Below are positions 1-64,000 of a stretch of 64,000 nucleotides of DNA, one piece after another (the first letter of the stretch is position 1; each line of letters begins with the position of its first letter). Source of the stretch: Lentibacillus jeotgali (GTDB lineage: Bacteria; Bacillota; Bacilli; Bacillales; Amphibacillaceae). Both the position numbers and the translations under genes were made by a program. The stretch lies in the NCBI RefSeq assembly GCF_000224785.1, contig NZ_AGAV01000007.1:124001-188000 (forward strand), in the 5' to 3' direction. The notes under the pieces are model-generated. The model was not told where the DNA came from. It was given only the letters and a program-made list of their open reading frames with translations, and did not search any database.

Positions 1-37
1 AGATGAGAATTCGGAGCAGTACTTCAGAAGTTTCCAT
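1..37 (-). CDS. possible start of a protein running off the left edge
   Basis: An ATG at 37 on the minus strand opens a frame reading METSEVLLRILI before the window ends. An AGTAGG lies about 8 bases upstream. Only 12 codons are visible, so no family can be named. The start is loosely like N-termini of DUF421 proteins, which would fit the neighbour at 378, but this is speculative. Confidence 0.2.
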   Translation of the reverse strand, partial: METSEVLLRILI

Positions 38-58
38 TGATTGTACCTACTTTCTTAA

Positions 59-226
59 TCATTTCTCGCTTGGATCATACTCATCATATGTCATTCTGGT
101 CACCCTGGTGGATTCGCCGTTTTCAATGTCTTCTTCGGTTGCCGGTTCACCAAAAGAATCATCCGGATCAATGCCTGGTGCTGTTACATGGCGGTCTGTT
201 GTTTCCTTTCGTTTCTTTTTATCCAT
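59..226 (-). CDS. small charged hypothetical protein (55 aa)
   Basis: This 55-residue frame has a strong ribosome site (GGAGGGATAACCTA before the ATG). The N-terminus is basic (MDKKKRKE) and the remainder is acidic, ending in TYDEYDPSEK. There is no signal peptide or membrane segment, and it is predicted to be disordered and cytosolic. The composition is like the many small conserved proteins of spore-formers, but I do not recognise the family. It is divergent from the DUF421 gene at 378 and separated from it by about 150 bases, which would hold both promoters. Confidence 0.6.
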   Translation of the reverse strand: MDKKKRKETTDRHVTAPGIDPDDSFGEPATEEDIENGESTRVTRMTYDEYDPSEK

Positions 227-377
227 TAGGTTATCCCTCCATTTCTAATCATTATGTTTTCTTTTATTGCAGATTTTATCCCGGGAGATTGATAATCACT
301 CTTCCTGCAGTATCTTTCTTCCTAACTTAACCACAATAAAAAAAGATATAAATGATTCTTTTGAATGGAGGATATAT

Positions 378-1241
378 ATGCCGGAATATATGGTCATTGC
401 TGTCCGGACCTTATTTTCTTTCTTTTTCATCCTGTTGATGGCGAGGATTTTGGGAAAGAAACAACTTGCCCAGCTGACTTTTTTCGATTATATTACAGGC
501 ATTACGATTGGAAATATGGCGGCCGCAATGGCTATTGACACGACATTACAGCCAATTGATGCTGTGATAGGGGTAACAATATTTACCATCATGACAATCC
601 TTATTGCAAAAGGGGCGATGCGTTCCCTGAAATTCAGGAAATTGGTTGAGGGAAGCCCGCTTATGTTGATGAGAAATGGCAATGTCCTGGAAAAGAATTT
701 ATCGAAAGCGAATTTAACGTTTGATGATCTGATGATGGGATTAAGAGAAAAAAATGTTTTTAAATTATCCGATGTTGAGACGGCTGTCCTGGAGACTAGT
801 GGCACAATAAGTGTGATGAAGAAGACAGAATATAACCCGCTGACACCGAAAGATATTAATCTGTCGGTGGAATCGGAGCATGAGCCATCACTCATTATTG
901 TTGACGGCGTATTATTATCAAAGCGTTTAAAATACCTTGGTTATTCTGAGGAATGGCTCCTCGGTGAAGTCATGAAGCAAGGGGGTAGTGGTTTTAAAGA
1001 TGTTTTTTTGGGACAAATTGATACAAAAGGCAATGTTTATGCTGATTTGTATGATGAAACAAAGAAGACACAGCAAGTCAAACAAAAACCACAACTTGCG
1101 TCACAGCTGCGTAAGATACAGGCTGAGTTGGAGAGTTTGGCGATTCAAACGGACGATAAAACTGCAAAGCAAATGTATTACAATCAATCTATTGAACTCC
1201 AGAATCTAATTGACACCATTAATCCTTTCCTTAAAGAGTGA
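378..1241 (+). CDS. DUF421 (YetF-type) membrane protein with C-terminal DUF1657-like domain
   Basis: This is a 287-residue protein. Two or three N-terminal membrane segments include the typical RILGKKQ at about residues 22-28 and a TFFDYITGITIGNMAA-like stretch at about 33-48. The cytosolic DUF421 domain follows. The last ~55 residues (LASQLRKIQAELESLAIQT...) resemble the free-standing DUF1657 proteins at 52505 and 55081. The start was chosen at the ATG preceded by TGGAGGAT; an in-frame ATG at 267 has no ribosome site. It is a paralogue of the last gene of the spoVA2-type operon (51589-52446) but stands alone here. DUF421 proteins are linked to spore membranes in that operon; the biochemical role is unknown. 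Confidence 0.88.
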   Translation: MPEYMVIAVRTLFSFFFILLMARILGKKQLAQLTFFDYITGITIGNMAAAMAIDTTLQPIDAVIGVTIFTIMTILIAKGAMRSLKFRKLVEGSPLMLMRNGNVLEKNLSKANLTFDDLMMGLREKNVFKLSDVETAVLETSGTISVMKKTEYNPLTPKDINLSVESEHEPSLIIVDGVLLSKRLKYLGYSEEWLLGEVMKQGGSGFKDVFLGQIDTKGNVYADLYDETKKTQQVKQKPQLASQLRKIQAELESLAIQTDDKTAKQMYYNQSIELQNLIDTINPFLKE

Positions 1242-1242
1242 T

Positions 1243-1273
1243 AAAAGCACTTTTGTCCTGCAAGTGCTTTTTT
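1243..1273 (+). terminator. rho-independent terminator after the DUF421 gene
   Basis: A ten-base inverted repeat (AAAAGCACTT / AAGTGCTTTT) with a 9-base loop and a T run starts two bases after the stop codon. Confidence 0.85.
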
Positions 1274-1379
1274 CTGTTTATGACTTGTCGGTTAATTGCA
1301 AATTATTTAAATTCGATATTACTCATGATTTTTATTTAAATTTCATATAATCCAAAAATGGGTACAGGGGGGGATTTCA

Positions 1380-1592
1380 TTGACATCACGATCCAAATTC
1401 CGGGACCCGGGATTCATTTTGACGATTGTCCTGATTGTTTATGCAGCGATTGTCTTCATCTGGTGGCCGACAGACATTTATATGCTCGAGATTTCACTGG
1501 TTGCCTGGCTAATGTTTGCTGGATTGTTTTTTTGGTTTCTGCTGGCAATTATTTATAGTGTGTGGATTGAAAAGATAGAGAGCAGGCGATGA
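1380..1592 (+). CDS. DUF3311 small membrane protein, partner of the downstream symporter
   Basis: This 70-residue protein has two membrane segments (about residues 12-30 and 38-62) and a charged tail (EKIESRR). Start is TTG at 1380 with GGGGGGGAT just upstream; an overlapping ATG at 1358 lies in a different frame. It sits 34 bases before a sodium:solute symporter. That arrangement matches the B. subtilis YhjC/YhjB pair (known) and similar YhdT/PanF-like pairs, so it is probably a small subunit of the transporter (inference). Confidence 0.82.
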   Translation: MTSRSKFRDPGFILTIVLIVYAAIVFIWWPTDIYMLEISLVAWLMFAGLFFWFLLAIIYSVWIEKIESRR

Positions 1593-1626
1593 ATGAATTT
1601 GTTTTAAGGGGGAGGGGATGTAAGGC

Positions 1627-3069
1627 ATGCAGGTAACTGAGTCGATTATTTTGCTGATCTATCTAATCGCTATGACACTTATGGGGATTTATTTTTATAG
1701 ACGCGCAAGGCGTTCGGAAAACGATTATTTTACAGCAGGACAGAGTATTAATACGTTTATCGGAGCGTTTGCGATTTTTGCAGCAGTGGCAAGTTCCAGT
1801 TCCCTGATGGGGGCAGTCGGGTCAGGGGTCGCGTTGGGAGTACCGTACTTTTTCACATATGCGTTTGGTGTTATCGCAATTCTTCCGTTTTCGATGTTTC
1901 TGGTGTCCGGTCAAATTCGCAGAGCTGGTGTGAAAACGCTTCCTGAATTTTTTAATCAGCGTTTCGGTAAACCTGTACAAATCGTTTCAGCTGCTGTCGT
2001 CGTGATTGGCATGACGTTTTACATGGTACCGCAGCTGACGGCTTCAGGTTTGATTGGTTCCCACGTATTGGGCATTGATTATAAGACCGCTGTTGTCGTT
2101 TTAGGATTAGGCTTTACCCTCTATGCTGCGCTTGGTGGTATGTGGGCCATCACCTATACAGACCTTATTCAGGGCTCAAGCATGCTTATCGGAATTGTCA
2201 TTTTGGCTTTATTTATCATGGTTGATCACAATGGTGTTGTGTCACTGATCAACGATGCTATGGCGGTTGATCCGGCGTTTGGTGACATTACACAGCCATG
2301 GATGTCTTATTTTGGGTTGTTCATTGCATTTTTGTGGTTTGGTATCATTTCACCCTCGGTTGTCATGCGTAATTTTGCATCGCGTGATGCGAGAACGGCC
2401 CGGCATTCTGCCATGTGGGCTTGTTTGCTTTATTTAACATTATTTATTGCCGGATTTTTTGTTACGGCGGCTGGAGCAAGTATGGGCATTGTTGAGTCAC
2501 TGGATAATACGGATATGATTTTCGTGTCGGTAATTGAGCAGTACCTTCCTGCGATTCTTGGCGGTATCATGCTTGCCGGACTGATGGCAGCGATTATGTC
2601 GTCTGCTGATGCTATGCTCTTGGCAATCTCAGCCGGCATCGCGCACGATATTTACAAGGAACATATTAATCCAAAAGCCAGTGAACGGTTCGTAACTGGG
2701 CTGGGTCTTATTGTCATGATCGCCGCAAGTATAGTTGGTATTCTGATTGCGATTGATCCGCCGGGACTGATTGCTGTCATGGTCGGCTGGGTCGGCGGGT
2801 TCCTGCTGTCGGCTTTCGGATTCCCGATTGTTCTTGGTATATGGTGGAAGCGTGCCAATATGCTTGGTGCTTTAACTGGTATGCTTGGCGGCTCGATCGT
2901 ATTTCTTATCCTGATAATCGGACGATGGCTCCCGACCAATGCTGAACCGATTATTGCTGCACCGATATCATTATTGCTGATGATCGTCGTCAGTTTGATG
3001 ACTGAGCCGCCATCACAGGAGACTCAGGCGAAGGTGGATTATTATCATACACATTTGGAAAATAGATAG
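1627..3069 (+). CDS. sodium:solute symporter (SSS family, YhjB-like)
   Basis: This 480-residue polytopic membrane protein has about 13 hydrophobic segments and the SSS-family pattern: an N-terminal YFYRRARRSENDYFTAG stretch (about residues 23-39), the AAVASSSSLMGAVG segment (52-65), GGMWAITYTDLIQG (about 176-189) and the ILGGIMLAGLMAAIMSSADA region (about 310-330). It would import an organic solute with Na+; the substrate cannot be read from sequence. It is co-transcribed with the DUF3311 gene upstream and the unknown gene 12 bases downstream. Confidence 0.9.
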   Translation: MQVTESIILLIYLIAMTLMGIYFYRRARRSENDYFTAGQSINTFIGAFAIFAAVASSSSLMGAVGSGVALGVPYFFTYAFGVIAILPFSMFLVSGQIRRAGVKTLPEFFNQRFGKPVQIVSAAVVVIGMTFYMVPQLTASGLIGSHVLGIDYKTAVVVLGLGFTLYAALGGMWAITYTDLIQGSSMLIGIVILALFIMVDHNGVVSLINDAMAVDPAFGDITQPWMSYFGLFIAFLWFGIISPSVVMRNFASRDARTARHSAMWACLLYLTLFIAGFFVTAAGASMGIVESLDNTDMIFVSVIEQYLPAILGGIMLAGLMAAIMSSADAMLLAISAGIAHDIYKEHINPKASERFVTGLGLIVMIAASIVGILIAIDPPGLIAVMVGWVGGFLLSAFGFPIVLGIWWKRANMLGALTGMLGGSIVFLILIIGRWLPTNAEPIIAAPISLLLMIVVSLMTEPPSQETQAKVDYYHTHLENR

Positions 3070-3081
3070 GATGATGCAGGC

Positions 3082-3672
3082 GTGCAAACGAATGAAGGAA
3101 CCATCAAAGTCATTGGAGATGACGTTATAGTTTCGGAAAATGCATTATATAAGTATATCTATAAAGCTGCCGGTATGAAGGCCAGGGTTAACAGCTCAAT
3201 AAATGAACATTACCTGCGCCAGAATGCAAAAACGTGTGAGTTAATCTATCATCCATTCTGGCTTGCCAAAACATTGGTTGTTGCGGATCGTCCGCCATTT
3301 CCACCGCGAATCCAGCCAAATATAATCTTTGTTGATGCTGTATCAGGATATCGGGGTGTATTTTCCAAAGTCCCGCCGATTCATGACCAGGAAATCGGCC
3401 ATAGTTCTCTTATAGAATCTAATATAGCTGACAAGGAAGATGCTGAACGGTATGTGATAAATGTCCAGGAAAAGCAGATGAACCCCTCCTATATTTTGAA
3501 AAAGCCGAGACATGAGATCAGGGAACTTTTCCTGGTGTATCTGCCGCTGTGGAAGGTCGCGATCCTTAGCGGGCTGGTCAATGAGACGTTTTTTATCAAT
3601 GGCAATACAGGCGAATCGGAGAAATTCATGTCTGAACGCTGGCAGAGCATGAAGGACTTCCTGCAGCACTGA
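3082..3672 (+). CDS. conserved hypothetical protein in the symporter operon (196 aa)
   Basis: This is a soluble 196-residue protein with no signal peptide or clear membrane segment. A GTG start at 3082 fits the reading frame, but its ribosome site is weak (AGG two bases upstream) and the next in-frame ATG would lose a conserved-looking N-terminus. It has a basic middle part and a hydrophobic LVYLPLWKVAILSGLV stretch near residue 155. I do not recognise a family. Its position directly behind the symporter suggests a linked role. Confidence 0.6.
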   Translation: MQTNEGTIKVIGDDVIVSENALYKYIYKAAGMKARVNSSINEHYLRQNAKTCELIYHPFWLAKTLVVADRPPFPPRIQPNIIFVDAVSGYRGVFSKVPPIHDQEIGHSSLIESNIADKEDAERYVINVQEKQMNPSYILKKPRHEIRELFLVYLPLWKVAILSGLVNETFFINGNTGESEKFMSERWQSMKDFLQH

Positions 3673-3698
3673 TGGCATAAGCTGAAATGTAATGATCT

Positions 3699-3733
3699 AA
3701 AAAGTGTACCAATCAAGCGTTGGTATGCTTTTT
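3699..3733 (+). terminator. terminator after the symporter operon
   Basis: Inverted repeat AAAAAG(T)GTACCAA / TTGGTA(T)GCTTTTT with a short loop, 27 bases after the stop. Confidence 0.75.
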
Positions 3734-3916
3734 AAGCTACTTTTCAATGGGCTCGGCGATTGTTAAAGCGAACCGGTCCAACTTTGGAAATTTCTAAAAA
3801 GACAGTAACAGATACTGCTCAGGCGAATATACTTTTTGTAAGTTGTGGGCCCAGTTAACTGATGTGGCATTGTGAAGCCTGTCAATATAACACCATTAAG
3901 ATAAGGAGAATAAGTC

Positions 3917-4612
3917 ATGCAAATTGCTATCCATCAAGGTAGAACATCCCCGCAGGCGGCTGCAGATATTACGATTGTAATTGATGTTATTCGGGCATTT
4001 ACCGTCGCGCACTATGCTTTTCTGCAAGGCGCAAGACGCGTTTTCCTTGTAAAGACAGCCAATCAGGCATTTTCGATAAAGAAAGAAAATCCGGAATATC
4101 TTTTGGCAGGGGAGACAGATGGTTTAGCGGTTAAAGGGTTCGATTTCGGCAATTCGCCATACCATCTCCAGCAATACAATCTCAGTGGAAAAACACTTGT
4201 CCAAAAAACGACGAACGGGGTGCAGGCAGCCTTAAACAGCTTGTCATCCGATCATGTATTTGTTACAGGTTTTACGAATGCGAGACGGACAGCGGAATTT
4301 ATTAGAGAGAGAATGCCGTATAAAAGAAAAAAAACTGTCCGTATCATTGCTTCCCACCCAAGCGGGGACGATGATCTGGCTTGTGCGGCCTATATAAAAA
4401 GTATACTGGAAAACGACAATTCTATTTCAGCTCAGGAGGTAAAAGAAAGAATCAAGCATTCACATGCGGCTGAAAAATTTTTTGAGGACGAGGCCAACAC
4501 AGCTTTTATCCATGAAGATATTGTTCATTGTATCAGGGAACTGGATACTGACTTTGTCATGAAGGTAAATAAGAATACAGAAATACCAATGATTGAGAGG
4601 GTTCATGTATGA
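3917..4612 (+). CDS. comB: 2-phosphosulfolactate phosphatase (ComB/YitC type)
   Basis: This 231-residue ComB-family phosphatase removes phosphate from (R)-2-phospho-3-sulfolactate to give sulfolactate, in the cytosol with Mg2+. Family-typical stretches are IDVIRAFT (22-29), GETDG (65-69), FDFGNSP (75-81) and KTTNG (97-101). The ATG has AAGGAG 7-8 bases upstream. It overlaps the synthase gene by four bases (ATGA), so the two enzymes are translationally coupled. 3-Sulfolactate is a known abundant metabolite of Bacillus spores (yitC/yitD), so a sporulation role is the best inference; I found no convincing sporulation promoter upstream. Confidence 0.88.
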   Translation: MQIAIHQGRTSPQAAADITIVIDVIRAFTVAHYAFLQGARRVFLVKTANQAFSIKKENPEYLLAGETDGLAVKGFDFGNSPYHLQQYNLSGKTLVQKTTNGVQAALNSLSSDHVFVTGFTNARRTAEFIRERMPYKRKKTVRIIASHPSGDDDLACAAYIKSILENDNSISAQEVKERIKHSHAAEKFFEDEANTAFIHEDIVHCIRELDTDFVMKVNKNTEIPMIERVHV

Positions 4613-5367
4613 CGGAGACAGAATTGATTCTGCCTGCAAGGGAGCTGAAACCGAGAGAAAAAGGATTAACGATTTTAATTGACAATGGATCGCCCTTAAA
4701 TTTGTTTATCGATACAATTCAAAGTGCAAGCGATTATATTGACTTTGTGAAGTTCGGCTGGGGCACATCACTTATAACAAGTCATATAAGGCAAAAAATC
4801 GCTTGTTTGCGGGATCAGGGAATTGAATTTTTCTTCGGTGGTACATTGTTCGAAAAGTTTCTCAGCCGGGATCGGGTAGAAGAATATTACGACTACTGCA
4901 GAAGATTTCATTGTAACTATGTTGAAATATCGAATGGAACAATGCCTATTTCGAATAAGGAAAAGGGTTACTTTGTCAAGATGTTCTCGCGTGAATTTAC
5001 CGTGTTTAGTGAAGTTGGAAACAAAGATACTGTCATGTCTAATGCGCAGAACTCTTCTGAATGGGTTGAAAATATTCAGGAGGATTTAGAAGCAGGGGCA
5101 GCGAAGGTTATAACCGAGGCGAGGGAAAGTGGTACGAGTGGAATGTGTCGGGAAAATGGCGGTATTCGATTAGATATTTTCGACCAAATTGTCGATTCCG
5201 GTATTCCTTTTGAAAAGCTTATATTTGAAGCGCCGACTAAAAAAATGCAAACATTTTTCATTCAGCATGTCGGCTCGGACGTTAACCTTGCCAATATCGC
5301 TTTAGCAGACGTCATTTCAGTGGAAACGCTGCGTTTAGGATTGCGTTCAGATACATTTAATCTGTAA
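4609..5367 (+). CDS. comA: phosphosulfolactate synthase (ComA/YitD type)
   Basis: This 252-residue TIM-barrel enzyme of the ComA family adds sulfite to phosphoenolpyruvate to make (R)-2-phospho-3-sulfolactate. The family signature is visible at SDYIDFVKFGWGTS (41-54) and FFFGGTLFEKF (74-84), followed by the NYVEISNGT and ARESGTSGM stretches. It overlaps the upstream phosphatase by ATGA. In methanogens these enzymes serve coenzyme M synthesis (known); in bacilli they serve sulfolactate formation, which is the role expected here. Confidence 0.9.
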   Translation: MTETELILPARELKPREKGLTILIDNGSPLNLFIDTIQSASDYIDFVKFGWGTSLITSHIRQKIACLRDQGIEFFFGGTLFEKFLSRDRVEEYYDYCRRFHCNYVEISNGTMPISNKEKGYFVKMFSREFTVFSEVGNKDTVMSNAQNSSEWVENIQEDLEAGAAKVITEARESGTSGMCRENGGIRLDIFDQIVDSGIPFEKLIFEAPTKKMQTFFIQHVGSDVNLANIALADVISVETLRLGLRSDTFNL

Positions 5368-5395
5368 TGGTTGATTAACTTCGAGGAGGAATAAC

Positions 5396-5794
5396 ATGCG
5401 TAAAACAAGTAAAGTGTTTCATTTAGCAATACCTTGTAAAGATTTGGATGAGACGGTGGCATTTTATAAAAAATTAGGCTGCAAACTTGCCAGACGATAT
5501 AATGACCGTGTAACGTTTGATTTCTTTGGTGACCAGGTGGTATGTCATTTGAGTCCTGATGATGTCGATGAGCAGCCGAAAATGTACCCGCGTCACTTTG
5601 GCATCACGTTTCTGGATAAAGAGGAGTATGTTCAGACACTGGAATTTGCAACCAGCCAGAAGCTTCCATTTTTTAAAGAGCCGATGGTCCGTTTTGAAGG
5701 AAAACGGGAGGAACATATGACATTTTTCCTGATCGATCCTGCCAATAATTTGCTGGAATTTAAGTATTACCATGATATCAATATGGTTTATTAG
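5396..5794 (+). CDS. VOC (glyoxalase/bleomycin-resistance fold) protein
   Basis: This 132-residue protein has a single VOC domain with two beta-alpha-beta-beta-beta modules. Candidate metal ligands are H9 in VFHLAIPC, H63 in RHFGITF and the Glu in NNLLEFKYY near residue 122. It has a strong ribosome site (GAGGAGGAATAAC) and lies 28 bases behind the phosphosulfolactate synthase gene, apparently in one operon. The substrate is unknown; a role in sulfolactate or a related C3-sulfonate is only a guess from position. Confidence 0.8.
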   Translation: MRKTSKVFHLAIPCKDLDETVAFYKKLGCKLARRYNDRVTFDFFGDQVVCHLSPDDVDEQPKMYPRHFGITFLDKEEYVQTLEFATSQKLPFFKEPMVRFEGKREEHMTFFLIDPANNLLEFKYYHDINMVY

Positions 5795-5829
5795 CTATAA
5801 GGCGTGACGAACAGTTTTATAGAGATAGG

Positions 5830-5867
5830 AAAGAGAACAGCTTCGAATTGATTGCTGTTCTCTCTTT
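5830..5867 (+). terminator. terminator after the sulfolactate operon
   Basis: Stem AAAGAGAACAGC / GCTGTTCTCTCTTT with a 12-base loop, between convergent genes; it could serve both directions. Confidence 0.75.
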
Positions 5868-5923
5868 AGTGACAAGAAGATAGACGTCACATGCTGTATT
5901 TGTGTCCTTCCAGACTGGAGCTG

Positions 5924-5945
5924 TGACAATTTAAGCCGATTCGTA
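5924..5945 (+). repeat. single copy of the TGTGACAA-TTGAGCCGATT repeat unit
   Basis: GCTGTGACAATTTAAGCCGATT occurs here alone, between the terminator and the convergent DUF3231 gene. The same unit is tandemly repeated at 19816-19922. Confidence 0.6.
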
Positions 5946-5947
5946 AA

Positions 5948-6463
5948 TTAATCATCGTTAACTTTACTGTGATGCAGAGGAGGCGGTACTAACCAGCCTT
6001 TTTCTTTTGTAATGTTTAATAGTTTGCTTTCATACTCCGATTTTTGCGTATGGAATTCATTAAATAATTCGGCAATGTCTCCCCGGATGGAAATACCGAT
6101 GACATAGCTGCACAAAAGCCGCCCGGACGTTAATTCGTTTTTTACCAGACCAGCAATTTCCGCATCATTAAAACGGGCTCCGGCGGGAATATCCTGTACT
6201 TCGACATTAGGCCTGTCCGGCGGGGCAGGTGGAAGCCGAATACCTGTCTCTTTTAAAATCGCCTCAACCTGCTGCTCCTCTTGTGTAAAACTGTTTTCTG
6301 TAAGATCTTCCAAAAAGGTTTGTAAATCATGATCACCTGTATGATTCGTTAAAACCTGCAGGGTTACTAAAGTCGCTTTTGTACTGTATAAATATGACCA
6401 TAGATGGAACACCTCTCCTGAATGGAATGGCTCCTCTTGCGGTTTTCCTTCGAACATTCCCAT
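5948..6463 (-). CDS. DUF3231 family protein, single domain
   Basis: This is a 171-residue soluble helical-bundle protein. The proline-rich centre (GIRLPPAPPDRP, about residues 72-83), the PAGARFNDAEIAGLVKNEL stretch and the C-terminal KEKGWLVPPPLHH end are typical of DUF3231 proteins of bacilli. The start is the first of two close ATGs, with AAGGAGTG 9-10 bases upstream. The family's role is unknown; it is common in spore-formers. A two-domain member lies at 13128-14129. Confidence 0.82.
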   Translation of the reverse strand: MGMFEGKPQEEPFHSGEVFHLWSYLYSTKATLVTLQVLTNHTGDHDLQTFLEDLTENSFTQEEQQVEAILKETGIRLPPAPPDRPNVEVQDIPAGARFNDAEIAGLVKNELTSGRLLCSYVIGISIRGDIAELFNEFHTQKSEYESKLLNITKEKGWLVPPPLHHSKVNDD

Positions 6464-6568
6464 TAAAATGACACTCCTTCATTTTTTCTGGGTTTAGTTT
6501 CCCTAAAACGAATGGAATTATGTTTAAGTATATGTTGTATTAATACTGTCCATCATTCCAGTAATAGT

Positions 6569-6599
6569 AAAAGGCTTATGGAGTTGTTCCATAAGCCTT
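6569..6599 (-). terminator. terminator of the YjcZ-type gene
   Basis: On the minus strand AAGGCTTATGGA / TCCATAAGCCTTTT forms a 12-base stem with a 5-base loop and a short T run, downstream of the gene at 6662-6787. Confidence 0.75.
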
Positions 6600-6661
6600 C
6601 TGTTTCCTCAAGTTATTTCAAATGGAAAAAACAAGCCTTGCGATTAAAAGACTTCTTAAGC

Positions 6662-6787
6662 TTAATAGCCGCCGAAGCCTCCACCAAAGCCTCCACCAGC
6701 GTAGGCAGTACCAACGATGATGAGGAGAATGAACAATACGACAATCAGGGCGAATCCACCGCCGCCTCCTGCATATCCTGCACTCAT
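6662..6787 (-). CDS. YjcZ-family tiny sporulation protein (41 aa)
   Basis: This 41-residue peptide has a Gly-rich head ([11 protein letters not shown]), one hydrophobic segment ([19 protein letters not shown], residues 12-30) and a Gly/Phe tail ending GGFGGY. AAGGAGGTG precedes the ATG by 7 bases. The [15 protein letters not shown] core is the YjcZ-family signature and is nearly identical in the genes at 15627 and 15948. These small membrane peptides are known from sporulating bacilli; function unknown. Confidence 0.88.
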
Positions 6788-6817
6788 TAAAAAGCACCTC
6801 CTTAGCGTGGATAATTC

Positions 6818-6847
6818 TATACTATGCTCGAATGAACAGATAGTGTG
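6818..6847 (-). promoter_or_regulatory. candidate mother-cell (sigma-K-type) promoter of the YjcZ-type gene
   Basis: On the minus strand CATAGTATA at 6826-6818 fits the sigma-K -10 pattern CATANNNTA. ACAC lies 16 bases upstream at 6846-6843, fitting the loose -35 (AC). The distance to the ATG is about 30 bases. It is a short pattern, so support is moderate. Confidence 0.45.
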
Positions 6848-7032
6848 GACAGCAAACTACCTATGTCTTAAATAGCACAAAATATCATCTCATGTACCAT
6901 TGAGTGTAGGGGAAACGATGCATATCCTCTAGCAGTTGTGTTAATTTCTTCCTGTTACTATTGGCTAATGAAGGTACCTATTCGTGTTTCACATCATAAA
7001 ATAATGTAGCAGTCAGAAAAGGCGGAATAGAA

Positions 7033-7749
7033 ATGGAAAATAACAGCTATATCGACGCATTGGCATTAATGGGAGTCGGAGGTGCGCATCCTGGTGGTCT
7101 TCAGTTGACGAAAAATATACTATCAAGGGAAAACATAGATGAAGAAATGTCTGTTCTCGATGCCGGCTGCGGTACAGGGCAAACAGCTGCATATATCGCC
7201 GAACAATTCCAGTGTCATGTGACTGCCCTTGATAACAGTAACATAATGCTTGATAAGGCCCGGAGAAGGTTCTCAGACGGAGATCTTCCGGTTAAAATCA
7301 GACAGGGGAATATCGAAAACTTGCCTTTTCCCGATGATTCATTTGAAACAGCTCTGTCCGAATCAGTCATCGCTTTTACCGACATCCGTCAGTCAATTTC
7401 GGAATTGAACAGAATACTGAAACCGGATGGGGTTCTTTATGCGGTTGAAATGGTAATGGAAAAAAAGCTGCCGGAATACGACATGAAACCCATAATTGAT
7501 TTCTATGGCGTTACCCGATTATTGTCAGAAAGCGAATGGCGTGATTTGTTTCAGGAAGTGGGTTTCCAGCAGATAATTTCAAATAGTTTCAAACAACAGG
7601 TTGAAAACGTGGACTTGAACGATGGACCGGATTTTTCTCTGTCTGAAAATATGAGTGATGAAACGATGGATATTCTCTTGGAACATGACCGTCTCACAAA
7701 GTTATATGAGGATAGACTTGGATTTCGAATTTTTAGATGCTCGGTTTAA
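7033..7749 (+). CDS. class I SAM-dependent methyltransferase
   Basis: This 238-residue protein has the Rossmann-like methyltransferase fold. Motif I is VLDAGCGTGQ (41-50), the acidic end of strand 2 is TALDNS (about 64-69), and motif IV/V is LPFPDDSFETALSE (about 97-110). The remaining C-terminal ~90 residues form the substrate cap. The ATG has a weak ribosome site (AAGGCGG). It is a single-gene unit with its own terminator. It resembles ubiE-like/methyltransferase-11 enzymes; the substrate is unknown. Confidence 0.85.
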   Translation: MENNSYIDALALMGVGGAHPGGLQLTKNILSRENIDEEMSVLDAGCGTGQTAAYIAEQFQCHVTALDNSNIMLDKARRRFSDGDLPVKIRQGNIENLPFPDDSFETALSESVIAFTDIRQSISELNRILKPDGVLYAVEMVMEKKLPEYDMKPIIDFYGVTRLLSESEWRDLFQEVGFQQIISNSFKQQVENVDLNDGPDFSLSENMSDETMDILLEHDRLTKLYEDRLGFRIFRCSV

Positions 7750-7838
7750 TAATTAGGGGATCTTATTTGCTTTAGCTTAAAGGTTGTTAAGGGTAATGAC
7801 GGACAATGTACTAAATAACTACAATCAAGAGTCCAGAT

Positions 7839-7873
7839 AAAAGCCGGTTATCCAATTTGTTGGAGCCGGCTTC
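7839..7873 (+). terminator. terminator after the methyltransferase gene
   Basis: AAAGCCGG / CCGGCTT outer stem with an inner TCCAA / TTGGA pairing; the T run is short. Confidence 0.6.
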
Positions 7874-7893
7874 TAAAGTGTAACTTGGAAACA

Positions 7894-8316
7894 TCAGTCA
7901 TTTTCATCGGCAATATCGATATATGTCCGGTCATGATCTGTTTTAGGGATCGTCACTTTCAACAGCCCATCATGGAACGTTGCTTTTGTTTCTTCTTTCT
8001 GTATCGGAAATGGAAGCGTAATGGTGCGTTCCGTTTGCTGTTTCTCGTGAGTGGAACTCCTTTGGGCAGCAATCCGTAAACGATGAGCAATCATCTCTAA
8101 CTCGATCTCATTGCGTTTGTAACCCGGCAATTCCGCTGTGACGATTATTTCGGAATCGTATTCGTCTACATCGACCCAAAATGGCTGCATATTGAAAACG
8201 GAATTCATCTGTTTGAACGATTGGTTGAAAAAGGAGTCCATCTGACCCATCAGACCCCGAAATGGTGACATATCAATATCAAATTTTCCTGGCCGGTTGT
8301 TATTTTTTGAATTCAT
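7894..8316 (-). CDS. Hsp20/alpha-crystallin small heat-shock protein
   Basis: This 140-residue holdase-type chaperone has a short N-terminal arm with FFNQSFKQMNSVF (about 29-41), an alpha-crystallin domain (about 45-130) containing VTAELPGYKRNEIELEM and the FHDGLLKVTIPK motif. There is no IXI tail. The start was put at the ATG preceded by AGAGGTGAAAAA (8316), not at the in-frame upstream ATG at 8337, which overlaps that ribosome site. It may belong to the spore-coat-associated small Hsp group of bacilli, but this cannot be shown here. Confidence 0.86.
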   Translation of the reverse strand: MNSKNNNRPGKFDIDMSPFRGLMGQMDSFFNQSFKQMNSVFNMQPFWVDVDEYDSEIIVTAELPGYKRNEIELEMIAHRLRIAAQRSSTHEKQQTERTITLPFPIQKEETKATFHDGLLKVTIPKTDHDRTYIDIADEND

Positions 8317-8681
8317 TTTTTCACCTCTTTGTACCATGCTGCTAATAAAATATGCTTAAAGAAAGTAAGAGTGGTGGGCGATTTTCTTATGCCAATTTAT
8401 GTTAATACAATGATAGCTTGTAAACGATACATTAATATTTATTGAAATCGATTACCTTTCTAACTATTTGCATGTTTAGTCACTACCTCATTTCGACTAT
8501 TTAAAAGAGTACATTAAATTTAAAGCGTGACATTGCAGAAAATAGTAAAATAATGACAGTAGACAAGCAAGATTCGGAGTGATATAGTGTTGATTAAATT
8601 TTCTGAGGAGCCTGTTTAAACCAAAAGCACTGGAACGTTCGAATTCATTTACATTGTAAGTTAACGAGGGGAGGAATTAAG
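8317..8681. other. 365-base intergenic region between divergent genes
   Basis: AT-rich spacer that must carry the promoters of the Hsp20 gene (minus) and the amidohydrolase gene (plus). No open frame, CIRCE element, repeat or strong promoter was recognised. Confidence 0.5.
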
Positions 8682-9926
8682 ATGGCAAGAACATTAATTA
8701 AAAACGGATTATTGGTAGATGGCAATGGTGGCCAACCACAAACAGATTCGGTTGTCGTGACTGAAAATAACCGCTTGATTTATATTGGTCCTGAACAAGA
8801 CTATAATAAAAAAGGTGATGAAACGGTTATCGATGCAGAAGGCGGAACCATCCTGCCTGGTCTGATTGATTCACATGTTCACATGATGATGGAATATACA
8901 CCAGTTTCGGAAAAATTAACGACACCATTTTCGTATATGTATTATCAGGCAGCTAAGTATTTGGAAACGACGCTAAACACCGGGATCACATCCGTCCGAG
9001 ACGCGCTTGGTACGGATCGCGGCGTGAAGAAAGCTGTTCAGGACGGATTGATTAGCGGGCCGCGTCTGCAACTAAGCATTAATGCGTTAACGACCACCGG
9101 AGGTCATGGAGATGGTTATCAGGTTTCGGGTGATGTGATGGATCTATTGCCATCAGGTCACAGAGGTATGCCGGATGGACGTTGTGATGGTGTTGAAGAG
9201 GTACGCAAGAAAACACGTGAAATGCTGCGTGCCGGTGCAGAGGTGATTAAGGTCCATGCAACAGGTGGCGTCCTAAGCCCGACCGACCACCCAGAATTTA
9301 CTCAATTTTCCCCAGAGGAGCTGAAAGTCATTGTTGAAGAGGGCCGCTTTCGCAAGGGGACTACAGTTATGGCACATGCTCAAGGTGCAGAAGGAATCAA
9401 AAACGCGGTTAAAGCGGGAGTACATTCAATTGAACATGGTATTTTCCTGGATGATGAAGCGATTGAATTAATGCTTGAAAACGGAACTTATCTTGTCCCG
9501 ACATTACTTGCTCCAGTAGCAGTACTGGAAACAGCGGATGAAAAAGGCATGCCGGCATCAGCAGTCCAAAAGTCTAAAGAAGTAATTGAGCAGCATAAAA
9601 AAAGTATAGCTAAAGCTCATAAAGCAGGTGTCAAGATTGCAATGGGAACGGATGCTGGTGTCATGAAACATGGTACCAATTTGCGTGAACTTGGCTTAAT
9701 GGCAGACACTGGCATGAGCCCGATGGAAACGATTGTGGCCACAACGAAAACAGCCGCAGAATGTCTCGGCTGGGATGATCAAGTTGGTACACTAGAGGCA
9801 GGCAAATTAGCAGATATTGTTGTTGCGAAAGGCAACCCGCTTGACGACATTAATTCGCTGACAGACAACGATACAATCCAGTTGGTTATGAAAGATGGAA
9901 AAATCGAAAAAAATACAATAAGCTGA
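8682..9926 (+). CDS. metal-dependent amidohydrolase (imidazolonepropionase/prolidase-like)
   Basis: This 414-residue enzyme of the amidohydrolase superfamily shows the metal ligands: DSHVHMMM (His65, His67), a lysine in EVIKVHATGG (about 185) that is likely carbamylated, VMAHAQG, SIEHGIF, and the active-site Asp in MGTDAGV (about 322). The C-terminal LEAGKLADIVVAKGNPL stretch closes the composite beta-sandwich. It belongs to the group annotated as Xaa-Pro dipeptidase-like or aryldialkylphosphatase-related amidohydrolases; the substrate cannot be deduced. Ribosome site GAGGGGAGG is strong. It stands alone. Confidence 0.87.
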   Translation: MARTLIKNGLLVDGNGGQPQTDSVVVTENNRLIYIGPEQDYNKKGDETVIDAEGGTILPGLIDSHVHMMMEYTPVSEKLTTPFSYMYYQAAKYLETTLNTGITSVRDALGTDRGVKKAVQDGLISGPRLQLSINALTTTGGHGDGYQVSGDVMDLLPSGHRGMPDGRCDGVEEVRKKTREMLRAGAEVIKVHATGGVLSPTDHPEFTQFSPEELKVIVEEGRFRKGTTVMAHAQGAEGIKNAVKAGVHSIEHGIFLDDEAIELMLENGTYLVPTLLAPVAVLETADEKGMPASAVQKSKEVIEQHKKSIAKAHKAGVKIAMGTDAGVMKHGTNLRELGLMADTGMSPMETIVATTKTAAECLGWDDQVGTLEAGKLADIVVAKGNPLDDINSLTDNDTIQLVMKDGKIEKNTIS

Positions 9927-10103
9927 TTTAATGGATTTTAAGCAGCTTATATGTTTTGGAGTTGTTTTTAACGCGATAAGAAGTCGGCAGTGAGCTTAAT
10001 TCAATCGAGGGCGTTGAATTTTCAATCGAAAGACCTAAATTTCAATCGATACGGGATAAATTTGATCGAAAGGCACAAAAGGACAAGTGAGTACGGGGAA
10101 TCG

Positions 10104-10384
10104 TCGCGCGATCTCGTGCTATCCTCGCGCGAAATCCGGAGAGTGCCGCGCGACCTCGTGCCACCCTCGCGCGAAATCCGGAGAGTGCCGCGCGATCCCG
10201 TGCTATCCTCGCGCGAAATCTGGAGAGTGTTGCGCGATCTTGTGCTACCTTCGCGCGAAATCCGAAGAGTGCCGCGCGACCTCGTGCTACCTTCGCGCGA
10301 AATCTGGAGAGTGCCGCGCGATCTCGTGCTATCCTCGCGCGAAATCCGAAGAGTGTTGCGCGATTTTGTGCCACCGTCGCGCGA
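10104..10384 (+). repeat. tandem array: 14 NCGCGCGA-type octamers at exact 21-bp spacing
   Basis: The octamer TCGCGCGA (variants CCGCGCGA, TTGCGCGA) starts at 10104, 10125, 10146, 10167, 10188, 10209, 10230, 10251, 10272, 10293, 10314, 10335, 10356 and 10377, always 21 bases apart. The 13-base spacers alternate between two types, TCTCGTGCTATCC-like and AATCCGGAGAGTG-like, so the higher repeat is 42 bp. Because 21 is a multiple of three, frames stay open on both strands; these are not believable genes. A degenerate, inverted copy with seven octamers lies at 33731-33861 and shares both flanks. Confidence 0.95.
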
Positions 10385-10426
10385 TCGAACAACACAAAGT
10401 TTCGGTTGGGAGAAAAGCGAGGTACC
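10385..10426 (+). repeat. conserved right flank of the 21-bp array
   Basis: TCGAACAACACAAAGTTTCG and the following TTGGGAGAAAAGCGAGG are repeated, inverted and with few changes, at 33690-33731 beside the second array. The left flank GAGTACGGGGAAT (10089-10101) likewise matches GAGTACGAGGAAT beside the second array. This defines a mobile or duplicated unit larger than the array. Confidence 0.8.
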
Positions 10427-10469
10427 CAAAAAATGTGGTATGGTGCTTTACATAGGACTCATAATAGGC

Positions 10470-10502
10470 AAAAAACCGGGCTGTAATTGGCCCGGTTTTT
10501 TC
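10470..10502 (+). terminator. strong terminator downstream of the array
   Basis: AAAAAACCGGGC / GCCCGGTTTTTT, with short loop and six Ts. The nearest upstream plus-strand gene ends 540 bases earlier, so transcription through the array is possible. A decayed fragment of the 63.8-kb repeat (CCCCTGAATGAAGTTTTACTT) follows at about 10514. Confidence 0.8.
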
Positions 10503-10581
10503 TGATGGGAAATCCCCTGAATGAAGTTTTACTTAAATTCTTCAAATCGATTGTTTCATAGCATACCAAATGTTATTATGT

Positions 10582-10605
10582 GTTGGTGACTATAAATTTA
10601 CCAAC
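10582..10605 (+). promoter_or_regulatory. candidate operator of the TetR-type repressor
   Basis: GTTGGT (10582-10587) and ACCAAC (10600-10605) form an inverted repeat with a TATAAAT-like -10 between them, 34 bases before the tetR-type start. A third half site (CTGGTC) follows. Autoregulation is inferred from position. Confidence 0.4.
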
Positions 10606-10638
10606 AGTAACTAACTGGTCAAAAACAGGAGGATCTTA

Positions 10639-11505
10639 ATGACACAACGGCATGAAGAGCTTCTGGATGCTGCGATTCAGCTCTTTCAGAAAAGCGGTAT
10701 TCACGCTGTCTCTGTGGCTGATATTACGGAAGCGTGCGGGATATCTAAAGGTGCTTTTTATAAACATTTTGACTCAAAAGAAAACATGATACTGGAATTG
10801 CTGAAGCGGTATTATGATGAGATGTTCAGGGAAGCGGATCGGTTTACTGAAGAATTTAACCAGTCACCTTTAATGATACTAAAGCGAAAGATTACGATTG
10901 AACTCGAAAAATCAATCGAATACAGGTCGTTCTTTCTTGCTTTATTAACTGAATTCCCTCCGTATGAAAAGGGACCGATTCCTGAATTCCTTGATCGGAT
11001 ACAGCAGACACATCAGCAATGGCACAAACAGGCGTTATTGGATGCATTTGGTTCGAAGTCCAAGAAATATATGGATGATCTAACGCTTGTTCTGGAAGGA
11101 ATCCTTCATAGTTATTTAATGCAGATTATTTGGAAAGGGCCTGCTTTGCCTCTGGACAGATTGGGCGATTTTATTGCTGAATGTATAAAAGCGATCGTGG
11201 AAAATGATGAGGCCATATCACCGTTGCTTCCGGTATACTCTAATGCTGATTCTGAAGCTTCCATCTTAGAAATCATCGGCAATGACTTGCATACATTGCG
11301 GACAGAAATGAACACAGACCGTGCCCGCTACTCGCAAAAAGATTTACAAACAATCGATTTATTAATCGAAGAACTCACGCAAGAAAAACCAAGGGAATTT
11401 CTGGTCGATGCACTGCTTGCTCAACTGCATCGGCGTACTTATTTAAAAACTGGAATAACCAAAATAATGACATCATGGGAAGTATGGAAAGGGGATTTAA
11501 CATGA
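10639..11505 (+). CDS. TetR/AcrR-family transcriptional regulator
   Basis: This 288-residue regulator has an N-terminal helix-turn-helix (about 5-50: LLDAAIQLFQKSGIHAVSV..., recognition part GISKGAFYKHFDSKENM) and a long C-terminal ligand/dimer domain, larger than the usual ~190-220 residues. An extra ~90-residue helical tail ends it. The ribosome site is AGGAGG. The stop overlaps the start of the MFS exporter (ATGA), so this is a repressor-pump operon, probably de-repressed by a drug-like ligand. Confidence 0.9.
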   Translation: MTQRHEELLDAAIQLFQKSGIHAVSVADITEACGISKGAFYKHFDSKENMILELLKRYYDEMFREADRFTEEFNQSPLMILKRKITIELEKSIEYRSFFLALLTEFPPYEKGPIPEFLDRIQQTHQQWHKQALLDAFGSKSKKYMDDLTLVLEGILHSYLMQIIWKGPALPLDRLGDFIAECIKAIVENDEAISPLLPVYSNADSEASILEIIGNDLHTLRTEMNTDRARYSQKDLQTIDLLIEELTQEKPREFLVDALLAQLHRRTYLKTGITKIMTSWEVWKGDLT

Positions 11506-12974
11506 GTGATACAGCAACTTCCTGGGATTTGCCGCCAAAACAAAAAGGATTGATGATAGCGGCCTTGTTGACGGGCGCGTTTATGGGTATCATCAATGAA
11601 ACATTACTGGCAACAGCGCTCCCGACAATTCAGGATGCGTTCTCCATCTCACAGGGGGAAGTACAATGGATGACAACCGCATTCTTGATGACAAATGGGA
11701 TTATGATTCCTGTTTCAGCATTTCTGATTGACCGGTTTACAACCCGGGGATTATTTATAACTGCAATCGGCCTATTTGGTGCAGGCACCGCCATTGCGGC
11801 GATAGCCACTACATATCCGGTACTGCTGTTAGGGCGTGTTGTCCAGGCATCCGGATCCGGAATTATGCTGCCTCTTTTGATGACGGTGCTCCTGGCGGTC
11901 ATTTCGGTTGAACGCCGTGGTACCGCAATGGGGATGATTGGTATTGTGATTGCATTTGGACCGGCGATTGGACCGACATTGTCAGGCTGGCTATTGGAAC
12001 ATTTTTCATGGCGTTCGTTGTTTATTACGGTTCTTCCAATTGTAGCGGTAACCATTACTGTTGCGGCGCTTTTTCTGCGTAATGTGACTGACCTCCGAAA
12101 GCCAAAGATAGACGTACTATCGATTGTCTTGTCTTCAGTCGGATTCGGTTCATTCCTGTATGGATTCAGTATTGCATCAGAGAGCGGCTGGGGGAGCACT
12201 GTCGTTATCAGTGCTATCACCATTGGATTAGTGGTGATTGGTTTATTCATCTGGCGGCAGCTTATCCTGGACACCCCGATGCTAGAATTTAAGGTGTTCC
12301 AATTCCGGATTTTTACTCTGGCAATCGCTATCACGATGACGGTTCTGATTTCACTGATTGGGGCTGAAACATTGCTGCCGCTGTTTATGCAGAATGCGCT
12401 GGGATTCTCACCGTTGAAGTCCGGTATGATGCTCTTTCCGGGTGCAATTGTAATTGGAATTATGTCACCGATTACCGGGCGGCTGTTTGATAAGTTTGGC
12501 GCTAAATGGCTTGCGCTTATCGGACTCAGTATCGTCACTGTAACGACATTTATGTTTACCAGATTATCACTGGAAACATCATTTGCCTACTTGACGACAA
12601 TCTATGCGATTCGCATGTTTGGTCTATCGTTTGCATTAATGCCGGTGATGACATCTGCTTTGAACCAGCTTCCGCCAAAATGGTATGCGCATGGGTCAGC
12701 GATGGCTAATACCCTGCAGCAAATTTCCGCATCAATTGGAACAGCAATCCTTGTTACGCTTGTTGCAATGGGCACTAATAGTTTCGTAACAGATGGAAAC
12801 ACGTCACCGGAAATAGCTGGTAAACTGGCACAAGTGGTTGGATTTGAATGGGCGTTTATGGGCAGTACGATTCTTGCGTTTATCGCATTTATTTTGGCAT
12901 TATTTCTCCATCCGCCGAAAAAAGAAAAAGAAATCGTTCGGCAGATTCATGGGGAGCATGCTACTATGCGGTGA
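11502..12974 (+). CDS. MFS multidrug efflux transporter, DHA2 (EmrB/QacA) type
   Basis: This 490-residue transporter has 14 predicted membrane segments. DHA2 features are LLATALPTIQDAF near the N-terminus (motif D1-like), LIDRFTTRGLF (motif A) and the GPAIGPTLSGWLLEHFSWRSLF stretch (motif C). The start at 11502 has AAAGGGG upstream and overlaps the regulator's stop codon by ATGA; the upstream in-frame ATGs at 11475 and 11484 lie inside the regulator and lack a ribosome site. It likely exports lipophilic drugs by proton antiport. Confidence 0.9.
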   Translation: MSDTATSWDLPPKQKGLMIAALLTGAFMGIINETLLATALPTIQDAFSISQGEVQWMTTAFLMTNGIMIPVSAFLIDRFTTRGLFITAIGLFGAGTAIAAIATTYPVLLLGRVVQASGSGIMLPLLMTVLLAVISVERRGTAMGMIGIVIAFGPAIGPTLSGWLLEHFSWRSLFITVLPIVAVTITVAALFLRNVTDLRKPKIDVLSIVLSSVGFGSFLYGFSIASESGWGSTVVISAITIGLVVIGLFIWRQLILDTPMLEFKVFQFRIFTLAIAITMTVLISLIGAETLLPLFMQNALGFSPLKSGMMLFPGAIVIGIMSPITGRLFDKFGAKWLALIGLSIVTVTTFMFTRLSLETSFAYLTTIYAIRMFGLSFALMPVMTSALNQLPPKWYAHGSAMANTLQQISASIGTAILVTLVAMGTNSFVTDGNTSPEIAGKLAQVVGFEWAFMGSTILAFIAFILALFLHPPKKEKEIVRQIHGEHATMR

Positions 12975-13097
12975 TTTGCAGAAGAGGCGTATCGTATAGA
13001 GTGAAAACATGAAATAACAAAGCTTTTGGGGTGCTAATCACATGTCTGTTAGTACCCTATAATTGGAAAAAGGTTTAGAGCGATCGGAATTCAAATT

Positions 13098-13124
13098 AAA
13101 ACACCTCTTATAAAAGGTGTTTTA
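13098..13124. terminator. bidirectional terminator between convergent genes
   Basis: AAAACACCT / AGGTGTTTT with an 8-base loop and T-rich flanks on both strands, between the MFS gene and the DUF3231 gene. Confidence 0.8.
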
Positions 13125-13127
13125 TAT

Positions 13128-14129
13128 TTATTTATCTTTTGCTATTTCCTTTCTGTTTGGAGCTAGTGGTGGTTGTTCAAGCCATTTATTTTTGGTCATT
13201 AAATTGAACCATTCTTTGGTAACCATGATGTTCTTTAATATGACTTTTTCATATGTTGTTACGAGGTCTGCCCGCATAGCAGATGCAAGTCCTGCACCAT
13301 GATAATTTTGTGAAGCTTGCAATAAAAATCCAATGTGATACAGCATCAACTTATCTGAAAAAGGAGAATCCTGTGATGTAGTGACTTCAGATTCCCAAGA
13401 CATCGGCACAGGTAAGTTATCCTTTTTTAATAATTTAGCCAATGATTGAATTTGGTTATCTGACGTGTCTTGTGCAGATTTCAGAAACTTTCTAACCTCT
13501 TTTGACTGTGTCACTTGGCTGAATCCAATGGAAAGCGATTTTTCCATTATTTTCTTTTTGATATTAAACGAAAGACTAATGATTTCCGTTGCGGTTAATG
13601 GACGGTTACCCCCAAAAGTCTGTACAAATTGTTGTCCAGAGATGAATTCAGGGTGGTTATCAGGATAAAAGTAAGGGGTTCTTTGAAAATGCCCTTTTTC
13701 CAGTAATAATTCAATCGTTTGGTGGTACATTCTCTTTCCATCATTATCACAGGAATCATAAAAATCTCTTAGGTCTTTTCTTACAGAAGAGGTAAGCGAT
13801 GCTGTATGCCCTAATAAACCGTGTAAGGTCATAATGTGCAAATAGTGTAAACAGAATATGTCGGAAAATAACCTTTTTGCTCCTCGATTAAGGTCTGATT
13901 CAGTAAACCCGATGGGAATCGGGAACCCCTCGTTTTTAATGAATGTAGATATCTGTTTCTTTTGTTTATCAAATGTCTGTATAGCATCTTCAAAAACAGC
14001 CCTTATCTTTTCATCCTTTATAATGGAAACCATATACTTGTTTACAATATCAGTCGCAGTCCCGTTTACATACTCCCCCCACAATGTACCGATCTCAGCA
14101 GAGGTAAGTTTTAATTGTTCCTTATTCAT
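13128..14129 (-). CDS. two-domain DUF3231 protein
   Basis: This 333-residue soluble helical protein is made of two DUF3231 repeats. The first (about 1-165) starts LTSAEIGTLWGEYV, has FPIPIGFTESDLN and ends FQRTPYFYPDNHPEF. The second (about 175-325) has LPVPMSWESEVTTSQDSPFSD and ends NKWLEQPPLAP. The ribosome site is GAGGTGATTGA. The gene is close to the single-domain member at 5948. It is a family of unknown function, typical of bacilli. Confidence 0.85.
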   Translation of the reverse strand: MNKEQLKLTSAEIGTLWGEYVNGTATDIVNKYMVSIIKDEKIRAVFEDAIQTFDKQKKQISTFIKNEGFPIPIGFTESDLNRGAKRLFSDIFCLHYLHIMTLHGLLGHTASLTSSVRKDLRDFYDSCDNDGKRMYHQTIELLLEKGHFQRTPYFYPDNHPEFISGQQFVQTFGGNRPLTATEIISLSFNIKKKIMEKSLSIGFSQVTQSKEVRKFLKSAQDTSDNQIQSLAKLLKKDNLPVPMSWESEVTTSQDSPFSDKLMLYHIGFLLQASQNYHGAGLASAMRADLVTTYEKVILKNIMVTKEWFNLMTKNKWLEQPPLAPNRKEIAKDK

Positions 14130-14423
14130 TCAATCACCTCGATTTTTATGGTTCCCGTGTTTTAATAATTTATTATTGAATCTTGACAATAAGCAAAGGG
14201 GACGGAAGTGATTTATACTCTCTGGTACAAAGATAAATGGATGACACCCCCGTTGCAGGCCTTTATATATTATTCCGTTATACGACAGGCGCATTTGCGG
14301 AATTAACAAGCAGCTTAAAAAGTAGTGACTATTTAACTCACCTCTATTATACTAGTCATAAGGTGTAGACAGGGAGTGCATCAGTACGCACACTAGACCC
14401 TAAGACAAGAAAGGAAGAATTTA
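14130..14423. other. intergenic region between divergent genes
   Basis: The 294 bases carry the promoters of the DUF3231 gene and the lipoprotein gene. A 43-codon open frame from about 14239 (MDDTPVAGLY...) has no ribosome site and no recognisable similarity. Nothing else was seen. Confidence 0.4.
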
Positions 14424-15020
14424 ATGAAAAATAATCATAAATTTTTAATGGTAATGTTGATAGGAGTATCCCTTATATTGGCTGCTTGCGGAAACTCATC
14501 TGAACAAGAAGGTACACAAGATTCACCTAATATTAACCAAGAGACAGAAACCGATTCCTCTGAAGACGCATATTCCGGACAGGAAGCAAAAACACACGAT
14601 AATCAGGCGGAGGAACAAAGCCAAGAAGAACTACTGGAAGAATATGTTCCAAATGAAGATGATGTTGTACTAAAGCATAATAATTTGAAAAATAAAGGTA
14701 TACTTGAAGCGTTTATGAAAGTTGCTGGAGAAAACGGCGAAAACAATGAAAGTGAAATTAGAGTAGTGAAGGATGAAGGGGCAAACGGTGTGCTTATTTA
14801 TGATTTGAAATCAAGATATGATAAAAATGCCGATCAGGCATGGATTGGGGTTATTCCAGATTTGAGTCATTATAGCGCCTCAGAAAATGACGTACAAGAT
14901 GTTTTTAATAATGCACGCCAGCAATGTAGCTATATGTCAAAGGATAAACAAGAAGGGTACTATAAATTGAATGAATGTCGAACGCATTGGGAATATCGGT
15001 TCCTTCCAATTGTTAATTGA
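14424..15020 (+). CDS. lipoprotein, DUF4362-like
   Basis: This 198-residue secreted lipoprotein has signal peptide 1-21 with lipobox LAAC (Cys22). A long Glu/Gln/Ser-rich linker (23-75) follows, then a ~115-residue domain starting YVPNEDDVVLKHNNL that resembles DUF4362 proteins of bacilli (from memory), including two cysteines near the end (QQCSYM and NECRTH) that could pair. RBS is AAAGGAAG. The function is unknown; it is anchored on the outer face of the membrane. Confidence 0.72.
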   Translation: MKNNHKFLMVMLIGVSLILAACGNSSEQEGTQDSPNINQETETDSSEDAYSGQEAKTHDNQAEEQSQEELLEEYVPNEDDVVLKHNNLKNKGILEAFMKVAGENGENNESEIRVVKDEGANGVLIYDLKSRYDKNADQAWIGVIPDLSHYSASENDVQDVFNNARQQCSYMSKDKQEGYYKLNECRTHWEYRFLPIVN

Positions 15021-15117
15021 TAATGGCTTTTAGAGATTAAGTCAAACAATCTGGTGATCTACCGAATGGCTTGGTAAGAAATACCAGCAGGAAAGGTTAT
15101 AAAAAGGTGGTATACAT

Positions 15118-15492
15118 ATGAAATTGTTTTTTCGAACATTATATTCGATTCTCTTATTTGGAGCCGGTATCTTGCATTTCATCCATGAACCAGGTTTTCG
15201 TAAAATTGTCCCCAAAACACTGCCTTTACGACGGACCATCGTGCTGGTCTCAGGTGTATTTGAAATGATCCTTTCCGTCTTGCTTTGGGTAAAAAAAGGA
15301 CAACAAATCACAGGAAAACTATTAGCACTTTTTATGGTCGCTGTTTTTCCAGCGAATGTGTACATGGCTGTTAAAAGAATATCATTCCGGCCGGGGGAAC
15401 AAGCTAATCTTTGGATTCTATGGTTACGATTACCTTTGCAAATTCCACTGATTGCTGGGGCATTAACACTGGGAAGAAAAGATAATGAATAG
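15118..15492 (+). CDS. DoxX-like integral membrane protein
   Basis: This 124-residue protein has four predicted membrane segments. Its first segment, ending GILHFIHEPGF, and the PLRRTIVLVSGVFEMILS stretch are typical of DoxX-like proteins. It has a moderate ribosome site (AAGGTGG). The substrate or partner is unknown. It is followed by its own terminator. Confidence 0.75.
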   Translation: MKLFFRTLYSILLFGAGILHFIHEPGFRKIVPKTLPLRRTIVLVSGVFEMILSVLLWVKKGQQITGKLLALFMVAVFPANVYMAVKRISFRPGEQANLWILWLRLPLQIPLIAGALTLGRKDNE

Positions 15493-15561
15493 ACTATTCC
15501 AGAGTGTTGGGTGCGCTAAAGAATAAGCGTAACGCGTTAATCATTAAGGTAAAAATGCTGT

Positions 15562-15602
15562 AAAAAACCCGGACTGCCGTTCATGGCAGCCCGGGTTTTT
15601 TA
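15562..15602. terminator. terminator between DoxX-like gene and YjcZ-type gene
   Basis: AAAAAACCCGG(A)CTGCC / GGCAG(C)CCGGGTTTTTT with a 6-base loop. It has T runs on both strands and lies between convergent genes, so it is likely bidirectional. Confidence 0.88.
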
Positions 15603-15626
15603 CTATGATATTTTAAACGGCTGCGG

Positions 15627-15821
15627 TTAGCACCATGCTGCGCCAACGATGATAAGCAGGATGAATAATACGACGATCAGCGCAAAGCCGCGGCCGGCAC
15701 CGCCGCCATAGCCACCGTAGCCACCGCCATATCCGAATCCGGCACCACCGTAGCCGGCTCCTGCAACTTGGCCGCCGTAGCCACCGCCAAAGCCGCATCC
15801 GCAGTTAGATCCAAATCCCAT
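15627..15821 (-). CDS. YjcZ-family glycine-rich spore protein (64 aa)
   Basis: This 64-residue protein has a Gly/Tyr/Cys-rich N-terminal half (MGFGSNCGCGFGGGYGG..., residues 1-44) followed by the YjcZ hydrophobic core [19 protein letters not shown]. The ribosome site is GAGGAGGAA. It is the downstream gene of a pair with 15948-16052, separated by a hairpin. The two N-terminal Cys and one C-terminal Cys could cross-link it in the spore surface (inference). Confidence 0.86.
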   Translation of the reverse strand: MGFGSNCGCGFGGGYGGQVAGAGYGGAGFGYGGGYGGYGGGAGRGFALIVVLFILLIIVGAAWC

Positions 15822-15854
15822 TTAAATTCCTCCTCAAAAATTTTGTATTTTTGG

Positions 15855-15880
15855 CAGATAAGAAAAATCTTTCTTATCTG
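15855..15880 (-). promoter_or_regulatory. perfect 11-bp hairpin in the leader of the YjcZ-type gene
   Basis: CAGATAAGAAA / TTTCTTATCTG with a 4-base loop lies 34 bases upstream of the start at 15821. On the minus strand no T run follows, so it is not a standard terminator of the upstream gene. It may be an mRNA stability or processing element. Confidence 0.5.
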
Positions 15881-15947
15881 TATAAGTGTAGCTAAGGCTT
15901 TTCGTCATAAAGGCTTGACGATAAAGCCAGACTTGCTGATGTTTGGA

Positions 15948-16052
15948 TTAATAGCCAACGTAAGCAACGCCGACAATAATTAGCAGGATAAATAGTACTA
16001 CGATTAAGGCAAAGCCTCCACCGTAGCCTGCTCCGCCTACATATTCACTCAT
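15948..16052 (-). CDS. YjcZ-family tiny spore protein (34 aa)
   Basis: This 34-residue peptide MSEYVGGAGYGGG + [21 protein letters not shown] shares the hydrophobic core of the genes at 6662 and 15627. The ribosome site is GGAGGTG. A -10-like CATACATTA on the minus strand (16090-16082) fits both the sigma-E (CATACANT) and sigma-K (CATANNNTA) patterns. Confidence 0.85.
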   Translation of the reverse strand: MSEYVGGAGYGGGFALIVVLFILLIIVGVAYVGY

Positions 16053-16081
16053 TCATCAACACCTCCATTACCTTTTGTTAG

Positions 16082-16090
16082 TAATGTATG
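16082..16090 (-). promoter_or_regulatory. sporulation-type -10 box of the YjcZ-type pair
   Basis: CATACATTA, read on the minus strand, 30 bases before the start codon. An ATAT that could be a sigma-E -35 lies about 18 bases upstream, slightly far. It is a short motif, so confidence is modest. Confidence 0.35.
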
Positions 16091-16262
16091 TAGGTAAATG
16101 CAGATTGATATGGGTACTCCCCCAAATTAAAGGAATTGGGCTCAGACAAGTAACGTTTTTGGCTTGAGTGTTTTCCGCTGATTCCCCAGTATATCTGTCT
16201 CTTACTGAATTTTTACCGTATACATATAATGTCGTATGTTTCTGTAAAATGGAGGTGAAAGA

Positions 16263-16532
16263 ATGTCGGTCAGGTATTATTATGAATTATGCTGTAAATA
16301 TAAAGGGAGACCTGTCAAAATAGCCACACGTGATGGGGTCGTTCACCGTGGTGTGATCCGGGATGTTGATAACCATCGTGTATTTATAGAGCCGTTTGGC
16401 TGCCAGGGAAATCTAGGTGGTTTCGGATATGGCTTCTACGGACCGGGATATGGATATGGTTCCGGATTTGGCTATGGTATCGCATTGGGAGCGATTGGCA
16501 CACTGGCTTTGCTTCCATTTTTCTACTGGTAA
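16263..16532 (+). CDS. Sm-like + glycine-rich small protein (89 aa), probably spore-associated
   Basis: Residues 8-45 (CCKYKGRPVKIATRDGVVHRGVIRDVDNHRVFIEP) have the pattern of an Sm-like beta-barrel strand set. Residues 47-70 are Gly/Tyr/Phe-rich (GGFGYGFYGPGYGYGSGFGYG), and a hydrophobic end (IALGAIGTLALLPFFYW) may insert in a membrane. It has a strong ribosome site, GGAGGTGA. It is divergent from the YjcZ pair and has a similar composition, suggesting a spore-envelope role (inference). No named family was recognised. Confidence 0.72.
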   Translation: MSVRYYYELCCKYKGRPVKIATRDGVVHRGVIRDVDNHRVFIEPFGCQGNLGGFGYGFYGPGYGYGSGFGYGIALGAIGTLALLPFFYW

Positions 16533-16551
16533 TGCTTGTCCCCAAACGCGG

Positions 16552-16584
16552 AAAAACAGACGGATCAGAGTTCGTCTGTTTTTT
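16552..16584. terminator. terminator between convergent genes
   Basis: AAAACAGACG / CGTCTGTTTTTT with a 10-base loop. It overlaps the stop codon of the minus-strand DUF2268 gene. Confidence 0.85.
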
Positions 16585-17356
16585 CGATTATTGTTTCCGA
16601 TTTAACAGGCAATAAGTCTTGTGACGTTAAGTCTTCTTTGTTCATATAGTTTTTTACCAGGTGATACCCGGCGCAATAGCCGGCCATTTTGGGATAAGGA
16701 CCGAGACCATACAGTATTTGTAAATGTTTGCGTCCGGATTTCGGGATATTCCGATTAGGGAGTATCAGATTCATGCATATTCTTTGTAATTGTCTATCGG
16801 AGTAATACGATAACCAATTAGCTGTATACCGGACACCAAACCTTTCACGGACGGCGTTTTCCGCTAAACCTTCCAGTATCACGGTGTCAAGAAGTGTGTA
16901 TTCAGCTTCCTTTTTGCTGTATTTGGATAATCTGCAAATATGATTGTATTCATGTGTCAACAACGCCCGAATTTCTTTTTCTGTATTGGTTTCCGAAACA
17001 AACAAAAAGAGTTTGTCAGGGAAGCTCAGTCCTGATTTCCCGTTTTGTTCTTGGTTTAATTTTCGGTTATTCGTATCAGCGGGCAATATGAAAACCGGGA
17101 TATCTGGGCCGTCCCATTCTTTCTTCAGATTTTTTGCTTCCCGTTGTACGATTTGCCAAATATGGTTTTTTTGTAATCCTTCGATCAGTTCATTCCCATT
17201 TTTCCGTGGCTCTCGGTACATGCCATGCATTGTTAAGTGCTGATGAATGTCGGCGGCTGAAACACCTTTATCAAATTGGCTTTTAAATTTTTCACAAAGT
17301 TCCAGCGGTTTATGATAAGTATCCAACAACCATTTGTCGGTTCGAATGACACTCAT
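16565..17356 (-). CDS. DUF2268 (YjaZ-type) putative zinc protease
   Basis: This 263-residue soluble protein has HEYNH in the ALLTHEYNHICRLSKYSKKE segment (about 137-156), a zinc-peptidase HExxH-like motif in which the glutamate follows the first His. A downstream VILEGLAENAV supplies the likely third ligand (Glu). This matches the DUF2268 family. The start at 17356 has TTAGGAG with ideal spacing; the ATG two codons earlier sits on the ribosome site. Substrates are unknown. Confidence 0.82.
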   Translation of the reverse strand: MSVIRTDKWLLDTYHKPLELCEKFKSQFDKGVSAADIHQHLTMHGMYREPRKNGNELIEGLQKNHIWQIVQREAKNLKKEWDGPDIPVFILPADTNNRKLNQEQNGKSGLSFPDKLFLFVSETNTEKEIRALLTHEYNHICRLSKYSKKEAEYTLLDTVILEGLAENAVRERFGVRYTANWLSYYSDRQLQRICMNLILPNRNIPKSGRKHLQILYGLGPYPKMAGYCAGYHLVKNYMNKEDLTSQDLLPVKSETIIEKTDEL

Positions 17357-17505
17357 ATGCATACTCCTAACCTTATTGTATCTAATACACTATGTCACCG
17401 GCTGTGTCGATGTTACTAAAGAAGTGAATGGATTAGTCAAACACCTTTTCATTTAATTGTTTAGTTGAATAGGATATAACAAAACGAAAACAGGGAGGTA
17501 TGAGG

Positions 17506-17736
17506 ATGATCTATCTTGGAAGACCAGAAAGGCCTATGCCGCCGCCACGCCCTCCTATGGGCCCGCCACGTCCGGCAATTCAGAGGCAGCGGCAACCGGC
17601 AGGACAAAATATCTTGAATCATTTTCGGGATTCAGACGGAAACTTGGATATTGACAAAATCACGACCACAGCCCAGCAAGTCGGAAAGCTTTACGGACAG
17701 GTAAGCCCGCTGATCACAAAATTTACCAAACGCTGA
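17506..17736 (+). CDS. YppG-like small protein
   Basis: This 76-residue protein has a proline-rich head (RPMPPPRPPMGPPRP) and a C-terminal domain with FRDSDGNLDIDKITTTAQQVGKLYGQVSPLITKFTKR, the conserved YppG-type ending. GGGAGG lies 7 bases before the chosen ATG at 17506; the ATG at 17500 is too close to it. YppG-type proteins are associated with sporulating bacilli; the role is unknown. Confidence 0.78.
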   Translation: MIYLGRPERPMPPPRPPMGPPRPAIQRQRQPAGQNILNHFRDSDGNLDIDKITTTAQQVGKLYGQVSPLITKFTKR

Positions 17737-17767
17737 TTCAGTAGATGCATAGGAGTTGTATAACCGG

Positions 17768-18208
17768 ATGACAATACGAAAAGCAACAAAACGTGAAACC
17801 CGGGAGGTTATCAGTCATTCAATGGACGTTTTAAAGGAATCGAGTATGGGGCATATTCCTGAAAAACAGGAAAAAGCTCAGCAAATGATTGCCCCGTTTT
17901 TGGCTTCCGGAGGCTATTATCTGGTTCACACTGAGAGTAACAATCTTCAGGGCTGGATAGGTGTTGGAACTACAATTGATCATTATACAGATAAACCTGT
18001 GGGTGTCATTCCTGAGCTTTATGTCCTGCCACAATACCGTAAGCAAGGGATCGCGGAAACATTATGTCATGAAGCTTCGGCAATATTGTGGGAGAAGGGG
18101 GTTGCCGCTGTTCAACTTAATGTGTTCGCCGGCAATTCAGTCAAACAGCTTTATCAGAGGCTTGGCTTTCAGGAAGTTGCTACGTTAATGGAAAAGCGAT
18201 TTGATTAA
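17768..18208 (+). CDS. GNAT-family N-acetyltransferase
   Basis: This 146-residue GNAT fold protein has its acetyl-CoA motif A in the VIPELYVLPQYRKQGIAETL stretch (about 80-100), with the R/QxxGxA loop QYRKQGIA, and motif B NVFAGNSVKQLYQRLGFQEVA. The start is ATG 17768 with AGGAG 12 bases upstream; a TTG at 17756 is possible. It follows the YppG-like gene by 31 bases. The substrate is unknown. Confidence 0.83.
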   Translation: MTIRKATKRETREVISHSMDVLKESSMGHIPEKQEKAQQMIAPFLASGGYYLVHTESNNLQGWIGVGTTIDHYTDKPVGVIPELYVLPQYRKQGIAETLCHEASAILWEKGVAAVQLNVFAGNSVKQLYQRLGFQEVATLMEKRFD

Positions 18209-18265
18209 GCAGGGAAATTATAACCACCGCTGCAGAAGTTTTTGATGGAAACGGATAATGTTATA

Positions 18266-18323
18266 AAAAATCCGAACTGATTCGAATCTAACTGGCGATT
18301 TTGAATCATCGTTCGGATTTTTA
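18266..18323 (+). terminator. terminator after the acetyltransferase gene
   Basis: AAAAATCCGAAC / GTTCGGATTTTT with an inner TGATTC / GAATCA pairing. Confidence 0.75.
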
Positions 18324-18474
18324 GTTGATGTAACGATTCTTATGACCTATGCTCGAAAAAAGCTGGAAGGGTTGTGTTCTTGCAACTGTCATGATAATTT
18401 AATTTACAGAAAAGAAAAAATATCGTTACACAAATATGGAATTAAGAACGGAAGTTGATCTGGAAGGTGATAGA

Positions 18475-19266
18475 ATGAACAATACACAGCATAATTGGCA
18501 GATTATCCGGTTTGATGGGGAGGAACCACAATCACTGGATGATGAAATCGCCACGGAATTTCCCTTGACAGTTATATTAAACGGTGATGAATTTGCCACA
18601 ATGGTATGTTCACCGACCGATTTGGAAGAATTGACAATAGGATTTCTTGCCTCAGAAGGGATTATCCGTTCTTATAATGAGATCAACAGTATTTCAGTTG
18701 ATGAAGGCAAAGGGTTTGCTTATATTGATATCACTAAAAATATCGACGCCATCCCGCAGGATCAGACAAAGCGTTTTATCGGTTCCTGCTGCGGGAAGAG
18801 CCGGCAATTTTATTTTAAAAGTGATGTCAGAACGGCGAAAACGGTTTACAGTCGTCTGTCAGTCACAGTTGAGCAGTGTTATACCCTGATGAACCAGCTG
18901 CAGTCTGAATCGGAGCAGTTCATCCGAACCGGCGGAGTTCATAATGCGGCCCTGGCAGCCCCCGATGATATGTTTGCAATTCGGATGGACATTGGCCGAC
19001 ATAACGCCCTCGATAAAATTTATGGCCATATCCTGAAACAGCGCATTCCGGTCAAAAATAAATTGATTGTGTTCAGCGGCCGGATTTCTTCCGAAGTGTT
19101 ACTTAAGATATCCAAAATTGGCGCGGGCATTCTCGTTTCCAAATCTGCTCCGACAGATTTGGCACTTCAACTGGCGACCGATTTGGGTATTACGGTAATC
19201 GGGTTTGTCAGAGCCGACAAAATGAACGTTTACACACATCCGCAACGAATTAAAGAAGCGATTTAG
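18475..19266 (+). CDS. fdhD: formate dehydrogenase accessory sulfurtransferase FdhD
   Basis: This 263-residue FdhD-family protein passes sulfur from a cysteine desulfurase to the molybdenum cofactor of formate dehydrogenase, a step needed for activity (known from E. coli). The active-site loop is FIGSCCGKSR (101-110), with the paired cysteines typical of the Bacillus members. The start at 18475 has GGAAGGTGAT upstream; the in-frame ATG at 18436 has none. It would act on the FdhA encoded at 43799-46750, 24 kb away. Confidence 0.92.
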   Translation: MNNTQHNWQIIRFDGEEPQSLDDEIATEFPLTVILNGDEFATMVCSPTDLEELTIGFLASEGIIRSYNEINSISVDEGKGFAYIDITKNIDAIPQDQTKRFIGSCCGKSRQFYFKSDVRTAKTVYSRLSVTVEQCYTLMNQLQSESEQFIRTGGVHNAALAAPDDMFAIRMDIGRHNALDKIYGHILKQRIPVKNKLIVFSGRISSEVLLKISKIGAGILVSKSAPTDLALQLATDLGITVIGFVRADKMNVYTHPQRIKEAI

Positions 19267-19378
19267 AAAATAATAAAAATCGAACACTAGTGGTTCGATA
19301 AATGTCAGAAAAAGGATATATTATCCCCATCAATGTTTGGGCAACCTAACAACAGTTGAATTAAATGGAGGGTTATGT

Positions 19379-19558
19379 ATGCCGAAGAAGCGAAATAAAG
19401 TAAATCCGGAAGACAGCCGTAACGTTGCTGAGAGGGGTTATGAACCAGACAACTATCTTGGCAATACACAATTTGATAAAGGCATGGCGGAAACGCATGA
19501 ACAAGTGTCTGATGACTATAAGGAAGGAACGATTGACCGAAAATTAGAGGACAAATAA
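19379..19558 (+). CDS. DUF4025 (YozQ-like) small protein
   Basis: This 59-residue acidic/basic soluble protein ends MAETHEQVSDDYKEGTIDRKLEDK, carrying the conserved EGT that marks DUF4025. GGAGGG precedes the ATG by 7 bases. The function is unknown; it is common in bacilli. Confidence 0.78.
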   Translation: MPKKRNKVNPEDSRNVAERGYEPDNYLGNTQFDKGMAETHEQVSDDYKEGTIDRKLEDK

Positions 19559-19701
19559 TCCCTTTCCAGCAGTCAAGCGCCTCTTTTTGAGGATAGTCAT
19601 ACAATCGCCCTGGCAAAACATTCACTTTAACGTATTGTATATATTAACTGGCCAAGCGGTAAAAAAGCCAGCGCTCATTCAATTTTCGCCTTATCGGAAA
19701 C

Positions 19702-19734
19702 AGAGTCCCTTTTCAAAAAAGGGGCTCTTTTTTA
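19702..19734 (+). terminator. terminator between the DUF4025 and carboxypeptidase genes
   Basis: AGAGTCCCTTTT / AAAAGGGGCTCT with one mismatch and a TTTTTT tail. Confidence 0.75.
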
Positions 19735-19815
19735 TAGGCCATGTCCGGCTCCAGCGTCAAAGCTGTAGGGCGTACGTTGCTAAACGAACGCTTGCACCTT
19801 TGTTCGCAGCTCAGC

Positions 19816-19922
19816 TAATTGTGACAACTTGAGCGAAAAATTTGTGAACTTGAGCGGAGTTTGTGACAATTTGAGCCGATTTCATGATATTTAAGCCGAT
19901 TCTGTGACAGCTTGAGCCGATC
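19816..19922 (+). repeat. five tandem TGTGACAA-TTGAGCCGATT units, 21-bp period
   Basis: The (G/A)AGC core lies at 19831, 19852, 19873, 19893 and 19914 (spacings 21, 21, 20, 21). The best units read TGTGACAATTTGAGCCGATT and TGTGACAGCTTGAGCCGATC. A solitary copy lies at 5924-5945. The sequence is unrelated to the NCGCGCGA array, but the period is the same. Confidence 0.85.
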
Positions 19923-20047
19923 CAACAATTGCATGCACGTATAAATCATTCCCCGCAAGTCTATCATTTACGGAGAGGTGTCGTTTCAAGAAGGATTCAG
20001 CACTGTTTATGACGAAATATAAATATAAGGCTTACCGGGGTGATTCC

Positions 20048-21520
20048 ATGACCGTGAAACATTATAGCTTTGGAATGCTCTTTCTTTTTATAATCGTTTT
20101 TCTGGCAGGGTCATTCGCTGACAATAAACCTGACCATATAGACAGCGAAGGAGAGGGGCACGATATGAGTGAAAAGCTGAATCATTTGATTGAAAATGAA
20201 CCAAAGCTGCAAGGAGCTATCACAGGGATAAGCATCCGAGATGGGGAAACAGGGGAAAAACTATATGGTCATAATGGAGATGTCCGGTTGCGACCGGCCT
20301 CCAATATGAAATTATTAACCGCCGCAGCAGCACTTTCTGTATTGGGTGAGGATTACAGGTTTACCACAGAGGTGTTGACTGAGGGATCCATTACAAATAA
20401 TCAATTGGACGGGAATCTGTTTTTAAAAGGAAAAGGCGACCCCACGCTTATGCCTGAAGACTTTGATATGTTTGCCAAAAAAGTGAAGGAAAGCGGAATT
20501 GATGTGATCAATGGGGATATTATTGCTGATGATACCTGGTATGATGATGTTCGTCTGTCGCCCGGTCTTGTCTGGAGTGATGAGCACTGGTATTACGGAG
20601 CGCAAATTTCTGCATTAACGGTTTCCCCTGATAAGGATTTTGACGCCGGCACGGTTGTTGTTGAAGTCGCACCAGCTGATACCGGGGACAGTCCGGTAGT
20701 TACAGTATCACCTGATACAGATTATGTACAGGTCAAAAATAATGCAAAAACGACTACGCCAGGTGGTGAGGAAGATTTAACGCTCAATCGGATTCATGGT
20801 GAAAATGTGATTACAATTGACGGGACCATTCCGGCTGATTCAGCCAACGTTAAAGAATGGATGGCCGTCTGGGAGCCGACCGGTTATGCGCTGGATCTGT
20901 TCAGACAATCACTGGAAGAGCGGGGGATCACATGGACCGGCAGGGTGAAAACAGGACAAGCTCCAAAAAAAGCTGATGTCCTGCATACGGGTAAATCCAT
21001 GCCACTTTCCGAATTGCTCGTACCATTCATGAAGTTAAGCAACAATACACATGCGGAGATTCTTGTAAAGGAAATGGGTAAAGTCGTTCATGATGAAGGA
21101 AGCTGGGAAAAAGGACTGGACGTCGTCGAGTCTGAAATGAAGAGTCTTGGCATGACTAGCGATACGACTGTGATTCGCGATGGATCGGGCATTTCTCATA
21201 TGAATCTTCTGCCGCCGGATGAACTATCCAGATTGCTGTATAACGTGCAAGATAAAGAATGGTTTGATACGTATTTAAACGCGCTTCCGAATTCCAACGC
21301 TTCAGATCGGATGAAGGGCGGAACGTTGCGTCACCGAATGAACGATGTCAGTATACAGGCTAAGACCGGAACAATTGATGGTGTCAGTACACTTTCCGGT
21401 TATGCAGAGGCGACGAATGGAAGCAAATTTATATTTTCGATTATGCTTAATAACCTGTTGGATGAAGAAGATGGACCAGAGATAGAAGATAAAATAGTGA
21501 AGATATTGGTGAATCAATAA
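20048..21520 (+). CDS. dacC: D-alanyl-D-alanine carboxypeptidase/endopeptidase, PBP4 type (peptidase S13)
   Basis: This 490-residue exported enzyme trims or cleaves D-Ala cross-links in peptidoglycan. A signal/anchor (residues 6-24) is followed by the S13 motifs SNMK (85-88), SNN in KLSNNTHAE (about 333) and KTG in QAKTGTIDG (about 440), with the large insert between SxxK and SxN typical of PBP4/PBP4a. The start was chosen at 20048 with GGGGTGATTCC upstream; the ATG 13 codons earlier has no ribosome site. The closest B. subtilis analogue is DacC (PBP4a); the symbol is by analogy. Confidence 0.88.
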   Translation: MTVKHYSFGMLFLFIIVFLAGSFADNKPDHIDSEGEGHDMSEKLNHLIENEPKLQGAITGISIRDGETGEKLYGHNGDVRLRPASNMKLLTAAAALSVLGEDYRFTTEVLTEGSITNNQLDGNLFLKGKGDPTLMPEDFDMFAKKVKESGIDVINGDIIADDTWYDDVRLSPGLVWSDEHWYYGAQISALTVSPDKDFDAGTVVVEVAPADTGDSPVVTVSPDTDYVQVKNNAKTTTPGGEEDLTLNRIHGENVITIDGTIPADSANVKEWMAVWEPTGYALDLFRQSLEERGITWTGRVKTGQAPKKADVLHTGKSMPLSELLVPFMKLSNNTHAEILVKEMGKVVHDEGSWEKGLDVVESEMKSLGMTSDTTVIRDGSGISHMNLLPPDELSRLLYNVQDKEWFDTYLNALPNSNASDRMKGGTLRHRMNDVSIQAKTGTIDGVSTLSGYAEATNGSKFIFSIMLNNLLDEEDGPEIEDKIVKILVNQ

Positions 21521-21522
21521 CA

Positions 21523-21555
21523 GAAGGGAGCCCATACTTTTTGGGCTCCCTTTTT
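21523..21555. terminator. terminator between dacC-like gene and Gln-rich gene
   Basis: GAAGGGAGCCCA / TTGGGCTCCCTTTTT with a short loop, between convergent genes. Confidence 0.88.
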
Positions 21556-21567
21556 AATCCCGAAAGA

Positions 21568-21849
21568 TTACTGGTTATTTTGCTGGGATTGCTGTGCTTG
21601 AGTTGCTTGCTGGCGAGCTTGCTGAAGCTGCTGCTGCGCCTGCTGAACTTGCTGGTTTTGTTGTGCTTGGGCACCAGCTTGTTGCTGCGCGTTCTGCAAT
21701 TGTTGTTCAGCCTGCTGTACCTGCTGCTGAGCTTGCTGAAGCTGCTGCGGATCAGCACTTGCCTGAGCTTGCTGAACAGCTTGCTGAGCCTGCTGTGCTT
21801 GTTGAACTGCTTGCTGCAGTTGTTGCTGTTGTTGGTTTTGTTGTGCCAT
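21568..21849 (-). CDS. glutamine-rich low-complexity protein (93 aa)
   Basis: The 93-residue protein consists almost only of Q, A, N and V in heptad-like QQAQQA/QVQQAQQQL runs; there are no aromatic residues, a single proline and no cysteine, so a long helix or coiled coil is likely. The start at 21849 has GGAGG 8 bases upstream; in-frame codons further upstream add a non-matching hydrophobic stretch. It lies under a candidate sigma-G promoter. The Gln richness recalls gamma-type small acid-soluble spore proteins, but the GTEFASET-type cleavage motif is absent, so that identity is not supported. Confidence 0.75.
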   Translation of the reverse strand: MAQQNQQQQQLQQAVQQAQQAQQAVQQAQASADPQQLQQAQQQVQQAEQQLQNAQQQAGAQAQQNQQVQQAQQQLQQARQQATQAQQSQQNNQ

Positions 21850-21897
21850 AAGTATACCTCCAAGTAAAATTATTGCGCTGCAAGAGCGCTCCGTACT

Positions 21898-21927
21898 TAT
21901 CATGCCGCATACTTTGTAAAATATGTA
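21898..21927 (-). promoter_or_regulatory. candidate forespore (sigma-G) promoter of the Gln-rich gene
   Basis: On the minus strand TACATA (21927-21922), 17 bases, CATGATA (21904-21898). The -10 fits CATNNTA; the -35 is one base from the GMATA consensus. Confidence 0.45.
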
Positions 21928-22007
21928 TGTGAATTGAAACTTTTTTCCATTTAACCGAGCCTTACGTTTCTTCTAAGTCCTACTATATAGAACCCAAATC
22001 CGATCGG

Positions 22008-22038
22008 TGAATAATAACGTGTTTAATCTTTCATACTA
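22008..22038 (+). promoter_or_regulatory. sigma-G promoter of the germination operon
   Basis: TGAATA (22008-22013), 18 bases, CATACTA (22032-22038), 36 bases before the gerA-type start. This matches the forespore sigma-G consensus, as expected for germinant-receptor operons. Confidence 0.8.
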
Positions 22039-22074
22039 AAATCAACATATCGCTTAGCTTAGAAGGATGTTCGC

Positions 22075-23538
22075 ATGAATAAGAAGACGTCACAGAAAAG
22101 AGTGCAAAGGGGATTCGACAAGCTGTTAACTGAATTAGAAAAGAAAGATTCTTTCATTCATTATCAGCATGAGCATGAAAATGGCACGATTCATTTGGGC
22201 TATTTAAAAACAGCTGTTGATCCGCAAAAACTCGAAAAATATATTCTGCCGCGTGTACAAGAGTACATATATAACGATTTAAGCGAATTAAATGGGTACA
22301 TCCCATTCACAAAAACCGAACTAGCGGAAAATTCCGATCATATTCAGGATAAGCTTGTGAAGGGTTTTGTATTTATTTACATGCCGAATGTCAGCCCGTC
22401 GTATTTGCTGGTTCCGCTGCCGCTCGATCAAAAACGGCAGGTTTCTGTTCCTGAAGTGGAGTTCAGTGTTGTCGGTCCGAAAGAAGCGTTTGTTGAAGAT
22501 ATTGACACAAATTTGAATCTAATCCGGAAAAGGCTGTCTATCCCCGAGTTAAGTGTTAAGAAATTAAAAGTCGGTACAATCACGAAAACAGATGTGGCTG
22601 TCGTCTCAATAGATGGAATAGCTGATGAGGAGAATGTCAATACCGCGGTACAGCGTATAAAAGATGTTGAAATTGATCAGGTGATTGACAGTTCGTATAT
22701 CCAGCAAACGATTGCAGATAACAAAAATTCACCATTTCCGCAGCTGCTGGATACGGAGCGGCCTGACCGGATTGCCGCGATATTGGCTGAAGGAAAAATT
22801 GCTATATTTGTCGACGGTTCGCCGCATGTTTTACTTGGGCCGACAACATTGATCGAATTCTTTTCCGCGTTTGAGGATTATTTTTTAAACTGGATGACCG
22901 CGTCTGCGTTCCGACTGATCCGTTTAATTGCCGTCTTTTTTTCAATTTTAATTACACCATTATATGTTGCAGTGCTGACACATCATTTTGAAATAATACC
23001 GCAGACACTGCTTACTACAATTGTCCATTCCAGAACGCAGGTGCCTTTTCCGCCTGTAATAGAAGCACTCATTCTAGAGTTTACCATTGAATTGCTGCGG
23101 GAGGCGGGTGCCAGACTGCCGACCAAAATCGGTCAGACAATCGGTATTGTGGGCGGTATTGTTATTGGAACAGCGGCGGTTGAAGCGGGGCTGACAAGCA
23201 ATGTACTGCTGATTATTGTTGCACTTGCTGCTTTAGGTTCATTTACAACGCCCGTGTATAAAATGAGTAACACAATCAGGCTGATCCGTTTCCCGTTAAT
23301 CATCGTTTCGCATGTTTACGGGTTAATTGGTCTGACGATTGCCATTGCTTATATTATGGTACATCTACTGCGGCTGACGTCGCTCGGGCGGCCGTTCTTT
23401 GCACCGGTTTTTCCGTTCAGGCCTAAGGATTTCAAAGACGCATTGATACGTCTGCCGTTTTCCGTGCAGCAGAAACGTCCATATCAAGTGCGTCCAACTA
23501 AAGTAAAGCGACCTGTTGCTGAAGAAACTGATAAATAG
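22075..23538 (+). CDS. gerXA: spore germinant receptor subunit A (GerAA family)
   Basis: This 487-residue A subunit of a GerA-type receptor has a soluble N-terminal half (1-275) with the LEGLLKGKIAIFVDGSP-like stretch (here ILAEGKIAIFVDGSPHVLLGP, about 240-260). Membrane segments follow (about 285-305, 350-375, 380-405, 410-450), including TPLYVAVLTHHFEIIP and the GARLPTKIGQTIGIVGGIVIG signature. It lies in the inner spore membrane and opens an A-B-C operon. The nutrient sensed cannot be predicted. Confidence 0.92.
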   Translation: MNKKTSQKRVQRGFDKLLTELEKKDSFIHYQHEHENGTIHLGYLKTAVDPQKLEKYILPRVQEYIYNDLSELNGYIPFTKTELAENSDHIQDKLVKGFVFIYMPNVSPSYLLVPLPLDQKRQVSVPEVEFSVVGPKEAFVEDIDTNLNLIRKRLSIPELSVKKLKVGTITKTDVAVVSIDGIADEENVNTAVQRIKDVEIDQVIDSSYIQQTIADNKNSPFPQLLDTERPDRIAAILAEGKIAIFVDGSPHVLLGPTTLIEFFSAFEDYFLNWMTASAFRLIRLIAVFFSILITPLYVAVLTHHFEIIPQTLLTTIVHSRTQVPFPPVIEALILEFTIELLREAGARLPTKIGQTIGIVGGIVIGTAAVEAGLTSNVLLIIVALAALGSFTTPVYKMSNTIRLIRFPLIIVSHVYGLIGLTIAIAYIMVHLLRLTSLGRPFFAPVFPFRPKDFKDALIRLPFSVQQKRPYQVRPTKVKRPVAEETDK

Positions 23539-23549
23539 AGGGGTAAGCG

Positions 23550-24638
23550 ATGATTTCACTCGATGATAAAGTAACAGGGTTGATGGTTTTTTTTCTCATC
23601 ACCTCTTCACAAATCGGTGTCGGTGTGCTCGGGTTTGAAAGTATCATTAACAAATATGCCGGCCATGACGCCTGGATGTCATTAATCATTTCCGGCCTTG
23701 CTGTCAGTGGCATCATATATCTCATGTATAAGATGCTGAAAAATGCTGAAAAGGGCGATATTGTTGAAATCCATCAATTTACGTACGGCAAGTGGCTTGG
23801 AAATTTCGTTACGATTATATTCACGATGTATTTACTTTTGATGGCAACTGTTGTGTTGCGTACGTATATCGAGATTATCCAGGTATGGATGTTCCCGCAT
23901 TTAAAGGTTTGGGCCTTTTTATTGATTCTAATTCCACTTATCTATTATACGATATCCGATCAATTCCGGACGGTTGTCGGGGTTTGTTTCCTTGGTATTG
24001 TCTATCCGTCTCTTTTAATTCCGACGGTGATTTATCCATTGCGTTTTGCGGATATGAACCACATACTGCCCATTATGGATCATACCATCACAGAATTGAT
24101 GCAATCGTCGACCTTAGCTATATTGAATTTTATGGGCTTTTCAACGCTTCTCGTTTTCTATCCGTTTATAAGGGAAGCAAACAAATCACAAAAATACGCC
24201 CAGTATGGCAATCTCTATACGACAGGATTGTATGTCGTTGTATGCTTAGTGTCATATCTCTTTTATAATCAGAGTGAATTGGAAGAGGTCATTTGGGCAT
24301 CATTGGGGCTATGGAAAATTATTGAAATGCCATTTATGGAGCGGTTTGAATATTTTGGAATTGCCACGCTGTTCTTTATGATTTTGCCGAATGCCGTACT
24401 GTACATGTGGGCGTCCACACGCGTGGTGCACCGTACCTTTGGCTTTGACCATAAGAAGACAGCTGTTGTGCTGCTCGTTATTTTATTCCTAACATGTGTG
24501 AGTTCTACGGGCAGGGTAGGTGTGAATGTATTAAATGATGGAGCCGGTAAAATCGGCCTCGTGTTTTTGTTTATTTACATACCTGTTCTGTTTGTCATCA
24601 ACCTGATTCGCAGGAAGGTGCGTAAGAATGTATCTTAA
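23550..24638 (+). CDS. gerXB: spore germinant receptor subunit B (GerAB family permease)
   Basis: This 362-residue protein has ten predicted membrane segments of the APC-type endospore permease family. In known GerB proteins this subunit carries the nutrient-binding pocket. The ribosome site is GAGGGG. It starts 11 bases after subunit A and overlaps the C gene by 11 bases. Confidence 0.92.
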   Translation: MISLDDKVTGLMVFFLITSSQIGVGVLGFESIINKYAGHDAWMSLIISGLAVSGIIYLMYKMLKNAEKGDIVEIHQFTYGKWLGNFVTIIFTMYLLLMATVVLRTYIEIIQVWMFPHLKVWAFLLILIPLIYYTISDQFRTVVGVCFLGIVYPSLLIPTVIYPLRFADMNHILPIMDHTITELMQSSTLAILNFMGFSTLLVFYPFIREANKSQKYAQYGNLYTTGLYVVVCLVSYLFYNQSELEEVIWASLGLWKIIEMPFMERFEYFGIATLFFMILPNAVLYMWASTRVVHRTFGFDHKKTAVVLLVILFLTCVSSTGRVGVNVLNDGAGKIGLVFLFIYIPVLFVINLIRRKVRKNVS

Positions 24639-25698
24639 ATATATTGCTTTTTTCGTGTTAGTAATTGTAAGTTTACTGTTTAACACTCAGATGCCAACAA
24701 AAATAATCGATCAAATTCAAATGATTACAGTAGCGGGGTTCGATGCGACTGACCAGGATAAGATCCAGGGCACCGTTGTAACGCCAAAATATCTTCAGCA
24801 AGCTCAAGTTGAGGATTATATCTACACAGATACCGCTGACACAGTGTATGGCGATTGGGTGAAATTAAATGCGAAAGCGACTGAACGATTGCTGAATGGC
24901 AAGCTAAAGGTTGCTTTCTATAATCAGAAACTAGCAGAACAAGGGCTTAGCGAATTTACCGAATTCTTATTAAGAGATCCATCAATTGGCGGCAATGTCT
25001 TTTTGGCACTGGCAGAAGGGTCATCCGAGGAGCTGATTAAATCAGTTAAAACTGGTAAGGGCAGAGGTATTTTTTTCAGTGATTTTTTTGAGCATAATAT
25101 AAAGCATGGGAATCTGCCGCAAACGAATTTAAAACTGTTTAATTCCAGCTTGAAAAGTGACACGAGTGATCCATTTATGCCGATGTTCAGCATTGAAGGC
25201 GGGGTGCCGGAGCTAACAGCGCTTGCATTCTTCAACGGTGATAAATATGTTGATAAATTACCCATTGTAAAAGCGAATGTCTTTAAATTATTATATGAAA
25301 ATCTCAGCGATGGGCAGTACCAATATAAAAGTGATGCATATAACATATCAATTGAAAATCTTGAATCAGATAGGGATGTGGTTTATGAAGCAGAAAAAGG
25401 GAGTGGCGGGATGACGTTTAATGTGAAGGTTCGGGGCGTTATTAGGGAGTACACCGGTCAAGAGCCCACAGATCGGTTACCTGTGATTCAAAAAGATATC
25501 GAACAGGATTTAGAGCAAAAAGCAGAAAAATTGATTAATCGGTTTCAGGAATTGAATATTGATCCGCTTGCTATTGAGGAGGAAGTTAAAAGCAGAAACC
25601 GGAATTATACCAAGGATCAGTTTAAGTCAGCGTATCCGGATATGCCGATTAACGTCAATGTGAATGTCAGACTGACTGAATCGGGGACACGCCGTTAA
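24628..25698 (+). CDS. gerXC: spore germinant receptor subunit C (GerAC family) without lipobox cysteine
   Basis: This 356-residue GerC-family protein has an N-terminal hydrophobic segment (4-18) and then MPTKIIDQIQMITVAGFD where family members usually carry the lipid-modified Cys followed by W-D/R residues. No cysteine occurs there, so it is probably anchored by its uncleaved N-terminal helix or released. The rest follows the family: SVKTGKGRGIFFSDFFEHN in the middle and FQELNIDPLAIEEEVKSRN near the end. AAGGTGCG precedes the ATG. Confidence 0.88.
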   Translation: MYLKYIAFFVLVIVSLLFNTQMPTKIIDQIQMITVAGFDATDQDKIQGTVVTPKYLQQAQVEDYIYTDTADTVYGDWVKLNAKATERLLNGKLKVAFYNQKLAEQGLSEFTEFLLRDPSIGGNVFLALAEGSSEELIKSVKTGKGRGIFFSDFFEHNIKHGNLPQTNLKLFNSSLKSDTSDPFMPMFSIEGGVPELTALAFFNGDKYVDKLPIVKANVFKLLYENLSDGQYQYKSDAYNISIENLESDRDVVYEAEKGSGGMTFNVKVRGVIREYTGQEPTDRLPVIQKDIEQDLEQKAEKLINRFQELNIDPLAIEEEVKSRNRNYTKDQFKSAYPDMPINVNVNVRLTESGTRR

Positions 25699-25797
25699 AG
25701 CTCACATAGTGCATACTGGTTAGGGCGCTTTATGAATAGTTGATTCTTGGACGGCCGGATCTACCAGAATTCCCGAAGGTCACACTATTTTTCCCGA

Positions 25798-25834
25798 AGT
25801 GCCAGAACGGCTCCCAACTGGCACTGACCTTTTA
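25798..25834 (+). terminator. terminator after the germination operon
   Basis: AAGTGCCAG / CTGGCACT with a 12-base loop and GACCTTTT after it; the T run is weak. Confidence 0.5.
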
Positions 25835-26485
25835 AATGATCGCGTCAATTGACTGATATTTCTTGTCAAAGCCTAAATGAACGACCTCCCATAAATAAAA
25901 TGAGGCGATGGTCAGATGAGGGTCCCAAACGGGCTTTTTGTCGAGTAAAATCCGGCGTCGTTCAGACTTATCAACTTCATACAGCCATTTTGCCCCGCGC
26001 TGGATACCGATATCATCGACGGCGAGCACATTCATCCTTCCGAGTGAAAAAATCAGGAACATCTCGGCCGTCCATTTTCCAATCCCCTTAATGCTTGTCA
26101 GCAGTTTGATGACCGATCGATTATCCATATCATCCATTTGGGCAAAGTCAATGGTTTTGTCATGTACCTTGGCGGTCAGGTCGCGTAGATAGTTAACTTT
26201 TTGGCGGGATAATCCGATTGTCCGCAGCTGTTCATCAGACACCTTCAGAATGGCTTCCGGCTCGATAAGACCCTCAAGCAGCGCTTCCAGTCGTCCAAAG
26301 ATGGTGCTTGCAGCCTGTACCGAAATTTGCTGGCCAATAATTGAGCGGACCAGTGATTTGAAATAGTCAGGACGCATCGAAACTGTAACATCCCCGACAA
26401 TATCTATCAGTTTATTCATTTGCTGATCGGCCGCTTTCAATTGGTTAACTGCATCATTATGTCGATCAATCATAATTGTTCCCAT
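25832..26485 (-). CDS. alkA: DNA-3-methyladenine glycosylase II (AlkA-type)
   Basis: This 217-residue base-excision repair enzyme of the HhH-GPD superfamily has SLVRSIIGQQIS (44-55), the helix-hairpin-helix LTSIKGIGKWTAEMFLIF (129-146) and the catalytic Asp in VLAVDDIGIQRG (Asp157/158). It lacks the N-terminal domain of E. coli AlkA and the Cys cluster of Nth, so it is the short glycosylase form found in Gram-positives. It removes alkylated purines from DNA. The start at 26485 has GAGGTGA with short spacing. Confidence 0.88.
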   Translation of the reverse strand: MGTIMIDRHNDAVNQLKAADQQMNKLIDIVGDVTVSMRPDYFKSLVRSIIGQQISVQAASTIFGRLEALLEGLIEPEAILKVSDEQLRTIGLSRQKVNYLRDLTAKVHDKTIDFAQMDDMDNRSVIKLLTSIKGIGKWTAEMFLIFSLGRMNVLAVDDIGIQRGAKWLYEVDKSERRRILLDKKPVWDPHLTIASFYLWEVVHLGFDKKYQSIDAII

Positions 26486-26662
26486 AGGTCACCTCGAGAT
26501 CAGTTTAAAACTTAGTGTAAATGATTTTATACATTTTGACAAAAAACGCCGTCAACGTATTGAATTGCTAGCCTAAATAAGATAGTTTTGATATGATAAA
26601 ATTGAAATCAAATATGATCTTAACAGAGAGGCTTTAAACCAGTCAGGAAAGGTGGAAGTTAT

Positions 26663-27877
26663 ATGAGTAAACCAAAAATAGTCGTTCTTGGCGCCGGTTA
26701 TGCCGGAATGATGACCACAAAACGATTAATGCAAAAATTAAGTCCTGAAGAAGCGGAGTTAGTGCTCGTTAATAAGCATAACTACCATTATCAGACCACA
26801 TGGCTGCATGAGGTGGCCGCCGGGACAAGAAATCAAAACCAGGCTCGCATGATGATCAGTGACGTGATCAATCCAACCCGTGTCAACCTGATTTACGATG
26901 AAGTTGTCGAAGTGAAAAAAGACGAGAACCGTGTTGTTCTGAAAAACAGTGAGATTACATACGACTATCTTGTCATTTCACTTGGTTTCGAAACGAATAC
27001 ATTCGGCATTAAAGGCATGGAGAAAAATGCGTTTTCTATTACCGATATAGATTCCAGCCGCATGATCCGCGAACATATTGAATATCAATTTGCCAAATAT
27101 AGCACTGCCAAGAATCCAAAAGATGAAGATCTGGCAATTCTTGTCGGCGGTGGCGGCTTTACCGGCATCGAATTTGCTGGTGAACTCGTTGAGAAAGTAC
27201 CTGAGCTATGCAAAAAGTATGATATTGACCGTAGCAAAGTCCGTATCATTAATGTTGAAGCCATGCCGCGCGTCCTGCCTGGTTTTGATGATGACCTTGT
27301 GGCATATGCCAAGGAATCTCTGGCTGAGGGCGGTGTTGAATTTAGAGAAGGTGCGAAAATCTCGGAGTGCAAGAAAAACAGCTTTGTTATCGGTGATGGT
27401 GATGACGCCGAAGAGATCAAAGCTGGCACCATTGTTTGGACAGGTGGCGTAACAGGTAGCTCCATATTGTCCAAGTCCGGTTTTGACATTACAAAAGGAA
27501 AAGTAACGGTTGACGGCGACATGCGTGCACCTGATGAAGAAAATATCTTCATCCTTGGTGACTGTGCATGGGTTATGAACGAAGAAGAAGGAAAGCCGTT
27601 CCCGCCGACCGCACAGGCAGCAATGCAGCATGCTGATACGTGCTCGGACAATTTAAAAGCGCTGCTGCGAAATGAACCATTAAGCAAATTCGTATTTGAT
27701 GATAAAGGTACTGTTGCTTCTCTGGGCAGCAAAGATGCTATGGGAACGGTATTCAATGACAATAAATTGTATGGCAAACCTGCAGTATCCATGAAAAAAG
27801 TAATCGACAACCGCTACCTCTTCCTGCTTGGCGGACCGAAACTTATCTTGAAAAAAGGGAAACTGCGCATGCTTTAA
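26663..27877 (+). CDS. type II NADH dehydrogenase (NDH-2, YumB/Ndh-like)
   Basis: This 404-residue flavoprotein has an FAD-binding VVLGAGYAGMMTTKRL near the N-terminus (7-22), an NADH-binding LVGGGGFTGIEFAGEL (about 160-175) and the C-terminal FAD loop IFILGDCAWV (about 293). It lies at the inner face of the membrane and passes electrons from NADH to menaquinone without proton pumping. It could also be a YumB/YutJ-type paralogue with another quinone role. Confidence 0.88.
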   Translation: MSKPKIVVLGAGYAGMMTTKRLMQKLSPEEAELVLVNKHNYHYQTTWLHEVAAGTRNQNQARMMISDVINPTRVNLIYDEVVEVKKDENRVVLKNSEITYDYLVISLGFETNTFGIKGMEKNAFSITDIDSSRMIREHIEYQFAKYSTAKNPKDEDLAILVGGGGFTGIEFAGELVEKVPELCKKYDIDRSKVRIINVEAMPRVLPGFDDDLVAYAKESLAEGGVEFREGAKISECKKNSFVIGDGDDAEEIKAGTIVWTGGVTGSSILSKSGFDITKGKVTVDGDMRAPDEENIFILGDCAWVMNEEEGKPFPPTAQAAMQHADTCSDNLKALLRNEPLSKFVFDDKGTVASLGSKDAMGTVFNDNKLYGKPAVSMKKVIDNRYLFLLGGPKLILKKGKLRML

Positions 27878-27899
27878 TCAATTGAGGAGGGACATTTTC

Positions 27900-28001
27900 A
27901 TGAAAAACGGAACATTATATTTGTTTTTGCTGGCATTGGCAGCAATTGTAGGATACACAGCGGCAAAACGTTCGCTTGAGGACACAAGGGATTTCCGTTA
28001 A
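27900..28001 (+). CDS. 33-residue membrane peptide behind NDH-2
   Basis: A strong GAGGAGGG precedes ATG 27900. The peptide MKNGTLYLFLLALAAIVGYT + AAKRSLEDTRDFR has one membrane segment and a charged cytosolic tail. It begins 22 bases after the NDH-2 stop and is followed by a terminator, so it is the last gene of that operon. It may be a small partner of NDH-2 (inference). Confidence 0.7.
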   Translation: MKNGTLYLFLLALAAIVGYTAAKRSLEDTRDFR

Positions 28002-28023
28002 TTGACGGAAGCCTGTAACATGA

Positions 28024-28058
28024 TAACCACCCTGGCCTGGCAGGCGGGGTGGTTTTTT
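28024..28058 (+). terminator. terminator after the NDH-2 operon
   Basis: AACCACC / GGTGGTTTTTT outer stem with inner GCCTG / CAGGC. Confidence 0.85.
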
Positions 28059-28093
28059 GTATCTTGCGGAGGAGATTCATTTTGTTATTAAAT

Positions 28094-28136
28094 TGTGATA
28101 TTTATCACTGTTTTCATGCTATTATTCGTATATATT
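28094..28136 (+). promoter_or_regulatory. Fnr/Rex-type operator and promoter
   Basis: TGTGA-TATTTA-TCACT (28094-28109) matches the TGTGA-N6-TCACT Fnr box of bacilli exactly; preceded by T it also resembles the Rex box TTGTGA-N6-TCACAA with the last two bases different. TATATT at 28131-28136 is placed as a -10 such that the box centre would be about -41.5 from a start near 28143, the usual class II activator position. Confidence 0.6.
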
Positions 28137-28157
28137 GGTAAAAGGGGAGGTTTTACA

Positions 28158-28409
28158 ATGAGTATGGGATTGATTATTTTCCTTGTCATATTATTTATTG
28201 CCGCTATGGGCGGAACGTTTTTTGCATTTAAACAGGAGGAAGACAAAATGAAAAAGTATGAAGAGGAAGGCGATTCGTTTGAAGATCAGTTAAGACGGTC
28301 ACATGAATATGAAACGTCCTCATTGAGAACAAATGTCCCTATACAGCTGGCGATTTATGGGATTACGATCACAGTTTCACTCATCGTTTTTGCGATTTAT
28401 GTATTTTAA
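28158..28409 (+). CDS. small membrane protein under an Fnr/Rex-type box (83 aa)
   Basis: This 83-residue protein has two membrane helices (4-24 and about 60-82) joined by a charged loop (QEEDKMKKYEEEGDSFEDQLRRSHEY). GGGGAGG precedes the chosen ATG at 28158; an upstream in-frame ATG at 28095 lies within the operator. The family was not recognised. The regulatory site suggests a role linked to oxygen limitation or respiration. Confidence 0.72.
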   Translation: MSMGLIIFLVILFIAAMGGTFFAFKQEEDKMKKYEEEGDSFEDQLRRSHEYETSSLRTNVPIQLAIYGITITVSLIVFAIYVF

Positions 28410-28474
28410 TCTGTTTCTTTCGTCATTCATGTTTTTAACTTATTATCGAATACTACAGGACAGGAGGTGGTTGG

Positions 28475-29299
28475 ATGATGACCGTTATTCTGTCCTTTTT
28501 ATTGGCATCGGCTCCACTGACGGTTACTGACGATGATCAGGTGGTGGACAAAATCGTGAAAGAGGACTTTGAAATGTTTTATGCTGACCGGTTATGGGTT
28601 AACGATGCAAAACTCGAACTGCAAATGGATGTTCTTGATGAGAAATTGCATGAAGATCCTGTCAATGCAAAATTGGATGAGGATGGGCAAATCATAGAAG
28701 AAAAGCCCGGAAAAGCACTAGACCGTCAGAAGTTCCACAAACTGTTTCTGGATTATTTCTACCGGGGAACACCTGAAAAGATAGTATTGCCCACACGGAA
28801 GGTTTACCCGCGGGTAGACAGCGAACTGCTGGCAGAAATCCGTGAACATAAAATTGGTGATTACACGACAAATTTTAAAGAAAGCAATAAAGAACGAACG
28901 CGAAATATTGAGCTGGCTGCCGAGGCGATTAATAACCATGTGGTCTTTCCGGGGGAGCGTTTTTCCTTTAATGATGTCGTTGGGAAACGCACGGAAGAGA
29001 AAGGCTACAAACGTGCTCCGGTCATCGTGAAGGGTGAACTGGCCGAGGATATCGGCGGAGGGATTTGTCAGGTTTCATCGACATTATATAATGCGGTTAA
29101 TTTGGAAAACATTGAGATAACTGAACGTTATTCACACAGCCGGAGTGTCCCTTATGTACCGCCCGGACGTGATGCGACCGTCAGCTGGTACGGTCCTGAT
29201 TTCGCGTTTACCAACAAATACAAACGGCCGATTTTGATACGGGCGTCGGCTGATAATGGTAATATGACGATCGAAATTTTATCTTCGGCCACGTCATAA
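28475..29299 (+). CDS. VanW-family protein
   Basis: This 274-residue protein has a short N-terminal hydrophobic segment, a ~115-residue spacer and a C-terminal VanW domain (about 120-270) with FPGERFSFNDVVG, GGGICQVSSTLYNAV and ERYSHSRSVPYVPPGRDATVSW. VanW domains occur in cell-surface proteins of Gram-positives; vancomycin resistance is not implied. RBS is AGGAGG. Confidence 0.87.
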   Translation: MMTVILSFLLASAPLTVTDDDQVVDKIVKEDFEMFYADRLWVNDAKLELQMDVLDEKLHEDPVNAKLDEDGQIIEEKPGKALDRQKFHKLFLDYFYRGTPEKIVLPTRKVYPRVDSELLAEIREHKIGDYTTNFKESNKERTRNIELAAEAINNHVVFPGERFSFNDVVGKRTEEKGYKRAPVIVKGELAEDIGGGICQVSSTLYNAVNLENIEITERYSHSRSVPYVPPGRDATVSWYGPDFAFTNKYKRPILIRASADNGNMTIEILSSATS

Positions 29300-29334
29300 T
29301 ACACGCGAATGGATGATCAGTTGATCTGACATGC

Positions 29335-29355
29335 AGCGGGGAGAACCCCGCTTTC
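29335..29355 (+). terminator. terminator after the vanW-type gene
   Basis: AGCGGGG-AGAA-CCCCGCT followed by TTCATTT. Confidence 0.65.
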
Positions 29356-29404
29356 ATTTAATGGGGGATTTGGCTATAATTTAAAGTGGAGAGGAGTCTT
29401 GGTT

Positions 29405-29675
29405 ATGGGTATGGATATATTGAACTTGAACGATCATTTTCAGGATAATATGACATCGAAATACAGACCAAAGCGACCTGGATGAACAGCTTTCAGATAA
29501 ACTGAAGATGGTTGAAGCGATCTGCCACTCGGAAATCGGCGAGGTAAGAGCTTCCTCCGAGATCATCTCCGGATTGTATAAGCACTCCGAGATTGATTGG
29601 ATGCTGTTGGGTGAGTTGGCATTGATGTGTGATTTTAAACTTGCCCGTGGTTATCTTGTACTGGCTGATTCGTGA
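29405..29675 (+). pseudogene. small conserved-looking gene broken by a one-base frameshift
   Basis: A good ribosome site (GGAGAGGAG) precedes ATG 29405, whose frame stops after 26 codons (MGMDILNLNDHFQDN...). From about 29457 another frame runs open to 29675: NTDQSDLDEQLSDKLKMVEA... ending GELALMCDFKLARGYLVLADS. The total of 271 bases is one more than a multiple of three. Joined, the parts give a ~90-residue acidic helical protein. Either the gene is dead or the sequence has a one-base error near 29450-29465. The family is unknown. Confidence 0.6.
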
Positions 29676-29699
29676 AAATGACCAACGCCTAAAAATTTC

Positions 29700-29749
29700 T
29701 TGACAGGTTAGGTTATGCCACGTAATATGATAGTTGATAATGAGAATCT
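29700..29749 (+). promoter_or_regulatory. sigma-A promoter with overlapping Fur box
   Basis: TTGACA (29700-29705), 17 bases, TAATAT (29723-29728). TGATAAT-G-AGAATCT at 29735-29749 resembles the 7-1-7 Fur box of bacilli (TGATAATNATTATCA) and lies at the expected transcription start, fitting repression by iron-loaded Fur. Confidence 0.72.
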
Positions 29750-29770
29750 TTTTCAGTTATACTGAGTCTT

Positions 29771-30391
29771 TTGAAGCAGGTGAGTGTCATCGATATATTT
29801 GAAGCAATACGGGAAAGACGTACCATTCTTCACTATCAACCTGAAGAAGTGGATAGGGATTTGCTGGTTCACTTGTTTAATAAAGCGGCATATGCGCCGA
29901 ACCATCATTTAAAAGAGCCCTGGAAAATTAAAATATATGAAGGTGAAGCAAGGTCGGCATTTGGTGAAAAAATTGTTGACAGTTACATAAGGCTGGGTCT
30001 CTTGGATACGCTTACCGATGAAAAATTAAAACGTGCCCGGCAATCATATGATCGTTTTTTCCGATCTGTTCCACATCATGCACTTTTCTATATGGAAAAA
30101 GAAGATGACGGCGGGTATCTGGATGATGAAAATTACGCAGCAGTTTGTGCATTCATACAGAATTTCCAACTTGCAGCATGGGCGAAAGAGATCGGGACAA
30201 TGTGGACTGCCAAACCGACACTTCGGGATGATATATTCATCAATGATATTGGTCTGTCACCCGAGAAGCACCGGCTGGTGGCAGTTGTACAGATTGGCTA
30301 TCCAAGAATAACTCCCCGCACTAAAGGCCGTACACCTGTTGAGGATTCCATTGAATGGTATAACTGCGGGATAGAGGAGCGAGGATCATGA
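29771..30391 (+). CDS. nitroreductase-family protein in the iron-uptake operon
   Basis: This 206-residue FMN-dependent nitroreductase-fold protein has RERRTILHYQPEEVD at the N-terminus (about 14-28), AAYAPNHHLKEPWKIKIY (39-56) and a C-terminal Gly-Tyr-Pro (QIGYPRITPRTKGR) typical of the fold. The start is uncertain: TTG 29771 or GTG 29780, neither with a good ribosome site. It overlaps the binding-protein gene (ATGA). Its position downstream of the Fur box suggests reductive release of iron from siderophores (inference). Confidence 0.8.
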   Translation: MKQVSVIDIFEAIRERRTILHYQPEEVDRDLLVHLFNKAAYAPNHHLKEPWKIKIYEGEARSAFGEKIVDSYIRLGLLDTLTDEKLKRARQSYDRFFRSVPHHALFYMEKEDDGGYLDDENYAAVCAFIQNFQLAAWAKEIGTMWTAKPTLRDDIFINDIGLSPEKHRLVAVVQIGYPRITPRTKGRTPVEDSIEWYNCGIEERGS

Positions 30392-31395
30392 AAAGAATTG
30401 CGGTTTTGGTTTTATTATTGATGATCGGGCTGTTAGCTGCATGTGGCAATGATGAGGACGCTGAACAGGAAAACAGTAATCAGGACGATGGCGGCAATGG
30501 AGACAGCAGTGAATCCGTGACGATTGAAGATGCAATGGGTGAACAAACGATTGAGAAAACACCTGAAAACATCGTGGCACTTGAGTGGTCGTACGCTGAG
30601 AACCTGCTTGCGCTGGGAATTCAGCCTGCGGGTGTTGCTGATTTGGACGGTTTTCATCAGTGGGTGAACATTGATAAGGCGTTTGATGAAAGTGTCAAAG
30701 ATGTCGGGACGCGGCAGGAGCCGAATCTCGAAGCAATCAGACGACAGGATCCGGACTTAATCATTGCAGTGAAGTTCCGTCATGAGCAATATCTTGATCA
30801 GCTGAAAGAAATTGCGCCGGTCATAACGTTTGCCCCTTATAGCGAAGAGGCTATTCAGGATCATTACGGGAATATGCTTAGCGAATTCAAAAAGCTGGCA
30901 AAAGTAGTTGATAAAGAAGACGAGGCTGAACAGGCCATTTCGGATTTAAATGCGTTTATCGATGAACAAAGTCAGCGTGTTGCAGATGCAGGACTGAAAG
31001 GATCACAATTTGTCGCAACACAAGCTTTCACGGCACAGAATACCCCAACACTACGCTTATTCACGGATAATTCCATGGTAGGCAAAGTCATGAACAAACT
31101 TGGGTTTGAAAATGCTTATTCGACTGATGAACCGGAAGTGTACGGCTACAGTGAAGTGACAGTGGAAGCACTGCAGAATTTCCAGGGCAAAGAGGACCTG
31201 CAATTCCTGTATATTGTTCAGGAGGAAGACAATATATTTGAATCAGACTTTAAAGGGAATCCTGTCTGGGAAAACTTGAGTTTCGTGCAGAATGGCAATA
31301 CACATCAGCTGCCCGGTGATACATGGACTTTCGGCGGCGTACTGTCAAATAAGGTATTAGCCAAACAACTGGTGGATGCCATGGTAAACGAGTGA
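30388..31395 (+). CDS. iron-siderophore ABC transporter substrate-binding lipoprotein
   Basis: This 335-residue lipoprotein has a signal peptide with lipobox LAAC (Cys19), an acidic Asn/Ser-rich linker and a class III binding-protein fold starting IVALEWSYAENLLALGIQPAG (62-82), then RRQDPDLIIAVKFR and GLKGSQFVATQAF. It resembles the YfiY/YhfQ/FecB group of hydroxamate/citrate-type siderophore binders. It overlaps the nitroreductase gene by ATGA and passes its ligand to the permease encoded next. Confidence 0.9.
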   Translation: MKRIAVLVLLLMIGLLAACGNDEDAEQENSNQDDGGNGDSSESVTIEDAMGEQTIEKTPENIVALEWSYAENLLALGIQPAGVADLDGFHQWVNIDKAFDESVKDVGTRQEPNLEAIRRQDPDLIIAVKFRHEQYLDQLKEIAPVITFAPYSEEAIQDHYGNMLSEFKKLAKVVDKEDEAEQAISDLNAFIDEQSQRVADAGLKGSQFVATQAFTAQNTPTLRLFTDNSMVGKVMNKLGFENAYSTDEPEVYGYSEVTVEALQNFQGKEDLQFLYIVQEEDNIFESDFKGNPVWENLSFVQNGNTHQLPGDTWTFGGVLSNKVLAKQLVDAMVNE

Positions 31396-31399
31396 TTGG

Positions 31400-33424
31400 A
31401 TGAATAGAAGTTTACGGAATATAGTGCTGGCGGTTCTCACCTTTGGAGGGGGAGCCGTCCTTTTGTGCATACTGACATTTATACATATCAATCAGGGGAG
31501 TGTTTCGCTATCGCCAGGAACAGTTATTGACGCAATCATTGCTCCGGGTGATAACTTAGAGCACCATACTGTACGCATGTTGCGGCTGCCGCGTGCCATG
31601 ATGGGGGTTATCGCGGGCGGTACGCTTGCTGTTTCGGGGGTCGTCCTGCAAACAGTAACGCGGAACCCGCTGTCATCGGCCAGTACGCTGGGCATTCATT
31701 CTGGTACGTATTTTGCGGTTGTTTTCTGTACGGTGTTTTTTCCGGCAGCCTTGATCGGAAATGGCATTATTGCGGCATTCGCCGGTGGTGTGATGACATT
31801 TTTGATTGTGTTCACCCTCTCTGGCGGGAATAAGGCATCACCGGTCCGCATGGTGTTGGCCGGAATGATTGTGACGTTTCTGTTTTCATCACTGACGAGT
31901 GTCCTGCAGATTTTTTATGAAAATGAAACAGCCGGATTGTTTTTATGGGGATCCGGAACATTGGTGCAAAATGATTGGAGCGGTGTCCAATTCTCACTGC
32001 CGATTGTGGCAGCCGGACTTGTGGTTATTTTATTAATGACTTTCAAGATGGATACGCTTATGCTGGGCGATGATGTTGCGACCGCCTTGGGTCAGAATGT
32101 GCACACGGTTAAATTTATTGCAGTCGGGGCGGCTGTATTGCTGACGTCTGTTACTGTCAGCGTCGTTGGCCCGATTGGCTTTGTCGGTCTTGTCGCACCG
32201 CATATCATTCGGCTGATTGGCTATCGAAAACATTTGCCGCTTGTGATAGCGTCATTTATTTGGGGCGCTAATGTCCTGCTGTTTGCGGATGTTTTGGCAC
32301 GTTTTATTGATCCCTCCTTTTCCGAACTGCCTGTGGGTGCCATTACCGCACTTATCGGAGCGCCGTGGTTGATTTATCTGGTTATGCAGATGAAAGGGTC
32401 TAAATACGGGGATGAAAATACGTCCGTCATTGCCGGAAAAGTAACGGGAAAGATGTCGCTGAAAGTCATCATCCCTATTTTGGCCGCTATCATTTTTGCA
32501 ACGATGTTCGTCAGTCTGGCGTCAGGGAACTACGGGTTTGAGCCGGTTCTATTATGGAACGCACTGTTCGGGGGATCAGACGATTTTATGCTTGATCTTG
32601 TGATGGATTTGCGTTTGCCCAGGGCTTTGGTCGCCTTGGTCAGCGGCATGATTCTCGCTGTCAGCGGCTTGCTTTTTCAGGGCGTTCTGAGAAACCCGCT
32701 CGCAGATCCCTCGGTCATCGGAATTACTTCCGGGGCCGGCGTCGGTGCACTGCTGACGATGTATGTGTTCAGCCTCTCAGCCGTCTGGGTCCCGATCGGA
32801 GCCATGGCCGGTTCATTTGTGTTCTTCCTGTTTGTGATGCTTATGGCCACTCGGGCCCAGTTTAAGCCGACGATTCTTGCTCTGCTCGGTATCGGTGTCT
32901 CGGCCTTTGGCTCGGCGATCATCCAAATATTAGTTGTTGAGGCCGATATGGGCATTGCTTCCGCTTTAACGTGGCTGTCAGGTACAACATATGCCAGAGG
33001 CTGGTCGGAGCTCATTAATTTACTGATCTGGCCTATGCTCATTTTGATACCGTTATTATTCATGCGGATCCGTATTCTTGATACGCTATCACTTGGGGAT
33101 GACACAGCAAAAGGTCTTGGCGTCAATGTCATGCGAACACGATTTCAGCTTGCGTCAATAGCGACAATACTGGCAGCGTTTAGCGTGGCGGCAGTCGGAT
33201 CTATCGGTTTTATCGGATTGATTGCACCACACCTGTCACGGCTGCTTGTGGGCTCATCGAACCAAAGGCTGTTGCCTGTAACGATGCTCGTTGGAGGCGC
33301 CTTGCTTGTGATAGCTGACGCATTGAGCCGTACGCTTCTCGCACCAAATGAAATCCCATCCGGCATTTTGGTCGCCATTATCGGCGCGCCCTATTTCTTA
33401 TGGTTAATGCGAAAACGCGCTTAA
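31400..33424 (+). CDS. fused double FecCD-type siderophore ABC permease
   Basis: This 674-residue protein consists of two FecCD permease domains in one chain, each with about ten membrane segments. Both halves repeat the landmark LRLPRAM(V) with GG/SG-x-LAVSG (about 54-76 and 400-425) and the GFVGLVAPHIIR / GFIGLIAPHLSR coupling loop (about 258 and 594). B. subtilis homologues are usually two genes; the fusion is like E. coli FhuB. No ATPase gene follows: a terminator comes 28 bases later, so an ATPase must be supplied from elsewhere (in B. subtilis YusV does this for several systems). Confidence 0.92.
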   Translation: MNRSLRNIVLAVLTFGGGAVLLCILTFIHINQGSVSLSPGTVIDAIIAPGDNLEHHTVRMLRLPRAMMGVIAGGTLAVSGVVLQTVTRNPLSSASTLGIHSGTYFAVVFCTVFFPAALIGNGIIAAFAGGVMTFLIVFTLSGGNKASPVRMVLAGMIVTFLFSSLTSVLQIFYENETAGLFLWGSGTLVQNDWSGVQFSLPIVAAGLVVILLMTFKMDTLMLGDDVATALGQNVHTVKFIAVGAAVLLTSVTVSVVGPIGFVGLVAPHIIRLIGYRKHLPLVIASFIWGANVLLFADVLARFIDPSFSELPVGAITALIGAPWLIYLVMQMKGSKYGDENTSVIAGKVTGKMSLKVIIPILAAIIFATMFVSLASGNYGFEPVLLWNALFGGSDDFMLDLVMDLRLPRALVALVSGMILAVSGLLFQGVLRNPLADPSVIGITSGAGVGALLTMYVFSLSAVWVPIGAMAGSFVFFLFVMLMATRAQFKPTILALLGIGVSAFGSAIIQILVVEADMGIASALTWLSGTTYARGWSELINLLIWPMLILIPLLFMRIRILDTLSLGDDTAKGLGVNVMRTRFQLASIATILAAFSVAAVGSIGFIGLIAPHLSRLLVGSSNQRLLPVTMLVGGALLVIADALSRTLLAPNEIPSGILVAIIGAPYFLWLMRKRA

Positions 33425-33451
33425 GGTATGGCTTGCAGGATGAAATGAAAT

Positions 33452-33497
33452 AAAAACCCGTCTGTTCTCGAATGAAAGGGAACAGGCGGGTTTTTTA
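33452..33497 (+). terminator. terminator after the siderophore operon
   Basis: AAAAACCCGTCTGTTC / GAACAGGCGGGTTTTTT with a 13-base loop. Confidence 0.9.
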
Positions 33498-33534
33498 TCA
33501 GGCTCTTTTCGTAAAAAGTATTGCTTCTTCATAG

Positions 33535-33937
33535 TTGATATAAAATGCGACATGGTGAAAAATTTGTGTGCGATAATACCGCTTCGGAAATACACTTCGC
33601 TAAGTTTTGTTTACGGACTTTATATTTTACGACGGACAAAGCCCCGATTTCTCAACCATTAACCTAGCAGGAATACTTTTGCTGCCTGAATGACTCGCTT
33701 TTCTTCCAATCGAAGTTTTGTGTTGTTCGATCGCGTGAAGCTGGCACAAGGTCGTGTGGCGCTCTAAATTTCGCGCGAGGGTGGCACAGAATCGCGCGAC
33801 ACTCTTGAATTTCGCGCGAGAGTGGCACAGAATCGCGCGACACCCTCCAGATTTCGCGCGAGAGAATTCCTCGTACTCAGAAATCGTGAACAAAAAATAC
33901 ACTGTCATTACGTCGCAGTTTATGGACTTTGCGTCAA
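33535..33937. repeat. dispersed element with TATAAA(A/C)TGCGAC terminal inverted repeats, containing a 21-bp array
   Basis: The left end (AGTTGATATAAAATGCGACA, 33533-33552) and right end (ACGTCGCAGTTTATGGA, 33910-33926) are inverted copies over 12 of 13 core bases and match the ends of the element at 59095-59462. Inside lies CTTCGGAAATACACTTCGCT, found inverted in the other element, and the degenerate octamer array. No transposase is encoded. It fits a MITE-like or composite repeat. Confidence 0.7.
33731..33861 (-). repeat. degenerate second copy of the NCGCGCGA array
   Basis: Octamers related to TCGCGCGA start at 33731 (TCGCGTGA), 33752 (TCGTGTGG), 33771, 33792, 33812, 33833 and 33854: spacings 21, 19, 21, 20, 21, 21. 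It is inverted relative to the 10.1-kb array and shares both of its flanks (33690-33730 and 33862-33880). Confidence 0.88.
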
Positions 33938-33975
33938 AGCAACAACTTATTAGAAAGCAACCTTATATTATGACG

Positions 33976-35928
33976 TTATACCTTTTGCTGGCGGTCTTTG
34001 ATCCAGTTAATTAATCCGCCGCTCAGAATAACCTCACGCTGACGTTCAGATAGATTATGTTCAGCGATAATTTCATCGCCGCTGTCTGTCCGTGTCAGTT
34101 TGATGTTATCATTGTTTTTCACTTGGCTGCGCAGATCCTCAAAATGGAGTACTGCTTCTTTCTCAATTTTTTCATAATCGTCTTCATTCGTAAACTTAAG
34201 CGGCAGGACTCCGAAGTTTACAAGATTTTGCCAGTGGATGCGGGCGAAATCTTTTACAAGAACGACACGCAAGCCAAGGTAACGGGGGGCTAATGCAGCG
34301 TGTTCCCGGCTTGAGCCCTGACCGTAGTTGAGGCCGCCGACAATGGTATGGCCGGATTTTTCTTTTGTTACATTTGCTCGGTCCACATAAGTCGGGTCGA
34401 CATCTTCGTAAGTGAATTTACTGATTTCCGGCAGATTACTGCGGTATGGCAGCACACGAGCTCCGCCGGCAAGAATTTCGTCAGTGGATATGTTATCGCC
34501 GACTTTTAATAACACCGGTACATCCAATGTGTCCGGTAAACTATCCATAGCCGGAATGGATGCTATATTTGGCCCTTTAGCAAGCTCTTTTTTCTGTGCC
34601 TCTTCAGGCGGAAGCGGTTTTTCAAGCAGGCGGTCATCTACATTCGGCTCACTTGGATCAGTCACTTTTGGATAAGGGAAATTCATTGTTCTTGGGTCGG
34701 TAATCTCACCGGTTAATGCAGATACCGCTGCTGTTTCCGGACTGGACAGAAATACACTGTCTTCTTTTGTGCCCGATCTGCCCGGGAAGTTACGCGGTGT
34801 TGTCCGCAAGCTGTTACGTCCTGATGCAGGTGCCTGCCCCATGCCGATACATCCGTTGCAACCGGCCTGGTGAAGTCGGGCGCCCGACTGTAAGAGACTT
34901 GCAATATGCATCTCTTTCACCAGATTTGTAAGCATTTGTCTGGATGTCGGGTTGATATCGAATGATACGCCGGTTGCTATGTTCCGATCTTTTACAATTT
35001 CAGCCGCAATGGCAAAATCCCGGTATCCCGGATTGGCTGATGAACCAATATAAGATTGATAGATCGGGGTCCCAGCAAGTTCACGGGCTGGAACGACATT
35101 TCCGGGACTGGATGGCTTGGCGACCAATGGTTCCAATTCGGAAAGATTAATTTCTTCATGTATGTCATAGGCAGCATTATTGTCTGCGGTCAGTTCAACC
35201 CAGTCATTCTCGCGGTCCTGCATGCTCAAAAAGCGCTTGACTTCATTGTCTGAAGGGAAAACGGTGGCTGTTGCCCCAAGCTCTGCTCCCATGTTGGCAA
35301 TGACGTGTCGATCCATAGCTGTCAGGTCATCAAGTCCAGGACCGTAATACTCAATGATTTTTCCGACACCGCCTTTAACATCGTGGCGTCTGAGCATTTC
35401 CAGAATAACGTCTTTTGCACTTACCCAGTCAGGCAGCTTGCCGGTTAACTTGACACCCATCACTTCCGGCATTTTAATGTAAATCGGTTCACCGGTAATT
35501 GCCATGGCAACGTCTATTCCGCCGGCCCCCATTGCAAGCATGCCCATACACCCGTTGGCACATGTATGACTGTCTGAACCGAGAAGTGTCTTGCCGGGGA
35601 TAGCCAGCCGCTGCATGTGCACGGGGTGACTCACACCATTCCCGGGCCTTGAAAAGTGCAGACCGAAACGTTGTGCCGCGCTTTCCAGAAACAGGTGATC
35701 ATCCGGATTCTTGTTGTCTTCCTGTATTAAGTTATGGTCCACATACTGAGCTGAGGCTTCAGTTTTGGCGTAGTCCAGCCCCATTGCCTCCAGTTCCAGC
35801 ATGACCATCGTTCCGGTAGCGTCCTGTGTCAGAGTCTGATCGATTTGGAGACCAATCTCCGCGCCAGGTTTCATCTCACCGGATACAAGATGGTCCTTAA
35901 TTAATTTTTGTGTTACATTCAAAGCCAC
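33976..35928 (-). CDS. aconitate hydratase, short Aquifex type
   Basis: This 650-residue enzyme interconverts citrate and isocitrate through a 4Fe-4S cluster. GSDSHTCANGCMGMLAMGAGG (cluster Cys) is at about 115-135, AGCNGCIGMGQAP with the other two cluster cysteines is near 360, and the C-terminal swivel domain has GGLNYGQGSSREHAALAPRYLG. It is shorter than AcnA (~900 aa) and fits the 'aconitate hydratase, putative, Aquifex type' family. GTG start at 35928 with AAAGGAGG; an in-frame ATG 13 codons upstream has no such site. It may also act as a homoaconitase-like or 2-methylisocitrate enzyme. Confidence 0.87.
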   Translation of the reverse strand: MALNVTQKLIKDHLVSGEMKPGAEIGLQIDQTLTQDATGTMVMLELEAMGLDYAKTEASAQYVDHNLIQEDNKNPDDHLFLESAAQRFGLHFSRPGNGVSHPVHMQRLAIPGKTLLGSDSHTCANGCMGMLAMGAGGIDVAMAITGEPIYIKMPEVMGVKLTGKLPDWVSAKDVILEMLRRHDVKGGVGKIIEYYGPGLDDLTAMDRHVIANMGAELGATATVFPSDNEVKRFLSMQDRENDWVELTADNNAAYDIHEEINLSELEPLVAKPSSPGNVVPARELAGTPIYQSYIGSSANPGYRDFAIAAEIVKDRNIATGVSFDINPTSRQMLTNLVKEMHIASLLQSGARLHQAGCNGCIGMGQAPASGRNSLRTTPRNFPGRSGTKEDSVFLSSPETAAVSALTGEITDPRTMNFPYPKVTDPSEPNVDDRLLEKPLPPEEAQKKELAKGPNIASIPAMDSLPDTLDVPVLLKVGDNISTDEILAGGARVLPYRSNLPEISKFTYEDVDPTYVDRANVTKEKSGHTIVGGLNYGQGSSREHAALAPRYLGLRVVLVKDFARIHWQNLVNFGVLPLKFTNEDDYEKIEKEAVLHFEDLRSQVKNNDNIKLTRTDSGDEIIAEHNLSERQREVILSGGLINWIKDRQQKV

Positions 35929-36099
35929 TGTATATCCTCCTTTGGAAATATCTATATAATAATCCATACCTCATAATAGGCATCATTAAACAAAAAAGAG
36001 ATCAACAATGCGTTAAAATTGTTACTTTGATCAGCTTAACGAGTGCTTGAACGAAGGGGAACACTGCGAAATGCAAGGATTGTATGGTCCGGTAAAAAG

Positions 36100-36131
36100 T
36101 AAAAAATGCCACCGCAATGGTGACATTTTTT
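36100..36131 (-). terminator. terminator of the yceI-type gene
   Basis: On the minus strand AAAAAATGTCACC / GGTGGCATTTTTT with a 5-base loop and one mismatch. Confidence 0.85.
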
Positions 36132-36138
36132 AACTCCA

Positions 36139-36675
36139 TTATTCAGCTTTGTGTGCTTCGATTTCGAAAGTGATTTTAACATCTTCTCCAACGAGAACGC
36201 CGCCTGTTTCCAGTGCAGCGTTCCAAGAAAGACCGAAGTCCTTGCGGTTAATGGTTGTCTCACCGCTGAATCCGGCAACGATATTGCCGCTCATTGGGTC
36301 TTTACTTTGTCCTTCAGAAACAACATTGAATGTAACCGGCTTTGTTGTGCCTACCAATGTGAAGTCTCCTGTTACATCATAGTTGTTGTCTGATTTTTTC
36401 TTGATGTCAGTCGCAACGAATGTCGCTTTTGGATGGTTTTCAACATCAAAGAAGTCACCTGAACGCAAGTGATCATCACGATCTTTATTTTTTGTATCAA
36501 TACTGGATACATCAATGGTTGCTTCTACCTTTGAATCTTCCAGGTTGTCTGGATCTGCCTCGATGACAGCATCGAAATCATTGAAATGTCCTTTTGCTTT
36601 TGAAATCATCATATGTTTTACGGAAAATCCTACTTCACTGTGTACTGTGTCTACATTAAATTTCTCTCTTGTCAT
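36139..36675 (-). CDS. YceI-family polyisoprenoid-binding-like protein
   Basis: This 178-residue lipocalin-like beta-barrel protein has FNVDTVHSEVGFSVKHMMISKAKGHFNDFDA (5-35) and the SWNAALETGGVLVGEDVKITFEIEA ending, diagnostic of YceI. It has no signal peptide, so it is cytosolic, unlike the periplasmic E. coli YceI. The family binds isoprenoid chains. A near-consensus promoter with an operator-like palindrome lies upstream. Confidence 0.9.
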   Translation of the reverse strand: MTREKFNVDTVHSEVGFSVKHMMISKAKGHFNDFDAVIEADPDNLEDSKVEATIDVSSIDTKNKDRDDHLRSGDFFDVENHPKATFVATDIKKKSDNNYDVTGDFTLVGTTKPVTFNVVSEGQSKDPMSGNIVAGFSGETTINRKDFGLSWNAALETGGVLVGEDVKITFEIEAHKAE

Positions 36676-36691
36676 GATTATCCCTCCATTA

Positions 36692-36737
36692 GTTACTTTA
36701 CGTAACCTAGTATATAATGATAAATAAATGCTGTCAA
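36692..36737 (-). promoter_or_regulatory. sigma-A promoter and palindromic operator of the yceI-type gene
   Basis: On the minus strand TTGACA (36737-36732), 17 bases, TATACT (36714-36709), then the perfect palindrome GTTAC-GTAAA-GTAAC (36706-36692). The palindrome covers the expected start of transcription, as a repressor site would. It resembles sites of HxlR/DUF24- or MarR-type redox regulators, which is only an inference. Confidence 0.65.
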
Positions 36738-36844
36738 GTAATTATTCAATATTTATCTTGAATTCAGTATAAATTTTCCCGGTGTATATTTCGCTAAACA
36801 TGTTTTCCGTGGTATACTTATTAATAGATTCGGAGTGGTCGATT

Positions 36845-37303
36845 ATGACGGAGTTAAGTATCATCCCATGTGGCAGGAAAAAGATCTGGGATAAACAGCC
36901 TGAAATGGGTGCGGTACCGGCAAAAGATGCCTATATAGGCACATTGCATCAGCGGTCGAGACAATATGCGGAAATGTTCACAGACCAGTGGGTGATTCTC
37001 TCGGCCAAGCATGGTTTTTTACTGGCTGATGATATAGTTGACGGTCAGTATGATGTCACGTTTGGCCAAAAAAGTGATGAGATCATAACACGTGATAAAT
37101 TAATCAGACAGGTAATAGATAAGCAGTTGGATCAGTTCGATCGGCTCGTTGTTCTTACCGGGAAAAAATATAAACCTGTCATTAACGGCACTTTTGCCGA
37201 AGATATGCCCCGGGTGTATCCTCTATTGCCATACGGCGGTATAGGATACATCTTGCAGGCGCTGAAGCAATCAGTTGAAACAAATATTCCCATTCATGAA
37301 TAA
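36845..37303 (+). CDS. DUF6884-type protein
   Basis: This 152-residue soluble protein has IIPCGRKKIWDKQPEMGAVPAKDAYIG at the start (6-32), WVILSAKHGFLLADDIVDGQYDVTF (about 50-74) and LLPYGGIGYILQAL near the end. These features match DUF6884 proteins, often found near nucleotide- or phage-related genes; function unknown. The start was taken at 36845 with GGAGTGG upstream. Confidence 0.78.
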   Translation: MTELSIIPCGRKKIWDKQPEMGAVPAKDAYIGTLHQRSRQYAEMFTDQWVILSAKHGFLLADDIVDGQYDVTFGQKSDEIITRDKLIRQVIDKQLDQFDRLVVLTGKKYKPVINGTFAEDMPRVYPLLPYGGIGYILQALKQSVETNIPIHE

Positions 37304-37367
37304 AAAGTGAAAATCGGTCCTTTAATGGCAGTTGATTTCCCAATATAATGAAACAGGAGCAGATACA

Positions 37368-37697
37368 ATGACACGCCCATTACTTATAGCACTCGTTTTA
37401 ATTGCTTATATGATTTATGTCGCCTTTAAACATAAAGAAACCTGGAGGAAATTGTCAATACCTCAAATTATCGGGGTCTTCATCACGTTTGTCGGGGTTG
37501 TCAGTGTGTCGGCAGTCATTCTATACTATGGCAGCCGCTATATCACGTCTGCCATTCCAGGTGAGATGATTGCGTTTATCGTTCAGTTTCTGGCGATTAT
37601 TATTATCATTGCTATTGCAGGCGTCGGATTTGCTGGTATAGCCAGTAAAATGACAAATGGTATTATTCCAATTCAGCGAAAAAACCAGAAGAAATAA
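37368..37697 (+). CDS. three-helix membrane protein of unknown function (109 aa)
   Basis: This 109-residue protein has hydrophobic segments at about 5-20, 34-56 and 65-92 and a basic tail (IQRKNQKK). CAGGAG precedes the ATG at 37368. The family was not recognised. It is followed by a terminator. Confidence 0.65.
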   Translation: MTRPLLIALVLIAYMIYVAFKHKETWRKLSIPQIIGVFITFVGVVSVSAVILYYGSRYITSAIPGEMIAFIVQFLAIIIIIAIAGVGFAGIASKMTNGIIPIQRKNQKK

Positions 37698-37698
37698 C

Positions 37699-37735
37699 AA
37701 TACCCCGCACAGATCAAGGTCTGCTGCGGGTATTT
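37699..37735 (+). terminator. terminator after the membrane-protein gene
   Basis: ATACCCCGCA / TGCGGGTAT with inner AGA / TCT pairing; the T run is short. Confidence 0.65.
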
Positions 37736-37853
37736 ATTATTTGGCTGATATTAAAAAGCGGTTAACTCATTCACAGAAACCCAGCCGTTCCGAAAAGCTG
37801 TCTGTCCGCACACTATAATAGTGCAATCTAGAAGGACAGATAGGGGGATAACG

Positions 37854-38090
37854 ATGGATAAAGGCACTGCTATACGAACGGTAGCGCTTGCTGTGGCACT
37901 ATTGAACCAGATTCTCGTTATGTTTGGAAGATCGCCGCTTCCGATTGATGCCGAAATGGTCGACCAGACGATTTCATTTGTTTTTATAGTGGTGACTTCT
38001 ATTTGGGCATGGTTCAAAAATAACTATGTCACCGAAACAGGGAAGAAGCAAAAGGCGGTTTTAATCGAGAATGATTGTTATAAGGGCTGA
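37854..38090 (+). CDS. isolated phage-type holin (SPP1/XhlB family)
   Basis: This 78-residue class II-like holin starts MDKGTAIRTVALAVALLNQI and has a second helix VDQTISFVFIVVTSIWAWFKNNY and a basic tail. This layout is that of the SPP1/XhlB holins, which open the membrane for an endolysin. GGGGGAT precedes the ATG. No endolysin or other phage gene lies nearby, so it is a domesticated or stranded gene. Confidence 0.82.
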   Translation: MDKGTAIRTVALAVALLNQILVMFGRSPLPIDAEMVDQTISFVFIVVTSIWAWFKNNYVTETGKKQKAVLIENDCYKG

Positions 38091-38165
38091 AGGATATATA
38101 AAGAATTGTTTGTAAACGATTTACCAATACGTTATAATACAAGTAGCAAAAAAAGCATAATTAAG

Positions 38166-38262
38166 AAGCCTGCAGGGGGAGCCGTTTGGCTGAGAGTGAA
38201 CAGGTTGCTGTTCTGACCCTTCGAACCTGTTAGTTAATACTAGCGCAGGAATGGTGGCTTTT
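38166..38262 (+). ncRNA. TPP riboswitch (THI element)
   Basis: GGGGAGCC...GGCTGAGAGTGAACAGG...TGACCCTTCGAACCTG...AGTTAATACTAGCGCAGG contains the conserved thiamin-pyrophosphate aptamer segments, closed by AAGCC / GGCTT. It precedes the thiamin transporter gene thiT. A candidate terminator stem (AGCAGTG ... CATTGCTTTTTTT, about 38277-38332) would form the off state. Confidence 0.93.
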
Positions 38263-38276
38263 TTGATGGAATAGAT

Positions 38277-38332
38277 AGCAGTGTGAGCGGAGTTCCCATC
38301 AGGAAGCTTCCCCTTGGCATTGCTTTTTTTGT
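38277..38332 (+). terminator. candidate riboswitch expression-platform terminator
   Basis: TAGCAGTG pairs imperfectly with GGCATTGCT, enclosing GGAAGCTTCC, and is followed by seven Ts, between the aptamer and thiT. Confidence 0.55.
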
Positions 38333-38383
38333 GCGCAAATTCAGCAGGTGGTGCCATTCCGCCGGCAAAGGGGAGGAGTTACG

Positions 38384-38956
38384 ATGCGTTCCAAACGTAC
38401 ATTATTTTTGATTGAAGTAGCCGTTTTTACAGCCTTGGCACTCATGCTTGACATTATACCGTTTTTATCAATCAAGCTTTGGGCACAGGGCGGATCGGTG
38501 TCGCTTGCGATGATTCCGGTGTTTATCATTGCCTATCGATGGGGGCTGAGAGGCGGGCTTTTGTCAGGGTTTTTATGGGGGATCTTGCAAATAGCTGTCG
38601 GTACTGGCTATGTGCTACATCCTATACAAGGGTTTATTGATTATGCATTGGCTTTTACAGTAATCGGTTTTGCTGGCATTTTTGCAAAACAGATTCAGGA
38701 AGCCGTTCAGTCAGGCAATACAAAAGTGTATCTCACGTATATAACGATCGGGGTAATTCTGGGAAGTATGGTGCGGTTTGCAGCCCACTTTGCAGCAGGA
38801 GTGGTATTTTTTGAATCTGCTGTGGAAGGGCAGTCTGTCTGGGTTTACTCGTTCCTGTATAATGCTTCCTATATCATTCCATCCATCATTATCAGCGTGA
38901 TTGCAGTCTTTTTGTTGTTTCACAAACAGCCGAGAATTTTGCTGCTAGCGGCTTAA
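38384..38956 (+). CDS. thiT: energy-coupled thiamin transporter S component ThiT
   Basis: This 190-residue membrane protein has six helices of the ECF S-component ThiT (YuaJ) family. LDIIPFLSIKLWAQGGSVSLAMIPVF (21-46) and the WGILQIAVGTGYVLHPIQGFIDY stretch (61-83) include the thiamin-binding aromatic residues. GGGAGGAG precedes ATG 38384. Control by the upstream TPP riboswitch confirms the assignment. The shared ECF ATPases and EcfT would be elsewhere. Confidence 0.94.
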   Translation: MRSKRTLFLIEVAVFTALALMLDIIPFLSIKLWAQGGSVSLAMIPVFIIAYRWGLRGGLLSGFLWGILQIAVGTGYVLHPIQGFIDYALAFTVIGFAGIFAKQIQEAVQSGNTKVYLTYITIGVILGSMVRFAAHFAAGVVFFESAVEGQSVWVYSFLYNASYIIPSIIISVIAVFLLFHKQPRILLLAA

Positions 38957-39089
38957 GACATTCTAATCTCTGCTCACAATGCCAGTTCTTAAGCAGTTCC
39001 GGCTGAAAGATTTTGTTTTTAAAAATAGTCTTTTTGATGAAAAAGGCTATTTTTTTCATATATACTGTCTATAAAAAGGAGTGATTTTC

Positions 39090-39296
39090 ATGCGGGAGCT
39101 CATTGGGGAATGTCAGCAATGCGGTAAAAATGTCTATTGTGAAAATGGATTTTTTGACGGGGTTCAGGAAAATGGTAAATTGCTGTGCAATGAATGTGCC
39201 GATGAAAAGAATCGACATAATGGTGAAAATCCCGAAGTTCACAATTTAATAGACGCCATTCGAGGCATAATCACCGCTTCCTTTCGATGTGCATAG
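39090..39296 (+). CDS. small four-cysteine zinc-finger-like protein
   Basis: This 68-residue protein has CQQC (8-11) and CNEC (36-39), spaced as a zinc ribbon, with another Cys at residue 17 and at the penultimate position. AAGGAGTG precedes ATG 39090. The family was not identified. It lies upstream of the transporter at 39330 and could be in the same transcript. Confidence 0.65.
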   Translation: MRELIGECQQCGKNVYCENGFFDGVQENGKLLCNECADEKNRHNGENPEVHNLIDAIRGIITASFRCA

Positions 39297-39329
39297 GCTG
39301 TAGCACAGTTTAGAAAGGAAGTGTTCGAC

Positions 39330-40751
39330 GTGGAAATAACCCTTTCCCATTGGCTATACGGTATATTCACTTTAACAATCATTTTAACGATGATTTTCCG
39401 TAAAGGTGTTGTGCTGCCAACCTTACTGGGAACGTTTATAGTCGCCTGGGTTTATCAAGGCAGTATTGTGGATGGTTTCACTGCAATCTTTAATGCCAAC
39501 CTTGTTGCGGCGAAAGAACTTTTTAATATCTTTTTGATCATTACCTTTATGATAGCTTTATTGTATTCATTGCGTGACCTCGGTGCTGATAAACGAATGA
39601 TTCAGCCGATCCAGAAGTTAATGGTCAATGGCCACGTTTCGTTCTTTGTATTGGTCGCGGTAACCTACGTGATATCCCTATTCTTTTGGCCGACTCCGGC
39701 AGTACCATTAATATGTGCGCTGCTTGTTCCGGCGGCTATCAGATCGGGTCTTCCGGCATTGACCGCCGCCGTTGCCGTTGCACTGGCAGGGCAGGGAATG
39801 GCTCTGTCCTCTGACTACATTGTGCAAGTTGCTCCTAATCTATCGGCGACAGCAGCAGGAATCGATACAGCACTTGTCGCGGACAAAGCAATTGTTTTGT
39901 CCCTGATAGCCGGTGGGGTTGCCATTGGAACAGCATACTTGCTATACAGGAAAACCATCCGTTCAAAAGACAGTGAACTGAATGAAATTGAAATGAACCA
40001 GATGCAAATGGAAAAAGAATCGGAAAACAAGGCTAAATCAGTCCACTTAAACACATGGAGCAAAGTATTTGCAGTATTGGTTCCGGTCTCTCTCCTGGCT
40101 GTTGTTATTTTCATGATGTTCACAAAACTTAATTCAGGAAGAATGACAGGATTTGAAGGCGGGGAAGGTGCAGCTTTTGTCGGTGGTGTTGCTGTCATAT
40201 TGCTGCTGTTGTCCACGATAGCGTTCGGGCGTCAAAAAGCCTTGGACTACATTACCAACCATATTACAGAAGGATTTGTCTTTGCATTTAAAGCAATGGG
40301 ACCGGTTATCCCGATTGCCGGGTTCTTTTTCATGGGAAGTTCGGATTTCTCCGGAAACATTCTTGGCATAGAGGAAGAAGCACCCGGATTCCTTTTTGAT
40401 CTGGTTGAGGCATCACAGGGTTATTTGCCGGAAAGTGCTTTGTTGACGGTTTTTAGTATCCTGATTATTGGCATTATAACCGGACTTGACGGTTCAGGTT
40501 TTTCCGGTTTGCCACTCACGGGTGCATTGGCCGCATCGCTGGAAACCGCATCTGTTGATGCAGGAACGCTCGCTGCCATCGGACAGATGGGCTCGATCTG
40601 GACCGGTGGTGGAACGATTGTCGCCTGGTCTTCACTGATTGCAATTGCTGGTTTCTGCGGCGTGTCGGTTATGGAATTGGTCAGGAAAAACTTTTTGCCG
40701 GTGATGCTCGGGTTATTCGCAGCTGCCATTCTTGCATTGGTCATATTCTAG
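39330..40751 (+). CDS. polytopic membrane transporter, ion-transporter (IT) superfamily-like
   Basis: This 473-residue protein has about 12 hydrophobic segments in two halves with a charged cytosolic loop (NEIEMNQMQMEKESENK, about 220-240). Re-entrant-like SLFFWPTPAVPLICALLVPAAIR in the first half and TGLDGSGFSGLPLTGALAAS in the second are typical of inverted-repeat carboxylate/ion transporters. A GTG start at 39330 is preferred (AAAGGAAG 8-9 bases upstream) over GTG 39321. The substrate is unknown; the next gene is a glutamate dehydrogenase. Confidence 0.7.
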   Translation: MEITLSHWLYGIFTLTIILTMIFRKGVVLPTLLGTFIVAWVYQGSIVDGFTAIFNANLVAAKELFNIFLIITFMIALLYSLRDLGADKRMIQPIQKLMVNGHVSFFVLVAVTYVISLFFWPTPAVPLICALLVPAAIRSGLPALTAAVAVALAGQGMALSSDYIVQVAPNLSATAAGIDTALVADKAIVLSLIAGGVAIGTAYLLYRKTIRSKDSELNEIEMNQMQMEKESENKAKSVHLNTWSKVFAVLVPVSLLAVVIFMMFTKLNSGRMTGFEGGEGAAFVGGVAVILLLLSTIAFGRQKALDYITNHITEGFVFAFKAMGPVIPIAGFFFMGSSDFSGNILGIEEEAPGFLFDLVEASQGYLPESALLTVFSILIIGIITGLDGSGFSGLPLTGALAASLETASVDAGTLAAIGQMGSIWTGGGTIVAWSSLIAIAGFCGVSVMELVRKNFLPVMLGLFAAAILALVIF

Positions 40752-40851
40752 TAATCATTCAGAAAAAAATGTTAAGATTTTGTGATAAACGGTTATATAT
40801 ACAATAAATGAACTATTAACTATCCAAATACCAAAGACAGAAGGTGATAAT

Positions 40852-42233
40852 ATGGCAAACAGTACTGAAGCAATTGTCAAGGAATCATTGGATGCATTAA
40901 TGGATGACCAATCATTTTTACCTGATTTGAAAGGTCTAGACCGGAAGAAAGCTTTTTCTTCCTTGCATTCAATTCTATCGACACCGGATCACGTCAACAA
41001 ATCTTACCTGCGCGTTTCGCTTGAAAACGGTGAAGTCGAACGAATTCCTGCCTTTCGGGTGCAGCATATAATAAAATTTTGGGCCCTTATAAAGGCGGTA
41101 TTCGCTTTCATCAAACAGTTTCCGAAGAAGAAGTGGGTAATTTCGCTGCACTCATGACGTTGAAGAATGCATTGCACGAAGTTCCATTTGGGGGCGGAAA
41201 AGGCGGGGTCATCATTAACCCCAGAGAATATTCGAATAAAGAATTGAACTTGATTTGCAAAAAATATGTTCAAAATTTCAATGAGAATCTTGGTCCGGAT
41301 AAGGATATACCCGCACCGGACATGGGAACTGGTGAAAGGGAAATGGACTGGATGATGGGCGAATATAAAAACATCCATCCGGGTATGCCGTACAGGGGCA
41401 GCTTCACCGGGAAAAGTGTTATGAATGGTGGTTCGCTGGGCCGAAAACAGGCGACTGGTAAAGGGGTTTACCTGTCTTTTCGTTACATGATGAACGACTT
41501 TGTGAAAAAACAGGAAAAATGGCTCTCCGAACGTGATAACCGATTTGCCAAAACGGCTCTGGAACATGTCGATAAACCACTGTCGATTGCCGTGCAAGGG
41601 TTTGGCAATGTTGGTTCTGTTGCAGCGCTTGAAGCGTACCAGTGTAACTATTTGAATAATAAAGTGGTCGCTGTCAGTGATCACAATGTCACAATGTATA
41701 ATTCAGAGGGGTTAGACATTCCGAATCTGATTGAGTTTGCAAACGATCACGAGGGTGATTTGCCAATAAATGAAGACCAGTTGGCCAAAGCTGACGTTAA
41801 GGCGATTATCCGGGATCGTGATGACCTGCTGACACTTGATACAGATGTGTTAATCCTGGCTGCCCTGGAATCGCAAATTCACCAGGAGAATGTGAAGGAT
41901 GTTAAAGCACGAATCATTGTCGAAGGTGCGAACGCGCCAGTGACAAGTGAGGCTGATCAATACTTGAGTGACAATGGTGTCATTATCATACCGGATATTC
42001 TTGCAAATGCTGGCGGTGTGATCGTATCCTATCTGGAATGGCTGCAGGGCAGAGAGACGCAATTTCTGAGCGAAGAACAAGTATATGATCGCATGTTTGA
42101 GAAAATGAAACATACGTATGATACGATACTGCCTGAATTTTATGGCGATCCATTCCCGTTACGGCAAAATTGCTATATTCATGCGGTGATGAAAATCTCC
42201 ACCATTATCTATCGGCAGGGCAAATTATTTTAA
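40852..42233 (+). pseudogene. gdhA: glutamate dehydrogenase gene with a 2-bp frameshift
   Basis: The first frame (40852-41157) encodes residues 1-70 of a Glu/Leu/Phe/Val dehydrogenase (...VSLENGEVERIPAFRVQH) and then goes out of frame. The rest continues in another frame from about 41065: ILGPYKGGIRFHQTVSEEEV, the catalytic lysine region VPFGGGKGGV, DMGTGEREM and the NAD-binding VQGFGNVGSV. CAGCATATAATAAAATTTTG would be in frame as CAGCATAATAAAATTTTG, so an extra AT dinucleotide accounts for the shift; total length 1382 is 3n+2. Repaired, it would be ~459 residues. Gene loss or sequencing error are both possible; the start has GAAGGTGAT upstream. Confidence 0.85.
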
Positions 42234-42239
42234 TAACCC

Positions 42240-42284
42240 GGCATAAAAAAAGGCATTCGCTTACAGGATGCCTTTTTTTATGCC
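42240..42284. terminator. terminator after the glutamate dehydrogenase gene
   Basis: GGCATAAAAAAAGGCAT / ATGCCTTTTTTTATGCC, a nested perfect stem with T run. Confidence 0.9.
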
Positions 42285-42381
42285 ATGTATAGATTTTTTA
42301 ATAATCTTGAATACGTGCTTTATTGCAAAAATATAAATGCAAACAAAAGAATTATATATCCTCAGATTTGGGAGGGGTAGT

Positions 42382-43638
42382 ATGGAGAAAGTGAAAAATC
42401 GCTGGTTGATTGCTTTGTCAGGGGTAGGCATACATATTTGTATAGGTTCAGCGTATGCCTGGAGTGTGTTCACAAACCCAATGGCCGATGAGTTTGGCTG
42501 GAGCACAAGCCAGATTTCGTTAGCCTTCAGTATTGCCATCTTTTTGCTGGGATTCTCTGCTGCTTTTATGGGTAAGTTTGTTGAGAAACGGGGACCACGT
42601 ATTTCCGGTATGTTATCGGCTTTGTTCTTTGGAGCAGGTGTTATGGGAACGGGCCTTGCCACTGCTTTTGAATCACTGATTTTATTGTACTTTTTCTATG
42701 GTATCATCGGCGGTATCGGACTTGGTATCGGTTATATAGCACCAGTATCAACGCTTGTTAAATGGTTTCCTGACCACCGGGGGCTGGCGACAGGGCTTGC
42801 TATTATGGGGTTTGGTTTTGCGTCACTAATCAGTGGCCCTGCAGGAGAGGCTTTGGTCAGTTCAGTAGGGATATCAAATACATTTTATATTTTGGGGGCA
42901 AGTTATCTCGTCATTATGATGGCTGCCTCACAATATTTGGCTCCGCCTCCTGAAGGCTGGAAACCCAAAGGAATGAAAGATGAAAAAGCTAACGAACAAA
43001 AGTATGAAAAAGAGGACCTTTCGCAGATGACTGCCAATCAGGCAATTAAAACGAAACCATTTTGGATGTTATGGATGATGTTATTTTTTAACGTCACGAC
43101 AGGTATTGCCATTATCTCTGTTGCATCCCCAATAGGACAGGAAATAACTGGTATGTCATCTGTTGCCGCAGCTACAATGGTAGGGGTGATGGGGCTGTTC
43201 AATGGTGCTGGGAAACTGGGGTGGGCCACGATTTCGGATTACATTGGCAGACCGAATGTGTATACCATCTTTTTTATCATCGGAATTGTTTCATACTTTT
43301 TGCTGCCGGTTATAACATCGGTAATCATATTTCAGATTCTAGTTTATGCGATCGTTTCCTGTTATGGAGGAGGATTTTCGTCCGTTCCTGCTTACATTGG
43401 GGATTTATTCGGAACAAAGCAGCTGGGTGCGATACACGGTTATATTCTAACTGCTTGGGCGGTTGCTGGCGTTGTCGGACCAATGCTTCTATCATTGATT
43501 TATGATAATACAAACAGCTATGAATTGGTATTGATCATATTTGGTATCATGCATGTTATTTCTCTATTAATTTCGCTTTGGATAAGAGGGGTCATGCGGA
43601 GAATGAAAGAAGCGAAAATGCGTTATTCACAGACTTAA
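42382..43638 (+). CDS. OFA-family MFS transporter (oxalate/formate antiporter type)
   Basis: This 418-residue MFS carrier has 12 membrane segments. The OFA features are [26 protein letters not shown] (14-39), the EKRGPRISG motif A (about 71-79) and [35 protein letters not shown] (about 111-146). GGGAGGGG precedes ATG 42382. It lies 160 bases before formate dehydrogenase, so formate uptake or exchange is the likely role. Confidence 0.87.
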
Positions 43639-43798
43639 AATGATTACCGAACAGGTTCTAAAGATTCGAAAGAGTTGTGCTTTTACTTTCAGTATAATAT
43701 ATTGTAATATTAAAAATATAGCAATATATATTAAGCGGCAAAAAATCGCGTATACATTTTTGCAAGGGTATTCATTAATAATTCTTGGAGGGGATAAG

Positions 43799-46750
43799 AT
43801 GCAGGATCAGGAGCATGTTCTGGTAACGATTAACGGGGAAGAATACCTGGCAGCTCCCGGGCAGAATCTGCTCGATCTGATTAATACAACAGGCAAATTT
43901 GTACCGCAAATCTGCTACAACGAGTCACTTGGGCCAGTCCAGACATGTGACACGTGTATGGTCAGAGTGGATGGAGCGATTGTACGGGCGTGCGGGACAA
44001 CAGTTGAAGCAGGCATGGAAGTGAATACCGAAATGGAGCCTGTCAATGCTGCGCAGCAGGAAGCGCTGGACCGTATTCTCGAAAATCATGAATTGTATTG
44101 TACTGTTTGCGATTACAATAACGGGACTTGTGAAATTCATAATACAGTGGCGGAATTTGGACTTGAACACCAGTCACGACCATTTGAGCCAAAACCATAC
44201 GAGGTCGATAGTTCAAGCCCTTTTTACCGCTATGATCCTGATCAGTGCATTCTTTGCGGTCGTTGTGTAGAAGTCTGTCAGGATGTACAGGTGAATGAAA
44301 CGCTGCTGATCGACTGGGAACGTGAACAGCCGCGTGTCGTATGGGATAATGACGTTCCGATTGATGAGTCATCATGTGTCAGTTGCGGGCAGTGTGTAAC
44401 TGTCTGTCCATGCAACGCTTTGATGGAGACCCCAATGGTCGGAGAGGCCGGCTATATGACCGATCACGAGCCAGGGTTATTACGTTCCATGATTGAGGTA
44501 ACGAAAAACGCTGAACCTGGATACGGCCCGCTATTTGCAGTTTCCGACACAGAGGCTTCAATGCGCGAGGAGCGCATTGAAAAGACAAAAACCGTGTGTA
44601 CATACTGTGGTGTCGGATGCACATTTGATGTCTGGACAAAAGATCGTAAAGTATTGAAAGTTGAGCCGCAGAAGGATTCTCCTGCAAACGGTATTTCAAC
44701 ATGTGTGAAAGGAAAGTTTGGCTGGGATTACGTGAACTCGGAGGAGCGGCTGACAAAACCGCTGATCCGTGAGGGCGATTCTTTTGTTGAGGTTGATTGG
44801 GACGAAGCACTGGATTATACTGCTAAGCGCTTTTCCGAAATCGAAGCTGATAAAGGCAGCGACGCCTTAGGGTTTATCGCCTCATCAAAAGCTACCAACG
44901 AAGAATCATACGTCATGCAGAAGCTGGCCCGTCAAGTGTTCGGTACAAACAATGTGGATAACTGCTCGCGCTATTGTCAGTCTCCTGCAACGAAAGGGCT
45001 TTTCCGTACAGTCGGCCATGGCGGTGACTCCGGGTCGATAGATGATATTGCGGAAGCTGATATGGTTATAACGATCGGTTCCAATACAGCCGAGTCTCAT
45101 CCAGTACTGGCATCACGGATTAAGCGCTCACAAAAATTATTCGGTCAGAAGCTCTATGTGTTTGATTTGCGGAAGCATGAGATGGGGCAGCGTGCTGATA
45201 AGTTTTTCCAGCCGAAAAGCGGAACAGATCTTGTGTGGCTGTCAGCTGTCACGAAATACATCATCGACCAGGGCTGGGAGGATCGTCACTTTATCGATAA
45301 ATGGGTCAATGATTTTGATGCATATAAACAATCCTTGGAAAAATTCACGTTGGATTATGCCGAGGAATTATCAGGCATTTCCAAAGATGAACTTAAACAA
45401 ATTGCGGAACAAATTGTCAGCGTAGATAAGCTTGCAATTTGCTGGGCAATGGGTGTAACGCAGCATCAGCTGGGCAGTGATACCAGTACAGCGATTTCCA
45501 ACCTGCTGCTGGTCACCGGCAATTATATGCGGAATGGAGTCGGTGCTTATCCTTTACGCGGTCATAACAATGTTCAGGGGTGCAGTGATTTTGGAAGCAT
45601 GCCAAATTTCTTCCCGGGCTATGAAAAAGTGGCAGATGATGATGTCCGCAAGCGTTATGAAGATGCCTGGGGGGTTGAAATTCCGGCTGAACCTGGGAAA
45701 GACAACCACGAAATGATTGGCGCCATCCATGAAGGCACGCTTCACTCCCTGTATGTGCTGGGTGAGGACACCGGGATAGTTGATGCTAATATCAATTATG
45801 TAACGGCTGCATTTGAGAAGCTGGAATTCTTCGTGGTTCAGGATTTATTTTTAACGGAAACAGCGAAATATGCCGATGTTATTTTCCCTGCTGTTCCAAG
45901 TCTTGAGAAAGAGGGAACGTTTACAAATACTGAACGGCGGATCCAGCGACTGTACAAAGCACTTGATCCCGTCGGTGATTCCAGGCCGGATTGGACCATC
46001 ATAACTGATTTGGCAGCAAGGCTTGGGTATGACTGGGGGTATAACAGCCCATCTGATATTATGGATGAGTCTGCATCGCTTGCACCATTATTTGCCGGTG
46101 TCAGTTATGATAGACTGACCGATTACAATAGCCTGCAATGGCCGGTTGCTGCTGATGGCACAGATTCACCACTATTGTTTGTTGACGGGTTTCCGTTTGA
46201 AGATAATAAGGCTAAGCTGTATCCATTGGACTATGAACTGATGTATGAGACGAACGACGAATATGATTTACATGTCAATAATGGCAGAGTGCTTGAGCAT
46301 TTCCATGAGGGCAATATGACCTATAAATCAAAAGCCATCTCGAGTAAAATGCCGAGTGCATTTATTGAAGTTTCGCTCGAACTGGCGGAAGAACGCGGTA
46401 TAAACGAGGGTGCTGAAGTGAAATTGATTTCTGAAGCCGGAGAAGTGACAGGTCCCGTACACATTACAGGCAGAGTGAGCGGAAGGGAATTGTATATGCC
46501 GTTGAATGATAATGGCAAAACAGCCGTTAACTATTTAACTGACAACCGGGTTGATAAAGATACCGATACACCGGCGTTCAAGGAAATAGCCGTGAAAATG
46601 GAAGTGCTCAAGAAGAAAGGCAAAAGTCCGCTTCCGCCGAATAATTTCAGACGCGGTAACCCTCAGCCGCAAGTCGGCGTCCAGCCTGAGCGGAAATGGG
46701 AGCGAAACGATTATGAATTCCCGGGAAGTCAGGTGAAGGAGCATGGCTGA
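43799..46750 (+). CDS. fdhA: molybdenum formate dehydrogenase, catalytic subunit (YjgC/YrhE type)
   Basis: This 983-residue enzyme oxidises formate to CO2. Domain order: 2Fe-2S ferredoxin (Cys39, 50, 53, 65), a His/Cys-ligated cluster region ([14 protein letters not shown], about 101-114), two 4Fe-4S motifs ([11 protein letters not shown] and [11 protein letters not shown]), then the molybdopterin domain with its own cluster (CTYCGVGC...) and active-site Cys in [12 protein letters not shown] (no selenocysteine), and the C-terminal MGD-binding barrel. GGAGGGG precedes ATG 43799. It depends on FdhD (18475), MoeA (56115) and MoaA (57410). Its electron acceptor is not encoded here. Confidence 0.93.
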
Positions 46751-47210
46751 ACAAATTTCCAGGATTAAGCGTAAGGAGATTCCTGAAGAAACCCTCCGGG
46801 AAAGAAATCTGAATGAAGTTGCGAAGTCCGTCAGCGAAAATAAAGAAGCTATTTTAAAAGGGATCGATTTGCTGGAATCCCTGAATCAGAGCGGGACTCT
46901 GGATATGGTCAATGCCTTTGTGAAACATCGTGAAGATGCGCTGGAGCATGTTATGCGGGAGTTAAACAAACCGCAGTATTCAAAGATTCTGGAAAACCTT
47001 ACAAATTTAGTGTTGCTCTTGGGTGATATGAATATGGAGGACCTGCAGTCGTTTGCCGGTCGTCTGAATCATGGTGTGAAGGAAGCGGCTGCTTCTGAAG
47101 CTCCGGAAAAAACGTCGTATATGGATCTGATAAAAGCGTTAAAAGATCCGGAAATTAATCGAAGCATCACCATGCTGCTCCAATTTTTACGGGGTATGGG
47201 CAGAGAATAG
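46743..47210 (+). CDS. DUF1641 protein, formate dehydrogenase partner (YrhD/YjgD type)
   Basis: This 155-residue helical protein starts 8 bases inside the end of fdhA (translational coupling) and contains the DUF1641 core [32 protein letters not shown] (about 80-110, written here in part). It is known as the constant neighbour of YjgC/YrhE-type formate dehydrogenases, probably a structural or electron-transfer adaptor; its exact role is unknown. Confidence 0.9.
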
Positions 47211-47214
47211 CTAT

Positions 47215-47252
47215 AATTGCCCCGGCAGCGTCAGGAAGCGTTGTCGGGGTAA
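47215..47252 (+). terminator. terminator after the formate dehydrogenase operon
   Basis: ATTGCCCCG(G)CAGCG / CGTTG(T)CGGGGTAAT with a 7-8-base loop; the tail is only T-rich. Confidence 0.65.
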
Positions 47253-47394
47253 TTTCTACAACAAAGATTCGCAATATTTACTTTTAACTGTATTTACAAT
47301 AAAATAGAGTCGTACTAGCCACAACCATAATACATAAAATGTACTGGAGGGTCATATGTTCTGAACTTTCCAAAAACAAAAGGGAGGCAGAGAA

Positions 47395-49140
47395 GTGAAT
47401 AGTATTTTAATCGCCATTATTGGTCTTGTTGTTTTTGCACTGGGTTATCGCTATTATTCCAAGTTTATAGCGGAGAAAATATTCCGTCTTGACCCGGACT
47501 ATGTTACACCGGCACACCGGTACAAAGATGGGGTGGATTTTGTTCCGACAAACAAGTTTGTATTATGGGGACACCATTTCACATCGGTTGCTGGGGCAGC
47601 GCCGATTCTCGGTCCTGCTATAGCCGTCTATTGGGGATGGCTTCCCGCACTTTTATGGGTAGTTCTTGGTACCGTTTTTGCAGCAGGTGTCCATGATTTC
47701 GGGACACTGGCAGTATCGATCCGCAATAAAGGGCAATCAATCGGCACACTGGCTAATAAGCTGATCGGACAGAGGGCTAAGATTCTGTTCTTATTTATTA
47801 TTCTTATTCTTGTGTTAATGGTAAATGCCGTATTTGCCTGGGTCATTGCTAATCTCTTTGTTTCCTTCCCAGCGAGTGTTCTTCCTGTATTCATTCAAAT
47901 TCCGCTTGCCATTTGGATTGGATATGCGGTGTATAAGGGAAAGACAAAAATGCTTCTGCCGTCTGTCATTGCACTTGCTGTCATGTATTTGACAGCTGTT
48001 CTGGCGAGCCGTATCGGCTTTTTGCAGATTGATTTGGTTTCATACTTTGGCGGCGAGGGCAGTGCCGGTTTATTTGGACTTGGCGCCGTTAATAGTGCTT
48101 TTTTCATCTGGATTCTAGTTTTAATGATTTATGTTTATATCGCGTCGACATTGCCGGTTTGGAAACTTCTGCAGCCAAGGGATTTTATTAACTCACATCA
48201 ACTTGTCGTCGGGCTTGCTATTTTATATTTAGGTTTGCTGTTTACCAATCCGGAGATTACGGCGCCGGTTACAAACCCAGGTGCTGATACATCATGGTTC
48301 CCGCTGCTATTTATCACAATTGCATGTGGCGCGATATCCGGGTTTCATGGTCTGGTCTCGAGTGGTACATCTTCTAAACAGGTCAACAAAGAAACTGATG
48401 CACGTTTCGTCGGTTATTTTGGAGCAGTCGGCGAAGGGTCACTTGCGCTGATTTCCATCTTGGCAGTCGTAACGTTCTTTGGCACGACAGATGAATTTTT
48501 TGGGACCTACAGCAGTTTTACCGCAGCCAATGAGGCTGGTCTGAATGTGTTTGTTGAAGGGGCCAGCGTATTGGCTTCAGGCTTAGGCATTCCTGCTGAT
48601 ATTGCTGCAACGATTGTATCGGTTATCGTTGTCAGTTTTGCAGCTACGAGCCTTGATACATCTGTAAGACTGATGCGTTATATCATTGCTGAGCTTGGCA
48701 TTGAATATAAAGTGCCTGCGCTGACTAAAACGCATGTGGCAACATCTGTAGCTGTTATTTCGAGTGCGGTTCTGGTGTTGATGCCTGAAGGGTCAAGAGG
48801 ATTTGGCTCTGGCGGTTACTTGCTCTGGCCGTTATTTGGGACATCAAACCAGCTCTTGGCTGGTATCAGTCTGCTGCTCGTATCCATTTGGCTTAAACGA
48901 CGGGGAAGTAATTATTTGTTCACATTGATTCCAATGATCTTTGTGATGTTTATGACATTGTGGGCGATGTTCGAACAAGTTGTGTTTGAATGGTCATGGT
49001 TCGGCAGCGATCCGAAAATGCTGCTGTTTGTGCTCGGTTCCATCATATTTGTTTTTGCTATCTGGATTGTTCTAACGGCATTCAGTACGTTAACGCAAAA
49101 TATGGATTCACCGGAAGACCTGGATGAAAACACAAAATAG
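47395..49140 (+). CDS. cstA: carbon starvation protein CstA (pyruvate/peptide transporter family)
   Basis: This 581-residue polytopic membrane protein has about 16 segments. CstA hallmarks are YKDGVDFVPTNKFVLWGHHFTSVAGAAPILGPAIA (43-78), HDFGTLAVSIRNKGQSIG (about 101-118) and SGFHGLVSSGTSSKQ (about 317-331). GTG start at 47395, with GGGAGGCAGAGAA upstream. CstA-family proteins are H+/Na+-driven carriers, shown for pyruvate or peptides in enterobacteria. It opens a cluster with the CC-tailed protein and ArsA ATPase. Confidence 0.93.
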   Translation: MNSILIAIIGLVVFALGYRYYSKFIAEKIFRLDPDYVTPAHRYKDGVDFVPTNKFVLWGHHFTSVAGAAPILGPAIAVYWGWLPALLWVVLGTVFAAGVHDFGTLAVSIRNKGQSIGTLANKLIGQRAKILFLFIILILVLMVNAVFAWVIANLFVSFPASVLPVFIQIPLAIWIGYAVYKGKTKMLLPSVIALAVMYLTAVLASRIGFLQIDLVSYFGGEGSAGLFGLGAVNSAFFIWILVLMIYVYIASTLPVWKLLQPRDFINSHQLVVGLAILYLGLLFTNPEITAPVTNPGADTSWFPLLFITIACGAISGFHGLVSSGTSSKQVNKETDARFVGYFGAVGEGSLALISILAVVTFFGTTDEFFGTYSSFTAANEAGLNVFVEGASVLASGLGIPADIAATIVSVIVVSFAATSLDTSVRLMRYIIAELGIEYKVPALTKTHVATSVAVISSAVLVLMPEGSRGFGSGGYLLWPLFGTSNQLLAGISLLLVSIWLKRRGSNYLFTLIPMIFVMFMTLWAMFEQVVFEWSWFGSDPKMLLFVLGSIIFVFAIWIVLTAFSTLTQNMDSPEDLDENTK

Positions 49141-49147
49141 TGAACAA

Positions 49148-49175
49148 AAGGGATCAGGCATTATGCTGATCCCTT
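49148..49175 (+). promoter_or_regulatory. hairpin between cstA and the CC-tailed gene
   Basis: AAGGGATCAG / CTGATCCCTT, 10-base perfect stem with an 8-base loop but no T run. It may set the ratio of upstream to downstream mRNA rather than stop transcription. Confidence 0.6.
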
Positions 49176-49197
49176 CACGATTTAAAGAGGTGAGCTC

Positions 49198-49455
49198 ATG
49201 TTTGAACAGCTGAAGAAACTTGTGGCATTTTATGAAGAGGTATTGAGTATGCCGCACCGCCAGGAAATCGCCAGAGAACTGCGTGACCAGGATGATTTAT
49301 TTTTACTGCTTTTATATTCGGAAATGATTGGTATCCCGAATCCCGTTTATTATTATACACTTGAATTGTATCCGTATATGATTGAAGATTTCCACGACTG
49401 GCATTTGCGCATGGGAATGGATAAATCACCGCTGACCGGTATCAGATGCTGTTAA
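49198..49455 (+). CDS. CC-tailed small protein associated with CstA ('cory-CC-star' type)
   Basis: This 85-residue soluble, aromatic-rich protein ends GIRCC-stop. The centre (LLLLYSEMIGIPNPVYYYTLELYPYM, about 38-63) is followed by IEDFHDWHLRMGMD. From memory, NCBI family models name such proteins cory-CC-star for the terminal CC and their link with CstA and an ArsA-type ATPase; the order here agrees. The paired C-terminal cysteines suggest metal binding, modification or docking. AGAGGTGAG precedes the ATG. Confidence 0.8.
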   Translation: MFEQLKKLVAFYEEVLSMPHRQEIARELRDQDDLFLLLLYSEMIGIPNPVYYYTLELYPYMIEDFHDWHLRMGMDKSPLTGIRCC

Positions 49456-49508
49456 TAAGCGCTGTCTGAGGAAGCCGGAACCGTAGCCGAGAGAAAGGGA
49501 GTCTTGTC

Positions 49509-50441
49509 ATGCAGGTTTTAGACAAAAAAATTATTTTCGTTGGGGGCAAAGGTGGTGTCGGGAAGTCAACTTCTGCTGCGGCAATTGCCTGGAAAGCTGC
49601 AGGGGACGGTAACCGGACGCTTTTAATTTCCACTGACCCTGCCCATAATTTGGGGGATATTTTCGATGAATCGATCGGCGGAAAAATAACAGATATTTCA
49701 GATAATCTTGCCGCGCTTGAAATTGATCCGGCCGCCGAAACGGAAAAGTATATTAAAGGGGTCAAAGAAAATATAACAAACGTCGTACAGTCCAGCAGGA
49801 TGGAAGAGGTCAACCGGCAGCTTGATACCGCTAAAGCCTCACCGGGTGCAGAAGAAGCCGCTTTATTCGATAAACTTATTTCCATTATACTGGAAGAAAG
49901 CGATCGTTATGATAAGATTATTTTTGACACAGCACCAACAGGGCATACCATCCGGCTGTTGTCGCTTCCTGAACTGATGGGTGTCTGGATTGAAGGCATG
50001 TTGAAAAAAAGGCAGAAGACAAATGAAAACTATACCCAGTTGTTGAACGATGGTGATCCTGTTGACGATCCGATTTATGAGGTTTTGAAAGTGCGGAAGG
50101 ATCGGTTTTCCAAAGCGAGGGAAATATTGTTGGACGGCAGCATCACAGGGTTTGTTTTTGTTATCAATCCGGAACGCCTTCCAATTGTGGAAACAGAAAA
50201 AGCGATCAAACTGCTTGATCAATACCATCTGCATGTGAAAACATTGATTATAAACAAACTGCTGCCTGACGAAGCTGAAGGCGAATTTTTACTGAAGCGG
50301 AAAGAGCATGAACAGCACTATCTAGATATGATCGAGGAAACATTCGTCAAGCAGGAAAAAATTTATGTTCCATTGTTTCCACATGATATCACCGAGAAAA
50401 GACATCTCGAAGCATTCAGTAAATATTATTTGGAGGGGTAG
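49509..50441 (+). CDS. ArsA/GET3-family ATPase
   Basis: This 310-residue single-domain ATPase has a deviant Walker A GGKGGVGKST (12-21), switch I LLISTDPAHNLGDIFDES (33-50) and switch II IIFDTAPTGHTIRLLSLPEL (about 137-156). It has no N-to-C duplication as in plasmid ArsA and no ars genes nearby, so arsenite export is unlikely. It lies 54 bases behind the CC-tailed gene. It may load, deliver or mature that protein or CstA at the membrane (inference). Confidence 0.88.
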   Translation: MQVLDKKIIFVGGKGGVGKSTSAAAIAWKAAGDGNRTLLISTDPAHNLGDIFDESIGGKITDISDNLAALEIDPAAETEKYIKGVKENITNVVQSSRMEEVNRQLDTAKASPGAEEAALFDKLISIILEESDRYDKIIFDTAPTGHTIRLLSLPELMGVWIEGMLKKRQKTNENYTQLLNDGDPVDDPIYEVLKVRKDRFSKAREILLDGSITGFVFVINPERLPIVETEKAIKLLDQYHLHVKTLIINKLLPDEAEGEFLLKRKEHEQHYLDMIEETFVKQEKIYVPLFPHDITEKRHLEAFSKYYLEG

Positions 50442-50444
50442 AAG

Positions 50445-51428
50445 ATGAAAGCATTTGTACATGAATATGGAGAATTGAAACTGAAAGACATGAACGAGCC
50501 ATTTGCGGATCATGGACAAGTTGCCGTGTCCATCCGAACGGCCGGACTGAATCGCAGAGATGTCGCCGTACCCGGTCGCAGAGGGAATGATGCCGGTGCG
50601 TTGATCCTTGGTTCTGACGGTGCTGGTGTAATTGAGGCTGTAGGAGAAGGAGTCTCCGAATTTTCAGTCGGGGACGAAGTGATCATAAACCCTTCGCTAG
50701 GCTGGTATGAAAACAGTGAAGCACCGCCTGAACAATTTGATATTTTGGGCATGCCTGATAACGGGACATTCACTGAATATATTGTGCTGCCGGCGGAACA
50801 GATTGAACAAAAACCGGCACATTTATCCTGGGAGGAGGCCGGGGTGCTCGCCCTGTCCGGATTGACGGGATACCGGGCACTGTTTACAAAGGGGAACATA
50901 CAATCAGGTGAAACGTTGTTCATACCCGGCGCCGGCAGTGGTGTGGCAACCTATTTGATTCAATTTGCCAAACAGGCTGGTGCTCGAGTCATCGTGACTT
51001 CCAGAAGCGGGGAAAAACGTAATCAGGCGCTGGAACTTGGTGCTGACAGAGCATTGGATACGAACAGCGACTGGCCAGCGGAACTTAAAGAGGAAACGAT
51101 TGATATCGTGATTGACAGTGTCGGACGGGCAACCTTCAACCGTTCACTGGAAGTACTGAAAAAAGGCGGGCGTCTCGTCACATTCGGGGCGACGACAGAA
51201 GATACGATTGAATTGAATCTGCGCAAGTTTTTCTATGGGCAGTACAAGCTGATCGGTTCTACTATGGGCAGTCAAGAAGAGCTCCGTGCCATGCTCGAGT
51301 TGATTGACGAGCATCAGATTCATCCAACGGTTGGCCGGACATATAGACTTGAAGAAGCGCATGATGCCATGAACTATCTTAAAGAAAATAAGCAGTTCGG
51401 TAAAGTCGCTTTAAAAATCACTGAATAA
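50445..51428 (+). CDS. MDR-family zinc-free-like alcohol dehydrogenase/quinone oxidoreductase (YogA-like)
   Basis: This 327-residue medium-chain reductase has an N-terminal GroES-like domain (LNRRDVAVPGRRGNDAGALILGSDGAGVIEAVGEG) and an NAD(P)-binding Rossmann domain with PGAGSGVATYLIQFAKQAGARVIVTSRS (about 162-189). The catalytic-zinc Cys/His pattern of ADHs is not obvious: the usual C-G-T-D is replaced by LNRRDVA. It begins 3 bases after the ATPase gene, with GGAGGGG inside its end, so it is co-translated. The substrate is unknown. Confidence 0.85.
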   Translation: MKAFVHEYGELKLKDMNEPFADHGQVAVSIRTAGLNRRDVAVPGRRGNDAGALILGSDGAGVIEAVGEGVSEFSVGDEVIINPSLGWYENSEAPPEQFDILGMPDNGTFTEYIVLPAEQIEQKPAHLSWEEAGVLALSGLTGYRALFTKGNIQSGETLFIPGAGSGVATYLIQFAKQAGARVIVTSRSGEKRNQALELGADRALDTNSDWPAELKEETIDIVIDSVGRATFNRSLEVLKKGGRLVTFGATTEDTIELNLRKFFYGQYKLIGSTMGSQEELRAMLELIDEHQIHPTVGRTYRLEEAHDAMNYLKENKQFGKVALKITE

Positions 51429-51437
51429 TAATAGTGT

Positions 51438-51469
51438 ACAGGCTCTCAATGGTAGGGGAGCCTGTTTTT
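51438..51469 (+). terminator. terminator after the oxidoreductase gene
   Basis: ACAGGCTC / GAGCCTGT with a 12-base loop and five Ts. Confidence 0.88.
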
Positions 51470-51574
51470 GACTATTTAAAGAAGTGGACCCATTATAAAA
51501 AAGGTGGACATCGACAGAAGAGGCGAAACATGAGCAGAATAGCATGAACACCAGCACAAAATGTTCCTGACCAT

Positions 51575-51607
51575 AAAAACGCCGCAGCTTATTGTAAGTA
51601 CGGCGTT
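51575..51607 (-). terminator. terminator of the spoVA2-type operon
   Basis: On the minus strand AACGCCG / CGGCGTTTTTAT, overlapping the last codons of the DUF421 gene. Confidence 0.8.
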
Positions 51608-52446
51608 ATTTTATCGATGGCCTCCTGCATTCGCTTGCTGTTTTTTTGGTACAACAGTTTGGAATCCTGATTTTCAGTCTCCAGGGCAAATAATTCAAGA
51701 TCAGCCTGGCATTTTTTCAGCGAGGCAAGTACTAGCGGTTTTTCAGTTGGTTCCGCAACAGTAAGCTTATCATCATATAGATCGACGGTTAGTTGTCCGT
51801 CACTGTCGACCTGTCCGAGAAAGACATTCTCGATACTGACATTCATTTTATCCAGCTCAGTTTCCAGCCAGTTTGTGTTCAGTGAGGCGTTTGCCAAAGG
51901 CTCCAATAGAGCATGTCCGTCCATTATGACTGTTTGCGGTTCTTTTTCAGGCGCAACATGCGCCCCGATTATTTTTGGTGTAATTGGCTGATGTTCTTTT
52001 TTAGGAAGTATGTTTACTTTTCCTGTTGATTCCAGAACGGCAAACTCAACATCGGCTGCATTGAACACCCTATTATTGCGTAATTCTTCAAGCAGATCAT
52101 CTGTCGTGAACCGTTCTTTCTTCATGTTGTCTTCCATAACTTTTCCGTTTTGAATTAACACGGTGCCTTTACCCTGGACTAAGTTGCGGAATCGTTTGCT
52201 CTTCAGTGCAGTATATTCGATCGCTATCGTAATAAGGAACCACACTGCCAGTGCCAGAAATCCGTGTACAGCATTGGTCGTATGATCAGTCACATGGATA
52301 GCGACAATGCTGCCGATGACAATCCCGGTAATATATTGAAAAATATCCAGTTGGGACATTTGTTTTTTGCCAAGTGCTTTCGTTATCACAAACAAAACGA
52401 TTATAAAGACAACTGAACGAATCACGATTTCTAGCCAGCCTGGCAT
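51589..52446 (-). CDS. DUF421 + DUF1657 membrane protein, last gene of the spoVA2-type operon
   Basis: This 285-residue protein has N-terminal membrane segments (about 8-25, 35-80) with TKALGKKQMSQLDIFQYITGIVIGS, a DUF421 beta domain, and a C-terminal DUF1657-like helical hairpin (ASLKKCQADLELFALETENQ...). It is the expected seventh gene of spoVA2mob-type operons. It is a paralogue of the gene at 378. AAAGGATGG precedes the ATG. It is thought to lie in the inner spore membrane; function unknown. Confidence 0.9.
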   Translation of the reverse strand: MPGWLEIVIRSVVFIIVLFVITKALGKKQMSQLDIFQYITGIVIGSIVAIHVTDHTTNAVHGFLALAVWFLITIAIEYTALKSKRFRNLVQGKGTVLIQNGKVMEDNMKKERFTTDDLLEELRNNRVFNAADVEFAVLESTGKVNILPKKEHQPITPKIIGAHVAPEKEPQTVIMDGHALLEPLANASLNTNWLETELDKMNVSIENVFLGQVDSDGQLTVDLYDDKLTVAEPTEKPLVLASLKKCQADLELFALETENQDSKLLYQKNSKRMQEAIDKITPYLQ

Positions 52447-52504
52447 GTGTATCCATCCTTTTCTGTGTTGTTTAGGTTAATCGGTTTCTACCTGATCAAA
52501 TTTT

Positions 52505-52708
52505 TCAGCTTTTATATTGAGGTTCTTCTTTTGTCAGGTACAGAACCTGGTTTTCCAAGTCAAGTTGGACCGTTTTTAGCGTGTTTTGAACATCTTTAAA
52601 GATTTGTTCCGCCTCTTTGTCCTTTGTTTTAGCTGCTAATGTTTCAAGTGTTGCCTCTGCGCTTTTGATGGAGGAAAAGCATCCTTTAACCTGGGAGCTG
52701 ACCGTCAT
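52505..52708 (-). CDS. DUF1657 protein
   Basis: This 67-residue helical protein MTVSSQVKGCFSSIKSAEAT...EEPQYKS has the conserved start MTVSSQVK and end EEPQYK shared with the gene at 55081. AAAGGATAGGATC precedes the ATG. It is the sixth gene of the operon. It probably lies in the spore core or on the inner membrane; function unknown. Confidence 0.9.
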   Translation of the reverse strand: MTVSSQVKGCFSSIKSAEATLETLAAKTKDKEAEQIFKDVQNTLKTVQLDLENQVLYLTKEEPQYKS

Positions 52709-52715
52709 AATGATC

Positions 52716-53066
52716 CTATCCTTTCGGTTTAAAAATGATGGCGCCAATGACACCAAAAATAATGGCGGCTGAAATACCGGCGCTTGTTACTTCGAAAATC
52801 CCGGTGACCACACCGATTATGCCGTGCTGCTGTGCCTCCTGCATAGCACCGTGCACAAGCTGATTTCCGAAATTCGTTATCGGAACAGTTGCCCCGGCGC
52901 CGGCAAAGTCAATTAGCGGATCATACAAGCCCAGACCATCTAAAATGGCCCCTGCAATCACAAAAATGGTCAGTGTTACGCCCGGGTTCAGCTTGAATAC
53001 GTCAAATAGAATTTGCCCGATAAGACAAATCGTACCGCCGACAATAAATGCCCAGAGAAAAATCAT
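52716..53066 (-). CDS. spoVAEb: stage V sporulation protein AEb (SpoVAEb)
   Basis: This 116-residue protein has three to four membrane helices ([20 protein letters not shown] at 3-22) and the [23 protein letters not shown]-type loop (about 48-70). It is part of the SpoVA channel for dipicolinic acid uptake and release. The stop/start overlap with SpoVAD (4 bases) shows co-translation. Confidence 0.93.
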
Positions 53067-54079
53067 GGTTTATCACTTCCTGACTCAATTGAGACTGCAT
53101 GTGCAATACAAGGAATGGCATCATTTTGCTGTATACTTAAGGGCGAATGGAGTGAACCGGTTGCAACGACGAGAATACGGTTTAATTGCTGTTCTTTCAT
53201 CAGCTTTAAAAAATGACCATAAACGGCAACTGCTGAACTCGCTGTACCGCTTGCGCCAGCCAGAACCGGTTGCCCCTCACGATAGACGGTCAGACCACAG
53301 TCCTGATACATGTCACTGGTTATATTGATGTTTTTCTTCTGCAGCATATCCATTGAAATTTCACGGCCGATGTGCCCGAGATCACCCGTAATGATCAAGT
53401 CATAATACGTTGGGTCAACATTTCGTTCCCTTAGATGGGTTTCAATTGTATCAACGGCGGCCGGTGCCATGGCAGCACCCATGTTAAACGGATCTGAAAT
53501 GCCCATATCGACAACTTTTCCAATAGTTGCTGATGTAACCCTAGGGCCTTCACCGTTTTTGGCAACCAACGCACATCCTGCTCCTGTGACTGTCCATTGG
53601 GCTGTCGGGGGCTTCTGTCCGCCGTATTCCGTTGGGTATCTGAACTGTTTTTCCGTTGCGGCGTTATGACTGGCTGTCCCGCTTAAGATATAATCAGCCC
53701 CATCACCATTAATAATGAAAGCAGCAAGCGCAAGACTCTCCATCGATGTGGCACAGGCGCTGAATAAGCCAAAGTATGGCATGTCAAGTGATTTGGCTGC
53801 AAAACTGCTCGGGGTAATCTGATTGATCAAATCCCCGCTGATGAAAAATTTCACTTGTTCTTTTTGTATGAGGCTGTTTTTAACAGCAACCTGGCTTGCT
53901 TCCTCCATCAGTGTCCGTTGTGCTTTTTCGAAGGATGATTGCTTCAGCCACATATCACCATGCAAAATATCAAAAGCATCCGGAATATTGCCATTAGCCT
54001 CAAACGGACCACCGACAGTTCCGGTGGATATAATGACAGGCTCATTTTTAAAAATCCAGGTACGGTGTCCAGTTAACAT
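53063..54079 (-). CDS. spoVAD: stage V sporulation protein AD (SpoVAD)
   Basis: This 338-residue thiolase/ketoacyl-synthase-fold protein on the outer face of the inner spore membrane binds dipicolinic acid. The family elements are [24 protein letters not shown] (4-27), [16 protein letters not shown] (about 112-127) and [31 protein letters not shown] (about 142-172). The start at 54079 has GGGGAGGC and overlaps the SpoVAC stop codon (TAATG). Confidence 0.95.
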
Positions 54080-54558
54080 TATAAGCCTCCCCATTGAATC
54101 AAAATCGATTTAATTAAAGCAATGACAAAGGCCGAAAAAACACCATATACGATGACGGGACCGGCCAGTTTGAACATATTGCCACCGACACCCAGGATAA
54201 ATCCTTCTGAACGGTGTTCAATCGCCGCTGAAATGACAGAATTGCCAAAACCTGTTACAGGTACTGCAGACCCGGCGCCTGCAAATTGCCCGATCCGGTC
54301 GTATACACCAAAACCGGTCAAAAACATGGTAATAAAAATAAGAGTGGCAACTGTCGGATTGCCTGCTGTTTGCTCAGTAAAGCCAAACAGGTATATATGC
54401 ACAGTGGAAATGATCTGGCCGATAAAACAAATAAAACCACCAATCAGAAAAGCCTTGATACAGTTCTTCAGCAACGGGCGTTTAACTTCCCGATGTTTTG
54501 CAAATGCTTGATATCGCTGTGCATTTGGCGGTAAATTTTTCTTCTTCTTATCTGCCAT
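54079..54558 (-). CDS. spoVAC: stage V sporulation protein AC (SpoVAC)
   Basis: This 159-residue mechanosensitive-channel subunit of SpoVA has a basic N-terminus (MADKKKKNLPP) and four to five membrane helices with FGVYDRIGQFAGAGSAVPVTGFGNSVISAAIE (about 82-113). It is known to release dipicolinate during germination. AAGGTGTGAAG precedes the ATG. Confidence 0.95.
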   Translation of the reverse strand: MADKKKKNLPPNAQRYQAFAKHREVKRPLLKNCIKAFLIGGFICFIGQIISTVHIYLFGFTEQTAGNPTVATLIFITMFLTGFGVYDRIGQFAGAGSAVPVTGFGNSVISAAIEHRSEGFILGVGGNMFKLAGPVIVYGVFSAFVIALIKSILIQWGGL

Positions 54559-54574
54559 ACATCTTCACACCTTC

Positions 54575-55030
54575 TTACGTTTTATCTTTCATTAGTTTAA
54601 TGAGTCGGTCGACCTCTTTTTTCAATTTCTTGCGTGATATGTCTTTCCCGGCTATTTTTTCTTCGAGATTACCGATATCGAAGACGAGCCTTTTGTCAGT
54701 TGAAACCTCAACCTTATGATCGGGAAATTCCTTATCCATTTCTTTTTGCATTTTCTTGCGTATATCAACTAATTGAAGCCGCTTGTTGTGTTTAATTTCA
54801 AAGGCAAGAATCAATTTCTTGTCTGTATTGACGGCGTTAACAGCGGTTACAGGCTCATGTCTGCTTATCTTTTCTTTTGCCCGATTTGCAGCAGTCTGAT
54901 CAATCGGATTGCTGGTTGAGATTTTATTGAAGTTGACGTCTTGACTATTCTGTGATGTATCATCGTTTGGTGAGCAGCTTATCAGGAAAATCAGTGCGAA
55001 TACTGTCAACATAATGTGCCATGTTTTCAT
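54575..55030 (-). CDS. YhcN/YlaJ-type sporulation lipoprotein
   Basis: This 151-residue lipoprotein has signal peptide and lipobox LISC (Cys19). A YhcN/YlaJ domain follows (about 50-150) with EKISRHEPVTAVNAVNTDKKLILAFEIKH. It is the second gene of spoVA2-type operons and is anchored to the forespore inner membrane. Confidence 0.9.
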   Translation of the reverse strand: MKTWHIMLTVFALIFLISCSPNDDTSQNSQDVNFNKISTSNPIDQTAANRAKEKISRHEPVTAVNAVNTDKKLILAFEIKHNKRLQLVDIRKKMQKEMDKEFPDHKVEVSTDKRLVFDIGNLEEKIAGKDISRKKLKKEVDRLIKLMKDKT

Positions 55031-55080
55031 TGTATGTCTCCATGGGGGCGAGGCTGGCTGATTCAGCCAACCTCGTCCAT

Positions 55081-55287
55081 TTAAAATCCTTTGTATTGAG
55101 GTTCTTCCTGCTCTATTTGTTGTACACGCGGTTCGACAGTTTGCAAAATGGTTTGTGTCTGCTGAGCTGCATCCTGATAAAGCTGCTTTGCTTGTTTGTT
55201 TTCTGTCTGAAGGGCGAACTGTTCAAAGCTCGCTTGTGCACTTTTTAAACCGGCAATCGTCTGTTTAACCTGCGATGAAACGGTCAT
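55081..55287 (-). CDS. DUF1657 protein, first gene of the spoVA2-type operon
   Basis: This 68-residue helical protein MTVSSQVKQTIAGLKSAQAS...EEPQYKGF is a paralogue of the gene at 52505. AAGGAGGATTAATCACC precedes the ATG. No clear sigma-G promoter was found in the ~200 bases upstream, although sporulation control is expected. Confidence 0.9.
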   Translation of the reverse strand: MTVSSQVKQTIAGLKSAQASFEQFALQTENKQAKQLYQDAAQQTQTILQTVEPRVQQIEQEEPQYKGF

Positions 55288-55506
55288 GGTGATTAATCCT
55301 CCTTAAGTTAGGGAACTCACTTATAATCAAAAAGTAAATAGAAAAAATGTGTCACCAATCTCAGATGTGTTTTTTCCTACGCACTTCACTATTTATAATT
55401 TTAATGATTGCCCTTAATTATGCTTACTATTTTTTACCTTTTTATTAACTTTTATGAAACTTTTGAACGGGTCAAATCGTCATAAATAAATGAGGTGAGA
55501 TGGGGT

Positions 55507-55953
55507 ATGAAAAAATGGCATATGGTGTTTATTGGGGTGATGTTGCTCATCGCGGCCGCTTCCTTCTATTGGTTAAATGGAGGAGCAGATGCAGAATTGA
55601 CAGGTAATGAAACAACTCAGATACAGGAAGGCGACTTTATTTTACATATTCGGACTGAATCTGTAGATGGAGGATTTCGAGTGTTCAGGGCGATTCAGTA
55701 TGTCGGTAGTGAATCAGTTGAAATCAAACATCAAACGCCGCTTGTTTCAGTATCATTTAACCATCCCAATCACGACTATACCGGAAAAACTGTTTCCAAT
55801 ATCCTGGTTACAGGAAACAGTTATCATCCGCAGGGACCGAAAACATTTGATACACCGGGAAAAGGCGTTTATACATTATTTTGCGAGACACGGTTCATTG
55901 CTGATGGTGAACAAAAGAAAATCACGCATCAGGAGGAATTGACCTTCCAATAG
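55507..55953 (+). CDS. secreted or membrane-anchored hypothetical protein (148 aa)
   Basis: A single N-terminal helix (MKKWHMVFIGVMLLIAAASFYWL, about 1-23) is followed by an extracellular beta-rich domain of ~120 residues (QIQEGDFILHIRTESVDGGF..., ending THQEELTFQ). There is no lipobox. The start at 55507 was chosen with GAGGTGAG 9 bases upstream; GTG 55495 is the alternative. The family was not recognised; it may be an intracellular proteinase inhibitor-like or Ig-like fold (guess). Confidence 0.7.
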   Translation: MKKWHMVFIGVMLLIAAASFYWLNGGADAELTGNETTQIQEGDFILHIRTESVDGGFRVFRAIQYVGSESVEIKHQTPLVSVSFNHPNHDYTGKTVSNILVTGNSYHPQGPKTFDTPGKGVYTLFCETRFIADGEQKKITHQEELTFQ

Positions 55954-55988
55954 AAAAGCATCCCGCAGCATGGCAGGATGCTTTTTTA
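55953..55988 (+). terminator. terminator after the hypothetical gene
   Basis: AAAAGCATCC / GGATGCTTTTTT with a 12-base loop. Confidence 0.88.
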
Positions 55989-56114
55989 ATGACGATTTTC
56001 GGGTGCGGTCAGATTCATTCCTAAACATCTCGTGACAATCCGGTCTGGTGATATCAATTTTCTGTCACTTTTGTTAAACTGATGGTACAGACATTTATGG
56101 AAGGTTGATGGCAG

Positions 56115-57386
56115 ATGGCAGAGTTGCGAAAGCCGATTCCGGTTGAAGAAGCGATTAACCACGTATGGAAGCATCGATTAACAGGAGAAACAGAGCATGT
56201 TTCCATAACTAATTGTGATAATAGAAGACTGGCAGAGAATATTGTGGCCAAGCACCCTGTTCCGCCATTCCCGAAGTCACCCTATGACGGGTTTGCGCTT
56301 CGTTCAGAGGATACACAGGAAGCGAACCGGCATAATCCGGTGTCGTTTAAAGTTGTTGAACATATCGGAGCAGGGCAGGTTCCGGAAAAAAGCTTACATA
56401 AAGGAGAAGCCACACGCATTATGACTGGGGCTGAGATTCCTGATGGCGCAGATTGCATTGCCATGTTTGAAATATGTCAGACGTATGAAGAAGATAATCA
56501 TTCCTATATGTCGATTAAACGAACGATGGAGCCGGGTCAGAATATCATCGGAGAAGGTTCAGAAGTATCAGAAGGCGAAAAACTGATCGAGAAGGGAACC
56601 ATGATTAACCCCGGTATCAAAGCGGTTCTGGCAACGTTTGGCTACAGTCAGGTGAAAGTCGCCAAAAAGCCGGTGATTGGTGTGATTGCAACCGGCACCG
56701 AATTACTCGATGTAGGGGAGGAGCTGCAGCCAGGCAAAATTCGCAATTCCAATGCTTATATGATTGCATCACAAATAAACAGAGCCGGCGCAGACTATAA
56801 GTATTTTGGAAAGCTTGAAGATGAGTTTGATTCCAGCTATAACATGATAAAAGAGGCATTGGAAGAAGTCGATATTCTGATTACGACCGGGGGCGTATCA
56901 GTTGGGGATTTCGATTTAATGCCTGCCATTTATGAAGAACTTGGAGCGGATGTTCTTTTCAACAAGGTGGCGATGCGTCCGGGAAGTGTCACGACAGTTG
57001 CGGCAATTGGCGGAAAAATCCTGTATGGACTATCGGGCAATCCTTCCGCATGCTATGTTGGCTTTGAGCTGTTTGTCAGACCACTCTTAAAGCATTATTT
57101 ATACAGCGATTATGCTTTTCTGCGCAGGATCAAGGCAACACTTTCGGATGATTTTCCAAAACCAAATCCATTCACCCGATTTGTCCGCAGCTATTTAACA
57201 TATGAAAATGGCAGGGTTCACGCTAAATTGGCCGGGACGGATAAATCCAATGTTGTCACCTCACTGGCGCATACAACCGGTTTGATGATACTTCCGGGTG
57301 GGACCCGCGGTTTTGAAGCCGGTGATGAAGTGGACATATTGCTGCTTGACGATCAGCATGGGCAGCGTGATTTTAAGGCCATTTAG
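56115..57386 (+). CDS. moeA: molybdopterin molybdenumtransferase MoeA
   Basis: This 423-residue enzyme inserts molybdate into adenylylated molybdopterin. [19 protein letters not shown] (about 48-66), the [17 protein letters not shown] segment (about 100-117), the [11 protein letters not shown] and [14 protein letters not shown] (about 254-268) motifs and [19 protein letters not shown] (about 306-324) are all present. The GGAAGG ribosome site is rather distant. It forms an operon with moaA, serving the formate dehydrogenase in this window. Confidence 0.93.
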
Positions 57387-57409
57387 ATAGGGCTAAAGGA
57401 GAGGTTAAT

Positions 57410-58435
57410 GTGCAAAATGAACCAGCACCCATAAAGGACCACTTCGGAAGAGTACTTAAAGACCTGCGTATATCGGTAATCGATAAGTGTAACTTCCGCT
57501 GCACCTATTGTATGCCGAAAGAAATATTCGGCGAGGACTATGTGTTCTTGTCGGAAAAAGAATTATTGAGCTTTGACGAAATCATTCGGCTTGCCAAAGT
57601 ATTTGCAAATCTAGGCGTCGAAAAAATCCGTATTACCGGCGGCGAGCCGTTGATGCGCAGAAATCTTGATAAATTAATTGCCGATTTGGCAGCCATTCCG
57701 GGAATAAACGATATCGCCCTAACGACAAATGCCGTTATGCTTTCAAAGATGGCAAAAAAGCTGAAAGCGGCCGGACTAAAACGGGTCAATGTCAGTCTCG
57801 ATGCGATTGAAGATGACGTATTCAAGTCAATTAATGATAGAGGTGTCGGATCCAGCCCTGTCTTGAAAGGAATCGAGGCCGCCAAAGAAGCGGGGCTTGG
57901 CGTAAAGATCAATATGGTTGTCAAAAAAGGGATGAATGATAGCCAGATTTTACCGATGGCCCGCTATTTCAAAGGAAAAGACATTATTCTACGTTTTATC
58001 GAATTTATGGATGTCGGAAACCATAATGGCTGGGATTTCAACCATGTCATTTCCAAAAAAGATATTGTCAACACGATTAACCAGGAGATGGCGATTGAAC
58101 CGGCGGAAGAAAATTATTACGGTGAGGTGGCTTCAAGATACCGTTATAAAGATGGCGAAGGTGAAATAGGTGTCATTTCTTCTGTGACTGACGCGTTCTG
58201 CGGTACCTGCACCCGGATCCGGCTGTCTGCGGACGGCAAGCTTTACACGTGTCTTTTTGCATCAGATGGATTTGATGTCCGGGGCAGGATGCGCGAGGAT
58301 GAGCTGTCTGATGATGAATTGGAACACGAGCTGACAAGTTTGTGGGGCAGACGAAAAGATCGCTATTCAGAAGAACGTACTGAAGAAACCCGGCGAAACA
58401 GGAAGAAAATTGAAATGTCGTATATCGGAGGTTAA
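57410..58435 (+). CDS. moaA: GTP 3',8-cyclase MoaA
   Basis: This 341-residue radical-SAM enzyme catalyses the first step of molybdopterin synthesis from GTP. N-terminal cluster CNFRCTYC (Cys27, 31, 34), [12 protein letters not shown] (about 74-85), and C-terminal second cluster [26 protein letters not shown] (about 257-282). It ends in the conserved Gly-Gly (SYIGG), needed for activity. GTG start with GGAGAGG. Only 23 bases separate it from moeA. Confidence 0.95.
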
Positions 58436-58486
58436 AGTCGTTCCAGTATTTGTGAACGAGTCCATTGATAAAATGGGGGTGGTTGT

Positions 58487-58897
58487 GTGAAAACATTTAA
58501 GCTGAAGTCTTTAAAAGTCATAGATAATGAAGATGCTGATATGCTGGAGCAATCAATCCCTCTCTTGGACGGTTTGATTATTAACAGGGAAGATGAGGAA
58601 AATAGCTGGATAATCGAAGCATATGTTGAGCAAGAACAATATGATTTTTTTCAAAATCTTCACAGTCATAACGAGCAAGTCATGATTGAGGTTAAAATTA
58701 CAAAAGAGAGTAACGATCCTGCAACGTTCATTACATCAATTTCAGGGATTAATGTGATTGGCGATCACATGAATGTTCTGTTTATCGGTACCATTGTCGA
58801 TCAGAGCAAAGAAATAATCGAAGAAAAGCTAAAGTTGCTGATTGAACAAGGCTATCAGGGAGAAGAGCTGCTGCATAAATTTAAAGAACAGATTTAA
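58487..58897 (+). CDS. YwpF-like protein
   Basis: This 136-residue soluble protein starts MKTFKLKSLKVID and has IPLLDGLIINREDEENSWIIEAYV (24-47), as in YwpF of B. subtilis (same length of 136). GTG start with GGGGGTGG. The function is unknown. It may be in the moeA-moaA transcript. Confidence 0.75.
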   Translation: MKTFKLKSLKVIDNEDADMLEQSIPLLDGLIINREDEENSWIIEAYVEQEQYDFFQNLHSHNEQVMIEVKITKESNDPATFITSISGINVIGDHMNVLFIGTIVDQSKEIIEEKLKLLIEQGYQGEELLHKFKEQI

Positions 58898-58953
58898 GGT
58901 GAATTTATCCGTTTATTAGAAGATGGGGCAGTTCAAGTCAATCGGCCTTTAAT

Positions 58954-58992
58954 AAGCCGGCGTGCTGCTATTAAGTGAGCGCCGGCTTTTTG
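58954..58992 (+). terminator. terminator after the ywpF-like gene
   Basis: AAGCCGGCG / (G)CGCCGGCTTTTT with a 19-base loop. Confidence 0.85.
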
Positions 58993-59094
58993 AGCAGTAA
59001 GTATAGATACATAATTGCAACTTGGGCTTTCGCCATAACAATTTTTCTAATATTGACCCATTCATTACATTTTGATGTTTTTTAAACCAGTACA

Positions 59095-59462
59095 GTTGAT
59101 ATAAAATGCGACATAGTGACAGGGTGATTTCCGCTTTGGGCAGTTGCTTTCCGCGGGCAACGCTTCAGCTTCCTCGGAAGCAAAAACCGCTTCCTGCGGG
59201 ATCTTCAGCCGCCCGCTTTCCCGCAGGAGTCAACTGCCCTCCGCTCCAATCAACCATCATAATATCATGATTGGAAGTGGAATATCTCCAAACCAGCGGA
59301 GGAAATACACGGAGACTCCTGTGGGAGCAAAGGCATAGGTGAGACCCCGCAGTGCGTCAGCACGCGGAGGCTCACCAGCCGCCCACGGAAAGCGAAGTGT
59401 ATTTCCGAAGCGACGTTATTCCACTCAACCTTTACGTCGCAGTTTATAGATTCTATGTCAAA
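59095..59462. repeat. GC-rich dispersed Bacillaceae repeat with terminal inverted repeats
   Basis: Ends TATAAAATGCGAC (59100-59112) and GTCGCAGTTTATA (59436-59448) are inverted with one mismatch and match the element at 33535-33937. The inside has several nested inverted repeats around CTTCCTGCGGGATCTTCAGC and CCCGCAGGAGTC, a sequence type I recall as widespread in Bacillaceae. A short relic (CTCCCGCAGGAGTCTCGTAT) lies at about 61175. Confidence 0.75.
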
Positions 59463-59494
59463 AATTTAATCTTTTTGTTAGCAGCCTTTGTTTA

Positions 59495-59545
59495 AATTAT
59501 AGTAAAACGGGGTGCTGATAAAGAGACTCCCGTTTTACTATAATT
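59495..59545 (+). promoter_or_regulatory. 17-bp perfect inverted repeat
   Basis: AATTATAGTAAAACGGG and its exact complement, 17-base loop. It lies upstream of the promoter of the Trk/Ktr gene, and could be an operator pair, a relic of an element or a terminator-like barrier. Confidence 0.7.
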
Positions 59546-59638
59546 ATGCTGCCAGATGTGTTGTTTTTGTTCATGTTTTTAGTATTTGAAGTCTCCGTTT
59601 AAAAAATTATCAAATCGGAAGCATTAAACGCTGTTGAC

Positions 59639-59647
59639 TGCTATAAT
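59639..59647 (+). promoter_or_regulatory. extended -10 promoter of the Ktr/Trk gene
   Basis: TGC-TATAAT with no clear -35 at 17 bases; 55 bases before the start codon. Confidence 0.5.
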
Positions 59648-59701
59648 GGTGATTAAGTTTTTCAATACAGCTGATAATAAAGTGAGCGCAAGGGGGATTG
59701 A

Positions 59702-61063
59702 ATGATGAGGCATTCCTTTTTCCGCTGGATGAACCAATTATCACCAGTACAGCTTATTTTCCTGTTTTATTTTATAGCAGTTATTGCGGCTACAGCGCTG
59801 CTGGCACTCCCTGTAGCTCATCAAGAAGGTGCAGAACCGCCGTTCATTGATATATTATTTACTGCGGTCAGTGCACTTAGTGTTACCGGCCTAAGCACTT
59901 TGACAATAGCCGAGACCTTTAGCACCACTGGCATCACGATACTTGCTGTCATTCTTCAGTTAGGCGGTGTCGGGGTGATGGCCGTCGGAACGTTTATCTG
60001 GATGATTATCGGCAAGAAGATTGGGCTGAAGGAACGTCGTTTGATCATGGCAGATCAAAACCAGACATCATTCGCAGGGATTGTCAGGTTGGTAAAGGAA
60101 ATTTTATCGGTCGTTTTGATTATTGAATTGATTGGCTTCCTGATTCTTGGGACATATTTTTTGCAATATTTCCCGACAGCAAAAGAAGCTTATTTCCAGG
60201 GGTTTTTCGGAGCGATAAGTGCGACGACAAATGGCGGCTTTGATATTACCGGTCAATCTCTGGTTTTGTTTAAGGATGATTACTTCGTTCAGTTCATCAA
60301 TATGCTGCTGATTATTTTTGGGGCTATAGGCTATCCGGTTTTGGTTGAGATCAAAGAATTCTTATTTGGAAAGGAGAATAGAGGCCATACGTTTCGGTTT
60401 ACACTGTTTACAAAAGTCACGACACTGACCTTTTTTACCTTGGTTGTCACAGGGGCCATTTTCATTATGCTGCTGGATATAAACAACTTTTTTGCAGGGA
60501 AATCCTGGCATGACATATTGTTTTATTCCTTGTTTCAATCGGTTACAACACGAAGCGGCGGGTTGAGCACAATGGATGTCAGTCAACTGTCCGAGCCGAA
60601 TCACTTATTCATGTCAGTGCTTATGTTCATCGGAGCTTCGCCCAGCAGTGCCGGCGGGGGTATCCGGACTACCACCTTCGCACTGGTTGTCATATTCATC
60701 ATTACCTATGCAAGAGGTAAGGGGAATATTCGGTTGTTTAACCGTGAAGTGTATGAGGAGGATCTCTTAAAAGCTGTCATGGTGACATTAATGGGTTTTA
60801 TATTTGTATTTGCCGCAATGATTATTATTTCCGTTGTGGAACCATTTGACCTGACCGAAATCCTGTTTGAAGCAACTTCGGCGTTTGGAACGGTGGGCTT
60901 ATCTCTTGGCATAACTGATAACCTTTCAAATATTAGTAAAATCGTTCTTATGTTTTTGATGTTTATTGGAAGAGTAGGGATTATTACCTTCTTGCTTATT
61001 TTCAAGGATAATAAAAAGACCGGGAAGTACCATTATCCAAAAGAGAAAATGATCATTGGCTAA
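59702..61063 (+). CDS. TrkH/KtrB-family potassium (Na+) uptake channel subunit
   Basis: This 453-residue membrane protein has the four membrane-pore-membrane repeats of the family. Selectivity filter loops: SALSVTGLST, SATTNGGFDITG, SVTTRSGGLSTMD and ATSAFGTVGLSLG. AAGGGGG precedes the first of two ATGs. It needs a KtrA/C gating ring, not encoded nearby. It may support osmotic adaptation. B. subtilis KtrB and KtrD are the closest types; which one cannot be decided. Confidence 0.9.
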   Translation: MMRHSFFRWMNQLSPVQLIFLFYFIAVIAATALLALPVAHQEGAEPPFIDILFTAVSALSVTGLSTLTIAETFSTTGITILAVILQLGGVGVMAVGTFIWMIIGKKIGLKERRLIMADQNQTSFAGIVRLVKEILSVVLIIELIGFLILGTYFLQYFPTAKEAYFQGFFGAISATTNGGFDITGQSLVLFKDDYFVQFINMLLIIFGAIGYPVLVEIKEFLFGKENRGHTFRFTLFTKVTTLTFFTLVVTGAIFIMLLDINNFFAGKSWHDILFYSLFQSVTTRSGGLSTMDVSQLSEPNHLFMSVLMFIGASPSSAGGGIRTTTFALVVIFIITYARGKGNIRLFNREVYEEDLLKAVMVTLMGFIFVFAAMIIISVVEPFDLTEILFEATSAFGTVGLSLGITDNLSNISKIVLMFLMFIGRVGIITFLLIFKDNKKTGKYHYPKEKMIIG

Positions 61064-61100
61064 AGATCCCATTAAGGAAAGAATACTATCAAGTTGATAA

Positions 61101-61265
61101 ACCGGAGGAATCGGGACAAAAGTGCTTTTATGCAAGAGAAATCCGAACTAAATAGAAAATATGGTTAGTGATTTCTCCCGCAGGAGTCTCGTATATTTCC
61201 TACGCTAAAGCAGTATATTGTTCGACTTTAGAGTTGGTTGTTTTAGTTATGTCCCAGCCTCCGGT
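61101..61265. repeat. 165-bp element with ACCGGAGG...GGGACA terminal inverted repeats
   Basis: The left end ACCGGAGGAATCGGGACAAA and right end (complement of TTATGTCCCAGCCTCCGGT) pair imperfectly as an inverted repeat. The interior holds a relic of the GC-rich repeat. It fills the space between two convergent genes. The GGCTGGGACATAACT type of sequence is common in Bacilli. Confidence 0.65.
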
Positions 61266-61270
61266 ATCAT

Positions 61271-62413
61271 TCAATTGTTGTTTGATTTCTTGATGCCAAG
61301 GATTTTTAACTGGTCATTCTCGTGTCCAATAGTCAGTTCATAAGTGATTTCTACTCCCTTTGTTTTTTCTTTATCCGGTGGTTTTGTTTCCGCAGTGACC
61401 GTAACTGTCGTTTTAACCTGGTTGTCATCTGTAACGGTACTTGAAAGACCGGAATATTCAAGGTTCATGAAATGGATATAGCCTTCACGAAACTCTGAAT
61501 AGGACCGGGACGACTGCATAGAGCTTCCCAACAAAGTATAGGCACCGACATAATCTCTGATGCTGATATTTTCAAAAAAGTAATCTGCCACATACTCAGC
61601 ATCCTCGATCAGCTGATCTGGGCTGTCGGGGGAATTAATATCATCGGCATTTTTATATACCAGCTCGTCATGTTGTGCCTCATTTGACCAAGTTGTCACT
61701 TGTTCATAAATTTCACTTGCCGGGATACTAAAACCGATTGTTCCATCATTTGTTCCCACTGAATTAATGCCGATAACATTGCCGGTTTCACGGTTAATCA
61801 AGGGACCGCCGCTGTTGCCATGGGTTATTTGCGCTGAAATTTGGTAGACATTTTCATAATTGAAACCGTCGACTGAAAAATTTCGTTCTGTTCCTGAAAT
61901 AATCCCAAGGGTCACTGTGTTTTGAAAACCGTGAGGACTACCAAGAGCGATAACCTCATCTCCAATTTCAGCTTTTGTTTCCGTCTCGATATTCAAGGCA
62001 TTTTGGTTGGCCAACTGCTGTACACGGATAACGGCAATATCGGTATCTTCCCCTGTTCCGACGATCGCCGCTGGATAAATGTGGCCATTGGCTGTCCGAA
62101 CATTAATAACGTCAGCATTTTTCACAACGTGAGCGTTTGTAATTATGTCGCCTTTCTCATTAAATAAAAATCCGGACCCTGTGATCGTGCTTTGCTCATT
62201 TTGACCTTCTATCTGGACAACACTTTTTTCCGCGTTATGAATGATTGATTTTAGGTCAAGGCTGCCGGTATTTGATTTTACCTTGTTAATGGCGGGATTG
62301 TTTACCGCAACGGGATTTGCTTGCCATGTATTATACATAACAGTCAAAATAATTATGCCGGCTGCAACAAGCAATAGAGATACAATCACCGGTCCCCGAA
62401 TTTTTCTTTGCAT
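61271..62413 (-). CDS. HtrA/trypsin-like membrane-anchored serine protease without PDZ domain
   Basis: This 380-residue protein has one N-terminal helix (8-28), then an S1C protease domain with catalytic triad His95 (ITNAHVV), Asp125 (DTDIAVI) and Ser201 (THGNSGGPL). The C-terminal ~125 residues are not PDZ but an NTF2-like domain (DYFFENISIRDYVGAYTLLG...). The start at 62413 has AGAGAGGTGA; an in-frame ATG 15 codons upstream has none. It is paired with the zinc-ribbon protein 94 bases upstream. It would work outside the membrane in quality control or sensing. Confidence 0.87.
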   Translation of the reverse strand: MQRKIRGPVIVSLLLVAAGIIILTVMYNTWQANPVAVNNPAINKVKSNTGSLDLKSIIHNAEKSVVQIEGQNEQSTITGSGFLFNEKGDIITNAHVVKNADVINVRTANGHIYPAAIVGTGEDTDIAVIRVQQLANQNALNIETETKAEIGDEVIALGSPHGFQNTVTLGIISGTERNFSVDGFNYENVYQISAQITHGNSGGPLINRETGNVIGINSVGTNDGTIGFSIPASEIYEQVTTWSNEAQHDELVYKNADDINSPDSPDQLIEDAEYVADYFFENISIRDYVGAYTLLGSSMQSSRSYSEFREGYIHFMNLEYSGLSSTVTDDNQVKTTVTVTAETKPPDKEKTKGVEITYELTIGHENDQLKILGIKKSNNN

Positions 62414-62506
62414 ATGTTCACCTCTCTGATTACGTATTCGTTTATCCCAGGCAATCAAGAGTTAACAGGGAAATATCAGTGGAAAACGATCTGTCGAATG
62501 GCGTGT

Positions 62507-63664
62507 TTACTGGTCAGTGTACCATTTGATTCTGTCCACTTTAATGTCGATTTGATTGTTTTGATTAATATCAAAATGGGTAAACTCAAACTCGCCTGTC
62601 TCATCCGGATAAAGTGTGTCCGGGTATACATACACCTTATTTGATAAAAAGGCTTCCTCATTAGTCAGCAATTCATATTCAATCAAAATGGAATTTATCG
62701 GAATAGTGGCGACACTTTTTACGTTTCCTTTTACAACCACTTTCCCTTGCTCATCACTTTCGACATCTACTGACACGAGTTCAATCGCATCGTTTTCGTT
62801 TAGCTTCCGTTCTTCTTCAGCTGAACTGATAGCCTGTTCAATCCGCTTCCGCTGAGCTGTTTCAAATGCCGTCTTTTCTTTTTCGATTGTGGTCTTCAGA
62901 CTTTGCAGTTTTTCGGATTCCGGTGCATATTTTAATCCGTCTTCCACCACCAGCAGAGCATCTGAAAATTGTTTATCATTTAATTGCTCGCTTGCTTGTG
63001 AAAACGCATGTTCAATAATGCGTGTCCGAATAGCGGCAGTCAGCTCCTCAGCCTTATCGCTCTGAATGGCATCGCCTTCCCATAGCAACGTTTTTAATTC
63101 ACTGATCCCCGGATCCTGTTCCAGTTCATATTTGAGCTCTTCCAGTTTTATTGTATTCCGTTTTTCCGTCAACTTATTGATTAATGGGGTAACAGCATCG
63201 CCGTTGAAATTGGCTAAACTGCTTTCAGCTTCATTGATAAGTGACAGCGCTTCCTGAAATTTCTGCTGATCCAGAAGCTTTGACGACCGTTCTATATCTG
63301 ATTCAGCATTTTTTGCAGTTTCGACAAAACTTAAAGCTATATCGGCTTGGCTAAACGACTGATTATGCTCAAGAGCGGATTTTAATGACTCGCTTGCTTC
63401 CTGATATTGACCTTCCATAGCATTTTTTTCGCCTTTATTATATAGCTCTTTTGCCTGTGATGTCTGGGCTTGCAAAAACAGGTAAAAAAATACACAAGTC
63501 AACAGGATGAGCGCCATAATGGATATGGGAAAATACCAGTTTTTATTGAATGTTTTCGTGTCTGTGAGACGTTGATATATATCTTCAGGCAATTTTTTGC
63601 CGCATTTTATGCAATAGGATTCATTATCCCGGACATTTGTGCCACAATAAGGACAGTGGTGCAT
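62507..63664 (-). CDS. zinc-ribbon membrane protein with helical repeats
   Basis: This 385-residue protein has an N-terminal zinc ribbon (Cys4, 7, 18, 21: CPYC/CIKC) facing the cytosol, a membrane helix (45-64), an extracytoplasmic helical TPR-like region (about 70-285; EGQYQEASESLKSALEHNQ, repeated DQQKFQEALSLINEAE) and a C-terminal beta domain (DVESDEQGKVVVKGNVKSV..., similar in character to FxLYD). The start is the second ATG (63664), best spaced from AGGTGT. It probably senses or scaffolds, together with the protease gene behind it. Confidence 0.8.
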   Translation of the reverse strand: MHHCPYCGTNVRDNESYCIKCGKKLPEDIYQRLTDTKTFNKNWYFPISIMALILLTCVFFYLFLQAQTSQAKELYNKGEKNAMEGQYQEASESLKSALEHNQSFSQADIALSFVETAKNAESDIERSSKLLDQQKFQEALSLINEAESSLANFNGDAVTPLINKLTEKRNTIKLEELKYELEQDPGISELKTLLWEGDAIQSDKAEELTAAIRTRIIEHAFSQASEQLNDKQFSDALLVVEDGLKYAPESEKLQSLKTTIEKEKTAFETAQRKRIEQAISSAEEERKLNENDAIELVSVDVESDEQGKVVVKGNVKSVATIPINSILIEYELLTNEEAFLSNKVYVYPDTLYPDETGEFEFTHFDINQNNQIDIKVDRIKWYTDQ

Positions 63665-63790
63665 CATCACACCTGCTTTCGTTGAAATTGCCATAGGCGA
63701 GATTTTCGTTTGATTTAGTCTAATTTTATCATATTTTCGTTCTGCCCCGCACTACCGGGTAGCAGATTCTGTCTTTAAATTTAAGATGAT

Positions 63791-64000
63791 ATGCCCGATT
63801 CGTTCAACTAACATTCAGTGGGGAAAAGCACCCCACTGAATGAAGTTTCACTTTCCCCGCATGTAACGGACAGTAATCCGCCCAAGGACGGCGTCTAACT
63901 GTCCCTAAATGCCCGATTCGTTCAACTAACATTCAGTGGGGAAAAAGCACCCCCACTGAATGAAGTTTCACTTTCCCCGCATGTAACGGACAGTAATCCG
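63791..64000 (+). repeat. 118-bp tandem direct repeat with 12-bp hairpin, cut by the window end
   Basis: The unit begins ATGCCCGATTCGTTCAACTA and starts at 63791 and 63909. It contains the perfect hairpin CATTCAGTGGGG / CCCCACTGAATG and ends with ACGGACAGTAATCCG. The second copy has two extra bases in the hairpin. A decayed part of it lies at about 10514. There is no gene in the 336 bases after the zinc-ribbon gene's start. Confidence 0.85.

Follow-up and report, generated by a model that had tools for sequence, protein, structure and literature searches.

Direct repeats about two helical turns apart are a familiar feature of plasmid and phage origins, where such iterons are bound by the initiator on one face of the DNA. 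The Lentibacillus arrays described here are likewise direct repeats about two turns apart, dispersed over a bacterial chromosome. Dispersed bacterial repeats of no known function, such as the STAR elements, are an old puzzle. In the sections of the STAR description drawn on here (PMC3532100), the Staphylococcus elements are GC-rich intergenic direct repeats with one 14-bp consensus, T(G/A/T)TGTTG(G/T)GGCCC(C/A), and spacers of roughly 40-44 bp. Both strands of 77 Lentibacillus stretches (1,326,722 bases) were free of matches to this consensus. IS200/IS605-type elements are known to use the lagging-strand template, according to the consulted part of PMC6006769. Among the papers listed by a literature search with TCGCGCGA, the unit words and word combinations, which covered few subscription papers and preprints, none described the arrays.

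A phased array of octamers in the window

The window, a stretch of 64,000 nucleotides of the Lentibacillus jeotgali genome (contig NZ_AGAV01000007.1, positions 124,001 to 188,000), contains the following arrays and neighbouring genes.

8682..9926, plus strand: upstream gene of the amidohydrolase family (PF01979, E 1.7e-60)
9999..10069, plus strand: small adjoining array with a different core, TTCAATCG, three copies at steps of 21 and 20 bp (found by script)
10083..10103, minus strand: opposite flank of the window array, with the common word TCCTCGTACTCA at 1 mismatch
10104..10384, minus strand in the sense WWTCGCGCGAS: phased array (the window array) of 14 octamers at 21-bp steps, with 13-bp spacers of two alternating types
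10385..10440, minus strand: flank common to other composite arrays of the source genome, with the words AAGTTTTGTGTTGTTCGA and CTCGCTTTTCT at 2 and 1 mismatches, in a 130-bp flank
10639..11505, plus strand: downstream gene for a TetR-type regulator (PF00440)
11475-12974: MFS transporter gene after the TetR-type gene (PF07690)
19829..19919, plus strand: array with five cores, TTGAGCGA/TTGAGCCG, spaced 21, 21, 20 and 21 bp
33731..33861, plus strand: second TCGCGCGA array of the window, five perfect octamers at steps of 21, 20, 21 and 21 bp

A re-scan bore out the 14 octamers that had been predicted to start at 10104 + 21k, and all 13 steps measured 21 bp with zero slip. The octamer itself was less uniform than originally described: 12 of the 14 copies fit NCGCGCGA, while those at 10230 and 10356 read TTGCGCGA. 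In full, the array contains eight TCGCGCGA, four CCGCGCGA and two TTGCGCGA. The two alternating spacer types and the higher period of 42 bp were also recovered. The seven odd spacers are 75% alike and the six even ones 92%, whereas odd and even spacers share 26% identity. Since odd and even spacers are unrelated, the copied unit in this array was 42 bp. That unit already contained two octamers at a distance of 21 bp, so the 21-bp phase predates the copying. The pattern of octamer pairs at 21 bp matched 16 times in the window and never in 100 dinucleotide-preserving shuffles; these matches are 10 rows in the window array and six in the array at 33.7 kb, and both strands may match one place.

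Four ORFs of 117-171 aa span the window array. None had a Pfam match at E 0.001, and the 20-bp steps of sister arrays would break their frames. We therefore rejected a coding origin and regard the ORFs, as the original prediction did, as by-products of a stop-free 21-bp unit. The array is classed as composite on account of its shared flanks, a class to which 42 of 2000 random window positions were also assigned. Fork direction at the array is plus, as inferred from GC skew and gene strand bias, and the array reads against the fork. Beside it, a terminator scan of 9900-10660 found none; a hairpin followed by T was seen by eye near 10470.

By eye, TTGATCGA sits about one step past the three copies of the 9999..10069 array, as a fourth copy. 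In the second TCGCGCGA array of the window, TCGCGTGA precedes the five perfect octamers by 40 bp. This array is flanked by a FecCD gene (31400-33424) and a convergently oriented aconitase gene (33976-35967), and it reads with the inferred fork.

Intergenic arrays across the source genome

The source genome, of the genus Lentibacillus, spans 3.78 Mb in 31 contigs. It contains 94 TCGCGCGA-N12/13-TCGCGCGA pairs, a count that takes in one segment found twice in the assembly (contigs C13 and C14), versus no match for the reversed control. C13 and C14 share 8001 identical bases at a constant offset, and the assembly seems to hold this segment twice. We mapped 32 TCGCGCGA arrays, which are intergenic: none lies inside an accepted gene, although one runs into the end of an ORF of 121 codons. 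Read in one sense, their units are mostly WWTCGCGCGAS-like. They comprise 207 cores, 150 of them perfect. Their 175 steps measure 21 bp in 156 cases and 20 bp in 14, with two of 19 bp, two of 22 bp and one of 18 bp. The 32 arrays looked richer in convergent sites; the ORF calls were crude, so this was not relied on.

The core is kept where the spacers differ. Among arrays whose spacers could be aligned, spacers diverge by 18-50% and cores by 4-8%, the latter range being an underestimate, since the core itself served to find the arrays and to walk along them. The spacers are not wholly free, as their positional bias indicates: position 1 is mostly G/C, position 2 a purine, position 7 mostly C, position 11 mostly A and positions 12-13 A/T. 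Arrays L149 and L153 have the same spacer order at 60% spacer identity. Spacers thus drift, and we rejected a CRISPR-like capture of unrelated spacers. Composite arrays have flanks in common, which indicates that arrays were copied together with their flanks. The original prediction had offered selection for phase or recent expansion. Phase-locking is well supported, and local expansion also took place, as shown by the 42-bp units of the window array and by identical tandem units in several other arrays.

Two further repeats were seen near these arrays. A hairpin word like GATTTTCGGCAGTTGCCGAAAATC, perhaps a dispersed terminator, stands beside the arrays in L144, L150, L151 and L152 (by eye). 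A dispersed repeat of about 440 bp (L153:7272-7710, on contig C17) has very many partial copies among the matches listed, in four congeners. It apparently belongs to an intergenic repeat family distinct from the arrays, and fragments of it are found in the FecCD-aconitase interval of genomes G002 and G008 as well (by eye).

The phase is constant while cores vary

Pairs of TCGCGCGA (N12/13) occur in 12 of 100 relatives, and their number per genome ranges from 0 to 151 within the genus. One relative, G006, shares an array with L. kapialis. AACTYGNGC pairs occur in 26 of the 100; the reversed control gave five matches in two of these genomes and none in the source genome. We also scanned 864 kb of six congeners without specifying a core, requiring three copies of any 8-mer at an exact period between 10 and 60 bp, where adjacent copies could differ at no more than one position. 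This returned 11 arrays at 20 bp, 20 at 21 bp and 11 at 42 bp, with five at 40 bp and two at 41 bp; every other period gave 0 to 6 arrays (six at 60 bp, four at 18 bp). A second scan (four linked copies, 1-bp tolerance) placed arrays at centres of 19-22 bp, three at 26 bp and some at 30-34 bp. Most of those at 32-33 bp came from a single CRISPR-like array. In this array, met by the periodicity scan at L233:9447-12600 of genome G005, TTATATCCCACTAT recurs every 64-66 bp; it is plainly of another class than the 20-21-bp arrays.

Arrays with at least four cores numbered 27, of which 23 were in congeners, and four in 300 kb of 15 other genomes; 50 kb of E. coli had none. The 130 single links in these arrays all measured 20 bp (48) or 21 bp (82), with 19 and 22 bp allowed. 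Outside long ORFs lie 25 of the 27, and the window array, with its own ORF, is one of the other two. The cores include AACTYGTGCGA, AATCGAGCGA, CTACAGCG, ACTTCAGCCG, GGTTGATA/TATCAACC and AGTTGAGA. Several core types occur in one genome, and the source genome has other families besides its at least 32 TCGCGCGA arrays. This number of arrays gives no support to a partition or ori/ter site in the strict sense; a nucleoid/partition-type site had been one option of the original prediction. Many cores resemble AACTYGNGCGAG and, judging from an alignment by eye, may form one superfamily with TCGCGCGA. Cores vary between arrays and species, and the 20-21-bp phase holds whatever the core. Because relatives keep this step with other cores and spacers, the arrays are neither randomly spaced there nor the slippage product of a single strain, the two outcomes that had been named as counting against the prediction.

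At two array sites of the source genome, a script found no array in four congeners (2/2 sites), so single arrays do not persist for long. By eye, the FecCD-aconitase interval of G003 contains a 20/21-bp array with the core GGTTGAT. In the corresponding 900 bp of the other congeners, a CGCTGTAG array of G007, located beyond another ORF, was the sole array seen. More distantly, the matches listed include related arrays in Virgibacillus, Oceanobacillus, Ornithinibacillus, Halobacillus and Fictibacillus, from a search that imposed the step and in which many other matches were high-GC genomes. Also among the matches listed, with the step again imposed, are 21-bp TCGCGCGA arrays in Nostoc (L092:3967-4016), Prevotellaceae (L103:4736-4911) and Odoribacteraceae (L087:4852-4943) records.

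The gene contexts of 30 core-blind arrays (38, minus five in ORFs and three at stretch ends) were as expected from intergenic length. They thus suggest no regulatory target, and we rejected a gene-context preference. A phage or plasmid origin was also rejected, as no matches to the array repeats were found; one viral contig holds one AACTTGTGCG pair.

Many arrays are oriented with the replication fork

Forks were placed by dnaA and dif and checked by GC skew. The dif site was exact in G005, had three mismatches in G011 and was not found in G007, where the terminus lies between 0.9 and 1.1 Mb; 1.0 Mb was used, and one array locus lies close by at 0.93 Mb. Strand counts of AACTYGNGC pairs were lopsided in the source genome (132:10), G010 (3:144) and G009 (97:3), and not in G002 (15:14) or G007 (8:12). 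Relative to the fork, 39 of 44 AACTYGNGC loci read with it (6/7 in G007, 23/26 in G005 and 10/11 in G011), although 44 exceeds the number of independent events because the loci cluster regionally. The words of these arrays are on the leading strand. The arrays crowd on one arm, at 1.08-1.31 and 1.55-1.79 Mb of C1 in G005 and at 3.16-3.54 Mb of C1 in G011. By dnaA direction this is the left arm in both genomes, and the distance to the origin is about 0.1-0.85 Mb. Of the five exceptions, three fall, by eye, in a AACTTGAGC..TGTGA subfamily, one more locus of which (G007, 14k) reads with the fork. At the 14 AACTYGNGC array loci sampled in the 66 stretches below, the flanking genes face either direction, and at one locus both run against the fork, so the orientation of these loci is not simply that of the genes.

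Polarity belongs to the arrays and hardly to single words. Over 66 stretches, AACTYGNGC array copies numbered 83 with the fork and none against, as compared to 24 and 18 for single copies; the window had been picked for its array and 24 stretches for TCGCGCGA arrays, and G011 L212, at the origin, was left out. Single WTCGCGCGAS words (four with, three against) and CTYGWGCGA words (12 and five) gave small numbers.

The TCGCGCGA arrays differ between genomes. In G007 (strain CBA3610), all 14 TCGCGCGA loci read with the fork, five on one arm and nine on the other (p 1e-4), counted without the 549k TCGCGCGA rows, which match both strands. In G005 these arrays showed no polarity: most loci match both strands and are unreadable, and the five readable ones, which stand outside the 39/44 and 14/14 counts, were two with, two against and one conflicting. 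One TCGCGCGA locus in G003, also outside those counts, reads against the fork, and the GGTTGAT arrays L201, L238 and L241 of the same genome read with it (by eye). For the source genome, the fork was taken as plus on all sampled stretches but L284 on the basis of GC skew, which is slightly negative in L142 and L162. On this footing, its plain TCGCGCGA arrays numbered 17 with and three against (p 0.003), and its composite arrays, the window array included, three with and nine against (p 0.15). Polarity is therefore true for much of the array set, and not for the window array that prompted the study.

Phased rows as putative binding platforms

The phase persists where cores differ, the core persists where spacers differ, and polarity marks rows and hardly single words; together these features point to duplex DNA read by a directional row of protein. 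We suggest that the arrays are phased, polar binding platforms for a putative protein, and we give this reading a probability of roughly 40%. The window array is one member of a large intergenic set in which a short asymmetric site recurs every two helical turns. Under the proposed mechanism, a sequence-specific protein may occupy one core after the next on the same side of the helix, forming a row that would have a direction. The row, and not the single site, would matter to something moving along the chromosome, such as the replisome or a translocase, and its effect on that machinery could be what makes rows in the wrong orientation rare in some families. The variety of core types would reflect either joint change of site and protein or the existence of several related proteins. 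Unequal exchange involving one or two units would lengthen the rows, which would also be copied to other intergenic places. As to the cooperative one-face platform of the original prediction, the phase-locking on which it depended held up (156/175 steps of 21 bp in the source genome, 130/130 core-blind links at 20/21 bp), while its binding protein is putative. A broader version is more speculative and, in our view, rather unlikely: that a Bacillaceae clade has chromosome-wide, direction-marking nucleoprotein rows, in which a fast-evolving DNA-binding protein or family occupies phased intergenic sites and the fork orientation of most rows is part of the mechanism, the rows serving, for instance, as polar barriers to the fork or as signals of arm direction.

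A close rival to the binding platform, and a quite possible one, is a self-spreading intergenic repeat superfamily without host function. It would expand by fork slippage, or travel in single-stranded form via the lagging-strand template, in one orientation only, and the core would be what the spreading process needs. A fork-dependent expanding repeat accounts for polarity and turnover as well, in keeping with polarity that sits in arrays and not in single words, with TCGCGCGA pair counts that range so widely within the genus, with tandem units that are identical in several arrays and with composite arrays copied along with their flanks. IS200/IS605-type elements offer a precedent in their use of the lagging-strand template (PMC6006769, the part consulted). 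However, self-spreading gives no reason for a strict 20-21-bp step between unrelated spacers, and no phage or plasmid copies were found. The Y1 transposase PF01797 has one match in the source genome and none in G003 and G011, which both carry arrays, and we rejected a link to it (REP with RAYT). Ordinary minisatellites, in which 20-21-bp tandem duplications decay and nothing is selected, would fit the arrays that are perfect repeats, such as the six 20-bp units at 439k of G001. We passed simulated, uniformly decaying 20/21-bp repeats through the same detector. Among repeats with a core identity of at least 0.85, the share with a spacer identity of at most 0.5 was 1%, 23% and 52% at 10%, 20% and 25% change, respectively; since uniform decay yields low spacer identity in short arrays, the core-spacer contrast of a single short array is weak evidence. 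Yet the same simulation (10-20% change, indel ratio 0.1) produced 8-14% of links at 19/22 bp, against 0/130 observed. Considering also that the unrelated odd and even spacers of the window array preclude a 21-bp duplication as the source of its phase, that one core occurs at 32 places with differing spacers and that fork orientation is left unexplained, we regard minisatellites as improbable.

Two functional alternatives seem less credible still. That the words mark direction for a DNA translocase, as KOPS does with FtsK and SRS with SpoIIIE/SftA, is suggested by the asymmetric eight-base words on the leading strand in AACTYGNGC arrays. KOPS and SRS are dispersed singles, whereas single AACTYGNGC words are hardly skewed, and the AACTYGNGC loci crowd in part of one arm in G005 and G011 and not towards dif, which makes this explanation very unlikely. 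An RNA element, acting through hairpins or a repeated protein-binding word in transcribed arrays, would suit the self-complementary TCGCGCGA, and the 33.7-kb array (z -3.5) and a CTCGAG-type array (z -2.4) do fold better than shuffles. The other 8/10 arrays tested do not, the window array among them (z -0.1). Other cores of the same phase are not self-complementary, and single-stranded RNA needs no 20-21-bp step, so there is equally little chance that the arrays act as RNA. At the gathering score, Rfam found nothing at the arrays in the window and seven array loci, and four riboswitches elsewhere. A TPP riboswitch lies at 38165-38268 of the window (Rfam).

Comparison with known repeat systems

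Two measurable constraints meet in these arrays: the two-turn spacing, whatever the core, and, for part of the set, an orientation with the replication fork that arrays show and single sites hardly do. Either a protein reads the rows, whose direction then matters for the chromosome, or the repeats expand in a strongly fork-dependent way. Both readings are testable in one culturable species with a complete genome.

Unlike iterons, the Lentibacillus arrays occupy at least 32 chromosomal places over the genome, with no link to the origin and no cluster at an origin beside a rep gene. With REP/REPIN and IS200/IS605 they share a dispersed intergenic distribution, and the lagging-strand use described in the consulted part of PMC6006769 could give orientation; unlike in REP/REPIN, their cores do not all share a hairpin. 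As portrayed in the portion of PMC5294841 used here, CRISPR and false-CRISPR tandem repeats also combine a conserved repeat with differing spacers of nearly fixed length. CRISPR has longer repeats and unique spacers, whereas these arrays have an 8-10-bp core and recurring, drifting spacers of 12-13 bp. KOPS and SRS, in the relevant part of PMC5357621, are eight-base words oriented by replication, dispersed as singles that are skewed on their own. The arrays too consist of eight-base words, with a fork orientation in some families and genomes but not in the composite arrays of the source genome or the TCGCGCGA loci of G005 and G003; where it occurs, rows are oriented and singles hardly so. The STAR elements, as far as the sections cited at the outset describe them (PMC3532100), come close in several respects: both are interspersed intergenic direct repeats with locus-specific spacers, GC-rich, found at differing places in each species, subject to local expansion and contraction, and of a function that is not known. 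The Lentibacillus arrays differ from STAR in having 8-10-bp cores of several types, 12-13-bp spacers and 20-21-bp steps in a two-turn phase, and in being oriented with the fork in part of the set.
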